This document shows positions 1 through 48,945 of a stretch of 48,945 nt of DNA, one piece after another. The notes under the pieces were generated by a model that worked only from the letters and a program-made list of their open reading frames with translations, was not told the DNA's origin and did no database searches. The DNA comes from a virus: IMG/VR virus record IMGVR_UViG_3300042402_003082, positions 1-48,945 of that record; one strand, written 5' to 3'. The first letter of the stretch is position 1. Each line of letters begins with the position of its first letter. Position numbers and translations under genes: made by a program.

Positions 1-1350
1 CTTCGACTGACGTAGATAGATTAGGTACCTCTTTTAGGTCATTAAATCACTCTGCTGATCTGTCTCTCACTGCGTATAAAAATACCATGCTAGAAATGAC
101 TTCTGTTATTGATGCAATGGTTAAGTTAAACAATAGAGATTCAAGCTCCGCGTATAGCGTGCTAGCTACAGCAGGATCAAGCTCGAACCAACTTGTAGCG
201 ATGCGTGAGTACTATAATGAGGAGATAGCTCTTAGAGCTGCTAGAGACGCATCTATTCAATCTTCTGCCTTAAAAATGGAGAAGGAAACACTTGATCTTG
301 CTGCACAGTATGATAAGCGGCGAGCTGACGCATTAGCCAATAACGCAGCACGACAAGCTCTTGAGTCCTCCTATACAAGTTGGTGGAAGACTGAACTAAA
401 CACTCGGGATGCAGCAATTGCAAGAAGCCAAATAAATTTAATAAAAAATATAGCTGAGGGTAACACCAAACTACAGGAATTACTAAAAAATGAGACACCT
501 CTTGAATTACTTGAGATGGGTTTTAAGAAACTGTCCTTAGCTATTCGGACAGCTTCGACTGACGTAGATAGATTAGGTACCTCTTTTAGGTCATTAAATC
601 ACTCTGCTGATCTGTCTCTCACTGCGTATAAAAATACCATGCTAGAAATGACTTCTGTTATTGATGCAATGGTTAAGTTAAACAATAGAGATTCAAGCTC
701 CGCGTATAGCGTGCTAGCTACAGCAGGATCAAGCTCGAACCAACTTGTAGCGATGCGTGAGTACTATAATGAGGAGATAGCTCTTAGAGCTGCTAGAGAC
801 GCATCTATTCAATCTTCTGCCTTAAAAATGGAGAAGGAAACACTTGATCTTGCTGCACAGTATGATAAGCGGCGAGCTGACGCATTAGCCAGTAACGCAG
901 CACGACAAGCTCTTGAGTCCTCCTATACAAGTTGGTGGGAGATGGAACTTAAGAAGCGCGATGGTTTCGCTACCCAGGCTGCTATACGGATGGAGAGAGA
1001 AACTCAGTACTTCGCTGCTGAGTCTGCCAAGCGGTTGGATATTGTTTACTCCAAGCTGAATGCAGAGGAGAAGGCGCGGCAGGAAGCCATCTCAAAACGT
1101 AAAGCACTTGAGTCTTCCTATACAAGTTGGTGGGAGATGGAACTTAAGAAGCGTGACGACATCTCTATTCAGGCTGCTATACGGATGGAGAGAGAAACTC
1201 AGTACTTCGCTGCTGAGTCTGCCAAGCGGTTGGATATTGTTTACTCCAAGTTGAATGCAGAGGAGAAGGCGCGGCAGGAAGCCGTCTCAAAACGTAAAGC
1301 ACTTGAGTCTTCCTATACAGGTTGGTGGGAGATGGAGCTGCAAAAACGTG
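1..1350 (+). repeat. Tandem duplications inside the tape-measure gene
   Basis: Bases 1-386 recur at 553-938 (offset 552 bp, 184 codons) with a single mismatch (A340 versus G892). Directly after, a 195-bp unit (65 codons) recurs: 933-1127, 1128-1322 and a partial third copy from 1323. Both periods are multiples of three, so the frame is kept. The shared segment of each unit encodes ALESSYTSWW or a near variant. The left edge of the window lies inside the first copy. Confidence 0.95.
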
Positions 1351-4300
1351 ACGCATTAACCGAGCGGCAGACTCTAAGGGCCGCAGCATCTACTGCTTCT
1401 AACTCCACAACCACCCCATCTCTGGCTGATCACTATCGAGGTCTGGGCTATGCAGAGGGAGGTGGAAACACACTCCAAAAACTAGAGGAACAGCACAGGA
1501 ATCTTGCAACTACCACCAAAGCCTCAAAAGACGAGGTCAAAGCGTGGAACACAGAAGCTAAATACACCCATGATATTGCGCGAGGTGCTGCTGCCGGTGT
1601 TGGGATGCTCTGGATGACCTGGGGCAACATGACTGCAATGGCAGCGGGCTTCACCGCCGTGCGGGGCATGAATACGGCGATGAAGGACATGGCCGAGATT
1701 GAGGAAAGTCTCATCCAAGCCTCAAACCAGACCGGCAACTCGGTCGATAACTTGAACGAGAAGTTGATGTCGTTATTTAACAACGGCGTCACCCCTATGA
1801 TGGAAGGGCCAAGAGAGATCGCAGACGCTTATAAGGAGATGATATTTGCCGGCTTTAACGCAGAAAAAGCACTAGAGCTTTTAGTGCCGGCTATGAAGTT
1901 TGCTCGCGTCGGGGGTTTAGAGCTGAACGACTCAGTCAGCACAATTCAAAAAACCTTGAATGCGTTCAGTATTGAAAAGACAGAAGCCGGAGCCTACCGC
2001 GTAGCCGATGTACTAAAGAAGACGGCTGACGCAACCGCGACTAGCATTGCCGGTATGTCTTCTGCTATGAATCAAGCGGTAACCGCTGGCGGTGTTTATG
2101 GTGCCACGCTTGAGGATGTTGCGCTTAATCTAGGTATGCTTGCCAAAGTGGGTATAGATTTTAGTGCGGCGGGTACAGCAACTAAAAACTTCATGGCAGA
2201 ACTTGCTGCACCGAAAACAGAGAAAGCGCGAGAAGCCCTAAAAGCTATGGGGTTAGACTTCTACGACGCATCCAATAAAGCTAAACCTTTTGTGCAGGTT
2301 GTTAGGGAGGCCCGAGGCGTTTGGCAAGAGCTTAATGAGACCAATCAAAAGCAATTCATTCAGAACTTGCAGGATGTGTTTGGAGAACGAGGTTTAAGGA
2401 ATGCGCCGGCTATTCTTAAAATGTCTAACGATGAGTTAGAAGACCTTATTAACCAGATGAAGAATGCTAGCGGGACAGTCTCAACGCTGTATCAAAGATT
2501 GTCTGAAGGCACAAAAGGGACTTGGCAGCAGGTGAAAGTTGGTCTTGAGGTAACAGGTCAAGAAGCGATTAAAGAGATGGACCAAGCGCTAAAAGACTTG
2601 GGCTTGACCATGCTTGAGTTTGTTAGGTCTGATGAATTTAAGTCTTTCTTGAAGGGTGTTATAACAACACTTAAGACACTTACTGAACTTGTGGTGGATC
2701 ATGGTAAAGAGATAGGAATAGTCATTGCCGCCTACGCAGGGTTTAAGGTGGTGAGTGGTCTTGTGGGTATGCTTGGTGGTGCGATTAAGTTATTGAGTTG
2801 GACTGCGTTTATCAAGGATGTTGCACAGGCTAAGACAGGTGTTGAGGTACTGTCAGAAGCAGTCGGTACCGGTACAGGCGCTGCGGGGTTAGCGGCCAGA
2901 CTGACAGCAATGGGTGCAATTGGGGTTAAGGTACTTGCTGCTGGTGGATTGTTGTATGGAGCTACACTAGCTTATAAGGAGTTACTAGAGTCTGTTTTTG
3001 GTGAGGAGTATGTATTAAAGTGGGAGAATCGAATTATTGAGGCTTTTACTCGTCTCAGTGATAGGTTGAAAGACTTAGCGGCTATTGAGGCTCCGTGGTG
3101 GGCTAAACCATTTAACCTTTCAGGTGGGTTGGGGATGGGTGTCCCCGGTGCGGGTGGTGGCGCGTTAAGTGCAGGTGGGGTAGTCCAGACGTTAATCCAA
3201 GCGAAAAATAAGGTGGATGGTACAGCCAGTAAGAAAGCTACCGAAGCAGGAGAGACGTGGAAAGCAACTTCCTCAAGTGTGTTTCCAAGATCCAATATGG
3301 ATAGGCTTTTCGGTGGTCCGGCGATTCCAAATACAACTACAAATAGTAGTGTTATTAAATCTATGGGGGAGATGTATAGCCGTCCAGTGGTTCAGAGCGA
3401 TGTCACAGGATTGTATCCAGCAAGTTCTACTGCCACCAAAGACCTAAAAGACCTAAAAGACACCAAAGACACCAAAGAACAGGTTGACGCCTACTCGACG
3501 TTACTGGGTCAGGCTAAAGACTTTGTTACGCTGCGTGAAGCTGCCTTAAGCATTGAAAATGCGCTGACTGGAGAAATGAAGACCTACATCAAGATGAGCA
3601 ACGATGTTGCCCAACTTGAAAAAGAGAAAGCCTCAGGTAAGTCGAAGGGTGAATTAAAGACCTTGATGCCAAAGGCTAAAGCTATAGCGGAAGAGGCTGA
3701 AAAAGTCGCAGAGCTGAACAGGGAGATTAAAAATGTCTCTGATGCTTACGACAATCAAATGAAGGTGGTGGATAACCTTGCTCAGTCTGAGTCTAACCGA
3801 ATCAAACAAGCTGTGCAGGAGGGTGACAAGGATCATGTGGTGGCCGGAGTGGAGGGGGAGGTGCTGGCTTACTCGACGCTGGATCAACAACTCACCATTA
3901 CCATTGACCATTTGACCAAATTGAGCAGGTCAAAAGCCAGTCTGGAAGCGCTACGCCAGAATACAGATGGAGTGGGTAAGGAAATAGACGCGCTTACTAC
4001 TCACACCTTTAAGCTGGTAGAAGACACAGAAGCCACAGTCCTTGCCGCCCGCGCCAAGGAAAGCAAAGCGAACACCAAGTACCTTGACAACCTGAGTGAG
4101 GAGACAGCTAAACTTGAGGAAGCCACACAAGCGCAGTTGAGAAAGTACGCGACGGATGAACAGGCTGCCTTGATGTCTGAGGCTGACATCGAGCGGATGC
4201 GTCGCAGAACTACCGAGGAAGAGCGTTATGCTCAAGCGATTGCCAAGGTGAAGCAGGAGCTTGCTCAGAAACAGGCTGCCGCGAGTAGTTTGATGGACTT

Positions 4301-7300
4301 GATTGACTCCTCGACGGATATAAACACGATAACTGCCGCACGGCAGCACTTAATTACCACCGAAAAGGATATAGGCCAGGTCAGCGCAGCCCTTGCTGAG
4401 CTACAGAAGAAGGCTAAGGTGGCAGGGCAAGCTGCTGCTTCTATGGTTAGTGATTGGGATAAAGCAGCTAAGGATATTGGTAAGACGCTGACTGATGCTT
4501 TCATGGGGGCTTTTGAGTCTGGTAAGGATTTTGCTAAACAACTTAGATTAACAATAATTAACGCATTCAAAGATATTTACCTGAAACCTATTGCAATACA
4601 ACTTACCACTACTGTTATGGGGGCGGTGGGGATGGGTGGAAGTGGGTCAGCAGCAGCTTCGGGCGGTGGCGGGAGTGATCCGGTTTCTACGCTGTCCAGC
4701 CTGAATTCGGCTTACAAAGCCGTTGCCAATGGGTTCACCTCACTTGGAAACACTGCCGGTAGTTACGCCATCATGGCATCCCAGGGTGGCAGCATGGGCA
4801 GTACCGTGATGGCTGGATCGCAGCAAGCCGCCATGCTCAATGCGCAGGGTATGGGAGGTTACTCGGTTTCGTCGCTTGGCGGGGCGGTCGGTTCTGCTGC
4901 CTCCACGTTAGGCGGAATGGCAGTGGGTTACGTGGTCGGTAAAATGATCAGTGGGGGTTACAGCGCCATCGGCAAGTCGGGCAATACGGCAGTAGCAGTG
5001 GGCACGGCGATTGGCGCAATTTGGGGACCGCTAGGCGCAGCCATTGGTGGCGCGGTCGGTGGCCTGGTGAACCGGACGTTTGGCCGCAAACTCGCCGGCA
5101 CGGGCATTGAGGGCAGCTTCGGCGCTGGCAATTTCTCCGGCACAAACTACGAGTATTACAAGGGCGGCACATTCCGCTCGGACAAAACCAAACGCAGCGA
5201 TCTTGACCCGCAGGTTGACGCGCTACTCGACACTTCATTTGCCACTCTGCAAACGAAAACCGCACTGATGGCGACGGTGCTAGGGCAAAGTGCCAGCGCG
5301 ATCAACGCATTCACCAGCAGCATCAAGCTGGACTTTAAGGGACTGACCGACAAGGAAATCGAAGAGAAGATCGGCGCGGTGTTTGACGACATGGGCAACA
5401 GCATGGCGTCACTCATCCCCGGCCTAGAGGCGGTCACGCGCTTTGGCGAGAGCAGCAGCGCGGCACTCACCCGGCTGTATGACAGCATCTTTGCCGTCAA
5501 CGGCTTAATCGACACGCTCAACCTGCAGCTTTTTGACGTGTCGCTGAGCGGCGCGGCAATGGCGTCTAGCCTGGCGGACGCGTTCGGGGGCATGGATAAG
5601 CTGCAGTCTGCGACTTCGGCCTACTACTCAGCGTTTTATACCGAGGAACAGCGCATTGCGGAATCGACTCAGCAACTGACGCAGGCGATGAGTAACCTGG
5701 GCTACACCCTGCCGGCAAGCAAAGAGGGATTCCGGGACGTAGTGGCAGGGCTGAACCTGACCACGACAGCCGGGCAACAGACTTTTGCCGCGCTGATGGG
5801 GCTGGCCCCGATGTTTGCGGAGGTGGCGGATAGCTGGGAAGTGGCGGCGAAAGAGGCGGCTGAGAGTGCGGCAGCGGCAGCGAAAGAGGCGGCTGAGAGT
5901 GCGGCAGCGGCAGCGAAAGAGGCGGCAGATAGGGCAGCAGAAGTTTTAGATGAACGCGCCACGCTTGAAACAGCACTACTTGAGATTCAGGGTGACACAG
6001 TAGCATTAAGGGCTCTGGAGTTAAAGAAAATTGACCCAACCAACCGGGCGCTGAAAACCCGCATTTGGGCGCTGCAAGACGAAAAAGAGGTGCTTGATGA
6101 GCGCTTGACGCTGGAGTCTCGCGTTTACGCCTTGCAAGGGGATTTTGCCAAACTGCGCGAGATCGAGCTTGACACCATTTCGCCCGCCAACACCGCATTG
6201 CAGCAAAGAATTTGGGCGTTGGAGGACGAGGAGGCGGCATTGGAGGCAGCCAAGAAAGAGGCTGCAGCTCTTATTACCCGCTTGACCGGGAAGACCGGCT
6301 TTGTGGCTGCGCTGGATGCCGCGTCACTGCAAGCGGCGGCAACATCTACGGCTGTCTATGGTGTAGCAACCTCGTCAACGGCAGCAAAAATCAGTGCAAC
6401 CAGCTTCTCAACATACTTAACCGGCGCACTGGTTAATGCGTTTACTGGCGAAAAAGGTGCGAAACAAGCCGTAAAAAGCCTGGGAGATTATTTAGTCAGC
6501 GATGAGTTTGCGAACGCCCCAGCCTCTGCAAAAACGGCTATCGCTGCGTTGACAACCTATCTCGCGGGCACAGATTTTGCGAACGCACCTGCCTCTGCTC
6601 AAACCGCCCTCACCACCTTGGCGACCTACCTTGGTGGCACTGACTTTGCGAACGCCCCCGCTTCTGCCGAAGACGAAGTTGATAAGCTGGCGGCTTATTT
6701 GTCCGGTGCCAGCTTTGCTGCCGCCCCGGTTGCTGCGCGGTCAGCAGTGACTAAGTTGGCAAACTATCTGGCTGGCAAGGATTTTGCCGGCGCACCTGTC
6801 GCCGCAAAAACGGCTATCGCTGCGCTAATTGATTACCTTGCTGCCACCGTCTCACCAACACATACCACGGCACTGACCGAGGCGCAAAACGCAACGAATA
6901 ATTTGTATGCTGAAATTGACGTACTAAGGGGCGCGGCTGCTTCGGCGCAAATCAATATCGGTGCGCTGAAAACCGAACTCAGTAGCCTAGATGTCACTGT
7001 AGTAGCGGACATTGTGGTGCAGGTGTTTGAGAACGTAGCCGCGCGACTGGAAGGCGTGTTGAGCGACATTGGGAACGAGCGAGTGGCGGTGCGCGAGGCG
7101 GTAATTCGGATTCTGGAGCCAAGCGTAAAGGGCTACGATCAGATTAAGGCGGAGATTGACAGCACGTCTGTAGCGCTGCCAGATAAGAGCTGGGTGGATA
7201 CTGCGCAGCAAATCTACACCACCTCACTGAAAAGTTTTAGCGATTACAAGGTCGGGGAAGAGTTAGAGAAGACGCGGATTAGAAATGACAATGTTGGCGA

Positions 7301-8777
7301 ATTAAGGCGGTTAAATTCTGAGAAATACGATCAGCAGGCTATCGTTAATAAGTTTACTAGCAACGACCAGAAAATCCTTGAGTTTGCCGGTACGCAGTTC
7401 GCCACCATGTTGGCGTGGGCAGCGGTGTTTGGGCAATACACGATAGGCGGCAATAGACAAACCCTGGATAGCGCCCAAATATCATCTGTCAAGCGCAGAT
7501 ACTACGATGGAGATAGGTTTTTTATCCCTAGCGGGTCATCTGCAGTCACCGTTACAAACTCTAACCCAGAGGCATTTGAAAAGAACGGTAATAAAATAAA
7601 TGATTACGATGCAGAGAAAGAGGCCACAACATTTAACACCGCACTTGCTACAGCGCAAGCGGCTTCTAAGGCACTGGCTAGCGTTGCTGTGGATTACGCT
7701 ACAGCCTCAAAAACTCATGCTGACGCCACCGCCGCCAACGCGCAAATTTTAGCGATTGATCAATCCATCACACAGGCCACCACAAACCTGAAAGCACTGG
7801 TGGATAAAACCTATGCCGAAAATTTAGCGGCAGCGAAGGCGAATAGCGAAGCCAAGCTGAAAAGCCTGATTGATGCTCAACTCGATTACAGCAAAGCAGT
7901 GCAGCAATCCGCTGTTGATGCCGCCAACGCCACCGCCAAATTAGGCCGCTTGCGTGAGGAAACCGTAAAGTATTACGAGCAGCAAAAACAACTTGCCGAA
8001 TTGATGACCCGGTCGGCCAGCACATTGCGCGGCACGGTGGAGAGTTACCGTTTTAATCAGCTCAGCGAAGAGCAAAAATATACCGACTTGAAGGCGCAGT
8101 TTGCGAGCAGCTACAGCCTTGCCTCCCTCACCACTGGCGAGGAACTCGCAAAATATGCTGATCGGATGAATGACGTGTTCGGTCAGATGCTGGGGCTAGG
8201 GAAGGATGGTGCGACGTTTAATACTGAAATCGAAAGCGCAGCCAAACAACTAGAGACCATCGCGACAAAGTTGGAAACCGAGGTGATCGCCAACACCTTC
8301 CAGGCCGACAGCATTAACTTGCTTACCTCAATCGACGGCACACTTGAAGCGCTGGGCAACAACACACAGATCATGGTGGATGCCATCAACGCCAGCAAAG
8401 ACCAGACCAACGCGAACCTAGCGGAGTTGGTTCGTATTGCGGGCGGCACACCGGCCCCGGCCTTTGCTGCAGGCGGATTCCACTCAGGCGGCTTGCGGCT
8501 AGTGGGCGAGCGCGGCCCAGAGCTAGAGGTGACGGGCCCCGCGCGCATCTACAGCGCAGCACAAACCCGCGCAATATTATCAGGTGGGGAGAACGACGAG
8601 GCTCTACTCGCTGAATTGCGAGCGCTGCGGGCCAGCAACGATGCAATGCGCTTTGAGCTACGCGCCATCGCAGTCAGCACAAACAAATCAGCAAAACTGC
8701 ATAGCGAATGGGACGGCAGAGGCTTGACCGTGAAGACCGATTCCGACCAACCCATTCAAGTTGAGGTGACAGCATGA
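1..8777 (+). CDS. Phage tail tape-measure protein (5' end outside window)
   Basis: The reading frame is open from base 3, so the gene continues to the left; the first ATG at 87 is internal. The protein acts as the ruler and chaperoned core of a tail tube. It begins with long tandem repeats (see repeat entry), then a TP901-type tape-measure core (about bases 1690-2600), hydrophobic segments near 2710-2800 and 2900-2980, a lambda-H-like stretch near 4450-4600, Gly/Ala-rich hydrophobic blocks (4620-5090), an Ala/Glu coiled coil with 33-bp repeats (5850-5935), 23-residue repeats (6507-6850) and a typical tape-measure C-terminus containing GERGPE near 8510. More than 2,900 residues are visible; at the usual ratio of about 1.5 angstrom per residue this implies a very long tail (inference). 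The first 1.3 kb is visibly more AT-rich than the 4.7-6 kb part, suggesting mosaic origin. Confidence 0.93.
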   Translation, partial: STDVDRLGTSFRSLNHSADLSLTAYKNTMLEMTSVIDAMVKLNNRDSSSAYSVLATAGSSSNQLVAMREYYNEEIALRAARDASIQSSALKMEKETLDLAAQYDKRRADALANNAARQALESSYTSWWKTELNTRDAAIARSQINLIKNIAEGNTKLQELLKNETPLELLEMGFKKLSLAIRTASTDVDRLGTSFRSLNHSADLSLTAYKNTMLEMTSVIDAMVKLNNRDSSSAYSVLATAGSSSNQLVAMREYYNEEIALRAARDASIQSSALKMEKETLDLAAQYDKRRADALASNAARQALESSYTSWWEMELKKRDGFATQAAIRMERETQYFAAESAKRLDIVYSKLNAEEKARQEAISKRKALESSYTSWWEMELKKRDDISIQAAIRMERETQYFAAESAKRLDIVYSKLNAEEKARQEAVSKRKALESSYTGWWEMELQKRDALTERQTLRAAASTASNSTTTPSLADHYRGLGYAEGGGNTLQKLEEQHRNLATTTKASKDEVKAWNTEAKYTHDIARGAAAGVGMLWMTWGNMTAMAAGFTAVRGMNTAMKDMAEIEESLIQASNQTGNSVDNLNEKLMSLFNNGVTPMMEGPREIADAYKEMIFAGFNAEKALELLVPAMKFARVGGLELNDSVSTIQKTLNAFSIEKTEAGAYRVADVLKKTADATATSIAGMSSAMNQAVTAGGVYGATLEDVALNLGMLAKVGIDFSAAGTATKNFMAELAAPKTEKAREALKAMGLDFYDASNKAKPFVQVVREARGVWQELNETNQKQFIQNLQDVFGERGLRNAPAILKMSNDELEDLINQMKNASGTVSTLYQRLSEGTKGTWQQVKVGLEVTGQEAIKEMDQALKDLGLTMLEFVRSDEFKSFLKGVITTLKTLTELVVDHGKEIGIVIAAYAGFKVVSGLVGMLGGAIKLLSWTAFIKDVAQAKTGVEVLSEAVGTGTGAAGLAARLTAMGAIGVKVLAAGGLLYGATLAYKELLESVFGEEYVLKWENRIIEAFTRLSDRLKDLAAIEAPWWAKPFNLSGGLGMGVPGAGGGALSAGGVVQTLIQAKNKVDGTASKKATEAGETWKATSSSVFPRSNMDRLFGGPAIPNTTTNSSVIKSMGEMYSRPVVQSDVTGLYPASSTATKDLKDLKDTKDTKEQVDAYSTLLGQAKDFVTLREAALSIENALTGEMKTYIKMSNDVAQLEKEKASGKSKGELKTLMPKAKAIAEEAEKVAELNREIKNVSDAYDNQMKVVDNLAQSESNRIKQAVQEGDKDHVVAGVEGEVLAYSTLDQQLTITIDHLTKLSRSKASLEALRQNTDGVGKEIDALTTHTFKLVEDTEATVLAARAKESKANTKYLDNLSEETAKLEEATQAQLRKYATDEQAALMSEADIERMRRRTTEEERYAQAIAKVKQELAQKQAAASSLMDLIDSSTDINTITAARQHLITTEKDIGQVSAALAELQKKAKVAGQAAASMVSDWDKAAKDIGKTLTDAFMGAFESGKDFAKQLRLTIINAFKDIYLKPIAIQLTTTVMGAVGMGGSGSAAASGGGGSDPVSTLSSLNSAYKAVANGFTSLGNTAGSYAIMASQGGSMGSTVMAGSQQAAMLNAQGMGGYSVSSLGGAVGSAASTLGGMAVGYVVGKMISGGYSAIGKSGNTAVAVGTAIGAIWGPLGAAIGGAVGGLVNRTFGRKLAGTGIEGSFGAGNFSGTNYEYYKGGTFRSDKTKRSDLDPQVDALLDTSFATLQTKTALMATVLGQSASAINAFTSSIKLDFKGLTDKEIEEKIGAVFDDMGNSMASLIPGLEAVTRFGESSSAALTRLYDSIFAVNGLIDTLNLQLFDVSLSGAAMASSLADAFGGMDKLQSATSAYYSAFYTEEQRIAESTQQLTQAMSNLGYTLPASKEGFRDVVAGLNLTTTAGQQTFAALMGLAPMFAEVADSWEVAAKEAAESAAAAAKEAAESAAAAAKEAADRAAEVLDERATLETALLEIQGDTVALRALELKKIDPTNRALKTRIWALQDEKEVLDERLTLESRVYALQGDFAKLREIELDTISPANTALQQRIWALEDEEAALEAAKKEAAALITRLTGKTGFVAALDAASLQAAATSTAVYGVATSSTAAKISATSFSTYLTGALVNAFTGEKGAKQAVKSLGDYLVSDEFANAPASAKTAIAALTTYLAGTDFANAPASAQTALTTLATYLGGTDFANAPASAEDEVDKLAAYLSGASFAAAPVAARSAVTKLANYLAGKDFAGAPVAAKTAIAALIDYLAATVSPTHTTALTEAQNATNNLYAEIDVLRGAAASAQINIGALKTELSSLDVTVVADIVVQVFENVAARLEGVLSDIGNERVAVREAVIRILEPSVKGYDQIKAEIDSTSVALPDKSWVDTAQQIYTTSLKSFSDYKVGEELEKTRIRNDNVGELRRLNSEKYDQQAIVNKFTSNDQKILEFAGTQFATMLAWAAVFGQYTIGGNRQTLDSAQISSVKRRYYDGDRFFIPSGSSAVTVTNSNPEAFEKNGNKINDYDAEKEATTFNTALATAQAASKALASVAVDYATASKTHADATAANAQILAIDQSITQATTNLKALVDKTYAENLAAAKANSEAKLKSLIDAQLDYSKAVQQSAVDAANATAKLGRLREETVKYYEQQKQLAELMTRSASTLRGTVESYRFNQLSEEQKYTDLKAQFASSYSLASLTTGEELAKYADRMNDVFGQMLGLGKDGATFNTEIESAAKQLETIATKLETEVIANTFQADSINLLTSIDGTLEALGNNTQIMVDAINASKDQTNANLAELVRIAGGTPAPAFAAGGFHSGGLRLVGERGPELEVTGPARIYSAAQTRAILSGGENDEALLAELRALRASNDAMRFELRAIAVSTNKSAKLHSEWDGRGLTVKTDSDQPIQVEVTA
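6507..6850 (+). repeat. 69-bp in-frame repeats in the tape-measure gene
   Basis: About five consecutive 23-residue units of the form YLxGxDFANAPASA followed by a helical stretch. The TTT codon of the first two units lies at 6507 and 6576, a 69-bp period. The first three copies are close at DNA level; the last two have drifted. They probably form a regular helical or solenoid segment of the ruler. Confidence 0.85.
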
Positions 8778-9655
8778 GAGTCATTAAACCAACCGTATTA
8801 AATACCGCCGACTTGATCAGCACCACGGCAACGGATGCCCACGCAGCATGGATTGCAGGGAGTTATGCACTTGGCGCGAAAGTCACTTACTCCGATGGGT
8901 ATTACTACGAATGCATCGAGCCGGCAGGTACGTCTGCTGTGCCAGGCGCATCGTTTGACTGGAGCCAGATTGGGCCGTCTAACCGTTTTGCCATGTTTGA
9001 TGATTTTATCAGCACACAATCTACGGCCACCACGGCATTGACTGTGGTGGTGGAGCCGGGTATTTGTAATAGCTTAGCCTTGTTTAATCTCACAGGCAGC
9101 GCCTTAACAATCACCATGAAAGATGCCCCAGGCGGTAACGTAGTTTATAGCTACACAAAAAGCCTAGATGGTACCGAGATTATTGACTGGTATCAGTATT
9201 ACTTCGAGCCGTTTGTGCAGTTGACAAGCGAGATTTTAACTAATATCCCACCCTACGGCAGCGGGCAGATCACGGTGCAGGTTTCGGGCACCGGCACGGT
9301 GGGGTGTGGGCATTGTGTATTCGGCACGGTCTATGACATCGGCGGCACGGAGTTTGGCGCAACGGCCAGCATCACGGACTACAGCAAAAAAACCACAGAT
9401 AGCCTTGGCGCGGTGACGTTGGATCAACGAGATTTTGCTGACCGTATCAGCGCCCGTGCATTGTTTAAAAACAGCGCACTGAACAAGGTCAAACAAACCT
9501 TGACCAGCTTGCGCGCGGTGCCTTGCGCCTGGCTTGGTGTTGATAGCGTAGGCTTCGAGGTATTATCCACCTACGGCTATTACCGTGACTTTACCATTGA
9601 AGTTGCCTACCCCGATCAATCTTATTGCTCAATTGAAATCGAAGGACTTACATGA
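8774..9655 (+). CDS. Minor tail / tail-tip protein, unknown family
   Basis: 293 residues. The start ATG overlaps the tape-measure stop (ATGA), indicating translational coupling. The N-terminal 60 residues contain a carbohydrate-binding-module-like pattern (AWIAGSYALGAKV followed by YYYECI); the rest looks beta-rich, without signal peptide or membrane segment. Its place between the tape measure and the fibre/DGR genes suggests a distal tail component. I do not recognise a precise family; the binding-module resemblance is weak. Confidence 0.8.
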   Translation: MRVIKPTVLNTADLISTTATDAHAAWIAGSYALGAKVTYSDGYYYECIEPAGTSAVPGASFDWSQIGPSNRFAMFDDFISTQSTATTALTVVVEPGICNSLALFNLTGSALTITMKDAPGGNVVYSYTKSLDGTEIIDWYQYYFEPFVQLTSEILTNIPPYGSGQITVQVSGTGTVGCGHCVFGTVYDIGGTEFGATASITDYSKKTTDSLGAVTLDQRDFADRISARALFKNSALNKVKQTLTSLRAVPCAWLGVDSVGFEVLSTYGYYRDFTIEVAYPDQSYCSIEIEGLT

Positions 9656-10122
9656 CCATCATCTCGCAATTTTCCACCCCACCAAGCCGCAACGACCCGG
9701 CAAACTTCGCCGCCCGTGCGGATGTTTATCACAGCGAACTACCCACCCGCGTCACGCAAATGAACGCGGTGGCGTCAGAGATCAACGCGGACAAAACCAC
9801 TACGGTCAACACGGTCAACGCCGCCTTTGCTGCCGGCTTAGCGACCGCCGCCAGCAATGCCGCGACTGCTGTCACGCAAGCCGCTACCGCCACCACGCAA
9901 GCAGGCATTGCCAGTGCAGCCTCTAGTGCCGCACAAGCCGCCTGGACTGCCGCCCTATCCGCCAACCCCGATCTTAATCCTGCCATCCGCATGAACCCGG
10001 CTACCGTCAGCGCAGACACCACCATTCCGTCAGGGTATAATGCCTATAGCTCAGGCCCTATTGTGATCTCCGAAGGGGTGACGGTAACAGTGCAAGACGG
10101 TGGCCGTTGGTCAGTTTTTTAA
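9652..10122 (+). CDS. Small tail-fibre-like protein
   Basis: 156 residues, starting on an ATGA overlap with the previous gene. Residues from about 45 to 105 are an Ala/Thr-rich helix typical of trimeric fibre coiled coils. The C-terminus ends in a compact beta motif (GYNAYSSGPIVIS, then VTVQDGGRW) of a kind seen at the ends of phage fibre and collar proteins. It lies 18 bp upstream of the DGR target gene and may be its attachment partner (inference). Confidence 0.75.
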   Translation: MTIISQFSTPPSRNDPANFAARADVYHSELPTRVTQMNAVASEINADKTTTVNTVNAAFAAGLATAASNAATAVTQAATATTQAGIASAASSAAQAAWTAALSANPDLNPAIRMNPATVSADTTIPSGYNAYSSGPIVISEGVTVTVQDGGRWSVF

Positions 10123-10140
10123 TTTTTCAAGGAAATTACT

Positions 10141-11490
10141 ATGTCTCAAATTGTTACTCGTAGCATCGTCACCCCCGATAATTCTCCCGTGTCGTTTCCT
10201 TATGGCATCAATATCGGCACACCGAACGGCAGCGGCATCAACGACATTGGCATCGCCGGTCAAGCCGGCTTCGGTGTCGGGATTTGCCCTTCCGCCTTGC
10301 CGGCTGGCATGACAGAGTTATCTGGCACACAAGATCGTTTTCACGATAACTACGGCAATTACCAATACAGCGACGGCAGTATCATGGTCTGGATGCCGGC
10401 TTTCTTCTACAAATACGGCACCGGCAGCAATGGCCTGGCACTCAATGAGGTGGATATTGAGCCGTTCGGCTATTTTGCTGATGTAGCCACCGCCAATTCT
10501 GCGGGCTATGCCTTGCATCGCGCCTTCTATGATGGCGGCGTGATTCAGCCGGGGGCGTTCGTCGATAAATACTTGGTCAGCAATAACGGCGGCATTGCCT
10601 CAAGCGTGAAGAATGGCATTGCACTAGCCTCTGCCGTGCGCGGCGGTATTGCTGCATCGGCGTTTGCTTCGCTGACCGGCGCACCCGCTAACACCTTGGG
10701 CGGCGCGGTTGCTGTTGCAAAGACGCGCGGCGTGAACTTCTTTGTGTCGAGTCGCTTTATTTTTGCTGCCTTGGCCTTGCTCAGCTATGCGCACGGCAAA
10801 GCCTCAACCAGCACCACACATTGCGCCTGGTACCATGCCACCAATAATTTCCCGAAGGGCAACAACAACAACGCACTGGGTGATGCTCAGGACGCATCAA
10901 TCGCTTACATTTGGGATGGCAATTCAGCTTATTTAGGCTGCGGCAGAACCGGCAGCGCCAACTTCTTCGCCCGCACGACACACAACGGCCAAAACTGCGG
11001 CGTGGCTGATTTGAATGGCGTGGTGTGGGAGCAAACCCCCGGTATCACGCACGATGGCACCAACCTGTATATCCTGAAACCCGCTGTCAGCATGAAAAAC
11101 GTGACGGGCGGGAACTCATTAGCGACCGACCTATACGGCGCAACGGGCATTACTGCACTGTATAACAGCCTCGGCACTAGCTACGAGAGCCTGACCGGCA
11201 GCAATACGAATAAGGTCTTTGGCAATAATAGCAATCAAGTGCTAAGTGCTGCGACCTCAGGCAATGGCTGGAATTTTGCCGGGGCGGGCTTGCCGCTTGC
11301 GCTGGGCGTAGGCGGTAGCAATGCCTTCGGTAATGATTACGCGCTCGACTACAAGCCGAATGAACTGGCTCCGATCTCGGGTGGTGGCTGGAACGACTCG
11401 TCGTACGCGGGTGTTTGGTCGTTCATTCTGGACAACACTCGCGCGAACTCCGGCGCTAACATTGGTTGCCGCTCCGCCTTGTACTTGTAA
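10141..11490 (+). CDS. DGR target protein with C-terminal C-type-lectin variable domain
   Basis: 449 residues; RBS AAGGAAATT precedes the ATG. The N-terminal half is probably beta-rich and structural; the C-terminal half has the formylglycine-enzyme/C-type-lectin signature of DGR variable proteins (for example GVADLNGVVWEQ and the terminal GGGWNDSS, GVWSF and NIGCRS motifs). The last 43 residues are encoded by the VR plus five codons. Compared with the TR, eight codons give a new amino acid (Gly, Asp, Tyr, Ile, Asp, Gly, Ala, Ala). By analogy with Mtd of Bordetella phage it is likely the receptor-binding protein at the tail tip, diversified to switch host receptors (family knowledge plus context). 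Confidence 0.93.
   Translation: MSQIVTRSIVTPDNSPVSFPYGINIGTPNGSGINDIGIAGQAGFGVGICPSALPAGMTELSGTQDRFHDNYGNYQYSDGSIMVWMPAFFYKYGTGSNGLALNEVDIEPFGYFADVATANSAGYALHRAFYDGGVIQPGAFVDKYLVSNNGGIASSVKNGIALASAVRGGIAASAFASLTGAPANTLGGAVAVAKTRGVNFFVSSRFIFAALALLSYAHGKASTSTTHCAWYHATNNFPKGNNNNALGDAQDASIAYIWDGNSAYLGCGRTGSANFFARTTHNGQNCGVADLNGVVWEQTPGITHDGTNLYILKPAVSMKNVTGGNSLATDLYGATGITALYNSLGTSYESLTGSNTNKVFGNNSNQVLSAATSGNGWNFAGAGLPLALGVGGSNAFGNDYALDYKPNELAPISGGGWNDSSYAGVWSFILDNTRANSGANIGCRSALYL
11366..11479 (+). repeat. DGR variable repeat (VR)
   Basis: 114 bp, matching the TR at 11971-12084 (constant offset 605) except at 11 positions: 11386, 11387, 11395, 11404, 11409, 11426, 11431, 11452, 11453, 11456 and 11477. 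Each is A in the TR and G, T or C here. The last 20 bases before the final substitution (11457-11476) are identical to the TR and GC-rich toward the end, as expected of the initiation-of-mutagenic-homing segment. Confidence 0.97.
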
Positions 11491-11498
11491 CCATGTCA

Positions 11499-11516
11499 GT
11501 GCGGCGATAGCCGCAC
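11499..11516 (+). promoter_or_regulatory. Post-VR hairpin/cruciform (DGR target recognition)
   Basis: Perfect 7-bp inverted repeat GTGCGGC/GCCGCAC closed by a GATA tetraloop, 20 bp behind the end of the VR and 9 bp behind the target-gene stop. In Bordetella phage BPP-1 a hairpin of this size with a GRNA-type tetraloop downstream of the VR is required for efficient retrohoming; GATA fits that loop. There is no U tract, so it is not a good terminator. Confidence 0.75.
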
Positions 11517-11520
11517 ATTA

Positions 11521-11547
11521 ACTGCAAACACTGCAAACACTGCAAAC
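11521..11547 (+). repeat. Three perfect 9-bp tandem repeats
   Basis: ACTGCAAAC occurs three times in direct succession, ending one base before the avd start codon. It occupies the position where a ribosome-binding site would be expected; no Shine-Dalgarno sequence is visible there. Confidence 0.95.
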
Positions 11548-11548
11548 T

Positions 11549-11968
11549 ATGAACACTAATGCTGAAGCCGAGCTAAATCGAAAGTTTATTGAGACTGCGC
11601 AACTGATGAATGTTTACCTCAACCACTTCCCCGCGTTCGAGAAATACGCGCTCGCGCAGCATATCCGCGTGTGCATGTATGACGTTTACGGGTTGATCGT
11701 GGAGAGTCAAAAGCGTTACATCAAAAAAACAACGCTCAATAACTTAGATATACGCCATGAGCAGTGGCGCATGATGATTAATCTGGCGATGGAATTAGGC
11801 TATTTTGCATTTAAGGACGGCAGGGAAAGTGATGAATCGCCTAAGACATTGGCGCAACACCGCCACCTGGCGATCTCGCGGTTGATTGACGAATTAGGGC
11901 GCATGATCGGCGGCTGGTTGGTTGCCGTGCGTGAGTCTGAAAAGAGTGGTACACGGGAAACGTCTTAA
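11549..11968 (+). CDS. avd: DGR accessory variability determinant (Avd)
   Basis: 139 residues, four-helix-bundle pattern of the Avd/S23-like family: basic, helical, with conserved aromatic and Arg positions (FAF-type FPAFEKYALAQHIR, later RHLAISRLIDELGRMIGGWL). Avd assembles as a barrel-shaped pentamer that binds the reverse transcriptase and the TR RNA and is needed for mutagenic cDNA synthesis. It sits between VR and TR, the canonical order VR-avd-TR-RT. There is no clear RBS, since the 9-bp tandem repeats fill that space. The stop codon ends two bases before the TR. Confidence 0.92.
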   Translation: MNTNAEAELNRKFIETAQLMNVYLNHFPAFEKYALAQHIRVCMYDVYGLIVESQKRYIKKTTLNNLDIRHEQWRMMINLAMELGYFAFKDGRESDESPKTLAQHRHLAISRLIDELGRMIGGWLVAVRESEKSGTRETS

Positions 11969-11970
11969 TA

Positions 11971-12084
11971 TGGCTCCGATCTCGGGTGGTAACTGGAACA
12001 ACTCGTCGAACGCAGGTGTTTGGTCGTTCAATCTGAACAACACTCGCGCGAACTCCAACGATAACATTGGTTGCCGCTCCGACT
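11971..12084 (+). repeat. DGR template repeat (TR)
   Basis: 114-bp donor copy of the VR containing 26 adenines; 11 of these are substituted in the VR and no non-adenine base differs. Read in the target frame it is enriched in AAC/AAT codons (ten), the codon choice that gives maximum amino-acid variation without stop codons under adenine mutagenesis. It is transcribed with avd and the RT; the RNA with its flank to about 12220 serves as template and primer. The downstream flank contains a small hairpin (GCAGG/CCTGC, 12140-12157). Confidence 0.97.
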
Positions 12085-12220
12085 CTGCTTCACCTCATAA
12101 CCGGCAACGGTATAGTGGAACAAAGGGAGACGTTTTCCGGCAGGGGTTAAATCCTGCGAAATCGGTTTGCATGGGCCATTCTAGTAGGTCTGAGTTTGTC
12201 ATTCTCGAAAGTCTGGCCCT

Positions 12221-13312
12221 ATGAAGCGCATCGGCTATCTCTTTGAGCAGGCGTTTACCCGCGAAGGGTTACTCGCAGCGTTTCATGCCGCCGCCAAGGG
12301 TAAGCGGAAAAAACGCGCCTGTTTTAATTTTGAGCGCCGGCTTGCCCACAATTTAGATCGTCTATATGACGCGCTGCACGATGGCAGCTATACACCACAA
12401 CCCTATTACAGTTTCACCGTGTATGAGCCGAAAAAACGGCAGATATACGCCCCGGCATTTGCTGATTTGGTTGTGCAACATGCCATTTACGCGGTCACAC
12501 TGCCAATTTTTAACCCATCATTTATCGACCAATCGTTTGCGTGCCGGCCCGGTAAGGGAACGCACAAAGCCGCGCACTTTGCGCAGCGTGCGCTGCAACT
12601 GAGCGCCGCCGATAGCTACACGCTGAAGCTAGATATTCGCAAGTTTTTCTATCGAATTGACCGCACGATTTTGCGCAGGTTGATTGCGCATAAGATTAAA
12701 GATCATCGCTTTGTCGATTTAATGATGTTATTCGCAGAATACGGCGAACCCGTGGGTATTCCTATCGGCAACCTGCTCTCGCAGATGTATGCGCTCATTT
12801 ACCTAAACCCACTTGACCACTTTGTTAAACGTGAACTCAAGGTGCGGCTGTATTGCCGCTATGTTGATGACTCGGTGCTGTTTGGGCTGCCGCGAGAGCG
12901 GGCGTTGTCGCATCTCGCCCGCGTGGGCTGCTTTATCCAACAGCAACTCAATCTCGAATTCTCGAAAACCACTTTAGCGACCACCCGGCGCGGCGTGAAT
13001 TTTGTTGGGTATCGCGCCTGGGCGTCTCGCCGTTTTATCCGCAAGCATTCGATTTACACATTCCGCCGCCGCGCAAAGCAGGGGCGGCTTGAATCGTGCG
13101 TGTCTGTATTGGGTCACGCACGCCACACCCACTCCCTGCAGCATCTGCTGCGCTATCTGAAAGGAAATCACCATGTCTTATTTTGTCAGCTACCAAAAAT
13201 CTATCAGCGCAAGCGCCTCACGCGAACTCAAATTGCCGACCAACGCGCAGCACCAAGCCATCGGCACGGAACTCTGCACACTGGCGGGGGTGACTTACGT
13301 CTCGTTGCCTAA
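12221..13312 (+). CDS. DGR reverse transcriptase
   Basis: 363 residues in this frame. RT motifs in order: RPGKGTHKA (109-117), LDIRKFFYRID (137-147), GIPIGNLLSQ (179-188, the DGR/retron-type SQ motif in place of QG), catalytic YVDD (214-217), and GVNFVGYR (258-265). It copies the TR RNA into cDNA with errors at adenines. The ATG is not preceded by a strong RBS. The last 46 or so residues overlap the next gene in another frame, are Arg/His-rich and do not resemble the family, so the ancestral C-terminus probably ended near residue 317. Confidence 0.95.
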   Translation: MKRIGYLFEQAFTREGLLAAFHAAAKGKRKKRACFNFERRLAHNLDRLYDALHDGSYTPQPYYSFTVYEPKKRQIYAPAFADLVVQHAIYAVTLPIFNPSFIDQSFACRPGKGTHKAAHFAQRALQLSAADSYTLKLDIRKFFYRIDRTILRRLIAHKIKDHRFVDLMMLFAEYGEPVGIPIGNLLSQMYALIYLNPLDHFVKRELKVRLYCRYVDDSVLFGLPRERALSHLARVGCFIQQQLNLEFSKTTLATTRRGVNFVGYRAWASRRFIRKHSIYTFRRRAKQGRLESCVSVLGHARHTHSLQHLLRYLKGNHHVLFCQLPKIYQRKRLTRTQIADQRAAPSHRHGTLHTGGGDLRLVA

Positions 13313-13592
13313 TGATGCCGTGTTGCCGGCAGACCAATACGCCGAAGTGGTTGCCAGCATCGTCAACCCCTGCGTGCCGGACGCCGCGCTGCTTGCCGAC
13401 ATCAAAGCTGCTTCGCCGCACGTCGCCCTGATTAATGCGAATGTCGCACGCCAAATTGCTGAGCGTTACAGCACCGGCGATGAAATCAAGCTACTGCGCA
13501 CCGCGCCCTCCGAAGAGTTCGATGTGTACAACGATTTTGTCGAGTCGTGCCGCGCCTGGGGCCGCGCGCAGAAAGCGGCTTTCGGGCTGTGA
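13173..13592 (+). CDS. Hypothetical protein downstream of DGR RT
   Basis: 139 residues. The start is supported by GAAAGGA 7-9 bp upstream although it lies 140 bp inside the RT frame. Soluble, mixed alpha/beta composition; no motif recognised. It could be a further tail/fibre assembly factor or a DGR-associated gene by position only. Confidence 0.7.
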   Translation: MSYFVSYQKSISASASRELKLPTNAQHQAIGTELCTLAGVTYVSLPNDAVLPADQYAEVVASIVNPCVPDAALLADIKAASPHVALINANVARQIAERYSTGDEIKLLRTAPSEEFDVYNDFVESCRAWGRAQKAAFGL

Positions 13593-13864
13593 AACCGGCT
13601 CCGATTCGGCCCGCGCCTTGGTGGGTGCGGGCGTTTCTCCGCGCTGCTGGGGCTTACGGCATTACGATGCCGTGGCGGGTGATCTACCTGATGCCCGAGC
13701 AGATGAGCAACGCCGGCTTGATTCGACATGAGCGGGTGCATATCGCGCAGATTGAGCGTGACGGGGCATGGAGATGGACGGTTAGGGTTTTTTGGTACTT
13801 GCTGCGCTATGGTTATAAAAATAGCCCGTATGAGGAAGAAGCCCGTACACTCTCTGGCCATTAG
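13589..13864 (+). CDS. Small HExxH metallopeptidase-like protein
   Basis: 91 residues from a GTG start whose bases overlap the preceding stop (GTGA); an ATG at 13547 would add 14 unlikely residues. Contains RHERVHIAQ (HExxH, the zinc-dependent peptidase motif) followed about 30 residues later by SPYEEEA, where the Glu could be the third ligand. A hydrophobic/aromatic stretch (VFWYLLRYGY) lies between. Whether it is an active protease, a lysis-related protein or a decayed relative cannot be told from sequence. Confidence 0.65.
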   Translation: MKPAPIRPAPWWVRAFLRAAGAYGITMPWRVIYLMPEQMSNAGLIRHERVHIAQIERDGAWRWTVRVFWYLLRYGYKNSPYEEEARTLSGH

Positions 13865-13906
13865 CCAGAATAGTGTTCAGTTAAATGATCTACTAACAAT
13901 AAGCTC

Positions 13907-14129
13907 GTCACAGTTGTGTCACAGTGACAGGTAGAAAGTGGGTTAAGAAGGGTATGGCAGGGTCTTAATAAGTTGTTGATTTTTATTAAAAACCTGCCAT
14001 ACTTGCTACCTAACTGGTGCCCAGGAGAAGTCTTTTACAGAATTCGTAACTCATTGATTAGAATAAACAACTTGCATTGATTGTCACAATCGTGTCACAG
14101 TGTCACTCATAGATAAATTAGGAGTGACA
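13907..14129. repeat. Cluster of TGTCAC motifs in both orientations
   Basis: TGTCAC or GTGACA occurs at 13917, 13924, 14082, 14093, 14101 and 14124, plus a shorter CGTCAC at 13906. Such clustering is expected of arm-type integrase sites or of operators. Confidence 0.7.
14101..14129 (+). promoter_or_regulatory. Inverted repeat enclosing the integrase RBS
   Basis: TGTCACTC (14101-14108) pairs perfectly with GAGTGACA (14122-14129); the 3' arm includes the GGAG Shine-Dalgarno core and ends two bases before the ATG at 14132. It can act as an operator or as an RNA hairpin hiding the ribosome-binding site. Confidence 0.6.
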
Positions 14130-14131
14130 AA

Positions 14132-15124
14132 ATGGCAACAATTCGCAAACGGGGCGACACTTGGCAGTGTATGATTCGCAAGGTTGGGCATCCGCCTGTC
14201 TCTGCGTCGTTTGATACAAAAGCTGAGGCGGAGCGCTGGGCCTTGAAGACCGAGGCAACAATGCTTGATGGAGCCGTAGAGGTGCAGGATGCCAGCACAA
14301 CGGTGCGTCAATTGTTTGAAGAGTATCGGGATAAGGTCTCGGTAACTAAACGTGGCGCACGTTGGGAAGTTATCCGAATTAACAGGCTCTTGGAAACTTC
14401 ACATTTTGTCAATAAGAGGCTGGTTAGAGTCAGCCCATCCGATATACAAGCCTGGCGAGATCTCCGCTTGAAGAGCGTTTCTGGCGAGACGGTAAACCGC
14501 GAGATGAACCAGATCAGTGCCATCTTTACCTATGCACGCAAGGAGTGGCGCATGGGGGTGCATAACCCGGTGCGCGAGGTTAAGCGGCCAAGCAAGAATC
14601 CTGCCCGCACCCGAAGACCCTCTGCAGATGAGACGAGCGCCTTGCTCAAGTACTTCAACTTCGATGCTAACGTGCCACCTAAAACCACGCTGGATTATCT
14701 TGGTTGGTTGATTGAGTGTGCGCAACATATTCCCATGCGTCGCGGGGAGTGGTGCAACGTGCTCTGGGAAGACGCCCACCTTCAGGAGCAGTGGCTGCAC
14801 TTGCGCTTGACCAAGAATGGGGAGAGTCGAGATGTACCCTTGTCGAAGTACATTAGTGCCCTACTTGACAAATTGCCTCGCTCTGATAAGCGCATGTTCC
14901 CGATCAATCCAGATACGGTAACTATTTATTTTTCAGAGGCGTGTAAAGAATTGGGGATAGATAATCTTCACTTACACGACTTTAGACATGAGGCGATTAC
15001 CCGGATTGCAGAAGTGACCCGAGATGCGTTAGAGCTGAGTGCATTTTCAGGGCATAAAGACTTGAAAGCCTTGAAGCGATACTACAACCCCAAGGCTTCC
15101 GATCTGGCTAAGAAGTTGAACTAA
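14132..15124 (+). CDS. int: Tyrosine site-specific integrase
   Basis: 330 residues. The N-terminal arm-binding region begins with a RKRGDTWQ pattern typical of phage integrases, followed by a SAM-like core-binding domain (about 55-140) and the catalytic domain: Arg in PMRRGEW (203/204), Lys in TKNGESR (228), HxxR in LHDFRHEA (282-285), His in SGHKD (308) and the nucleophile Tyr at 317/318 (KRYYNP). All catalytic positions are present. Full family length. It carries out phage integration and, with a directionality factor, excision; the converging HTH gene at 15180 is the likely partner. Confidence 0.93.
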   Translation: MATIRKRGDTWQCMIRKVGHPPVSASFDTKAEAERWALKTEATMLDGAVEVQDASTTVRQLFEEYRDKVSVTKRGARWEVIRINRLLETSHFVNKRLVRVSPSDIQAWRDLRLKSVSGETVNREMNQISAIFTYARKEWRMGVHNPVREVKRPSKNPARTRRPSADETSALLKYFNFDANVPPKTTLDYLGWLIECAQHIPMRRGEWCNVLWEDAHLQEQWLHLRLTKNGESRDVPLSKYISALLDKLPRSDKRMFPINPDTVTIYFSEACKELGIDNLHLHDFRHEAITRIAEVTRDALELSAFSGHKDLKALKRYYNPKASDLAKKLN

Positions 15125-15179
15125 ACGATCATAATGTCAATACTCACAATGGAGACTAGACAAAGAGAGATAAGTATGC

Positions 15180-15413
15180 TCACACTTCTCTCCTCGGTCT
15201 CCCGCGTTTCTTAACCTCTACCACCTTTCCAGAGATAGAGTCAAGCCATGCGTACACCACCTTCTCACGCCACAACGGTGTCTTGCTGCCGGGGAGTTTG
15301 AAATACGGAGGTACGCGCTCAGGGTGGGTGCTAACATCTTTAGCAACAGTAAGGGGCTTACGTCTAAGTATGGAAGCCACCTCAGATATAAGCAAAACTC
15401 TGTCGGGTATCAT
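15180..15413 (-). CDS. Small HTH DNA-binding protein, possible excisionase
   Basis: 77 residues; RBS AAGGA upstream. The N-terminal half fits an AlpA/MerR-like winged helix-turn-helix (LLISEVASILRRKPLTVAKD), and the C-terminus is basic (KKRGRPRREV, an AT-hook-like RGRP). Size, fold and position facing the integrase suggest a recombination directionality factor or regulator of integration; this is inference. Confidence 0.72.
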   Translation of the reverse strand: MIPDRVLLISEVASILRRKPLTVAKDVSTHPERVPPYFKLPGSKTPLWREKVVYAWLDSISGKVVEVKKRGRPRREV

Positions 15414-15432
15414 AAATTTATTCCTTGTCTCA

Positions 15433-15438
15433 ATTATA
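15433..15438 (-). promoter_or_regulatory. Candidate -10 box for the HTH gene
   Basis: Perfect TATAAT on the - strand about 20 bp upstream of the start codon; no convincing -35 box at the right distance, so it may need an activator. Confidence 0.4.
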
Positions 15439-15468
15439 GGGCTTTATAGGCACTAAATTTGAATCTGG

Positions 15469-15500
15469 GTATGAGTTGATGGGTTAGTATCAACTCATAC
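15469..15500. promoter_or_regulatory. Perfect 12-bp dyad between thyX and the HTH gene
   Basis: GTATGAGTTGAT and ATCAACTCATAC separated by 8 bp. On the - strand no T tract follows, so an operator upstream of the HTH gene promoter is as likely as a terminator or RNA stability hairpin behind thyX. Confidence 0.6.
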
Positions 15501-15533
15501 GAGATCGTTTAATCTAGGGCGTGTTTGGCTTGC

Positions 15534-16442
15534 CTATTTTTTGTGCAATTCGGCAATTTTCTCCTTTTCTGCTTTGTCAATCAGGTCTTGTACGAAGAGT
15601 TGCCTGTACTGCGCCCAACCTTTGAAATTACCACTTGACAAGTGAGCTTCAAGCATGGGTGTAGCTTGATGTTCAATCGGTGAGGCATGAATGGGGCTAG
15701 ACTCGTCATACACCGTGCCACGTTTATCCGTATACGGGCGAGTGACCAATTGATTAAATAGCTCGGTGTCTTCTTCCAATGTGCTCTTACCGCCACTGTG
15801 CTTGTTGTAGGAGGCGCGGGCGCAATGTGCAGCAGACATCTTGAGCAAGTCTTCCAAGGTGTGATTCAACCTTTCCAACGTGCTGATGTAAGGTAAGTGC
15901 CACTCTCCGCCTTTTAGTAAAGTGGGTTCAGAGTCCTGCATGGCTTGCCGCATTAGATTAGCGAGGTGTCTTATCTCGGGTTGGGCGGCGTGGTGGCAGC
16001 GCAACTCAAAGAAGTTGTCCCACTCTGTCGAGGTCAGCACCACATTGATATGTTGGAAGGGTTCCAGGATTCGGTTGGTGACTTGCTTATGCAAACCAAT
16101 CTTGCTGAGGGACCAAGCAAAAGCCACCGCAAACTTGCTGGTGGTGAGCCAGATAAACTTGGCAAGCCATTCTTTCCGGTCTGAAAGTAACCTTGTCGCC
16201 TGCATCCCTGCTTGATTGGCTCCCCATACGATAGGCATTGCCGGTTGGTTCCAAACCTGCTTGATCATGGTTTTAACCGGGATCGCTCGACTAGAGGAGG
16301 CGTTGCGTGAAAAAACTCTGTGTGTCATTAATTCACTATGTATAAACCGAGGATACTTCAACTGAAAGGTGGTGATTCGTTTGCCGGCCAAACTGATTGA
16401 GTCTGCGACAACATCTACGGTGAAGTTTTGGTAAGGTTGCAT
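15534..16442 (-). CDS. thyX: FAD-dependent thymidylate synthase ThyX
   Basis: 302 residues. Converts dUMP to dTMP using methylene-tetrahydrofolate and NADPH via FAD. The ThyX motif region is seen as THRVFSRNASSSR (40-52), and the second conserved block as NRILEPFQHINVV followed by EWDNFFELRCHHAAQPEI. Length is somewhat above bacterial ThyX, as in phage homologues. It is the last gene of the left-running replication operon, with its ATG just behind the RNA ligase stop. Supplies dTTP together with the dNMP kinase and ribonucleotide reductase further upstream. Confidence 0.95.
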   Translation of the reverse strand: MQPYQNFTVDVVADSISLAGKRITTFQLKYPRFIHSELMTHRVFSRNASSSRAIPVKTMIKQVWNQPAMPIVWGANQAGMQATRLLSDRKEWLAKFIWLTTSKFAVAFAWSLSKIGLHKQVTNRILEPFQHINVVLTSTEWDNFFELRCHHAAQPEIRHLANLMRQAMQDSEPTLLKGGEWHLPYISTLERLNHTLEDLLKMSAAHCARASYNKHSGGKSTLEEDTELFNQLVTRPYTDKRGTVYDESSPIHASPIEHQATPMLEAHLSSGNFKGWAQYRQLFVQDLIDKAEKEKIAELHKK

Positions 16443-16443
16443 A

Positions 16444-17445
16444 TTAGTCTGCCTTTAAGAGAAATTTGTTTGAAATGGCTTTGAATGAGAACAGGCCGTT
16501 TAACTGCCGGAATACCACACCCTCTCTTTCCTTGTGGTTTAGGGAAGGTCCTTCTGCATAGGCTAGGGCTTGCGTGACACTGGAAATCTCATCTGTGCTG
16601 TGAGAAAGAACCGGGACGTGATTAAACCCTAATGCCTTACAGAACTCCCAGACTTTACCTGGTGGTGTGTGACGTTGTAAGTCTATGTCCCAAATATCAA
16701 ATACGTAGAACTTGAACTCAAGGAGGTTCTCCCGGTTACCTTGAATACCCGGACCCATCAACTCACCTTGCAAGGAGAAGCCCTCGAATAGGTCAGCGTG
16801 GTGTCCCACCTCATCAATCAATTTCTTGGCAACCTCCACAAAGGTGTTTCCTTCCTGGTCCATCTTGAGGTCAATGTTTCTTGAGCACACGCCCCACTCT
16901 CCGTTGCGCCGGTAAATCTGCATAGAGGAACCATCTAGTTTCATGGTAATGTGGTAGGGTTGGTCCCAGTCAATCTTACCGGCTAAGTTCTGCACTCGTT
17001 CTTGGTCAGTTCTGCGCAAGAAGCTGGGCAGCGTACCTCTTGCCACCCCTTGCAGTTGGGTTGGGAGGGGGGCCTCCCACTTCTGAATACCTAGAAGGGT
17101 TGTCAGGTCTTCGCCCTCTAACCAGGCCCTAGAAGCGCCAACTTGCTCAAAGGACAGCAGCAAGCCTTGACTTAAGCAGCCCTTCAACTTAACGGTGCGG
17201 AGCCGTTCACCCTTGACACCGTTGAACTCGCGCGGCTCTTTTCCTTTTGATAGGAAGGGAGCCAAGGTGTTAGGGACCCATGAATCTAACTCAAAAAATA
17301 TCGCAAGCTCGCCGGCTTTGAACTCCCCCTTCTTGACTACCACTTGCCAGCCGTCTACCTTCGCACAGACGATAGCATCGGCCCCCTCAATGTCTGACAC
17401 CTCACTAATACGTCTTACTGAAGCTAGTTTCCGTGTTACGTCCAT
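16444..17445 (-). CDS. RNA ligase, DRB0094/Rnl5-type
   Basis: 333 residues: N-terminal OB-fold-like module (about 1-110) and a nucleotidyltransferase domain with motif I KLDG (169-172; Lys169 becomes adenylylated), motif IIIa/III ELMGPGIQGN (228-237), motif IV EGVVFR (308-313) and motif V SFKAISNKFLL (320-330). The domain order, OB first, is that of the Deinococcus DRB0094 family. Probable role: sealing nicked RNA, for example tRNAs cut by host defence nucleases (inference). It starts a few bases behind the SbcC-like gene stop. Confidence 0.9.
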   Translation of the reverse strand: MDVTRKLASVRRISEVSDIEGADAIVCAKVDGWQVVVKKGEFKAGELAIFFELDSWVPNTLAPFLSKGKEPREFNGVKGERLRTVKLKGCLSQGLLLSFEQVGASRAWLEGEDLTTLLGIQKWEAPLPTQLQGVARGTLPSFLRRTDQERVQNLAGKIDWDQPYHITMKLDGSSMQIYRRNGEWGVCSRNIDLKMDQEGNTFVEVAKKLIDEVGHHADLFEGFSLQGELMGPGIQGNRENLLEFKFYVFDIWDIDLQRHTPPGKVWEFCKALGFNHVPVLSHSTDEISSVTQALAYAEGPSLNHKEREGVVFRQLNGLFSFKAISNKFLLKAD

Positions 17446-17447
17446 CT

Positions 17448-19580
17448 TTACTCTCCAATCAAAATAAGGTTATCTGAAATAGCGCTGCTGGCCTCTTCAT
17501 GCGTAACCAACAGGATTTGGCTAAAGCCACATCCTTGCAAGAAGCCAAGCAAGGTGGCTGAACGTCCCTCATCTAAGGCGGCTGCCGGCTCATCCAGAAC
17601 CATGAAACTTGCACTGGGTAGGAAGGTCTTGATCAAGGCGATCCGCAGGGCTACGCCAAGAACGTCTTTGGTCGAACCACTCAAGCCGGTGATGCTGTGT
17701 CCGTTGACCTTGAAGCCGTCTTTGTCCCGGCTGAGTTCACTGACTTCGCCGCGCAGGGTGCTGAAAAACACGCTGACTGCCCCGAGGACGGAGGCCCAAA
17801 GTTTGTCGGCAATGATTGGCCTAGCCGCCCGCACCTTTTTCAACAGCGTGTTGTTGAACAACACGGCTGCCAAGGTCTCTTGCTCTTGCTTCACCCGAGC
17901 TGAGGCGCTGTCGTAGGCTTGCTGAGCGGCTTGATAGTCTCGCTGCGCTTGTTCGTGCCGTATATCAAGTACCGTTTGTTGGTACTTGAGTGCTTCAAGT
18001 TTGTTTTCCACGCCGGCAAACATGCGGGCAGCGGCGTTGGCAGACGTACTAAGGTGTTCGAGTTCACCCTCTGCTACCGGAGGGATGGTGGCGATTTGGG
18101 CGTTCAAGGTATCGAGCTTGCCTTGGAGAACCTCAATCTCCTTGCTGAGCAGGGAGACGTTAATTTCCGCTCGGGTGCGTTGAGCAATGTCCCACTTGGT
18201 TTCCTTGATTCGAGCCTGAATTGAGTCAATGTCAGGTGGGTTATTAGGAATCTCTCCTATCCAGCTAACCGCTACAGGTAAGACCCCTTGGGCCTGAGTT
18301 GTGAAGGGTTCAAGTTTCCGTAGGAGATCCTCTTCCCCTTCCACAAACCGGAGCAGGGCTTTCTGGGCTTTCTGGGTTTCCGTATGACCCGCAAGGTCAA
18401 TCTGCTGCAGGTCTAAAATGCAGCGCTCGATCTCTAGTTGCAGGGCTTCGTTCTTCTGAGCGACGCCCGGAAACTGGGAGACATCTTGATTACAGAACCC
18501 ACACACACTTGAGGTGGTGAGCCGAGACTTCAGCAACGCGATCTGATGCCGGAGTGCTTGCTCCTGACTGGTCAGGAGGTCAATCAACGCTTGCCGGTCC
18601 TCGATTGCGGTACGTAGCTCATACACAGTACCCTGCCAGTGTTGGTCAGTGGTTTTACGTGACTTGAAAAGCTGGTATGCCGCTACTCGTTGGTCATAGT
18701 CCTTACTGGCTTGCAGCTCATGCTCTAACTCGCTGAGGCGAGCGGAGAAGTCGTAGACCGGGGAATTGAGCGTATTCAAAGCCTGCTGGTGGTTGTATTC
18801 TGCCCGCGTCAAGTCCCCTTGCCTGCTGGTCTTTATGTCAAGGAGTCTGTTGATCTCCTCCGTCCGTTTCTGTAAATTGATCAACTGAACTTGAAATTCC
18901 GCCGCCTTAGTTTGGAAGCCAGGCAGTGATTCAGCAAGTTGCTGCCGCTCGGCCAGTAGTGCTTGGCTGTCTGCTTGGTACTTGTCAACATCAACCGGTG
19001 TGGGGACTGGCAACGCAGCCAAGGCTTCCTGCGCTCTATCTAAGGACTTCTCTGCTTGGCCTGGGTTGCCAATAAGTAGCTTGTTGGAAGCGGCGTCCAG
19101 AATCTGGTTGAACAGGTCGAACCCACCTAAGTCCTCAATCAACTCCGCCAAGGCTTTCGGACCTTGCTCCAAAGCTCCCCGCAAATTCCCCTGCGTGGCA
19201 AGTGGGAGCAAGGTCGCCAAGTTGGCATCCATTCCGAGTAGCTCGCTGGCAAAGCGGGTGCATTCGGTTTGGCCGGTGACAAAGACCTGACCGTCACGCC
19301 TAACTTCTGCCCCCGACCAGCCGCGTTGGAAGGTGTAGGTTTGGTGTTCAATCTGAATGTCCAGACACGTTGACAGGCTGCTGACTGGGTGGCCGTAGGT
19401 GACCGTTTCATTCAGGTTATCCTGCAGGGCTCGACTTCCAAACAAAGCATAAGCAATTCCCTCTAGCAGCGAGGACTTGCCGCCTTCGTTGGGAGCCCGG
19501 ATTACATTTAACCCGTCAGTAAATTCAACGGTGAGGGCTTGGTGTTTCTTAAAGTTTTTCAATTCAATTCGTTTGATCAT
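17448..19580 (-). CDS. SbcC/Rad50-like recombination nuclease subunit (gp46-like)
   Basis: 710 residues, an SMC-type ATPase: Walker A APNEGGKSS (29-37), long coiled-coil arms, zinc-hook CGFC (360-363) exactly mid-protein, ABC signature LSGSTKD, Walker B with D-loop FMVLDEPAAALDEG (about 659-672) and a switch His (VTHEE). Forms a complex with the adjacent metallophosphoesterase to process DNA ends in replication and recombination. Its ATG overlaps the stop of that gene (19577-19580), fixing stoichiometric coupling. Confidence 0.94.
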   Translation of the reverse strand: MIKRIELKNFKKHQALTVEFTDGLNVIRAPNEGGKSSLLEGIAYALFGSRALQDNLNETVTYGHPVSSLSTCLDIQIEHQTYTFQRGWSGAEVRRDGQVFVTGQTECTRFASELLGMDANLATLLPLATQGNLRGALEQGPKALAELIEDLGGFDLFNQILDAASNKLLIGNPGQAEKSLDRAQEALAALPVPTPVDVDKYQADSQALLAERQQLAESLPGFQTKAAEFQVQLINLQKRTEEINRLLDIKTSRQGDLTRAEYNHQQALNTLNSPVYDFSARLSELEHELQASKDYDQRVAAYQLFKSRKTTDQHWQGTVYELRTAIEDRQALIDLLTSQEQALRHQIALLKSRLTTSSVCGFCNQDVSQFPGVAQKNEALQLEIERCILDLQQIDLAGHTETQKAQKALLRFVEGEEDLLRKLEPFTTQAQGVLPVAVSWIGEIPNNPPDIDSIQARIKETKWDIAQRTRAEINVSLLSKEIEVLQGKLDTLNAQIATIPPVAEGELEHLSTSANAAARMFAGVENKLEALKYQQTVLDIRHEQAQRDYQAAQQAYDSASARVKQEQETLAAVLFNNTLLKKVRAARPIIADKLWASVLGAVSVFFSTLRGEVSELSRDKDGFKVNGHSITGLSGSTKDVLGVALRIALIKTFLPSASFMVLDEPAAALDEGRSATLLGFLQGCGFSQILLVTHEEASSAISDNLILIGE

Positions 19581-20617
19581 GGTAGGAGTCCTTTTAATGT
19601 TTGTACTTCTTTTTCATCCAGCATCTCATAGAGGGCAGTCAGCACATCAAAGGTCTTGACTTGCTCATTGGTGAGGCTGGCTAAGCTATCTAGCCCGTTA
19701 ATCCCTTCAATCTGTACGGCATTGCTGATCACATAGGCATTATGATGACTACGCAAGGTGGCGATCTGTTTGACCACCTCACCGGCCTCCGCTGCAGTCG
19801 CGGTTCCGATAACCCGGACAAACGCTGCGGCGTCTAAAGCAGCCAAGTCCCGCCAGTCAATCTCCTTGTATTCCTGGCTGTACCAGGTGACCACCTTGTT
19901 GCTCAGGATGGTGTCGTCGTACAGGTAGAGGGCGTGCTTGTCCTTTTTGTCCAGACAATCCGAGATCGAGGTGGGTACCGGGCAGCCTACGATGGTGCGT
20001 CGGTAGTCTCCACTTTGCAGGTCGCGGCTGTGGTGTTCATGGCCGAAAACCAGATGGCAGTTCAAGCGGTGCAGGAAAGACTTGCTGATATTCAAGCTGT
20101 GGTCACTGTGCTCGGTGTAGCCGTTGTCGTAGTTGCAGTGCAGAAGAAGCACCCCACCGGTGCAGGTGGTGACGGCTTTCTCCAACTCAGCGTCAAATAA
20201 CGCTTGGTTGGGCATGTGGGGAATTACCCAAAGTGGATTATCTAGTTGGGTGAGTCCTTCTCCGGCAGCTACCACCGTGATGTCTGGAAAGCGACTCTTC
20301 AAGACGGCAGCCGTCAGCTCAAAGGCGCTCATCTTGTCGCCTTTGGGGCTGTGGTCATGGTTGCCTGCACACAAGGTGAGGCGGTTGCTTCCATGCCTGA
20401 GGTATTTGGAAAATATCTCAATGGTGGTGAGAATGTCTCGTAGCTCTACGTTAAAGCCATCGTACAGATCACCGTTGATAATAACGGAGGTGTGGTTGTA
20501 CAATAAATTCCGTAAAGTGACAAACTGTAGTTGCTTGAGGGCTTGTTGAGATTCCAGCGTGGTGCCGCTAACTCTGCGCACACCTAAGTGGAGGTCGTTG
20601 GTAATGAGGACACCCAT
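19577..20617 (-). CDS. SbcD/Mre11-like nuclease subunit (gp47-like)
   Basis: 346 residues, calcineurin-like metallophosphoesterase with all metal motifs: NDLHLG (7-12), INGDLYDG (about 48-55), GNHD (about 84-87), LLLHCN and FGHEHHS. Provides the Mn-dependent exo/endonuclease of the SbcCD-type complex. The start overlaps the ligase stop (TAATG) and the stop overlaps the SbcC-like start, so ligase, nuclease and ATPase form one coupled unit. Confidence 0.94.
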   Translation of the reverse strand: MGVLITNDLHLGVRRVSGTTLESQQALKQLQFVTLRNLLYNHTSVIINGDLYDGFNVELRDILTTIEIFSKYLRHGSNRLTLCAGNHDHSPKGDKMSAFELTAAVLKSRFPDITVVAAGEGLTQLDNPLWVIPHMPNQALFDAELEKAVTTCTGGVLLLHCNYDNGYTEHSDHSLNISKSFLHRLNCHLVFGHEHHSRDLQSGDYRRTIVGCPVPTSISDCLDKKDKHALYLYDDTILSNKVVTWYSQEYKEIDWRDLAALDAAAFVRVIGTATAAEAGEVVKQIATLRSHHNAYVISNAVQIEGINGLDSLASLTNEQVKTFDVLTALYEMLDEKEVQTLKGLLP

Positions 20618-21588
20618 TATGATTTCTCCTTGATTAAGTCGTTGGTGTTGCGTAGGGATACAAAGGTTGGAAAGCGGGGTTTGTCTTTAATACCTTTAGG
20701 GAACAACTTGAACTTGATGGTGCGGCCTATCAGCAAGTGTGGGTTGCGTAAGTAGTGGCCGCGTTCTTCGTGCGTCATATTGCCGGGGCTCACCTTGATC
20801 TTGACTCCTGCATCAAGGAGGTGTTTACCGGATACGGGGTCGAAGACATCCTTGCTGAGGGTGCAGACCAGGTTGCCCAGCAAGCCGTTGGGCTTGAGGT
20901 TGTTCTGGTGGCTGCTGCGCTCGGTGTACCCCAGCTCATTGGTCTTGGCCTCGTTCAAGTTGGTGGTACCTTCAACCAAGCTCACCACTTCCGCATCTTC
21001 TTCAATGAATCGCTTGATGCGGAGTAACCCTCCCTCCTTCACCGTGGAGCGCCCTTGTTTGTAGAGTCCGTTGGGGTCTCGCAGAATCACGCCTTCATAA
21101 CCTGACTCCAAGATCGTTTCTTCCAGCGCTAACACTTCATCCATATTAAAACAGATGACGCTGGGGACCCTCACCAAATGGTTGGCTAGTGGGTGGTCGA
21201 TCTCATGGAGATATTGCAGACGATTTTCCAATCTTAGCAGACGTGTGTGGTAGGGCAGGTACTGTGTATCTGAGGTGAAGTAATCAAATATGTGCCAGAA
21301 AACCTCAGGGCTACCCTCAATTGTAGACAGGGCGCTGCTGGTGAGGCTGCACAGGTTTTCGTCGGTGACACCGCCCACCGCCATCTCACCATCCAGGCCC
21401 ATCAATTTGATGTCGCTGAATCGCTCGGTGGTGGCCTTGTTCTTGTGCTTCTTCAAGCTGCGCCCGGTGAGTTGGCCGGTGAAGTTGATGCTACGCACGC
21501 CGTCGATCTTGGGTTGTACCATAACGGGGAATTTGACTTTTTTGGCTTCAAAGTCACTAGCTAACATGGGTTTGATAACGGGGTTCAT
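20617..21588 (-). CDS. ATP-dependent DNA ligase
   Basis: 323 residues. Motif I is KIDG (27-30; Lys27 the adenylylated residue), with downstream motifs LDGEM (motif III), GYEGVILRD (motif IV) and LLRIKRF (motif V), then a C-terminal OB-fold. Size fits compact phage ligases of the T7 type. Seals nicks during phage replication and repair. RBS AAGGAATCC precedes the ATG. Confidence 0.92.
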   Translation of the reverse strand: MNPVIKPMLASDFEAKKVKFPVMVQPKIDGVRSINFTGQLTGRSLKKHKNKATTERFSDIKLMGLDGEMAVGGVTDENLCSLTSSALSTIEGSPEVFWHIFDYFTSDTQYLPYHTRLLRLENRLQYLHEIDHPLANHLVRVPSVICFNMDEVLALEETILESGYEGVILRDPNGLYKQGRSTVKEGGLLRIKRFIEEDAEVVSLVEGTTNLNEAKTNELGYTERSSHQNNLKPNGLLGNLVCTLSKDVFDPVSGKHLLDAGVKIKVSPGNMTHEERGHYLRNPHLLIGRTIKFKLFPKGIKDKPRFPTFVSLRNTNDLIKEKS

Positions 21589-22028
21589 TTGGATTCCTTG
21601 GTTTGGTTAAAAACAGTACTTAATGCACTTTCTGGTGTTAGGTGCTGCGTGACATCTTTCAAGCTCCATGAGGGGGCTGCGCTGTCTGTAAAAAATTCAG
21701 GGGGACAGAGCAGCCACCGATCAAGTTTTGTTTGGTAGACGAGGACAAGGTAGGGCATTCCTGCAAGGTGGAATTTCTTCAGGCTGGGCAGTTGCTTGAC
21801 CTTGTCGCGGGCTAGGCGCATCGAGGCGGTTTCTTTTACCTCTAGCCAGTGGGGACCTTCCGGTGCAGTGCTAACAATGAAGTCCGCCACTTGTGCGGCG
21901 AGACGGCCTCCTGCAGCTCGGGCATCGGGCATCCGCTGGTAAGCAAACTTGCTGGAGATGTTCCACATCTTAAATAAACTATCGACTTCTTTCTCTGCGC
22001 TCTTACCGCGCATTCCTACTGTGCTCAT
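21585..22028 (-). CDS. PD-(D/E)XK nuclease / Holliday-junction-resolvase-like protein
   Basis: 147 residues. The pattern GKSAEKEV, RMPDARAAGG, ADFIVS and WLEVKET fits the restriction-endonuclease fold of RecU/Hjc-like enzymes: N-terminal Glu, catalytic Asp (ADF) and the ExK pair (EVK). Likely resolves branched replication or recombination intermediates. RBS AAGGAGT precedes the ATG; the stop overlaps the ligase start (ATGA). Confidence 0.8.
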   Translation of the reverse strand: MSTVGMRGKSAEKEVDSLFKMWNISSKFAYQRMPDARAAGGRLAAQVADFIVSTAPEGPHWLEVKETASMRLARDKVKQLPSLKKFHLAGMPYLVLVYQTKLDRWLLCPPEFFTDSAAPSWSLKDVTQHLTPESALSTVFNQTKESK

Positions 22029-22049
22029 GGGACTCCTTGGGTTGGTGCA

Positions 22050-22078
22050 ATATGGGTCTGGATGTGGGGTTTTGTCAA
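22050..22078 (-). promoter_or_regulatory. Weak member of the phage promoter family (nuclease-ligase-SbcCD unit)
   Basis: TTGACA (22073-22078), 17-bp spacer ending CAGAC, then CCATAT (22050-22055). The -35 abuts the stop codon of the repeat protein. The -10 match is poor, so activity is uncertain. Confidence 0.45.
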
Positions 22079-22732
22079 TTACTGCCTGTACTCTCTAAGC
22101 GCTCTCTTCAGCGTCAGATTAAGTCTGTGTACTTCTTCAAGTATCGGTGGTGCGGATTTAGGGAGGCCACAACTCTCAAGGTATTTTCTGGGGGCTGCGG
22201 TACGGTACGCTTTCCGCCCCACAGCCACCTTCTCCTTGTTGGCTTCACAGTACGCTTTCCACCGTGCAGCCGCCTTCTCCTTGTTGGCTTCACGGTACGC
22301 TTTCTGCCCTGTAGCCACCTTCTCCTTGTTGGCCTCACGGTACGCTTTCCACCGTGCAGCCACCTTCTCCTTGTTGGCTTCACGCCACGCTTTCAGCCCC
22401 ACAGCCACCTTCTCCTTGTTGGCTTCACGGTACGCTTTCTTCTGTGCAGCTATCTCCTCCTTGTTGGCTTCATACCACGCTTTATTCCTTGCAGCTACCT
22501 CCTCCTTGTTAGCTTCATACCACGCTTTATACCCTGCAGCCACCTTCTCCTTGTTGGCTTCACGGTACGCTTTCTGCCCTGTAGCCACCTTCTCCTTGTT
22601 GGCTTCACGGTACGCTTTCTTCTGTGCAGCTATCTCCTCCTTGTTGGCTTCACGGTACGCTTTCTTCTGTGCAGCTTTCTTCTCCTTCCACACCTTCTCT
22701 TCTTCCGCAGCCATATTCTTTGGTTTGCTCAT
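22079..22732 (-). CDS. Lys/Glu/Ala tandem-repeat protein, possibly relic of an HNH-type protein
   Basis: 217 residues from the ATG with GGAG 6 bp upstream (an in-frame GTG at 22744 lacks an RBS). About ten 15-residue units of the form KAYREANKEKVAAxx form one long charged helix, followed by a 45-residue non-repeated tail (SCGLPKSAPPILEEVHRL). Similar EANKEK repeats occur in phage proteins next to HNH or other DNA-binding domains, but no nuclease motif is present here. It may bind nucleic acid through its helical surface; function unknown. Confidence 0.75.
   Translation of the reverse strand: MSKPKNMAAEEEKVWKEKKAAQKKAYREANKEEIAAQKKAYREANKEKVATGQKAYREANKEKVAAGYKAWYEANKEEVAARNKAWYEANKEEIAAQKKAYREANKEKVAVGLKAWREANKEKVAARWKAYREANKEKVATGQKAYREANKEKAAARWKAYCEANKEKVAVGRKAYRTAAPRKYLESCGLPKSAPPILEEVHRLNLTLKRALREYRQ
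22210..22680 (-). repeat. 45-bp tandem repeat array (coding)
   Basis: About ten imperfect 45-bp units. The core complement of TTCTCCTTGTTGGCTTC is nearly invariant, while the bases for the two or three residues ahead of each KAY or KAW vary between units. All units keep frame inside the 217-residue gene. Confidence 0.9.
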
Positions 22733-22749
22733 TACACGCTCCACAATTT

Positions 22750-22790
22750 AACACCAGAACAATAATAGTCCTGGTGTTTAGTTTTGTCAA
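22750..22790 (-). promoter_or_regulatory. Promoter P1 with embedded dyad
   Basis: TTGACA (22785-22790), 17 bp, TATTAT (22762-22767). Dyad AACACCAG/CTGGTGTT (22750-22757, 22771-22778) straddles the -10 and the expected start. The -35 abuts the preceding stop codon. Drives the repeat-protein gene. Confidence 0.8.
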
Positions 22791-23069
22791 TTACTGTGCA
22801 ATAGCCTGATCAATAACTCTACTTTCAAGTCTCTGATTCTGTCTGATAGTGATGCTTCGCTTTGTACCCTGCGAAGTACCTTCCCTGATAAAATCAATGC
22901 AAGGTTCTTCGTTTCGCATTTCATAGTACTTTAGCTCAGTATTCACAGAGGAAATAATCTTTGATACCGTATAGGCAACTACTTGCCCTAGGCGGTAATC
23001 GACATCCCCGTTGTGTAACTTTTTCACGCTATCAATTAAAATATCACGGACTTCTACAATGTTTGACAT
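22791..23069 (-). CDS. Conserved small phage protein, unknown function
   Basis: 92 residues; RBS AAAGGA upstream. Begins MSNIVEVRDILIDSV with a helical N-terminal half and a basic C-terminus (KRSITIRQNQRLESR). It resembles small phage proteins that accompany regulatory genes, but I cannot name a family. It forms its own transcription unit between promoters P2 and P1. Confidence 0.72.
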   Translation of the reverse strand: MSNIVEVRDILIDSVKKLHNGDVDYRLGQVVAYTVSKIISSVNTELKYYEMRNEEPCIDFIREGTSQGTKRSITIRQNQRLESRVIDQAIAQ

Positions 23070-23110
23070 ACAATTCCTTTAGGGTTTAAGTTAATTACTG
23101 CTTGTACTTT

Positions 23111-23151
23111 AACACCAGAACAATAATAGTCCTGGTGTTTGATTTTGTCTA
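23111..23151 (-). promoter_or_regulatory. Promoter P2 with embedded dyad
   Basis: TAGACA (23146-23151), 17 bp, TATTAT (23123-23128); dyad AACACCAG/CTGGTGTT identical to P1 (23111-23118, 23132-23139). P1 and P2 are near-identical over about 45 bp. Confidence 0.75.
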
Positions 23152-23163
23152 ATTCGACACAGC

Positions 23164-23952
23164 CTACGCTGCCTTCTTTTCGGCCTCTGGTACCAATTGA
23201 CGCACAGCTTGCAGGTTCCATTTAAGGTTGTAACCTGACTTGTTGCCGACTTGCCAGTGATGACGGATGCAGAACTTGGCTCCCTTTGCGGTCGGTGTCC
23301 AAACGCCGTCAACACGCTCTTGCAAGCCTACTGCCTCCAGTGCGGGGTTGATCTTGTTGCGGCTGTAACCCAGTGCAGCACCTAACTCAGTGGGCTCAAG
23401 CATAACCTCCTCCGCTTGAATGTCGTTTTGAGCAGGTGCGAGTAGCAGGAAGGGAGAGAAGTCTACGCCAGTAGTCAGGCGGACCTGCTTGATTGACTCG
23501 GTTTGGGCAAGGTGGGTAGGTACTGCAAGTAGCTTGGCAACATCCAGAAAGCACTCAAGCGAGACCTTGGCTTGCTGAACAGGGAGCATAGGTTCGGCAG
23601 GGGTACGTGACTGCTGAACTGCAGGTGATACATACGAACCAGTCTTGCGGATAGTCGGCAGTATCTCTTCAAACACCAAACGCTCAAATGCTTGAGCAGC
23701 AGGCAATGTACTGCCAACCATCAGGCGCATAACATCAGGCTCAGTCAAGACTCGTAACTGCTGCATTCCACCTGTTGTTTGAAGGGGATAACGAATCGTT
23801 ACCCCCTTACAATGGTCGTTCATCGCTTTACTCGGGTTGGCGTAGCCAAGTGCCTCGCAGATGTCTTTTCCCACAAATAACGGTTCCCCGTTTTCATCAG
23901 TTACAACACGGATAGCTACATTTTCAAACTGGAACGGCATAACTTCATTCAT
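23164..23952 (-). CDS. Phage antirepressor-like regulator (BRO-N domain)
   Basis: 262 residues. Residues 1-115 are a BRO/Ant N-terminal domain (FVGKDICEALGYANPSKAM, then GGMQQLRVLTEPDVMRLM, then FERLVFEEILPTIRKTG). The C-terminal half has a second helical DNA-binding-like domain (EPTELGAALGYSRNKINPAL). BRO-N proteins bind DNA or repressors and act in lysogeny/lysis switching. It has its own promoter (P3) and a long structured leader. No CI-type repressor is in the window. Confidence 0.88.
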   Translation of the reverse strand: MNEVMPFQFENVAIRVVTDENGEPLFVGKDICEALGYANPSKAMNDHCKGVTIRYPLQTTGGMQQLRVLTEPDVMRLMVGSTLPAAQAFERLVFEEILPTIRKTGSYVSPAVQQSRTPAEPMLPVQQAKVSLECFLDVAKLLAVPTHLAQTESIKQVRLTTGVDFSPFLLLAPAQNDIQAEEVMLEPTELGAALGYSRNKINPALEAVGLQERVDGVWTPTAKGAKFCIRHHWQVGNKSGYNLKWNLQAVRQLVPEAEKKAA

Positions 23953-23976
23953 TTGTATTTCCTTTCAATTTTGGGC

Positions 23977-24049
23977 CAACTGCCAGTACCCTCATCTCGT
24001 TAGAGAAGTTGGACGACCGGACAAGGTACCGGCAGGGTACTGGCAGTTG
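23977..24049 (-). promoter_or_regulatory. Structured 5' leader of the antirepressor gene
   Basis: Perfect 16-bp inverted repeat (CAACTGCCAGTACCCT at 23977-23992 with its complement at 24034-24049) closing a 41-nt interior that can form smaller helices, and ending about 25 nt upstream of the ATG. The leader from P3 also has hairpins AGCGA/TCGCT (24063-24077) and AGCAC/GTGCT (near 24084-24099). No T tract. Resembles a regulatory leader or RNA element; no known riboswitch class recognised. Confidence 0.6.
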
Positions 24050-24089
24050 ACCACCTTGTTTTAGCGAATTGCTCGCTGGGATAGCACGT

Positions 24090-24134
24090 CCAAGTGCTAG
24101 GAACGATAATAGTCCTAGCACTTGGAAATGTCAA
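24090..24134 (-). promoter_or_regulatory. Promoter P3 with 13-bp dyad
   Basis: TTGACA (24129-24134), 17 bp, TATTAT (24106-24111). Perfect dyad CCAAGTGCTAGGA/TCCTAGCACTTGG (24090-24102, 24113-24125), loop 10 bp. Stem sequence differs from P1, loop conserved. Drives the antirepressor. Confidence 0.82.
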
Positions 24135-24140
24135 ACAAGA

Positions 24141-27100
24141 TTAAAACAACTTCGCTACCGTTTCCCCTATCAACTCAGGGTCAGCTACCTCACCAATCTC
24201 GATCAGATCCCCGAAACTGCGCCCGATGCCGATAGACGATGCGGAAGGCATCAACGACATAAACTGCGCACACATCATCTGATGCACTAAAGGAATCACT
24301 TCCTTGGCATCTTTACGACCTACGGAGAACACTAGCTCGTCATGTACCGGCCAATAAAAGCGGAAATCATAGTCATCCAGCAGGTTACTGTCCCACACTC
24401 TGCACATGATAGTGCGGATTTGGTTTCCACCCGCACCTTGAATACAAGCGTTGCTGGCTTGCCGCAATGCCTTGGCTTTCTCCCACTTATTCTCCGAGTT
24501 AATGACGGACTGCAAGTGGCGGCGGGTGCCTCCGATCAGCTTGACCCAACCGTGCTTCTTGGCAAAGCGCTCCACTTGCGCTTTCCACTTGTTGACGCCA
24601 GGGAAGGCGCGATCAAGTGCGTCGAGGAAGCCTTGAGCCACCTCCTCCTCAACGCCGAGCTTGAGCGCGATGGTGGGAGCCATGCTGCCGTAAGCCGAAG
24701 CAAAGAATGTGGTCTTGCCGTAGTTGCGGATGTCGTTCGCGGGCTTGGAGATGGCCTTGTCGGGTGAAGTGTACTCAGCACGGAACGCCTCGTAGCTCAC
24801 GCCTTTGATCATGGCAGCGGTGAAGCTGTGCAGGTCTTTCTTGTCCTCACCGATATACGCTGACAGCATATTGCTGTCGCGGCTCTCCTCAGCCAGCAGG
24901 CGAATCTCTTGCCCTGCCAAGTCGCAGGACACCACCACCGCTTGGTCATGGTGCGCCAGGATGACCGAACGCACGCCCTCCCCTTGTTCCAGTTGCTGAA
25001 TGTTGGGGGCGCTGGAGGAGTGGCGGCGGGTGTTGGTGGAGCACTGACGTAAGGAGGGGTGGATCATGCCGGTCTGCCAATGCACAAAGTCTGGGTAAGG
25101 TTTCCAGTACAGTCCCTGCCGTGTTTTGATGGACTTCATCTCAGTTAAAGCAGACAGCACCGCCTTGACTTGACCTTGCGCGTCACCCATTTTAAGTGCC
25201 AAGCTCATGGCATCGTCATCCGCTTTTGGGTTTCCCTCGTAGATACCGGCCTTGCGCATGGTGTCCGTTGCTTTGTTACGCAAGCGGATGGGAAGACCCA
25301 TCGTGTCGTAAAGCAAGTGGGTGAGCTGCTTTGGGCTGCCGACATTGAAGTCAGGCTTGCCGGTGTAACTCCGCTCCACCATGGCTTGAATGGCCCTAAT
25401 GTCATGGGTGCGGATAGCCTCGGCCAACAGCTCGGACTCTTGCATACCCATCTCGGAAATTTCCTCAGCCAGCAAGTCGAGCTTGCGCTTGCGACTCTCT
25501 AAGGGTACACCTAATACCGTGGGCACCACCTCTTTCAATACGGCGGGGGTGATCTCGGTAATCTGCGGGCATTGGGTACCTTCCCAACCTACATCTATCA
25601 GGTATTGGTTGAGAGTGACTTCGTGATTGACATAGGTTGCTTCATCGGCGTGCTTCAGTACGTTGAGGCGGTCTTGGTCAATTCGGTTACCTTGCACATA
25701 GGATAAGGCACTCAGATACATGGGCTTTTGCTCAATGGCAAAGAAGGCAGGCAAGGTGTCTTCAATCTCCATGATCTGGCGGAAGAAGTTCCACAACCCT
25801 GCACAGGTATACACGTCATCGACACCGTAGGCGACCACTTCTAGCCCGGTCAAGTCGTTCATCTTGACTTGCTGTCCGTTCTTGGTGGTGACCTCTTCAT
25901 AGGTGACTTGTTCGTAACCAATAAGCTGCTTGGTTAAGGGTTTCAGGCCATGCTTGGTATTCTCGTCCCAGTAGGTGGCAGCAATACGGGTGTCAATCAT
26001 GTTGGGGAAGAAACCTCGCCAGCCATTGCCTTTCCACGTCCTACCGAAGGCGTTGTACAGTACGGGTAGTTCAAACCCGGCTGCATTGTGAGCCAAGGTG
26101 ATGCGGTCGCTGGGCAACAACGTCAGCAAGTCATCGAGTTGCTCAATCGATATATTGTTGGTTTCTGCATGGTCCACGCTGATGTAGAAGGCGTGTTGCA
26201 GGTTGTCGCCAAAGCAGATGCCGCAGCCCACAATGGTGGAGGCGATTACGTCTACCCGGTTGGTCTTACCTTGCATCGCCAACCAGATGTCGGCATCGTC
26301 GGGCACGGTGGTCTCAAGGTCGAGAGCAAAGTAGGGAGTCTCTTCAATTTTCTCCTGCAAAAACTTGACCGACTCTGCGTAGTTTTGCTCCGTCACCAAC
26401 CGGCTTTGCGCACACCATTGCTGCAGTCGGTCGTCGTTGATCTCGGAGAAAGGTTGCACCATGCCAACGCGCCACTGCAGCGGGCTCTCCAACGTGTTGA
26501 CGTTTTGGGGGTAGAGTTTGGCGACTTTCCAGCACGCCAGTACGGTCTCTTCCGCGTCAAGAATCTTTTGCAGTGGTTTGAAGCTGGTGACATCTTCACA
26601 CAGGGGGCTCAGTGTTTCAGCCTCCAGCAAGCCAATCATGGCATCTAGTCCAGTCTCTCCAAATTCGTCCAGCAAGCCTTTGAACGCCACCTTGCCAAAT
26701 CCCTTTGCGCCGGGGTACCCATCCGAGGAGTCTCCAACTAAGGCTTTGTACAAGGTGATGTACTTATGTTTGAAGTCTCCGTAGGGGTTGTCGTCGGTCC
26801 CTTCGTCTCGTAACAGGTGGGTGCCGTTTCCAATCAAGACGGAGAGGTCATTGTCAGCGGAGTAAATCATTTTCTCGCCGTCCAGAGTCTTGCTCAAGTA
26901 GGCAATGACATCATCCGCTTCTACGCCATGCTGGGTGACGGAGTTGGCCCCCAGCTTGCACAGCACGTCAATCAGTTTGGCTTTCAGTTTGTTGAATTCT
27001 TCGTACTGGCCGGGGACCCGCTTGCTTCGGTTGGCTTTGTAAGTGGGGAGCATTTTGGTGCGCAGCGACTTGGACTCCATTCCCTCTTCCACCAGGATCA

Positions 27101-27290
27101 AGTCCTTTGGAGTGAGGAACAGCCGGTTCATGGTTGAGACCAATCGGGTAATACATCTCTCATAACCGTAACCTGCGCTGTTGTAAGCGACGATTTTGTC
27201 GTCTACCTGTACGGTGATTTCATTCTCTACGTCACGTCCAGCCAAGAGTCCGGTCCAGATTAGTGAGGATAGGTCTACAAGCATTCTCAT
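24141..27290 (-). CDS. Family A DNA polymerase with 5' nuclease and proofreading domains
   Basis: 1049 residues from the ATG preceded by AAGGA; an ATG 15 bp further upstream overlaps this RBS. Three PolI domains in order: a FEN-like 5' nuclease (LVDLSSLIW, EADDVIAYL, SADNDL, GDSSDGYPG; about 1-290), a 3'-5' exonuclease (FALDLETT near 320, LAHNAAGFELP, YGVDDVYTC) and the polymerase: motif A SCDLAGQEIRLLAEE (about 784), motif B RNYGKTTFFASAYG (about 853), motif C VHDELVF (about 983). The residue matching E. coli Phe762 is Phe. The replicative polymerase of the phage. Many phage PolA proteins lack the 5' nuclease, so this three-domain form is notable. Confidence 0.95.
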   Translation of the reverse strand: MRMLVDLSSLIWTGLLAGRDVENEITVQVDDKIVAYNSAGYGYERCITRLVSTMNRLFLTPKDLILVEEGMESKSLRTKMLPTYKANRSKRVPGQYEEFNKLKAKLIDVLCKLGANSVTQHGVEADDVIAYLSKTLDGEKMIYSADNDLSVLIGNGTHLLRDEGTDDNPYGDFKHKYITLYKALVGDSSDGYPGAKGFGKVAFKGLLDEFGETGLDAMIGLLEAETLSPLCEDVTSFKPLQKILDAEETVLACWKVAKLYPQNVNTLESPLQWRVGMVQPFSEINDDRLQQWCAQSRLVTEQNYAESVKFLQEKIEETPYFALDLETTVPDDADIWLAMQGKTNRVDVIASTIVGCGICFGDNLQHAFYISVDHAETNNISIEQLDDLLTLLPSDRITLAHNAAGFELPVLYNAFGRTWKGNGWRGFFPNMIDTRIAATYWDENTKHGLKPLTKQLIGYEQVTYEEVTTKNGQQVKMNDLTGLEVVAYGVDDVYTCAGLWNFFRQIMEIEDTLPAFFAIEQKPMYLSALSYVQGNRIDQDRLNVLKHADEATYVNHEVTLNQYLIDVGWEGTQCPQITEITPAVLKEVVPTVLGVPLESRKRKLDLLAEEISEMGMQESELLAEAIRTHDIRAIQAMVERSYTGKPDFNVGSPKQLTHLLYDTMGLPIRLRNKATDTMRKAGIYEGNPKADDDAMSLALKMGDAQGQVKAVLSALTEMKSIKTRQGLYWKPYPDFVHWQTGMIHPSLRQCSTNTRRHSSSAPNIQQLEQGEGVRSVILAHHDQAVVVSCDLAGQEIRLLAEESRDSNMLSAYIGEDKKDLHSFTAAMIKGVSYEAFRAEYTSPDKAISKPANDIRNYGKTTFFASAYGSMAPTIALKLGVEEEVAQGFLDALDRAFPGVNKWKAQVERFAKKHGWVKLIGGTRRHLQSVINSENKWEKAKALRQASNACIQGAGGNQIRTIMCRVWDSNLLDDYDFRFYWPVHDELVFSVGRKDAKEVIPLVHQMMCAQFMSLMPSASSIGIGRSFGDLIEIGEVADPELIGETVAKLF

Positions 27291-27321
27291 TTTGATTTCC
27301 TTCATTTTGATTGAGTTTGAG

Positions 27322-27343
27322 CACCTTGGCCGCAGCCAAGGTG
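27322..27343. promoter_or_regulatory. 9-bp hairpin in the polymerase leader
   Basis: CACCTTGGC/GCCAAGGTG with a 4-nt loop, between the candidate promoter at 27356-27384 and the polymerase start. No T tract. Confidence 0.55.
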
Positions 27344-27355
27344 AAGTGGCATTTA

Positions 27356-27384
27356 ATATGAATCCAGATATGAAATAATGTCAG
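27356..27384 (-). promoter_or_regulatory. Candidate promoter for the DNA polymerase gene
   Basis: CTGACA (27379-27384) overlapping the dNMP kinase stop codon, 17-bp spacer, TCATAT (27356-27361). Weaker match to the same family. Confidence 0.45.
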
Positions 27385-27917
27385 AACTTTTGGCTAAACA
27401 AGTGCTCCACCAAGGTGGCTGCCAGCCTTGTCAAATCTCCAATTGATCCGGTATTCAGGAGGTTGATGTCTTTTTCATGAAAGGCAATACCATTTTCAGA
27501 GACGTGAGCATTCACCGGCGCGACACCGGGCCGGGTGAGGTGGATGATGGTTCCACCTTGCTCACGTACCCAGACCGCTTCGTCTTCAAACCGGACATCA
27601 GTGATGTAGATCGGGGTATCAGGCGGAAGAAGAGCGAGACGCTGTTCCAGACGCTTGACCCATATATCGGACCCTGCCCAAGTCTTGAGCTCACTAAACT
27701 TCTGGAACATTTGGCGAGGCGAGAGACCCCATCTTGGGTCAATTTGTTCTTTCTCTTCACGCTCCCCCGTCTGAGCCTCACTCAGGTTAAAAACAACCTG
27801 ACACGCCAACTTGATCGGGTCGGCAAAGGCGAGTGACACACCGCCTGTTTGTTCCCACATTAAAGAAGCCAGAGTGTCTTTTCCTACTCCGGCTTTACCG
27901 GTTATTGCTATCAACAT
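27381..27917 (-). CDS. Deoxynucleoside monophosphate kinase
   Basis: 178 residues. P-loop GKAGVGKDT (7-15), an acceptor region with Asp/Arg (FADPIKL, RQMFQKF), and YITDVRFEDE typical of phage dNMP kinases of the T4 gp1 type. Phosphorylates dNMPs to dNDPs for phage DNA synthesis. The ATG directly follows the previous stop codon, with AAGGA inside the end of that gene. Confidence 0.9.
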   Translation of the reverse strand: MLIAITGKAGVGKDTLASLMWEQTGGVSLAFADPIKLACQVVFNLSEAQTGEREEKEQIDPRWGLSPRQMFQKFSELKTWAGSDIWVKRLEQRLALLPPDTPIYITDVRFEDEAVWVREQGGTIIHLTRPGVAPVNAHVSENGIAFHEKDINLLNTGSIGDLTRLAATLVEHLFSQKF

Positions 27918-27918
27918 G

Positions 27919-28860
27919 TTAAAGTAAATCCTTTATAATTTCATTAAGCATTGCTTGGTGAGACACACTCTCAAGAGTGTCGGATAAGGCTAGGTAAGCC
28001 TGGAACTTTTCATTAAACTCCTCTTTAGATAGGTAGAGTGGGACTAAGTACCGTGATAAGTTGTCTATGGGTGTGGGTATATTATCAATCATTTCTTGAC
28101 AATTTTGCACTACTAACCGACTTATTTTGCGTAACCCCACTTCCGCCTCATCATTCACATCTCCGTTGATCAGATGATCGAAGAAGGTGTAGGGCCGCTC
28201 AAACACCCGTGTGGCAGCCATTAGACCTAATACGGCTTCCATTTTCTCCTGAATTTCAGCGATAGGTTGGCGTCGGATTTTACGCTTTAGCGCGTAAGCC
28301 CAATCTCCTTGTACAGCGACGACTTTTGGCTTAAGCAGAAGGTCGTCAAACCGGACAATATCACCAGCCCAAACAGGGTCATAGCCGGGTAACGTCGCAA
28401 ACCCGTCTATAAAACCAAGCGGCTCGTAACCGGGCAGAAATAAATCCCGATCAGTAATCACTAAAGGTTGGCGGAGCGTGCGTCGGGTATGGTAGAAGGC
28501 AAGGGAAACAAGGTAGATCGGCTGGGATAAATCCCAATTATGTGGGTTGAAGTAGGATTTTTCGCTTCGTATCCCTAACTTGCTGATGACTTGCTGTAAG
28601 GCGCTCCGGACGGGTTCGCGGAGATAGAACTTTGTGTGCATTGCAAACTCAAGAGCTTCTTTGGCTTCCTTTGAGTTCTGGTAGCTGACGGTCATTAGAA
28701 GGTCGTCATAACAGACTCCCCCGCAGCCTCCGCCTATCAAGGGAGGTAATTCGACTTCAACTTGCAGTTTCCGCCTGCCTTGCTCTGCGTCCTGTTTGTC
28801 TGGCATGGGAAAGTATTTGAGAAATTCGGTTCGTATGGCAAGTTCTTTCCATCTGAGCAT
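27919..28860 (-). CDS. Hypothetical protein, 313 residues
   Basis: No domain recognised. A Gly-rich loop (LIGGGCGGVCYDD near 42) is followed by alpha/beta regions (LVITDRDLFLPGYEPLGFIDG) and a helical C-terminus. Start supported by AAGGACTCAG. Placed between SSB/exonuclease genes and dNMP kinase, so a replication or nucleotide-metabolism role is likely but unproved. Confidence 0.75.
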   Translation of the reverse strand: MLRWKELAIRTEFLKYFPMPDKQDAEQGRRKLQVEVELPPLIGGGCGGVCYDDLLMTVSYQNSKEAKEALEFAMHTKFYLREPVRSALQQVISKLGIRSEKSYFNPHNWDLSQPIYLVSLAFYHTRRTLRQPLVITDRDLFLPGYEPLGFIDGFATLPGYDPVWAGDIVRFDDLLLKPKVVAVQGDWAYALKRKIRRQPIAEIQEKMEAVLGLMAATRVFERPYTFFDHLINGDVNDEAEVGLRKISRLVVQNCQEMIDNIPTPIDNLSRYLVPLYLSKEEFNEKFQAYLALSDTLESVSHQAMLNEIIKDLL

Positions 28861-28896
28861 TCTGAGTCCTTTCTAAAAATTTTGTCACAATTGAAA

Positions 28897-28922
28897 GAGG
28901 CAACCGAAGTTGCCTCTTTTTT
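28897..28922. terminator. Bidirectional intrinsic terminator-like hairpin
   Basis: 8-bp stem GAGGCAAC/GTTGCCTC. The - strand loop is TTCG (stable cUUCGg) followed by TTTC; on the + strand the hairpin is followed by six T. Located between the 94-residue and 313-residue genes. Terminates or attenuates - strand transcription and blocks antisense reading. Confidence 0.8.
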
Positions 28923-28944
28923 ACAGCTCACTACCTGTGACGAA

Positions 28945-29229
28945 TCAGGCGGCAGCTTGTTCTGGATTGCCCATCTGTGCAGCCTTGCTCTCCAGGTACT
29001 GGTCCCACTTGGAGATCAGATCAAGCACGCGCTTGATGCCGGGGTTACGCTTGATTTTGCCTTCAGTCTTTCCTGGGACGGTCAGCGGAATGCCAGCAAA
29101 AGCACAGAAGCCGTCGATCTCGGCACGCAGGCCAAGTGTGGATTCGTAGGCGTTAGCGTCAGCCTCGTTGCTGAACTTCTTGCCGTCAGAGGTGGTGAAG
29201 ATTTTGGTTTCGGTTACAACAATAGCCAT
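28945..29229 (-). CDS. Small conserved phage protein
   Basis: 94 residues; RBS AAGGAAAT. Contains KIFTTSDGKKFSNEADANAYE, a short beta-hairpin/helix pattern seen in several small phage proteins that read a substrate or act as adaptors; function unknown. Followed by the bidirectional terminator. Confidence 0.75.
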   Translation of the reverse strand: MAIVVTETKIFTTSDGKKFSNEADANAYESTLGLRAEIDGFCAFAGIPLTVPGKTEGKIKRNPGIKRVLDLISKWDQYLESKAAQMGNPEQAAA

Positions 29230-29238
29230 GATATTTCC

Positions 29239-29910
29239 TTAAAGATTAAAAGTAGTTACAAAAGTGTGACGCAAGTTATCGTCCATGTTGGTCATGTTTC
29301 CCATGGCCCACCGGACGTAAGAAAGGGGGAGATCCTGTATTGGAACGCCCTTGTGCTTCCCAAATGGCATTTTCTTAACCAATGTGGGAAGCTGGTTTAA
29401 CTGAAACAACTCTGACACGCTGCTATTCGTGTCTAAGCACATCAAGCGCAGCAGGTTCAACGTAACTTCTACGTCGCCTGCTGCGCTGTGCGCCTCGCCA
29501 CCTTGCAAGCCAAAGTTCTCCCGCAGCGTTTGCAGCTTGTGGTTGGGAGCTTCGGGATACAAGTTGCGAGCCAACTTCAAGGTGCAGAGCGTGCCTTGGA
29601 TGTTCGCGATTCTTTTGAAAAAGCGCACATCAAAGGGGGCATTGTGAGCAATCAACACAACCTCGCAACCTTGAAGCGGACTACCCAAGTCTGCATGAAA
29701 TACGTCGAGTGTAGGACAGGCGGCTACATCCGAATCAAAGATGCCGTGGACCGCTGAGGCTTGCGGAGGAATCGCTTTGCCTGGATTGATCCTCGAATAC
29801 ACCTTGCTCAGTATATTCAGGCTGTCATCCACTTTGGTCCATGCAATCTCTACCACACCATCCATGTGGCCTAATCCGGTGGTCTCTACGTCGCCTACAA
29901 TCAATTTCAT
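29239..29910 (-). CDS. DnaQ-like 3'-5' exonuclease
   Basis: 223 residues. DEDDh exonuclease motifs: VGDVETTGLG (ExoI), LIAHNAPFDVRFF (ExoII), HSAAGDVEVT (ExoIII with His). The C-terminal 50 residues carry a DUF3820-type module (PFGKHKGVPIQDLP and YVRWAMGN). Degrades or proofreads single-stranded DNA in the phage replication module, or trims RNA as an oligoribonuclease-like enzyme. Confidence 0.9.
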   Translation of the reverse strand: MKLIVGDVETTGLGHMDGVVEIAWTKVDDSLNILSKVYSRINPGKAIPPQASAVHGIFDSDVAACPTLDVFHADLGSPLQGCEVVLIAHNAPFDVRFFKRIANIQGTLCTLKLARNLYPEAPNHKLQTLRENFGLQGGEAHSAAGDVEVTLNLLRLMCLDTNSSVSELFQLNQLPTLVKKMPFGKHKGVPIQDLPLSYVRWAMGNMTNMDDNLRHTFVTTFNL

Positions 29911-29935
29911 GCTCTTGGGCCTAATAGGTTAAGGG

Positions 29936-30604
29936 TTAAGCGGCTTGTTCAAACTGTGGGCCGCTGCGTAACGCCGACTTACCTGTCGGGACGTATTCCG
30001 GTTTGTTTGCCGTGAAGGCGGCATCGTCATTTGAGGCCGAATCATCTTCCTCGTCTGAGTCAAAGCCGTTAAAGGCAGTTTCTGCGGAGGTCTGCGAGGT
30101 AAGTTTGACACCATGCTTACGGAACAGAACTTTATTAAATCCTACGGAGACGCCGGCCTTAATACGGCGAGCCTTGTCTTCATCATAAGCATAAACACTA
30201 AGCTCCACTGCCACATAACAGCCTGCGTAGATGACGCCATCTTTTTCCTCCACCGCATGGATAACCCCTTCACGCCGTACATAAGTCGCCGGACGTGCTA
30301 GCGGTTTACCTTTTGCTGAGACTGTGTTCGCTTTGGCATTGATGAAGTATTTGCCGTAGCTATGCTCAAACTCCGGGTCTTCTCCTTTCCGGACCGCCCA
30401 GTTTTGCATCCCTGCGGGGATTTTGGTTCCCCACTTCTCCAGGATTGCGGCTTCCACCGCTTTCTCCAACTTGGCCTCTTCGCCATCATCCAGGGCGAGC
30501 GTCAAGGTGTATTGCATCTTGCCTTGATCGTTAGTCTCTTTGGGTGTGAAGAGTGCGCCACCTAAGAAGCGACCGGCAACCGTGATGTTTGTTGTATTTG
30601 ACAT
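29936..30604 (-). CDS. Single-stranded DNA-binding protein (DUF2815-type)
   Basis: 222 residues from the second ATG (AAGGA 7 bp upstream). OB-fold-like core with a conserved opening (AGRFLGGALFTPKETNDQG) and GKYFINAKAN, then an acidic disordered tail rich in Asp/Glu/Ser (DSDEEDDSASND), the usual partner-binding tail of phage SSBs. Transcribed from promoter P4 as first gene of its unit, with the exonuclease behind it. Confidence 0.85.
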   Translation of the reverse strand: MSNTTNITVAGRFLGGALFTPKETNDQGKMQYTLTLALDDGEEAKLEKAVEAAILEKWGTKIPAGMQNWAVRKGEDPEFEHSYGKYFINAKANTVSAKGKPLARPATYVRREGVIHAVEEKDGVIYAGCYVAVELSVYAYDEDKARRIKAGVSVGFNKVLFRKHGVKLTSQTSAETAFNGFDSDEEDDSASNDDAAFTANKPEYVPTGKSALRSGPQFEQAA

Positions 30605-30656
30605 TTTCATTTCCTTTTCTGTTCAATTTAAGCCGATGTGCGGAATGCACGATAAG

Positions 30657-30685
30657 ATATTAGTCCTGCTGTTTCATTTTGTCAA
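30657..30685 (-). promoter_or_regulatory. Promoter P4
   Basis: TTGACA (30680-30685), 17-bp spacer ending AGGAC, TAATAT (30657-30662). The flanking dyad is degenerate here. Drives the SSB gene. Confidence 0.75.
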
Positions 30686-30702
30686 ACAAAGTGCGGTAGT
30701 AA

Positions 30703-33700
30703 TTACTCCTTTTTTAGTTGCGATGTTGAAGAACTGTCTTCCATAGCCTCTTTGCGGCCTCTGAAGTACTGCACACCCTCTTTGTCGAGGTACTTGTGTG
30801 CAAAGCGATAGACATCAATGTTTGGATCGGTCCGTAGCGTTGGGTTATCCAGCACATGCTCCGTCATCAAGCCGGGGTAAGACTGCATCCCGGCCTTAAA
30901 CGCATCGACATTATCGTAGAGCGACTCCAAGCCCATCGTGCGCTGATACCGTACATACTTGTTGTACACGGCGTTCATGTGCAGATCGACATGATGTGGG
31001 CCTACCGTGTAATCCACTCCTTCTTCCAGCTTCGAGAAGTGATCTTCCAGGCACGACATCAAAGCCAGTGAGCTCATCACTTTGGAGGCTTCTTGCTTGG
31101 TGCGGCCCTTGTTTGCGCCCTTGCCGATGCTGGACATCACGGTGTCTTTCAATTCGTTGATACGGTCTGTGTAGCGCCCATCAAACACCTCATCAAGCAC
31201 TGCACCAATAAAGGTGAGGCCAAGCAGCACCACGGCGAAGTTGTGGATGGGTCGGTCATAAGAGTCAATCGACCCGGTAGCACAGAGGACTTTCTCAGTG
31301 ATCTCCTCTTTAGAGACATCCAGCGCACGCTTGATTTCTTTTAGCTCCGTCTTGTAGAGCGCGATCTCTAACATCGAACGCCCCAATTTTGGAAGGAAGT
31401 GCGAGTTGTTGAACACATGCTTGTAACTCGCTGTCTTGTCTCCACCATTACCGCGTGTCTCTGCGGTGATGGCGACTGAGATCATGCGGTGAGTGAGTGA
31501 GGTAGTTGTCTCTGCCCCCTCACCAATCAAGACGATGGGGGCGGCATTAGCATACGAAACCACATGTACATCTCGGTTTCCTGCTGACCCTCGCAAGGTC
31601 CCACGGCGAATTTGCACACCGGTGTAGTTGTTGTTCAAGATGGTGGTCCGGATCAAGTCCACACGTTCCTTACGCATCGAGCGTGGCTTGAATTCGTCAA
31701 GGATGAGCGGGAGACTTGCCGATCCAGCTACCGCTGCGATCAGCGGGTAGTCTGTGCCCCCACTGGCTTGCGTCTTGGGTGGGACGGTATGGTAGTAAAA
31801 TAGCTTGTTCAGCAAGTCGGTGGTCTTCGATTTGCCTGCTCCTGCAGGTCCATAGACGTGCAGGAAGGGGAACTCCTCCGTCACCTCTCGAATAAGCTGG
31901 GAAATAAACGCGGCACTGTACCAGCCCAACATCAGGGCGACGTTGCGTGCTGAGTTGATGTTGAAGAAGTGATCGAAAAACTCCCGCGACTCTGCGGTGT
32001 TTTCCAACATGGGGGCATGGTGGAGATCAGAACGATACCCGTTTGCATCCATATTTTGCTTCCAGCGGTAGCTCTTGCCCAGCCTAGACAAGACTTGATC
32101 GTGACTGGCCCAGATAATGTCGGTCTGCGGCGGCTTGCCCTTCTCAACGGGTACTCGAATAACGTCTAAACCTTCTCTTCCTGTTATGTACACATGACCT
32201 CCTGTGGTAATAGATGTACTTCTTAATAAATCTGCTAAGGCGGATATTTGACTGTCTGTGGCTTGTACACTGGCACTTGCCTTTTGCATGGACCAACCCT
32301 GAAAGGCTGCCTTGGAGAGTAGCCTGTCTATGGGGAGTTCCTTCACGCCAATAGAGACACCATTCTCAAACACCTCAAGTTCATAACTACATACTGCCTC
32401 ATCGACTAGCGTCCTGAGTTGGACAGGCTGACCTAAACCCAGCACGGAGATACGCTCGTACTCGCCGTCCTTGCGCAGAAAAATACCGTTCTGGGTAACC
32501 CGTATTCCCTTGGTGATTGAGTCGTCCACGTCCGTCTTGCCTGCGGTGGCATCAAACTTCTTGGGGTCCAGCGGTGAGGACTTCCGCGCTTTCGTGGGGG
32601 CTGCTTTATGCTCCGTGCCTTCCTCGTCGTCAGGTTGCGACGTTTCATCGCTTTCGTATTCAGCAAAGCCGTCCAAATCCTGCTCTGGGAGGTCGCTGAC
32701 ACAACACGCTCGCACAGCTCCTGCAGAGTAAGAGTAGCCGGGATTGTCGGCAAAGTAACCATACATCCTGCGAATATCACCAATCCGCTTACTGTAGGTG
32801 TTGTAGCGGTAGCTATCTCCAACATGGTTTTGGCATAACCCTTCGGCTGCGGTAATCAAAGCCTCCTCGGTCATCCCTAACGCATGAGCTGCGATGGCAA
32901 GCTGGGTGGAAAGTTGGTTAAACCCGACTCCCGGCTTGACCTTCTCTCCGCTCAGAATACCCAACACCACGGGAGGCCACTCGCCGTTGTACTTTCTGCG
33001 TAACTCGTCGTTGGTTTTGACGTGATTCTTGCGCTGGCTAAATCGCTTGGTAAAGGTGTCTTTTGCCACCACAAACTTCAACGCCATGTTGACAGATAAG
33101 GTGGGCGGCTCGGGGTCTGGCAAGGTGCGCGGCTGTGCGCAAATCTCGTCGTATAACTCAGGGGTCATTGCTTCAGCTTCTTCTTCCGTGATTCGGACCT
33201 TGTACTTTCCATTAGGTCGTAACACGTTCTCTGTGCGCCACATTCTGCCGCGCCGAGCGGAATAAACCCGCAAGTCCAACGTAGGGACGTAGAGTTCTTG
33301 TGCAATCTCTTTGTAAATGAGCGGCAACATGACTACATCTTTATGCGCCTTCTTCTCGTTAAAGCAGGTGAAGGGGACTTCGATGTGGAACCCCTTCCCG
33401 CCGGTGGCGAACAACTTGCATTGGTCAAGTTGGATATTCAGGTCCCGCAGCTTGCCCATGAATACCTTGAACCCCTCGATGGATTCGCTAATATCCTTGG
33501 CATCAAAGTCTGCATAGAAAGGACCCCTGTACTTGATCTTGAAGATCTCATCCGAGGAGGGTTGGGCGTTTTCACTGAATGGGTTATCCAGATCAAGCAC
33601 CGTTACAAACGCTGGGTTTTGCTCTGCTATAACCCTATCTCGCTCTATATCCAAGGAGAGTATCCAGGTTGTTTCAGGCTGGAGTTGATAGAAGAAATAC

Positions 33701-33714
33701 ATCGTCTTTTTCAT
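30703..33714 (-). CDS. Archaeo-eukaryotic-type primase fused to AAA+ helicase
   Basis: 1003 residues; RBS AGGAG. N-terminal AEP primase: YADFDAK (67-73, catalytic Asp pair) and ATGGKGFHIEV (103-113, nucleotide-binding His), then RGRMWRT. The C-terminal third is a superfamily 3/AAA+ helicase: Walker A GPAGAGKSKTT (about 618), Walker B LPLILDEFKP (about 666). A Ser/Asp/Glu-rich linker (around 355-380) separates them. Provides priming and unwinding at the fork. No separate primase or replicative helicase is seen in the window. Confidence 0.9.
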   Translation of the reverse strand: MKKTMYFFYQLQPETTWILSLDIERDRVIAEQNPAFVTVLDLDNPFSENAQPSSDEIFKIKYRGPFYADFDAKDISESIEGFKVFMGKLRDLNIQLDQCKLFATGGKGFHIEVPFTCFNEKKAHKDVVMLPLIYKEIAQELYVPTLDLRVYSARRGRMWRTENVLRPNGKYKVRITEEEAEAMTPELYDEICAQPRTLPDPEPPTLSVNMALKFVVAKDTFTKRFSQRKNHVKTNDELRRKYNGEWPPVVLGILSGEKVKPGVGFNQLSTQLAIAAHALGMTEEALITAAEGLCQNHVGDSYRYNTYSKRIGDIRRMYGYFADNPGYSYSAGAVRACCVSDLPEQDLDGFAEYESDETSQPDDEEGTEHKAAPTKARKSSPLDPKKFDATAGKTDVDDSITKGIRVTQNGIFLRKDGEYERISVLGLGQPVQLRTLVDEAVCSYELEVFENGVSIGVKELPIDRLLSKAAFQGWSMQKASASVQATDSQISALADLLRSTSITTGGHVYITGREGLDVIRVPVEKGKPPQTDIIWASHDQVLSRLGKSYRWKQNMDANGYRSDLHHAPMLENTAESREFFDHFFNINSARNVALMLGWYSAAFISQLIREVTEEFPFLHVYGPAGAGKSKTTDLLNKLFYYHTVPPKTQASGGTDYPLIAAVAGSASLPLILDEFKPRSMRKERVDLIRTTILNNNYTGVQIRRGTLRGSAGNRDVHVVSYANAAPIVLIGEGAETTTSLTHRMISVAITAETRGNGGDKTASYKHVFNNSHFLPKLGRSMLEIALYKTELKEIKRALDVSKEEITEKVLCATGSIDSYDRPIHNFAVVLLGLTFIGAVLDEVFDGRYTDRINELKDTVMSSIGKGANKGRTKQEASKVMSSLALMSCLEDHFSKLEEGVDYTVGPHHVDLHMNAVYNKYVRYQRTMGLESLYDNVDAFKAGMQSYPGLMTEHVLDNPTLRTDPNIDVYRFAHKYLDKEGVQYFRGRKEAMEDSSSTSQLKKE

Positions 33715-33752
33715 TGAAAGCTCCTGGTGAATAATTTTGGATAGCTAACTGC

Positions 33753-34304
33753 TTACCCAGACACCAGGCTAAAGTCGATGTGTTCGTTTGGAAATAGGGC
33801 TTGCAGTTTGCGTTTTGTCTCAATGTGAACTGTCCCAGTCCCAGGATGAGACAGCGAGGGTTTATGCTGTGTTTTTAGCATGATGGGGTAGGACAGGGAG
33901 CGTGCTTCCTTTCCGTTTGTGGGCCACAATCCATATTGCACCATGGCGGCGGTGGCGGTGAACATGAACACCGGGTAGTCGAAAACGAGGCTGGGAATAT
34001 GATCTATGATCTGTTTCTCGCCACTGTTGAGGTCCTCTACCAAGATGGTTGAACCCTCCTTTGAGGTGCATTCAAAGTCAATAACCTTAATGGCTCCTAT
34101 GATGTTAGGGACAATTTTGTTCCCTTCCCGATTGACGGTCTCAAAGGCAACAAACACCCGATTATCAAAGGCTGCCTCCACTCGTAAATGGCGGTAAGAC
34201 TGGTACAGCTTGCGCTCATCGGGGTCCATCTTGGCTACAAAATCACTAACGTCTTTGTCTACAAACTTAACTAATACAGTCTCTGACTTAAATTCATCTA
34301 ACAA
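33753..34304 (-). CDS. Hypothetical protein behind the SNF2-type helicase
   Basis: 183 residues from a TTG start preceded by AAGGA (spacing 7). The frame is open further upstream into the helicase gene (to 34490), but no RBS-backed ATG/GTG exists there. Mixed alpha/beta (VIDFECTSKEG, PSLVFDYPVFMFTA), no known motif. Start uncertain. Confidence 0.65.
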   Translation of the reverse strand: MLDEFKSETVLVKFVDKDVSDFVAKMDPDERKLYQSYRHLRVEAAFDNRVFVAFETVNREGNKIVPNIIGAIKVIDFECTSKEGSTILVEDLNSGEKQIIDHIPSLVFDYPVFMFTATAAMVQYGLWPTNGKEARSLSYPIMLKTQHKPSLSHPGTGTVHIETKRKLQALFPNEHIDFSLVSG

Positions 34305-34374
34305 TTCTAATTCCTTCTTAATAAGTTTAATGTAATTCAGCCTAGAATAGGCTGTTTTTGCGGCGGAACTAACA

Positions 34375-34403
34375 AATGTAGTCCTACCGTGAACTTCTGT
34401 CAA
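34375..34403 (-). promoter_or_regulatory. Candidate promoter inside the helicase 3' end
   Basis: TTGACA (34398-34403), 17-bp spacer ending AGGAC, TACATT (34375-34380), overlapping the helicase stop. Would drive the 183-residue gene and the primase-helicase. Confidence 0.55.
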
Positions 34404-35817
34404 ACTGCTCGACACCAAAAATCGCGTCACGCAGGTCTCGGTGGTTGCGCACCACCCTGCCAATGATCTGATCTTTCTCCAACAAATCATGAAACATGCT
34501 GACCACGCAAGTCTGCTCCGCTACGGCGATGCGGACGTTGACGGCGGACTTTTGACCTACCCGGTGTAGCCGTGCCACCGCTTGGTGAAAAGCGGCGGGA
34601 ACGACCGGGATTTCCAGAAAGATCATGTCGCTGCAGACGTTTTGCAGGCTGTCAATGCCTACCCCACCTGCTTGGGTACTCATAATCAGCGCCTTACAGG
34701 AAGGGGTGTTGACAAAGTAGTCGATGGACTCTTGCTGCGATCCATGCGAGCCGCCCCAGATGAAGCGCACATCCTTGCCTTTCAGGCGCTCGGTCAACAT
34801 TGCGTTGGTCATGCGGTAGTTGGTGAACACCACCAACTTGTCCGTCTCTTCAAGCATTTCATCCAGCACCTCCAAGCCTCGGCTGGTCTTGTCACCCTCC
34901 CCTGCAAAGTAGCCCCAATTGAGGATAATTTGCTGCAGGGCTTGATACAGCTTTTGCGCGGAAGTGGCGTCGAATTGACGATCCTCTCCGAGATCAAGAA
35001 GCTGTTCATTGGCTAACTTGGTGTAAAGTTTGTGGTGAGCACTATCTAGTTTGTAATAGATAGGTGTGTAGGTAACTTCAGGTAGGTCTCGTAGCACTTC
35101 CTCTTTTAAGATGCGAACCGCGTTGTAGCGCATGTGGGTGGCAAGTTCATTCATCTCTGCCCAGCGAGTGACTCGGCCAAAGTAGTCCCGCCCTGCCACA
35201 TGACAGGCTTCAAAATGCTGGATGTTGCGGTAGATGTTGGCCCGCAAAATCTTGGTGTAGGCGTACACATCGTAGGGCGTTGAGATGGGCGTGCCTGACA
35301 GAAGCTGAATGCTTTTGTCGTGGCTAAACTCCAGGATGGCCTTGTAATTCTGGCTGGCTTTTTTCTTGATGACCGGGTTGCCCGCGTTCTTCACGCTTTG
35401 GGCTTCATCCAGAATTATGGAAAGGGGTTTTGTGAGTTTCTTGGTAACGTGGGCGTAGTCCTTTTTGAAAATTTGCAGCGACATCACAATGAAGGTGGGC
35501 ACTTTCAAGTTGATCGTGCTGCGCTCCACTGGGGTGCCTTGGTAGGCCACGGTTTGGGTGTGCGGTATTTTGCTCAACCAGCGCACCCAGTTGGTGATCA
35601 GGATCGGTGGAACCAGGACTAATACCTGTTCCACCTCCCCCTTAGCCAGTTTGTAAAGGGCAATAGCCGTGGAGGTTGCGGTCTTGCCAATCCCCGCATC
35701 CATCCACAACCCTTGCGTGGGTAGGTCAGCAAGTTTGTCTACCGCTTCGACTTGGAATGGGTACAAGTCGAAGGGCATTTTGTACTTGCTATTCTTTACT
35801 GTCTCATACGGAGTCAT
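34384..35817 (-). CDS. SNF2-type DEAD/H-box helicase
   Basis: 477 residues. Superfamily 2 motifs: GLWMDAGIGKTATS (Walker A, 36-49), IILDEAQ (DEAQ box, 134-140), LLSGTPIS (motif III), STQAGGVGIDSLQ (motif V) and HQAVARLHRVGQ (motif VI). Compact phage form without accessory domains. Likely remodels or unwinds DNA at forks or recombination intermediates. The start overlaps the 3' end of the MazG-like gene. Confidence 0.92.
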   Translation of the reverse strand: MTPYETVKNSKYKMPFDLYPFQVEAVDKLADLPTQGLWMDAGIGKTATSTAIALYKLAKGEVEQVLVLVPPILITNWVRWLSKIPHTQTVAYQGTPVERSTINLKVPTFIVMSLQIFKKDYAHVTKKLTKPLSIILDEAQSVKNAGNPVIKKKASQNYKAILEFSHDKSIQLLSGTPISTPYDVYAYTKILRANIYRNIQHFEACHVAGRDYFGRVTRWAEMNELATHMRYNAVRILKEEVLRDLPEVTYTPIYYKLDSAHHKLYTKLANEQLLDLGEDRQFDATSAQKLYQALQQIILNWGYFAGEGDKTSRGLEVLDEMLEETDKLVVFTNYRMTNAMLTERLKGKDVRFIWGGSHGSQQESIDYFVNTPSCKALIMSTQAGGVGIDSLQNVCSDMIFLEIPVVPAAFHQAVARLHRVGQKSAVNVRIAVAEQTCVVSMFHDLLEKDQIIGRVVRNHRDLRDAIFGVEQFDRSSR

Positions 35818-36346
35818 TGAGAAGGGCAGCCAAGTTGGGCTTGAAGTAGCTGTCTGGCTTCAAGATCTTGCCATCTGGGCGCAGCTTGACCCCCTCTGGG
35901 GCGATCTTGCTCATGTTGCTGGCCTGTACCTCATTCCAGCAAGCCAGCGCCTTGTCGGGGCCGATTAGCGAGTTTAGCAAGCCGGCCAGAACGTAGATAC
36001 TGTCGATGGCTCCGTCAACCAGCGGGACCAGCAAGTCATAAGGGTAGGCGCTGCTGTCTGTCACGTCTGAAATTGCAAGTCTGGAAACCAATTCCCGATA
36101 CACATTCTCACCGATGGCTTGCTCGTCTTTCCCCATGCTCTCCAACCACTCAGAGAGTCGTTTATCATATTCTCCAATCGACTTGACGGCTATCGCCGTG
36201 CTGTTTTCGTAAGGCCCTTCAAACTCTCGCCAAGCTGGGAATAACTCATCATTAACCTCTTCATGGACTAAATCAATATAGAGTGAGGGGTTCGGGGCTT
36301 GTTTTGCATCTGACATGAATTTATATTGTTCGTGAAAAATACTCAT
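35804..36346 (-). CDS. MazG-like nucleotide pyrophosphohydrolase
   Basis: 180 residues from the ATG with AAAGGA upstream. Helical all-alpha NTP-PPase signature: LVHEEVNDELFPAW (metal-binding Glu helix), later LVPLVDGAIDSIYVLAG (second helix with Asp), ending in NEVQASNMSK and DGKILKPDSY, a close MazG/PRA-PH-like ending. Phage MazG proteins hydrolyse nucleotide triphosphates or lower (p)ppGpp effects during infection; the exact substrate here is not predictable. Confidence 0.85.
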   Translation of the reverse strand: MSIFHEQYKFMSDAKQAPNPSLYIDLVHEEVNDELFPAWREFEGPYENSTAIAVKSIGEYDKRLSEWLESMGKDEQAIGENVYRELVSRLAISDVTDSSAYPYDLLVPLVDGAIDSIYVLAGLLNSLIGPDKALACWNEVQASNMSKIAPEGVKLRPDGKILKPDSYFKPNLAALLNDSV

Positions 36347-36388
36347 TTTGTTTCCTTTGAAAATGGGCACTTAATGTGCCCAGTTAAA

Positions 36389-36835
36389 TTAAGCGGCGTG
36401 TCGGCCAAAATTGTAATGAATGATATTCCCCTCGCGGCGAGGGAGATATAACGGATCGAGTTTGGCGGCATTTTCCAGCATATCCTCGAAGATCGGCTCG
36501 GCCATCTTGCTCTCTACTTCAGCGTAGGCACTGAGATAGGCTCGGACCAACTCAGAAGGTGTGCGGGGCTTGAGCGCAAACCAGTATTCCTTGTAGCCCA
36601 GCAAGTCGATTCCTTGCTCAAATCCGGAGAGTATTCCTATGCGTGTCGTATCATAATCTTTCCTTTCTTTCAGTTGATAATAAGGTTCAAAATTAAAGCC
36701 TAGATTAACCAGATTCCATGTGTTTTCATGGAACCCTATAAAAGGAGTGCCGGGACCTCGGCGTTTTTCTTCCTTGGTTTTATAGGTTAGGGCTAAATAG
36801 GTGTAGTCGATTGGGGGATGCTTGGCTATCTGCAT
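36389..36835 (-). CDS. Hypothetical protein, 148 residues
   Basis: RBS AAGGAATT precedes the ATG. Aromatic-rich (ENTWNLVNLGFNFEPYY) with a helical C-terminal half. No family recognised. First gene behind promoter P5, so it may open the helicase-primase unit. Confidence 0.72.
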   Translation of the reverse strand: MQIAKHPPIDYTYLALTYKTKEEKRRGPGTPFIGFHENTWNLVNLGFNFEPYYQLKERKDYDTTRIGILSGFEQGIDLLGYKEYWFALKPRTPSELVRAYLSAYAEVESKMAEPIFEDMLENAAKLDPLYLPRREGNIIHYNFGRHAA

Positions 36836-36890
36836 TAGAATTCCTTTTAATTAAAGAGTAAATTATGAGTAAATTGAGTGTATCATTAAT

Positions 36891-36905
36891 TTAGGTGTCT
36901 GTCAT
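36891..36905 (-). other. Four-codon ORF with strong RBS in the P5 leader
   Basis: AAGGAGGTAAG is followed by ATG, three codons and TAA (Met-Thr-Asp-Thr). The RBS is the strongest in the area yet serves no long frame. Could be a leader peptide or the scar of a lost gene. Confidence 0.5.
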
Positions 36906-36920
36906 CTTACCTCCTTTTGG

Positions 36921-36965
36921 TTGTGTGGCAGGAACAATTAGAGTCCTGCCACACAATTTTGTCAA
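36921..36965 (-). promoter_or_regulatory. Promoter P5 with 13-bp dyad
   Basis: TTGACA (36960-36965), 17-bp spacer ending AGGAC, TCTAAT (36937-36942). Perfect dyad TTGTGTGGCAGGA/TCCTGCCACACAA (36921-36933, 36944-36956). The -35 overlaps the stop region of the preceding gene. Confidence 0.8.
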
Positions 36966-37315
36966 ACAGCCAAAGCCATGCAGCGCTCACGCTCTGTGTA
37001 AGCCGCTTGAATAACGTCAGCTTTATTCATCACCCCCCAATTCGTGCGCAACTCCGCCGCTTGAATATAGCGGGTGAGGAGTTCAACCTGACTCAGGTTG
37101 TTTGCCCTAATATACTCAGGGGCAAATGACCCAATCCCTTTCAAATAAGCGATCTCGTCGGAGGTTTGCCGCTGTGCCGGTGGCTTTACCTTTTTTACAA
37201 CTTGAGTCACTTCAACCACAGGGGTTTTAGGTTCAGGTTCCTTTTCCTCCTCTTGATAGACTTCCATGTAGAAGACATCAGCAGGGTCGAGTTTATCGTT
37301 AGATTTCACATACAC
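36962..37315 (-). CDS. Hypothetical protein downstream of ribonucleotide reductase
   Basis: 117 residues from a GTG overlapping the reductase stop by 17 bp. N-terminal half acidic and Pro/Lys-rich (EEEKEPEPKTP), C-terminal half helical. Function unknown; coupling to nrdJ hints at a reductase-linked role. Start uncertain. Confidence 0.65.
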   Translation of the reverse strand: MYVKSNDKLDPADVFYMEVYQEEEKEPEPKTPVVEVTQVVKKVKPPAQRQTSDEIAYLKGIGSFAPEYIRANNLSQVELLTRYIQAAELRTNWGVMNKADVIQAAYTERERCMALAV

Positions 37316-39734
37316 CCCCTACGCAAGCTAAGGTTTGTGATCCCTCGGTGTTGTCCTCTTCTTCAGACAACTCTGACCAATCTATCGACTTTACTTCCTG
37401 CTCTACTAGCTGCTCATATCGCTCTTTGGTAATGTCCTCATAAGGCGCTTGCTGATATGTGTGGTCTGAGAAGGGAAGAAAACTCACACCGCTCATTTCA
37501 TCAAAATGTTTATAAACCCAAGCTCCGACTTCAAGCCACTCGTCATCCTTAACACTCACTGTTACAGAGGGTTTATGCTCGCACCAGTGTCTTTGATACA
37601 CTAACCATAGTTCAAGCTGCTCCAAGGCCGTCTTGTCCTTTCGACATACGGCTCCTGTCGGAGATTTCATAGCGAAGGAGAAGACAGCAGTAGAACCTGG
37701 CCGCATGAGGTCATCTCGAACATGAACTCCCTTGTCTGCTAGGAATTTATAAGCAGGGTCCTTTTTATCCATCCGAATTCTTCGGATGTAGTAAGGGTTA
37801 TGTCGGGCATGGATTCCGCTAGCGGAGTCCACTAATTGCGATACGGTGCCACTCGGTTTTACGCAAGTGATTGCCGCAGATTCCGGAATTCCCAACTTCT
37901 CTGCCCATACCTTATTGACCTCTCTGGCGTAGTCTCTGAGATGCTCAAGAAGAGGTTTTAACATCTCATGGTTATGGTTAAGCAGGCTGTTATCCATAAT
38001 CCCGGTGAGGGAGACACCCAGCAGCCTTTCATCTTGGGTGTTGTGCTTCCACTCCTCAGAGACAAAGTGGAAGTCCACCAAGGTGGATTGGATAGTTCCT
38101 AAGATTGTAGCCAGCTTGACCTTGCGCTCCAAGTCTTCTGGTAGGTCACCTTGACGCACAACAACTTCACTGAGGTTACAGAACTGTTTATCCCTTAGGA
38201 TGATCTCGGAATTATGAACAAGAATTCCTCGACTCTCCACAGCTTTCTCATCGAAAGACTTAGTGATAATGTAGAAGTTTTCATTATCCTCTACTTGTAG
38301 GTCATAAATTTCCCGCTCTCCTAGAGAGGTTAGGGACACCACATGGACTGGGTCAGTTAGGTGGGTGTGGGACTTAACAACTACAGAGTTTATCTTTCTG
38401 TACTTGTTTTTAGCTGTATAGAACCTTGCTAGATCAACACCGACACTTTGAAGTACAGGCACATACTCACCCCGCGAGGTAGCCAGAGGGTGATCTCCAG
38501 TTGCCTCAAAAGTATCTCCGTTAGAGAGGGTGACACAATAAACTTCCTTCACTCCAGTGGGCTTGGCAATTGCAGTTTTTACCTCGGTCTTCCAGTGCTT
38601 GAAGATTCCTGACTCATTCTGCTGGTTTTTAGTGCGTGAAGAACGTGCAGAGTAGACAGGGAAGGGCTTGACCCCATTACTCTCCAAGGCAAGCTGCTTG
38701 ATGGGTACTGCATTTCTGCCATCCGCCACCGCGACAAGTGTATCTCCGGTAAAACAGCACGGGTTGGTTCCGTAGTTTAGTGTGGGATTTCTCCTGTCCC
38801 ACTTAGCCGCTTGTTTCTGGCTGGCTTCTCGATTGAAGATGCCTCGCTCGCCGGACTTGCTTTTGATCAGGGTGAGCCACTCTTCCATGAAGATTTCCAT
38901 TTCTGGTTTCTCCGTGTAAGCTACTGAGTTGTTAGCCAAGCCACGCTGCGCGTTAGAGGTCCACCACTGACCCACTTTCGCTTCAGCCATCCGCCGATCA
39001 GATAAGTTACTAAGAGATATTAAGGCGCTTCTGCGTACACCTCCTACAACAACTACCTCGCCTATCTGACACATGAGGTCGTGGACCTCAATTGATTTGA
39101 GTTTGCGTCCTGCAGCTCCAGTAAGAATTTGGACTGTGAACTCAACTAATTTCCTTAATGGTTCGGGACCAGAAGCCCTTCCACCAAAAGTTTTAAGTCT
39201 AGCTCCTTCTTTTCTCACCTTGCTGTAGTCAACTCTGGGTATGTCGCCTTCCCACAAGGAAGAGATCAGCTTCTTGTAGGCTTTGGCCCACCCCAACTTG
39301 CTATCGGCGACTACGATGGTGTCTTCGACCTCTTTGAAAGAGGGTGGCAAACTAGGAAGATGCACGATCTCTTGTCGCTCACAAGAAAATCCAACCCCTG
39401 TCCCGTTCATCAGGATATACAACGCTTCACTAAAAGCTCGCTTGTTGTTCACCGCAAGGTAAGAGCAATTGTATGCGCTGATATTATCCACTTCGCAAGC
39501 GGGGCCTGCGGTCATCATCAACCGCATACTGGGCATGACTTCCTTGTGCAAAATAGCGTCACGTAGCTCTGTCTTACTGCCCTCATCCAACGCTACACCT
39601 ACCTTTGAGTCTAGATACGTGATGAGGCGGTCTACCGTCTCATCCCAGTTTTCTCTCCGGTTCTCATTTTGTAGAAACCTTGCGTAGCGGGACTTGTGAA
39701 TAATCTCAGAGTAAACCTGACTATTACCGCTCAT
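37299..39734 (-). CDS. nrdJ: Adenosylcobalamin-dependent (class II) ribonucleotide reductase with intein
   Basis: 811-residue precursor; about 629 residues after splicing. Converts ribonucleotides to deoxyribonucleotides using B12. RTPR-type features: SAYNCSYLAV, GTGVGFSCER, GRASGPEPL, VVVGGVRRSALIS, catalytic-loop NPC (324-326), VKPSGTVSQLVDSASG and the C-terminal redox Cys pair in CVGGVCEI. A mini-intein (residues 327-508) lies directly behind the active-site Cys. The ATG overlaps the upstream 98-residue gene. The phage depends on host cobalamin. Confidence 0.94.
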   Translation of the reverse strand: MSGNSQVYSEIIHKSRYARFLQNENRRENWDETVDRLITYLDSKVGVALDEGSKTELRDAILHKEVMPSMRLMMTAGPACEVDNISAYNCSYLAVNNKRAFSEALYILMNGTGVGFSCERQEIVHLPSLPPSFKEVEDTIVVADSKLGWAKAYKKLISSLWEGDIPRVDYSKVRKEGARLKTFGGRASGPEPLRKLVEFTVQILTGAAGRKLKSIEVHDLMCQIGEVVVVGGVRRSALISLSNLSDRRMAEAKVGQWWTSNAQRGLANNSVAYTEKPEMEIFMEEWLTLIKSKSGERGIFNREASQKQAAKWDRRNPTLNYGTNPCCFTGDTLVAVADGRNAVPIKQLALESNGVKPFPVYSARSSRTKNQQNESGIFKHWKTEVKTAIAKPTGVKEVYCVTLSNGDTFEATGDHPLATSRGEYVPVLQSVGVDLARFYTAKNKYRKINSVVVKSHTHLTDPVHVVSLTSLGEREIYDLQVEDNENFYIITKSFDEKAVESRGILVHNSEIILRDKQFCNLSEVVVRQGDLPEDLERKVKLATILGTIQSTLVDFHFVSEEWKHNTQDERLLGVSLTGIMDNSLLNHNHEMLKPLLEHLRDYAREVNKVWAEKLGIPESAAITCVKPSGTVSQLVDSASGIHARHNPYYIRRIRMDKKDPAYKFLADKGVHVRDDLMRPGSTAVFSFAMKSPTGAVCRKDKTALEQLELWLVYQRHWCEHKPSVTVSVKDDEWLEVGAWVYKHFDEMSGVSFLPFSDHTYQQAPYEDITKERYEQLVEQEVKSIDWSELSEEEDNTEGSQTLACVGGVCEI
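38211..38756 (-). other. Mini-intein inside nrdJ
   Basis: 182 residues, Cys327 to Asn508 of the precursor, followed by Ser509 as the +1 extein residue. Block A CFTGDTLV, block B CVTLSNGDTFEATGDHPL (with the TxxH motif), block F EIYDLQVEDNENFYI and block G GILVHN are all present. No endonuclease domain, so it splices but cannot home by itself. Ligation would restore NPC-SEIILRDKQFC, the uninterrupted reductase active site. Confidence 0.93.
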
Positions 39735-40020
39735 CGTTCATCTCCTCGATCTCTACATCACTGAAGTCAAGTACCTCAACTCCTTCATCTTCTCTTTCAA
39801 TTCTCTCCTCGCCAAGTAGGGCCAAGAGACCGTCTATGGACTCCTCTGCTATGTTAGAGGCCTCCCACAAGCGAGTGTACTGGTCATCTGCATCTTCAAT
39901 GAACAGAGGTAAGGCAACCATCTCCTCATAGTCTGCCAACGCGGCATTCACCGCTTGTTCAAGCGTGGAATAGTTACACTCCGTCACTTCACCGAATTGT
40001 TTAATTGTTAAAACGATCAT
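39724..40020 (-). CDS. Small acidic protein upstream of nrdJ
   Basis: 98 residues; RBS AGGAAG. Strongly acidic, especially at the C-terminus (EEIEEMNDER region), helical. Overlaps the nrdJ start by 11 bp. Function unknown. Confidence 0.72.
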   Translation of the reverse strand: MIVLTIKQFGEVTECNYSTLEQAVNAALADYEEMVALPLFIEDADDQYTRLWEASNIAEESIDGLLALLGEERIEREDEGVEVLDFSDVEIEEMNDER

Positions 40021-40049
40021 TTTACTTCCTTTGTGTTAGGAGCACAGAA

Positions 40050-40220
40050 ATGTACTCAATTGGGATTCCCCGTCTTTTCCGAGGTGTCAGACTTGCTCGC
40101 CAAGTCCGGTGCATTCGCGTTCAGTACAATGCACAAGAAACCTGTATATGGACAGGATCGAATTTAGAGTTTGACCATCACCCACCTTTACAAAGATGTC
40201 AGCTACTTCCCATTCCTTGA
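40050..40220 (+). pseudogene. Possible HNH-endonuclease remnant
   Basis: 56 codons with AGGAG 7 bp upstream of the ATG. Ends in CIWTGSNLEFDHHPPL, resembling the first half of HNH nuclease active sites (Cys/aromatic then DHH). The frame stops soon after; the adjacent frame stays open to about 40340, compatible with a frameshifted gene. It would be the only + strand gene of this arm. Low certainty. Confidence 0.3.
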
Positions 40221-40354
40221 AGTGCGCACTTCAAGAGACGTATTGACTCTTTCCCCTGCTGCGATCTGGTCGTTGCAGCACTTGAAAAAACCCGACCTTT
40301 CCAGATCACTCGGGCTTCTAGGGCCAGCCTCTTTCGCCTGACACCTTTGTAAAG
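40186..40354 (-). ncRNA. Candidate structured RNA or MITE-like element
   Basis: Ends form a 17-bp inverted repeat with one mismatch (CTTTACAAAGATGTCAG at 40186-40202; its near-complement at 40338-40354). Inside lie a perfect 20-bp palindrome (40218-40237), TGCTGC/GCAGCA (40257-40280), CCCGA/TCGGG (40291-40314) and a 9-bp helix linking GTGATCTGG with CCAGATCGC (one G-U pair). The expected start of the upstream promoter is within a few bases of the 5' arm. Confidence 0.5.
40285..40314 (-). terminator. Terminator-like hairpin inside the structured element
   Basis: CCCGA/TCGGG stem (40291-40314) followed on the - strand by six T (40285-40290). Would give a roughly 75-nt RNA from the promoter at 40366-40394. 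Confidence 0.55.
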
Positions 40355-40365
40355 ATGGGGATAGA

Positions 40366-40394
40366 ATTTTGGTCTTAACTTGCAGTTTTGTCAA
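40366..40394 (-). promoter_or_regulatory. Candidate promoter upstream of the structured element
   Basis: TTGACA (40389-40394), 17-bp spacer ending AAGAC, CAAAAT (40366-40371), inside the end of the 121-residue gene. Confidence 0.5.
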
Positions 40395-40740
40395 TCACTT
40401 GACTAGGTTTATTTTCGATTAGTCTAGTCAAGTCTTCGTAGAGTACCCTTGCTATGTTTTCAGTCATAAGGTTTGGCAATTCATGCCAATTACTTAAGGG
40501 TACGTCATGATGGAAAGTGAAATGGCGGCTACAAAACCTCATCTGGGCCCTCACTCTAAGTAGGGAGTTTTCTCGATGTACAGAGATTAACTCCGTCTTA
40601 CAATCTAAGAGTTCGATCACTTGATGAATACAGGACAGTAGGTTTGCAATAGGGAGTTTTCCACTCACCTTAGGCAATACTGGATCAACCTCAGGGTGGG
40701 TATCAAACTCGTAGTCAAGTATTTTTAATGTGTCCAGCAT
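40375..40740 (-). CDS. Hypothetical protein, 121 residues
   Basis: Alpha/beta composition with His/Arg-rich middle (RFCSRHFTFHHDVPL); no recognised family. Starts two bases after the previous gene, so in the same transcription unit. Confidence 0.7.
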   Translation of the reverse strand: MLDTLKILDYEFDTHPEVDPVLPKVSGKLPIANLLSCIHQVIELLDCKTELISVHRENSLLRVRAQMRFCSRHFTFHHDVPLSNWHELPNLMTENIARVLYEDLTRLIENKPSQVIDKTAS

Positions 40741-40742
40741 GT

Positions 40743-41084
40743 TTACTCCCTGTAGTCGTCGTAAATTAAAATACTCTGTTCGTTAATAACGAGCGGCCCT
40801 ACTTCCTTAATGATAGCCAGCAAATGCTCAATAGAGTTTACCTCAATTTTCCAGCAAAATTTATCGTGTACTCTTATACTTCCTCTGATAGAGTACTTTA
40901 ACTCTTGAATTTCCCCTACCAAATCTTCAGGGTTAATTTCGCCGCTCTCAATCTTTTCGTCCAACTCTGCTAGGGAACCTAGTCTAAGTTCTTCAAGCAC
41001 ATTCTCTTTAGCTTCATAGGCTCCAAGGCAAGGTTTGCTAGGTGGTTTCTTGTAGTCGCTAATTCTAGTGATCTTGAAAATCAT
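40743..41084 (-). CDS. Hypothetical protein, 113 residues
   Basis: RBS AAGGAGG. Mixed alpha/beta with an acidic central segment (IESGEINPEDL). No motif recognised. Part of the train of small genes. Confidence 0.7.
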   Translation of the reverse strand: MIFKITRISDYKKPPSKPCLGAYEAKENVLEELRLGSLAELDEKIESGEINPEDLVGEIQELKYSIRGSIRVHDKFCWKIEVNSIEHLLAIIKEVGPLVINEQSILIYDDYRE

Positions 41085-41096
41085 ATTGCCTCCTTC

Positions 41097-41116
41097 CTCG
41101 GGGCCTAAACCCCGAG
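41097..41116. promoter_or_regulatory. GC-rich hairpin CTCGGGG/CCCCGAG
   Basis: 7-bp stem, 6-nt loop, in the 41-bp gap between two small genes; no T tract. RNA stability or weak pause signal. Confidence 0.5.
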
Positions 41117-41125
41117 AGGTAAATG

Positions 41126-41428
41126 TTATTGACAGAAGTCCTCAAATATCAGGTTCATGTCCGTCAGGTATTCCGTCACATCCTCAACTTCACCGCTGTT
41201 TGATACGGCAATAGCTGTTGTCTCATACGAGGTTCCTGAGCAATTGTGGGGAACGTCGATGTCGAAGCTGAGTTCAACTTCCTCATCTTGCTCTGCCATG
41301 TAATCCGACAAGTCCATACGCCACCGGGTTTTACAAAGCCTTGCAAGTTCTTTCGCCGCTAGGTTGTTACTGTACCACCCCTCTCCCATGTTACCGGGGA
41401 GTATCTGGGCTCTCACTGTGATCTTCAT
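41126..41428 (-). CDS. Hypothetical protein, 100 residues
   Basis: Start on an ATGA overlap with the upstream gene. Acidic C-terminus (SGEVEDVTEYLTDMN). Beta-rich start (MKITVRAQILPG). Function unknown. Confidence 0.7.
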   Translation of the reverse strand: MKITVRAQILPGNMGEGWYSNNLAAKELARLCKTRWRMDLSDYMAEQDEEVELSFDIDVPHNCSGTSYETTAIAVSNSGEVEDVTEYLTDMNLIFEDFCQ

Positions 41429-41637
41429 TTTTTCGCTCCTTTTGCGTAGCTCACCTCAACAAACCACATCCACGTTCTCGATCTCTTCTCAAAGGCTTTA
41501 ACTTGCTCTTTACCCACTAACTCCAGAGCCTTCTTGTCATAAGAGTCATCGCAGTTGATTACCGCGACACAGGCATCATCTAGCGAAAAGTCTCCAATCA
41601 TTGCAGGTCTATTTGAAAACACAGATACTGTACTCAT
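41425..41637 (-). CDS. Hypothetical protein, 70 residues
   Basis: RBS AGGAG 5 bp upstream. Alpha/beta, ends basic (YAKGAKK). Coupled to the 100-residue gene behind it. Unknown. Confidence 0.68.
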   Translation of the reverse strand: MSTVSVFSNRPAMIGDFSLDDACVAVINCDDSYDKKALELVGKEQVKAFEKRSRTWMWFVEVSYAKGAKK

Positions 41638-41681
41638 GATCTTCTCCTAATTGCCCCGCATAACGCAGGGCAGTTGTATGT

Positions 41682-41840
41682 TTAGCTTGTTTTAGCAAGG
41701 TGTTTCAACACCTTGACTCGCTCGTTAGCGCTCATGGCTGCCAACTCCACATCTGGCACGCTGTTGGCCCGCTTGACCCACTGCTGCAGGAAGACGCTCC
41801 AGTAGGTCACAGTCCCATCACGATGGTAGGTGGTTTTCAT
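41682..41840 (-). CDS. Small protein, 52 residues
   Basis: Starts on an ATGA overlap with the 101-residue gene upstream and reads MKTTYHRDGTVTYWSVF, then a helical basic C-terminus (ANERVKVLKHLAKTS). Coupling and coding-like sequence support it in spite of its size. Confidence 0.65.
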   Translation of the reverse strand: MKTTYHRDGTVTYWSVFLQQWVKRANSVPDVELAAMSANERVKVLKHLAKTS

Positions 41841-42142
41841 TCTTCCACCTCCCCTACCAAGTGTTCAAGCTCCTCTGGGATTTCGTGTTCGTTCAGCAAC
41901 AACCACGCCACGGCTTGCCGGTGACTGATCCACTCTGCGTGGTCCTCAGAACCTTGCCATTGTGAAGTATGCTCAATCCAGTAGCGGCCCTTCTTGCTCC
42001 GGTACAGTCTTTGGTGGTTCCACTGGGAGCCGGTATTGACTGAAATTTGATTACTCCCATTCCAGTTCTTCTCTTCAGCCCACTCGTTGGTGGCGTTCTC
42101 AGTCTTGACAATTGTGTTGTCATCCATTCTATATACAGTCAT
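41837..42142 (-). CDS. Hypothetical protein, 101 residues
   Basis: From the ATG behind AGGAG (an upstream in-frame start lacks an RBS). Trp-rich (NEWAEEKNWNG, YWIEHTSQW, AEWISH); small phage-type fold of unknown role. Confidence 0.7.
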   Translation of the reverse strand: MTVYRMDDNTIVKTENATNEWAEEKNWNGSNQISVNTGSQWNHQRLYRSKKGRYWIEHTSQWQGSEDHAEWISHRQAVAWLLLNEHEIPEELEHLVGEVEE

Positions 42143-42219
42143 CTTAATCTCCTGCGCTCTACGCATTTGAAGGTTGCCGGATTGGCCGGTGCCATTGAGG
42201 TCAGACCTCAGATTTAATT

Positions 42220-42330
42220 CTACTGCTTATCATCCCGCCAGTGTGAGAGTTTTACCATAAAATAAATAAACAGCAGGTACGCTATAAAACCTAACACGCC
42301 CAGAAGGACTATTAAGAGATTATTACTCAT
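42220..42330 (-). CDS. Small single-span membrane protein
   Basis: 36 residues from the ATG overlapping the previous stop (ATGAGTAA). One hydrophobic helix (LLIVLLGVLGFIAYLLFIYF) with a charged C-terminus (KLSHWRDDKQ). Could act at the inner membrane during takeover; no lysis motif seen. Confidence 0.6.
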   Translation of the reverse strand: MSNNLLIVLLGVLGFIAYLLFIYFMVKLSHWRDDKQ

Positions 42331-42649
42331 ACTGAATTCCATAACCCTTCCAAGGTGAGGCTCTGTTAATAGTGCCTTGACAGGCGTACTTATCCCCGAA
42401 GCGGACAAGGGTTGTGCCTCTCTCAGTGACCTCCCGCTTTACCGCCCAATTGTTTTCGTGTTCCTTAACATCGAGTTCTTCAGTCCTACCTCGCCGTACA
42501 AACCGACGATAGTGTTTCTTGTACTCGTTGTCACAGGTAATACACATCGCCCTTGTTTTAGCGGTTAAGGCTTTCCGGAAAAACTCCAGGGTTGCCGGGG
42601 CTACCTTGCCACAGGATGAGCAGATCAGGGTTTTCTCACACATACTCAT
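42323..42649 (-). CDS. Zinc-ribbon protein
   Basis: About 108 residues. Two CxxC pairs (CSSCGK and CITCDN) 24-27 residues apart, followed by a basic stretch (KKHYRRFVRRGR): a treble-clef/zinc-ribbon nucleic-acid-binding type. Exact start among three near ATGs is unsure. Confidence 0.72.
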   Translation of the reverse strand: MSMCEKTLICSSCGKVAPATLEFFRKALTAKTRAMCITCDNEYKKHYRRFVRRGRTEELDVKEHENNWAVKREVTERGTTLVRFGDKYACQGTINRASPWKGYGIQYE

Positions 42650-42887
42650 GGTCCTCATAGAAAGCTTGCCAAGCGCTATCTTCCAGCTCCTCCTTCCATT
42701 TTGACCTCAGGAGGAAAGAGACATCGGTATCTCCCACCCACAGGTTCTCAATTTCCATGGTTTCTGGCTCGTCTGGGTAACCGGGGTCCCCATTCGCCAT
42801 GTACATGCGGCCTTGCTGGGCCTTCGTGTAAAATACCTCTGCTTTGAACTCAATTTCCGCTGCCGTAAACTCCAGATCAACTAGCAT
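42636..42887 (-). CDS. Hypothetical acidic protein, 83 residues
   Basis: RBS AGGAG, overlaps both neighbours. Acidic (YPDEPETMEIENLW, EELEDSAW). Unknown. Confidence 0.68.
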   Translation of the reverse strand: MLVDLEFTAAEIEFKAEVFYTKAQQGRMYMANGDPGYPDEPETMEIENLWVGDTDVSFLLRSKWKEELEDSAWQAFYEDHEYV

Positions 42888-43134
42888 TTTTTGCTCCTAA
42901 TGATATTTTTAACTTTGCTCCAGTCCGTCCAACGGGAGCATAAACACAGATCGTGTCTTCAGAAGTTACCGAGGAGGTCACCACCTCCTTGCCCTCAACA
43001 AGTGGGCATCGGGGTTCCATGTTTATCTGCTTGTGGTGGTTGTATCCAAGGGCAAATCCCGCTGCTGCACCTCCGGCTAGTAACACCATCACCACCAAAA
43101 TGATTGTTGCTACATCTTTAACGACTGTTCTCAA
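42877..43134 (-). CDS. Small membrane-anchored protein
   Basis: 85 residues from a TTG with GGAG 7 bp upstream. N-terminal membrane helix (IILVVMVLLAGGAAAGFALG) and a soluble tail of about 50 residues with two Cys. Topology suggests an inner-membrane anchor; no holin/spanin signature. Confidence 0.62.
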   Translation of the reverse strand: MRTVVKDVATIILVVMVLLAGGAAAGFALGYNHHKQINMEPRCPLVEGKEVVTSSVTSEDTICVYAPVGRTGAKLKISLGAKNAS

Positions 43135-43333
43135 AGGGATACTCCTTTCTCACCAACTTGAAATCCCTTGCCATCAGCTTGCGCAAGGTGCTGTTCTCCG
43201 CTTCTAACCTTCTGTTCTCCACTCGCAGGAGTTGAATCTCATGCTCTAAGGTGCTGGCTTGGGTGGCGGATTCCATCGAGCTTTTAGCCCAGCTCGTAAT
43301 CTCTTCTAATCGACTTTCTAAGTCTTTAGACAT
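43118..43333 (-). CDS. Coiled-coil protein, 71 residues
   Basis: Leucine-zipper-like heptads (EHEIQLLRVENRRLEAENSTLRKL). The start codon overlaps a sequence matching the phage promoter -10, with AGGA serving as RBS. Possibly a dimeric regulator or adaptor; unknown. Confidence 0.68.
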   Translation of the reverse strand: MSKDLESRLEEITSWAKSSMESATQASTLEHEIQLLRVENRRLEAENSTLRKLMARDFKLVRKEYPFENSR

Positions 43334-43360
43334 AATAGTCCTCACATCAAATTTTGTCTA
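43332..43360 (-). promoter_or_regulatory. Promoter-family motif merged with a start codon
   Basis: TAGACA (43355-43360, overlapping the ArdA stop), 17 bp ending AGGAC, TATTAT (43332-43337); the last T begins no separate leader, because TATTATG contains the ATG at 43331-43333. Likely acts as RBS/start rather than as promoter for this gene. Confidence 0.45.
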
Positions 43361-43891
43361 CTGGCTGAATATGTAACCTGTACCATCATCTCGAACATAG
43401 TCCGAGATGAACAGGTCTCGACAATAAGCCTCATAATCAAAATAGTACACTAACTCCTTTGGCATATTGGCAAGCATACCGGTGTCTTCGACGATCTGGT
43501 ACGTGAAGTCTAACTCGGACCCTTCTCGACCTGCATGCTGTTCCTTGCAGGATTCAATATCGGTCTCAAAATCATCACAGCCAAGCCCAAGCCGCATGAA
43601 TGCTCCGTACATCTCCTTCTCATCGTCATCCAAGTCCAGCCAGAGCCACGCATCCTCCTTAATGAAGGACTCACCTACCATGCCCCGTGGAAAGCCTTGA
43701 AAGTCTTGGAACATGAACTCTGGGTCAACCTCATCGTCATGGAACTCCGCAAGTGCCTCGTAGAAGGTCTCCTTGTCGGAGTAATCTTCCAGGTCAAACC
43801 AGGCTCCTGCTAAGGAGCCGTTGTTGTACTTCTTATATGTACCTACATAAATCCTGGGTGTTGTTTTGTACTCTGTGCTATAGTTGCTCAT
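43358..43891 (-). CDS. ardA: ArdA-type antirestriction protein
   Basis: 177 residues. ArdA-like layout: PRIYVGTYKKYNNGSLAGAW at the start, an Asp/Glu-rich middle (DLDDDEKEM), and the family ending LVYYFDYEAYCRDL. ArdA is an elongated DNA mimic that inhibits type I restriction enzymes. Full family length. Start overlaps the stop of the 258-residue gene (ATGA). It protects incoming phage DNA and marks this region as anti-defence. Confidence 0.85.
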   Translation of the reverse strand: MSNYSTEYKTTPRIYVGTYKKYNNGSLAGAWFDLEDYSDKETFYEALAEFHDDEVDPEFMFQDFQGFPRGMVGESFIKEDAWLWLDLDDDEKEMYGAFMRLGLGCDDFETDIESCKEQHAGREGSELDFTYQIVEDTGMLANMPKELVYYFDYEAYCRDLFISDYVRDDGTGYIFSQ

Positions 43892-44664
43892 GGTAATTCC
43901 TTCGCAATGTTGTGAATAACATCATCCAAATAGATAGCTTGCCCTGTGCAAGTCCTACCCCATACTTGTAACCCAAACACATCCTGAACGAGTTCCCCTC
44001 TCTGCTCTAGCTGCTTCGCCAAGAATGGCGTCACTAGCCAGTGCTCATAGATCGTCCTACCTTCAACCTCAATCTCAAGCCTCTCGCAAACTTCCTGAAC
44101 TTTCCCTTGCTTGCGGATATCATCCATCAAGGTTTCTTGCAGCCGCTTCAAGACCTTGTGAGGGGTGGTGTCCCTTGTACTGCACATGAACTTCACCCGC
44201 TCATCCATGTCTGTGGTCACTGAGCCATCACACATACCGTAACGGGCTCCGGCAAGCCGGGTTCCGCAGTTGTCACAGCGGTCTATGGAAAACTCCTCGT
44301 CATCCCCTGTTGGGTGTCCTTCAAGACCTCCATCAATAATGTCTTCATCCTCCTCTTCCGTATTGTCGGGGGGTAGCTCTCCGTTGACCAAGTAAAAGAG
44401 ACAGTCCTCACAGACATGGTCTGTGGTCTCCGGAACCTCGTCCGGTATGTCCGCTTTCAGGGTTAAGTCTGCGAACTCTATCAAGTCAAGGTCGGATACT
44501 ACTTCTTCTATCTCATAAAAATCGAGATCTGAGATGTGATACTCAAGGGCTGAATCGTAGTCTGGAACCTCAGACACATACTCTTCCGAATCTAGGTTCA
44601 ACTTGTCCATTAAATTGTTGACGTTATATAAAACGTCGCTAGAAACTAGGTCTTGTGATTTCAT
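43888..44664 (-). CDS. Acidic protein with zinc-binding Cys pairs
   Basis: 258 residues. The first 120 are very acidic, followed by CDNCG near 132 and an earlier CEDC (about 84). The C-terminus EHWLVTPFLAKQLEQ, VWGRTCTGQAIYLD is a motif shared by many phage and plasmid proteins of unknown function. Directly coupled to ardA, so a DNA-mimic or defence-related role is tempting but unproved. Confidence 0.75.
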   Translation of the reverse strand: MKSQDLVSSDVLYNVNNLMDKLNLDSEEYVSEVPDYDSALEYHISDLDFYEIEEVVSDLDLIEFADLTLKADIPDEVPETTDHVCEDCLFYLVNGELPPDNTEEEDEDIIDGGLEGHPTGDDEEFSIDRCDNCGTRLAGARYGMCDGSVTTDMDERVKFMCSTRDTTPHKVLKRLQETLMDDIRKQGKVQEVCERLEIEVEGRTIYEHWLVTPFLAKQLEQRGELVQDVFGLQVWGRTCTGQAIYLDDVIHNIAKELP

Positions 44665-44849
44665 ATTGCCTCCATGATTTTAAGAAACATCGCCTGGTCT
44701 TCCAGGCACTTGGCTTGAACCCATTCGTCAATCAGGTAGTCATTGACAAACTCAGGTTCGGTTACTGCATAGTCGTCCGAGCGGTGGCTCATACCTTCCA
44801 ACTCATCTTCCCAACACCAACATCCATCGGACCAGTAACAGATTTTCAT
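44661..44849 (-). CDS. Small acidic protein, 62 residues
   Basis: ATGA overlaps at both ends fix its frame. Trp/Cys-rich start (KICYWSDGCWCW). Unknown. Confidence 0.68.
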   Translation of the reverse strand: MKICYWSDGCWCWEDELEGMSHRSDDYAVTEPEFVNDYLIDEWVQAKCLEDQAMFLKIMEAI

Positions 44850-45325
44850 TCTTTCCACTCCTTCGGAATATCATATCCCTTATAACCTGTAGCGTTGGGG
44901 TTATCCCCATCGCAAGCGTTGGGAACGCAGGGTGAGCATAATTTGAAATATCCCGTGTGTGGGCTTTCAAACACCCACAGCATCGGTGCGCCGCCTAACC
45001 AGTTAATGCCGTACTTGACGCCCTCATGCTCACCATCAATAACGGGTTCGTCGATTTGTATCCCCTCCAACCAAGCATCAATGCGGTCCTCCAGCCGGGT
45101 TTCCCGCTCGTAATCGGCATCCACTTGGTCAAGCACTCCCGCCTCGATTTCCGACTCGATCTCGTCCTCGATCTCAATTCTCAACTTCATCGTGGCCTCC
45201 TCCTCGGCAGCCTTGAATGAGATGTCCTCCCCATTGAGGAAGAAATCGTTGATAAGATCACTGTCCAAGTCGTTAGCACTGAACACGGTGTAGCGAATTC
45301 CTGTTGCGGGGTTTGTGTTGGTCAT
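44846..45325 (-). CDS. Acidic hypothetical protein, 159 residues
   Basis: Start behind AGGAG. Acidic helical middle (IEIEDEIESEIEAG) and a conserved-looking C-terminus (WVFESPHTGYFKLC, GYKGYDIPKEW) seen in other phage small-gene clusters. Function unknown. Confidence 0.72.
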   Translation of the reverse strand: MTNTNPATGIRYTVFSANDLDSDLINDFFLNGEDISFKAAEEEATMKLRIEIEDEIESEIEAGVLDQVDADYERETRLEDRIDAWLEGIQIDEPVIDGEHEGVKYGINWLGGAPMLWVFESPHTGYFKLCSPCVPNACDGDNPNATGYKGYDIPKEWKE

Positions 45326-45573
45326 GATTGTTGCTCCTCTACGATTTTGTCTATCCGCGCCCAATTCTCATAGCTCATGGACAGCGAGGGTTGGGGTAAT
45401 CCACACAGAAAACACAGATGATCTAGGATCATCTGTACTGCCGGATCTGCTGCGGCATCGCTGCCGGCTTGCTCCGTTGCTTCGTCAATAGCACTGACCA
45501 GCGCCCTAGCTACGGCTCTAGGGTTACTGGCACCGTTGTAATAGATGTGATATGCGTCTTTGAACCTTTTCAT
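45322..45573 (-). CDS. Conserved phage protein, 83 residues
   Basis: Helical, with HIYYNGASNPRAVARAL and PAVQMILDHLCFLCGL, a pattern I associate with small phage proteins of unknown role. ATGA-coupled on both sides. Confidence 0.72.
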   Translation of the reverse strand: MKRFKDAYHIYYNGASNPRAVARALVSAIDEATEQAGSDAAADPAVQMILDHLCFLCGLPQPSLSMSYENWARIDKIVEEQQS

Positions 45574-45875
45574 GATTTACTCTCCAATTTTTCTAAGTAG
45601 TTGCGGTGTGCTTGCAGCCTTACTTGCAGTTCTGCAATATCGTTCTCGTAGCGTTCAATGCTTTCTCTCATATCATCCTTAATCGCTTCAAGGGCTTCTT
45701 CCTCACTCTTGTAATACGAACTTAAGTTGGATTGGTATACGTCTCCATTTTGATTCATCAATTTTGCTAACCCTCTTCGGGTCGAATCGCCAGCTAGGAC
45801 GACAATTGGGTCTATGGTGCAATGACTAAAGACATCATCTATCTCATGCCATCTAACTTCGTATACTATTGTCAT
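45570..45875 (-). CDS. Hypothetical protein with C-terminal coiled coil, 101 residues
   Basis: Start behind AGGAG. N-terminal alpha/beta part, C-terminal helix ESIERYENDIAELQVRLQ predicted coiled coil. Unknown. Confidence 0.7.
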   Translation of the reverse strand: MTIVYEVRWHEIDDVFSHCTIDPIVVLAGDSTRRGLAKLMNQNGDVYQSNLSSYYKSEEEALEAIKDDMRESIERYENDIAELQVRLQAHRNYLEKLESKS

Positions 45876-45885
45876 ACTTGATCTC

Positions 45886-46119
45886 CTAAAAATCTCTGAA
45901 TACTGTTTCAACCGGAGGTCTACAATCGTGTTGCAAACCATTACTTAATAGCACCCATCTTCCGGCTGTTTTTGCCCAATAAAGGTCAGACACCCCACAA
46001 AATTTGCATCTAACAGGTGTAGGGGTGTATTTAGTGTATTGGGTCATTCCCTCATCATTAGTTTGCCCGAAACATAGATCATCGAAAGCATCTACTGCGT
46101 GATCGAAACAATCACTCAT
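45886..46119 (-). CDS. Small protein with CxxC motif, 77 residues
   Basis: RBS AGGA. CKFCG and a later HDC could bind zinc. ATGA-coupled to the upstream gene. Confidence 0.68.
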   Translation of the reverse strand: MSDCFDHAVDAFDDLCFGQTNDEGMTQYTKYTPTPVRCKFCGVSDLYWAKTAGRWVLLSNGLQHDCRPPVETVFRDF

Positions 46120-46373
46120 ACTTGATCCTTCAAGTCTTGTTTCACTAATTGTTGGCAAGCGGGAGGCAAGTCCTCCAGCTTGATTCTCTTGCCAAGGTGT
46201 TTCCCGGGTGTCGCCTCGACGTAACACCCAATGCCATGAAAGGGCATCGAATTCATGCCACGGCCTGCAAAAGTACCCTGCTTCGAGCCTGGCTCTTGCA
46301 TATACAACACCGTGTACCTGTCTGCACTTTTACCTCCGTTGTCGTAACAACGGACCCACTCAAGTTTTTTCAT
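46116..46373 (-). CDS. Conserved small phage protein, 85 residues
   Basis: RCYDNGGKSADRYTVLYM and RGMNSMPFHGIG followed by LPPACQQLV match a pattern seen in many phage early regions; no function assigned. Confidence 0.72.
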   Translation of the reverse strand: MKKLEWVRCYDNGGKSADRYTVLYMQEPGSKQGTFAGRGMNSMPFHGIGCYVEATPGKHLGKRIKLEDLPPACQQLVKQDLKDQV

Positions 46374-46633
46374 AAATCCTCCTCATAAACCTCATCGTAA
46401 TACCTTTCACTTACATACAAGTGAAAGGCGTACTCTTCACTGTGTGCTGTGAATCGGAAGCCTCCAGGATAAGGGAGGCCTCCCGGAATAATTGAATACC
46501 CCGGAAAGTGCCCTTCAACACAGGCTTTGGCTGCTGAAAAGTGCCCGAAAAAATCGTTACCTTCGTACTCGTAAGACACTTTTGGCAAGTTCAGAACCGG
46601 GGCCGCATTTACCACAACCTTGAACGATCTCAT
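46370..46633 (-). CDS. Hypothetical protein, 87 residues
   Basis: RBS AGGAGG. Beta-rich with aromatic C-terminus (YVSERYYDEVYEED). Unknown. Confidence 0.68.
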   Translation of the reverse strand: MRSFKVVVNAAPVLNLPKVSYEYEGNDFFGHFSAAKACVEGHFPGYSIIPGGLPYPGGFRFTAHSEEYAFHLYVSERYYDEVYEEDL

Positions 46634-46641
46634 AATTCCTC

Positions 46642-46986
46642 CTAATCAAAGTGAAGTTCACGTCCTAGATCGTCTCCATAGACGCTGACCTCGCCCAGCA
46701 CTTGAGCGCAGCGAGTCAACACATCCGCACTGGGGCCCCATATTTCAGGTCTGTCCCAGAATCCTACGCCGTGGTGATTCCGGGTGAACCAGAGGTCATA
46801 CCCAGCTTGTTGATAGTGACCCCGGATGAGGTCACTGTTCGTTAAGAAAAATTCGTGACAAACCTTCCAGGCTTGCCATTTTGCTTCATTTGAAAATGGG
46901 AGAACGGAGGGTTGATTCGTGTCGCCGCAGTCGGTGAATACAGCGGCTTCCAGATAAGCTGTTGTCATTACATCTGATTGGTTCAT
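46642..46986 (-). CDS. Conserved phage protein, 114 residues
   Basis: Start behind AAGGAG (upstream in-frame codons lack an RBS). Contains GYDLWFTRNHHGVGFWDR, a motif common in small phage proteins, often with a GD-rich C-terminus as here (YGDDLG). Unknown role. Confidence 0.75.
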   Translation of the reverse strand: MNQSDVMTTAYLEAAVFTDCGDTNQPSVLPFSNEAKWQAWKVCHEFFLTNSDLIRGHYQQAGYDLWFTRNHHGVGFWDRPEIWGPSADVLTRCAQVLGEVSVYGDDLGRELHFD

Positions 46987-47050
46987 TGTTTGTCTCCTTG
47001 GGTAATTCCACAAGTTGAGGGGCCGAAGGTCAAGTCCGGCCGGGATAGTG

Positions 47051-47386
47051 CTACTTCACTTTTATCCATGTGTTTTCCCTGAGTAGGGCTTCCCACTGCT
47101 CATACTTCTGTTTCTGGATTGACACCACAAATCTCTGGGTGTTTTGTGCATTCAGCCACCTCGTTACAAATAGCTGGAATGACAAATCTATGTCCTGGTC
47201 CGCCATGATGGCCCCACTGTACACCCTGACAATAGCGTCGTCGGGGACCTCCCCCTGAAACTCATTTTCCTCCATCCCATTAATCGTTACTTCCTGGGCA
47301 TCCACATAAGCCCCAGTCACATTTAGGAAGGCGTCCCAATCTGCTTCCATCATCTTCTTGTACTCAGACCCAGTCATCTTTTTCAT
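47051..47386 (-). CDS. Hypothetical protein, 111 residues
   Basis: ATGA-coupled to the gene upstream. Acidic N-terminal half, hydrophobic core segment (DIDLSFQLFVTRW). Unknown. Confidence 0.68.
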   Translation of the reverse strand: MKKMTGSEYKKMMEADWDAFLNVTGAYVDAQEVTINGMEENEFQGEVPDDAIVRVYSGAIMADQDIDLSFQLFVTRWLNAQNTQRFVVSIQKQKYEQWEALLRENTWIKVK

Positions 47387-47856
47387 ACGATGTTCCCTTC
47401 CATATCTACTTCTACCTCGATTTCAGTCCATTTTGCTGGGCCGATGACCTTAGAGGTGGTGTTCGTCTCTGCTTGCTTACGATTCGCGTAAAAGCTGCTT
47501 GATGTAAAAAGTTTTTCATTGTGTGATAGGCATATCCATTGCCACATACTTACTATTTTGGTGGGCTTGTCCCGGATCGCGTAGTAATCAGGAGGGTTTG
47601 TGAAATTCCAGTATGTGCCGGACTTCCAAGTGGGTTTCTCGATAGGTGCCCCATCACTGTACTTGACCAAGGCTATCTCCTTGTTCGGGTCTTTGAGGGC
47701 CTCCTTGAATACTAAGTAAGGGTCATAGAGCCTGAACTCCTCGCAATCAAACCACATGGGGTGTGTGAGTTCCCACTCCCCAGTTTCTTGGTCAAGTCTT
47801 TCGATCTCCGCTCCTTCAGCCCACTGAAGGATAAGGTCGTGATGTTTGTGTTTCAT
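47383..47856 (-). CDS. Small phage protein, tandem paralogue A
   Basis: 157 residues. N-terminal HKHHDLILQWAEG and FRLYDP fit a short domain common in phage early genes. About half of the residues match the next gene, with which it is coupled (ATGA). Confidence 0.75.
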   Translation of the reverse strand: MKHKHHDLILQWAEGAEIERLDQETGEWELTHPMWFDCEEFRLYDPYLVFKEALKDPNKEIALVKYSDGAPIEKPTWKSGTYWNFTNPPDYYAIRDKPTKIVSMWQWICLSHNEKLFTSSSFYANRKQAETNTTSKVIGPAKWTEIEVEVDMEGNIV

Positions 47857-48341
47857 ACAATGTTTCCTCCCATGTCCATTTCAACTTCAACTTCAATCTC
47901 AGTCCAAGGAACAATACCTATTACTTTAGATGTAATATGATCTTTAGTTACATCTTCCGCACTTAAATAAAAACGATTTGATGCAAAGAATTTATTACTG
48001 TCATTTTGAAGTAGCCATTGCCACATCTTTACTTTTTTTGTAGTTTTTGGTTTATCTCTAATTGCATAGTAATCAGGAAGGTTAGTGAAATCCCAGAACT
48101 TCCCTGATTCCCAATTGGGCTCCTCGATAGGTGATCCATCGCTATACTTGATTAAAGCTACCTCTTTATTAGGGTCCTTAACCGCCTCGCGTAGTTCACG
48201 GTAGGGGTCATATACCCGGTACTCTTCATCTTCAAACCATAGCGGTTCGGTTTGTTTCCACTTTCCCGTTTCTGAGTCAAGGGTTTCAATCTTTGAGCCT
48301 TCGGCCCAAGCCATAATAAGATCGTAGTGTTTGTGTTTCAT
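47853..48341 (-). CDS. Small phage protein, tandem paralogue B
   Basis: 162 residues from the ATG overlapping the upstream stop. Shares KHKHYDLIMAWAEG, DPNKEVALIKYSDG and PDYYAIRDKP with its neighbour: a recent tandem duplication with divergence. Noticeably more AT-rich than paralogue A, so one copy may have been exchanged. Confidence 0.75.
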   Translation of the reverse strand: MKHKHYDLIMAWAEGSKIETLDSETGKWKQTEPLWFEDEEYRVYDPYRELREAVKDPNKEVALIKYSDGSPIEEPNWESGKFWDFTNLPDYYAIRDKPKTTKKVKMWQWLLQNDSNKFFASNRFYLSAEDVTKDHITSKVIGIVPWTEIEVEVEMDMGGNIV

Positions 48342-48565
48342 TTTAATGTCTCCGGTATGTCCATTGCCAACCACGCGGCGGTCTTAACCACCTCGCCACT
48401 TACCTGCCCAATCAAGTCAAAAATCAAGCCTTCGTGAGTGAGAACCACCTGAAGGTCTTGTATCTCATCGTCGTCTTCCGCGACTTCACGGAATATGATC
48501 CGTAGATTCAACGGCATGTCCTGCCATGTTTTTCCACCGTCAGTAGAAATTTGATTTTGAGTCAT
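48338..48565 (-). CDS. Hypothetical protein, 75 residues
   Basis: RBS AGGAA. Starts MTQNQISTDGGKTWQDMP, like a single beta-sandwich domain; acidic middle (AEDDDEIQDL). Unknown. Confidence 0.7.
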   Translation of the reverse strand: MTQNQISTDGGKTWQDMPLNLRIIFREVAEDDDEIQDLQVVLTHEGLIFDLIGQVSGEVVKTAAWLAMDIPETLK

Positions 48566-48690
48566 AGTAATTCCTCTCTGAAAAGATTAATTGCTTCTCG
48601 TTTGGTATATCCAAAATACCTTTTAGTAATCATCTGATTCCCAACTATCTCGCTAATACAATAACCCCCAGTTATTCTCTCAACTAACAT
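48562..48690 (-). CDS. Small protein, 42 residues
   Basis: GGAGGAG RBS; overlaps the stop of the gene upstream and the start of the one downstream (ATGA). Reads MLVERITGGYCISEI to a basic helical end. Contains FGYTKREAINLFREE, a pattern typical of small phage proteins. Confidence 0.68.
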   Translation of the reverse strand: MLVERITGGYCISEIVGNQMITKRYFGYTKREAINLFREELL

Positions 48691-48945
48691 AGCTCCTCCG
48701 GTATTTCAACAGTTTCACCTAGTTTTGATGCGACGTAGGTTCGCATGGCTGCGATGAGTGGGGTTGGCCCTCTCTCCTTAAACTCAAATCCAACCCCCAG
48801 TCGGAAGATGGAGGTAAGGATTTCTGAGGTTTGGGTAATAGTGATACGCTCACGTTCAACTATCTCGTAGCCGTGCTTAGTGGAGTAGCTGAATGTTCCA
48901 CCTATGTACCCGTAGTTGTCGTGCATCGACATGAAGTGTTCGATG
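48684..48945 (-). CDS. Hypothetical protein, 5' end at window edge
   Basis: At least 82 residues. The ATG at 48932 has no RBS and the frame is open to the window end (adding IEHF), so the true start probably lies outside. MHDNYGYIGGTFSYST, then alpha/beta; unknown. Confidence 0.62.
   Translation of the reverse strand, partial: IEHFMSMHDNYGYIGGTFSYSTKHGYEIVERERITITQTSEILTSIFRLGVGFEFKERGPTPLIAAMRTYVASKLGETVEIPEELC

What the first reader, a model, noticed from the sequence alone, without database searches (positions are those of the whole stretch)
10141..13312. Complete diversity-generating retroelement on a tail module
VR, Avd, TR and RT occur in canonical order. Over 114 bp VR and TR differ at 11 sites and all 11 are adenines in the TR (11 of 26 adenines changed, no other base). 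Eight amino acids of the C-type-lectin domain are altered. This is direct evidence of past adenine-specific mutagenic homing into the presumed receptor-binding protein, and the system looks intact.
Basis: partly seen in the sequence, partly recalled or inferred. Interest (0 to 1): 0.85.

Follow-up and report, generated by a model that had tools for sequence, protein, structure and literature searches.

The report
Phage tail-tip gene diversifier (DGR)
This virus of bacteria carries a complete, textbook diversity-generating retroelement that rewrites the tip of its presumed host-binding tail protein; the find is real and well supported by close relatives caught with freshly varied tips, but it is a new member of a well-known kind of system.

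Summary
VR 11366-11479 and TR 11971-12084 differ at 11 of 114 sites, all adenine in TR (chance about 1e-8). All parts of a BPP-1-type DGR are present and in order: target, hairpin with GRNA loop, Avd, TR, conserved spacer RNA, RT with IGNxxSQ and YVDD. The modelled target best matches the DGR variable protein TaqVP (C-type-lectin fold), then Mtd.

Correction: one of the 11 sites (VR C11477 / TR A12082) is not a mutagenesis product. It is C in VR and A in TR in all 78 related VR/TR pairs examined, so it belongs to the fixed IMH/IMH* difference. That leaves 10 of 25 adenines and 7 amino acids.

In the window phage itself only past activity is shown, and receptor binding is inferred.

Also seen: target tip plus DGR swaps between phages as one block, and about one family member in ten has lost the DGR. 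New member of a known kind.

The parts
10141..11490 (+). Target protein, 449 aa, presumed receptor-binding tail-tip protein; C-terminal VR in a C-type-lectin (FGE/SUMF-like) fold
   Evidence: Model pLDDT 78.9, pTM 0.83; Foldseek best PDB match TaqVP 5vf4, E 1.7e-12, then the five Mtd variants; profile match to 5vf4, E 1.4e-5, whose third segment aligns the two VRs; PHROG tail protein, weak
11366..11479 (+). Variable repeat (VR)
   Evidence: 10 mutagenised sites plus the fixed IMH difference at 11477
11460..11487 (+). IMH region at the 3' end of VR (approximate); encodes the invariant C-terminus ..GCRSALYL
   Evidence: VR C at 11477 against TR A at 12082 in all 78 related pairs
11499..11516 (+). 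Hairpin/cruciform downstream of VR: 7-bp stem, GATA loop (fits GRNA), 19 nt after VR
   Evidence: a stem of 7 bp or more with a GRNA loop occurs in about 0.2% of random 70-nt stretches of these loci; matches Guo et al. PMC3240598
11549..11968 (+). avd, accessory variability determinant, 139 aa
   Evidence: PF22296 E 1.4e-14, NF033474 E 4e-17 (below its cut-off), phrog_3206 E 5.9e-18
11970..12084 (+). Template repeat (TR), starting 1 nt after the avd stop codon; mostly AAC/AAT codons
12082..12226 (+). Spacer RNA between TR and RT (Sp-like); conserved and covarying; no Rfam match
12221..13312 (+). DGR reverse transcriptase; conserved part ends near 13171 and the last ~45 codons run into the next gene
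   Evidence: phrog_1423 E 2.7e-98; BPP-1 bRT 8ub7 E 5e-50; IGNLLSQ and YVDD; relatives' ORFs 317-362 aa
13173..13592 (+). Conserved 139-aa ORF of unknown function after RT; exchanged with the block but kept when the DGR is lost

Best explanation
A complete BPP-1-type diversity-generating retroelement in a tailed phage. The TR-spacer RNA is copied by the RT-Avd complex with random insertion opposite template adenines. The cDNA replaces the VR at the 3' end of the target gene, directed by the IMH/IMH* difference and the downstream hairpin, so that exposed residues of a C-type-lectin tail-tip protein vary while TR stays unchanged. Shown here: all parts, past adenine-specific change in this phage, and recent adenine-specific change in close relatives. 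Inferred: the biochemical steps (from BPP-1), that the element is still active in this phage, and that the varied surface binds the host receptor.
For: Adenine-only differences, P about 1e-8. 78 family pairs: 1155 of 2047 TR adenines changed against 43 of about 6,971 other bases. Six phages with no difference outside VR over about 3.7 kb carry 21 polymorphic VR sites, 20 of them TR adenines, with identical TRs; further clusters with identical flanks (L049/L050/L054, L093/L094, L139/L141/L142). RT, Avd and target identities. Hairpin. Covarying spacer RNA. Same gene order as BPP-1; the same scan recovers the annotated BPP-1 VR/TR.
Against: No near-identical sister of the window phage was found (nearest is L041, 87% over 6.2 kb), so its own recent activity is not shown. 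About one family member in ten has lost TR and/or RT, so an intact look does not guarantee use. Avd scores below NCBIfam's equivalog cut-off.
Confidence: 0.96

Rival explanations
1. A DGR that worked in the past but is now silent or damaged in this phage, its VR a frozen relic.
For: Lower adenine conversion than the family mean (10 of 25, 40%, against 56%); loss of TR/RT is frequent in relatives.
Against: RT, Avd, TR, spacer RNA and hairpin are all intact and conserved; no non-adenine difference has accumulated between VR and TR, although it would in a frozen copy.
Confidence: 0.08
2. An ordinary duplicated segment that diverged by point mutation.
For: Two similar copies exist.
Against: 11 of 11 differences on one base (P about 1e-8), one-way (TR constant, VR variable), with RT and Avd alongside.
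Confidence: 0.005
3. A reverse transcriptase of another class (group II intron, retron, defence RT) lying next to a repeat by chance.
For: NCBIfam reports weak group II, Drt and retron hits.
Against: All those hits are far below their cut-offs; best matches are the DGR RT family and BPP-1 bRT; IGNLLSQ motif; Avd, TR and VR conserved with it in dozens of loci.
Confidence: 0.005

Closest known systems
Bordetella phage BPP-1 DGR (mtd-avd-TR-brt)
   Same: Gene order, RT (38% identical), Avd position, adenine-only VR/TR differences, IMH-type 3' difference, GRNA hairpin, C-type-lectin target in the tail module
   Different: Avd only 21% identical; target closer to TaqVP than to Mtd; spacer RNA not found in BPP-1 by the family model
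Pseudomonas phage Bise DGR (OR683401)
   Same: Closest cultured relative found: RT 61.5% identical, Avd 53%, VR/TR with adenine-only differences, the same CCT/ACT junction, spacer RNA match E 4.5e-10
   Different: Annotated only as 'reverse transcriptase family protein' and 'four helix bundle protein'; different phage background
Uncultivated-phage DGRs of IMG/VR loci L038-L158
   Same: Same target, Avd, TR and RT family; at least 78 VR/TR pairs
   Different: Target proteins 55-74% identical to the window's; some lack the DGR
TaqVP, variable protein of a Thermus aquaticus prophage DGR (5VF4, PMC6328139)
   Same: Best structural and profile match of the target, VR aligned to VR
   Different: 17-18% identity; other host and phage

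Membership tests
Diversity-generating retroelement (BPP-1 type) | VR/TR pair differing at TR adenines only | tested here: met
   11 of 11, P about 1e-8
Diversity-generating retroelement (BPP-1 type) | RT of the DGR class with catalytic motif | tested here: met
   phrog_1423, BPP-1 bRT best PDB match, IGNLLSQ, YVDD
Diversity-generating retroelement (BPP-1 type) | Avd accessory protein | tested here: met
   PF22296 above its cut-off, phrog_3206; NCBIfam NF033474 matched but below its cut-off
Diversity-generating retroelement (BPP-1 type) | IMH in VR differing from IMH* in TR | tested here: met
   C/A at the junction in 78 of 78 related pairs; sequences diverge right after it
Diversity-generating retroelement (BPP-1 type) | GC-rich hairpin with GRNA loop 4-34 bp after VR (PMC3240598) | tested here: met
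   7 bp, GATA loop, 19 nt after VR
Diversity-generating retroelement (BPP-1 type) | Structured spacer RNA between TR and RT | tested here: met
   Covariation score 0.503 against 0.160 shuffled and at most 0.087 slid; role in priming not tested
Diversity-generating retroelement (BPP-1 type) | C-type-lectin fold carrying VR | tested here: met
   Predicted model only; sequence profile match to TaqVP
Diversity-generating retroelement (BPP-1 type) | Mutagenic homing changes VR, not TR, in a population | tested here: inconclusive
   Met in relatives with identical flanks; no sister genomes of the window phage to test it there
Phage receptor-binding protein | Binds a host receptor | not testable with these tools
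   Position in the tail module and fold only

The most novel reading that the evidence does not exclude
In this phage family the hypervariable tip and its DGR behave as one exchangeable and dispensable unit. Recombination swaps target C-terminus, avd, TR, RT and the following ORF together between phages with near-identical neighbouring genes, and repeated loss of TR/RT (clean loss, replacement by an HNH-like gene, avd-RT deletions) leaves the tip without its template, so phages would alternate between diversifying and fixed tropism. The spacer RNA defines a structured RNA family absent from Rfam 15.
Probability: 0.4. Interest if true: 0.45.

Novelty: new member of a known kind. Interest (0 to 1): 0.3.

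Why it matters
It adds a well-documented member to the phage DGRs and shows, from public contigs alone, that the adenine-specific change is recent in relatives. The collection of intact, varied and DGR-less relatives is a natural series for asking what a phage gains or loses by keeping a diversifier, and the covarying spacer RNA gives a testable structure outside BPP-1.

Tried and rejected
A viral-contig scan for the window's own TR/VR with adenines free found no sister phage. A 25-mer scan in the spacer found only the L038/L039/L041 group and L084. Rfam found nothing at gathering score in the whole window or at E up to 1 in 11480-12300. Pfam does not recognise the target or any of 28 relatives. 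The single-sequence RNA fold of the spacer is unremarkable (z -0.22); only the alignment shows structure. The first target model (28 sequences) was poor (pLDDT 56) and was replaced by one with 44 sequences. The spacer model did not match BPP-1 or distant DGRs. L084 was listed as a target without TR only because its TR was read as a target C-terminus. Counts of VR/TR pairs include a few near-identical contigs, and its end-trimming favours adenine mismatches slightly; one search used neutral scoring and gave the same picture.

Full report
What was checked. The window is a virus record of 48,945 bases. The chance that 11 of 11 differences fall on the 26 adenines is 1.2e-8. The repeat occurs nowhere else in the record. 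The three genes are open and of the stated extent. The upstream 2,896-aa gene is a tape-measure protein, so 'on a tail module' holds.

Parts. Avd (11549-11968) matches Pfam bAvd, PHROG Avd and, below its strict cut-off, NCBIfam Avd. RT (12221-13312) matches the DGR RT PHROG at 2.7e-98 and, among solved structures, BPP-1 bRT far ahead of group II intron RTs (5e-50 against 2e-21); it has IGNLLSQ and YVDD. Its last codons overlap the next gene by 140 nt, and at 363 aa it is longer than the relatives' ORFs, 317-362 aa, so the tail end is probably not conserved sequence. A hairpin with a 7-bp stem and a GATA loop lies at 11499-11516, as Guo et al. (PMC3240598) describe for phage DGRs (7-10 bp stems, GRNA loops, 4-34 bp from VR).

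Target. Pfam does not know it. A profile of 28 relatives finds one protein in the PDB, 5VF4 (E 1.4e-5), and aligns VR to VR; that is TaqVP, the variable protein of a Thermus aquaticus prophage DGR (PMC6328139). A model from 44 sequences (pLDDT 78.9, pTM 0.83) has TaqVP as its best match (E 1.7e-12), followed by all five Mtd variants. Many viral matches are called tail collar fiber proteins. The C-type-lectin fold is thus well supported by prediction and homology, not by a solved structure.

The correction. Aligning the 3' ends of related pairs shows that right after the shared sequence VR reads CCTTGTA.. and TR ACTC... It has this state in all 78 pairs, 77 as CCT/ACT and one as CCT/ACC, including phages whose other VR adenines differ freely, and in Pseudomonas phage Bise. 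It is therefore part of the IMH/IMH* difference that sets the direction of transfer, not a product of mutagenesis. Ten of 25 adenines remain, changing seven residues.

Activity. In relatives it can. Six contigs from different metagenomes (L044-L048, L078) show no difference over about 3.7 kb outside VR until one diverges at the far end, have identical TRs, and yet have 21 polymorphic VR sites, 20 of them at TR adenines. L049/L050/L054, L093/L094 and L139/L141/L142 show the same with up to 19 differences and identical flanks over about 2 kb. Over 78 pairs 56% of TR adenines are changed against 0.6% of other bases. This agrees with the broad DGR activity reported by Roux et al. (PMC8144416).

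Spacer RNA. The ~145 nt between TR and RT are conserved through the family. An RNAalifold structure of 28 pairs has 14 with changes on both sides; 94.6% of cells pair, against 76.4% shuffled and at most 49.4% slid; covariation 0.503 against 0.160 and at most 0.087. One helix is a hairpin, often with a GNRA loop, whose stem changes freely. The model finds Bise (E 4.5e-10) but not BPP-1, and Rfam has no match. In BPP-1 the spacer folds, recruits RT-Avd and primes cDNA synthesis (PMC12875486); the same role is inferred here.

Evolution of the block. The window is identical to L041 and L072 from 10500 to about 10604, inside the target gene (92-100% to L041 over the preceding kilobases, apart from one 200-base bin at 88%), then falls to about 65%; identity to L038 returns near 13552, at the end of the ORF after RT. 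So the target's tip, the DGR and the following ORF appear to have been exchanged together. Among 70 family loci with enough downstream sequence, 8 lack a detectable TR (leaving out L084): clean absence in L061 and L155, replacement of TR and RT by an HNH-like gene in L052 and L063, avd-RT deletions in L040 and L145, a remnant in L090, and the outlier L077. Some may be assembly faults, but the forms differ and the next ORF is kept in all but L077.

Verdict. A genuine, complete, canonical DGR; reader supported, with one site reassigned. New member of a known kind.

Noticed in passing
window 10605-13551 against L041, L072, L038: Sharp crossover inside the target gene and return of identity after RT: target tip, DGR and next ORF exchanged as one block.
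   Followed up: partly
L052 6420-7160, L063 4540-5300: TR and RT replaced by a reverse-strand gene resembling phage HNH-type proteins (named by eye, not searched), at different points within avd.
   Followed up: partly
L060, L061, L155 against L057: Target followed directly by the next ORF, with avd-TR-RT absent; L060 and L061 are 93-98% identical to the DGR carrier L057.
   Followed up: partly
window 37299-39734, - strand: Ribonucleotide reductase apparently interrupted by a mini-intein (CFTGDT ... VHN/S).
   Followed up: no
window 11521-11547: Tandem copies of a 9-bp repeat ACTGCAAAC between the hairpin and avd.
   Followed up: no
L015 4518-4928: avd with one in-frame stop codon beside an otherwise normal DGR.
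   Followed up: no
window 14132-15124, 43358-43891, 23164-23952: Tyrosine integrase after the DGR, an anti-restriction protein and a BRO-N protein.
   Followed up: no
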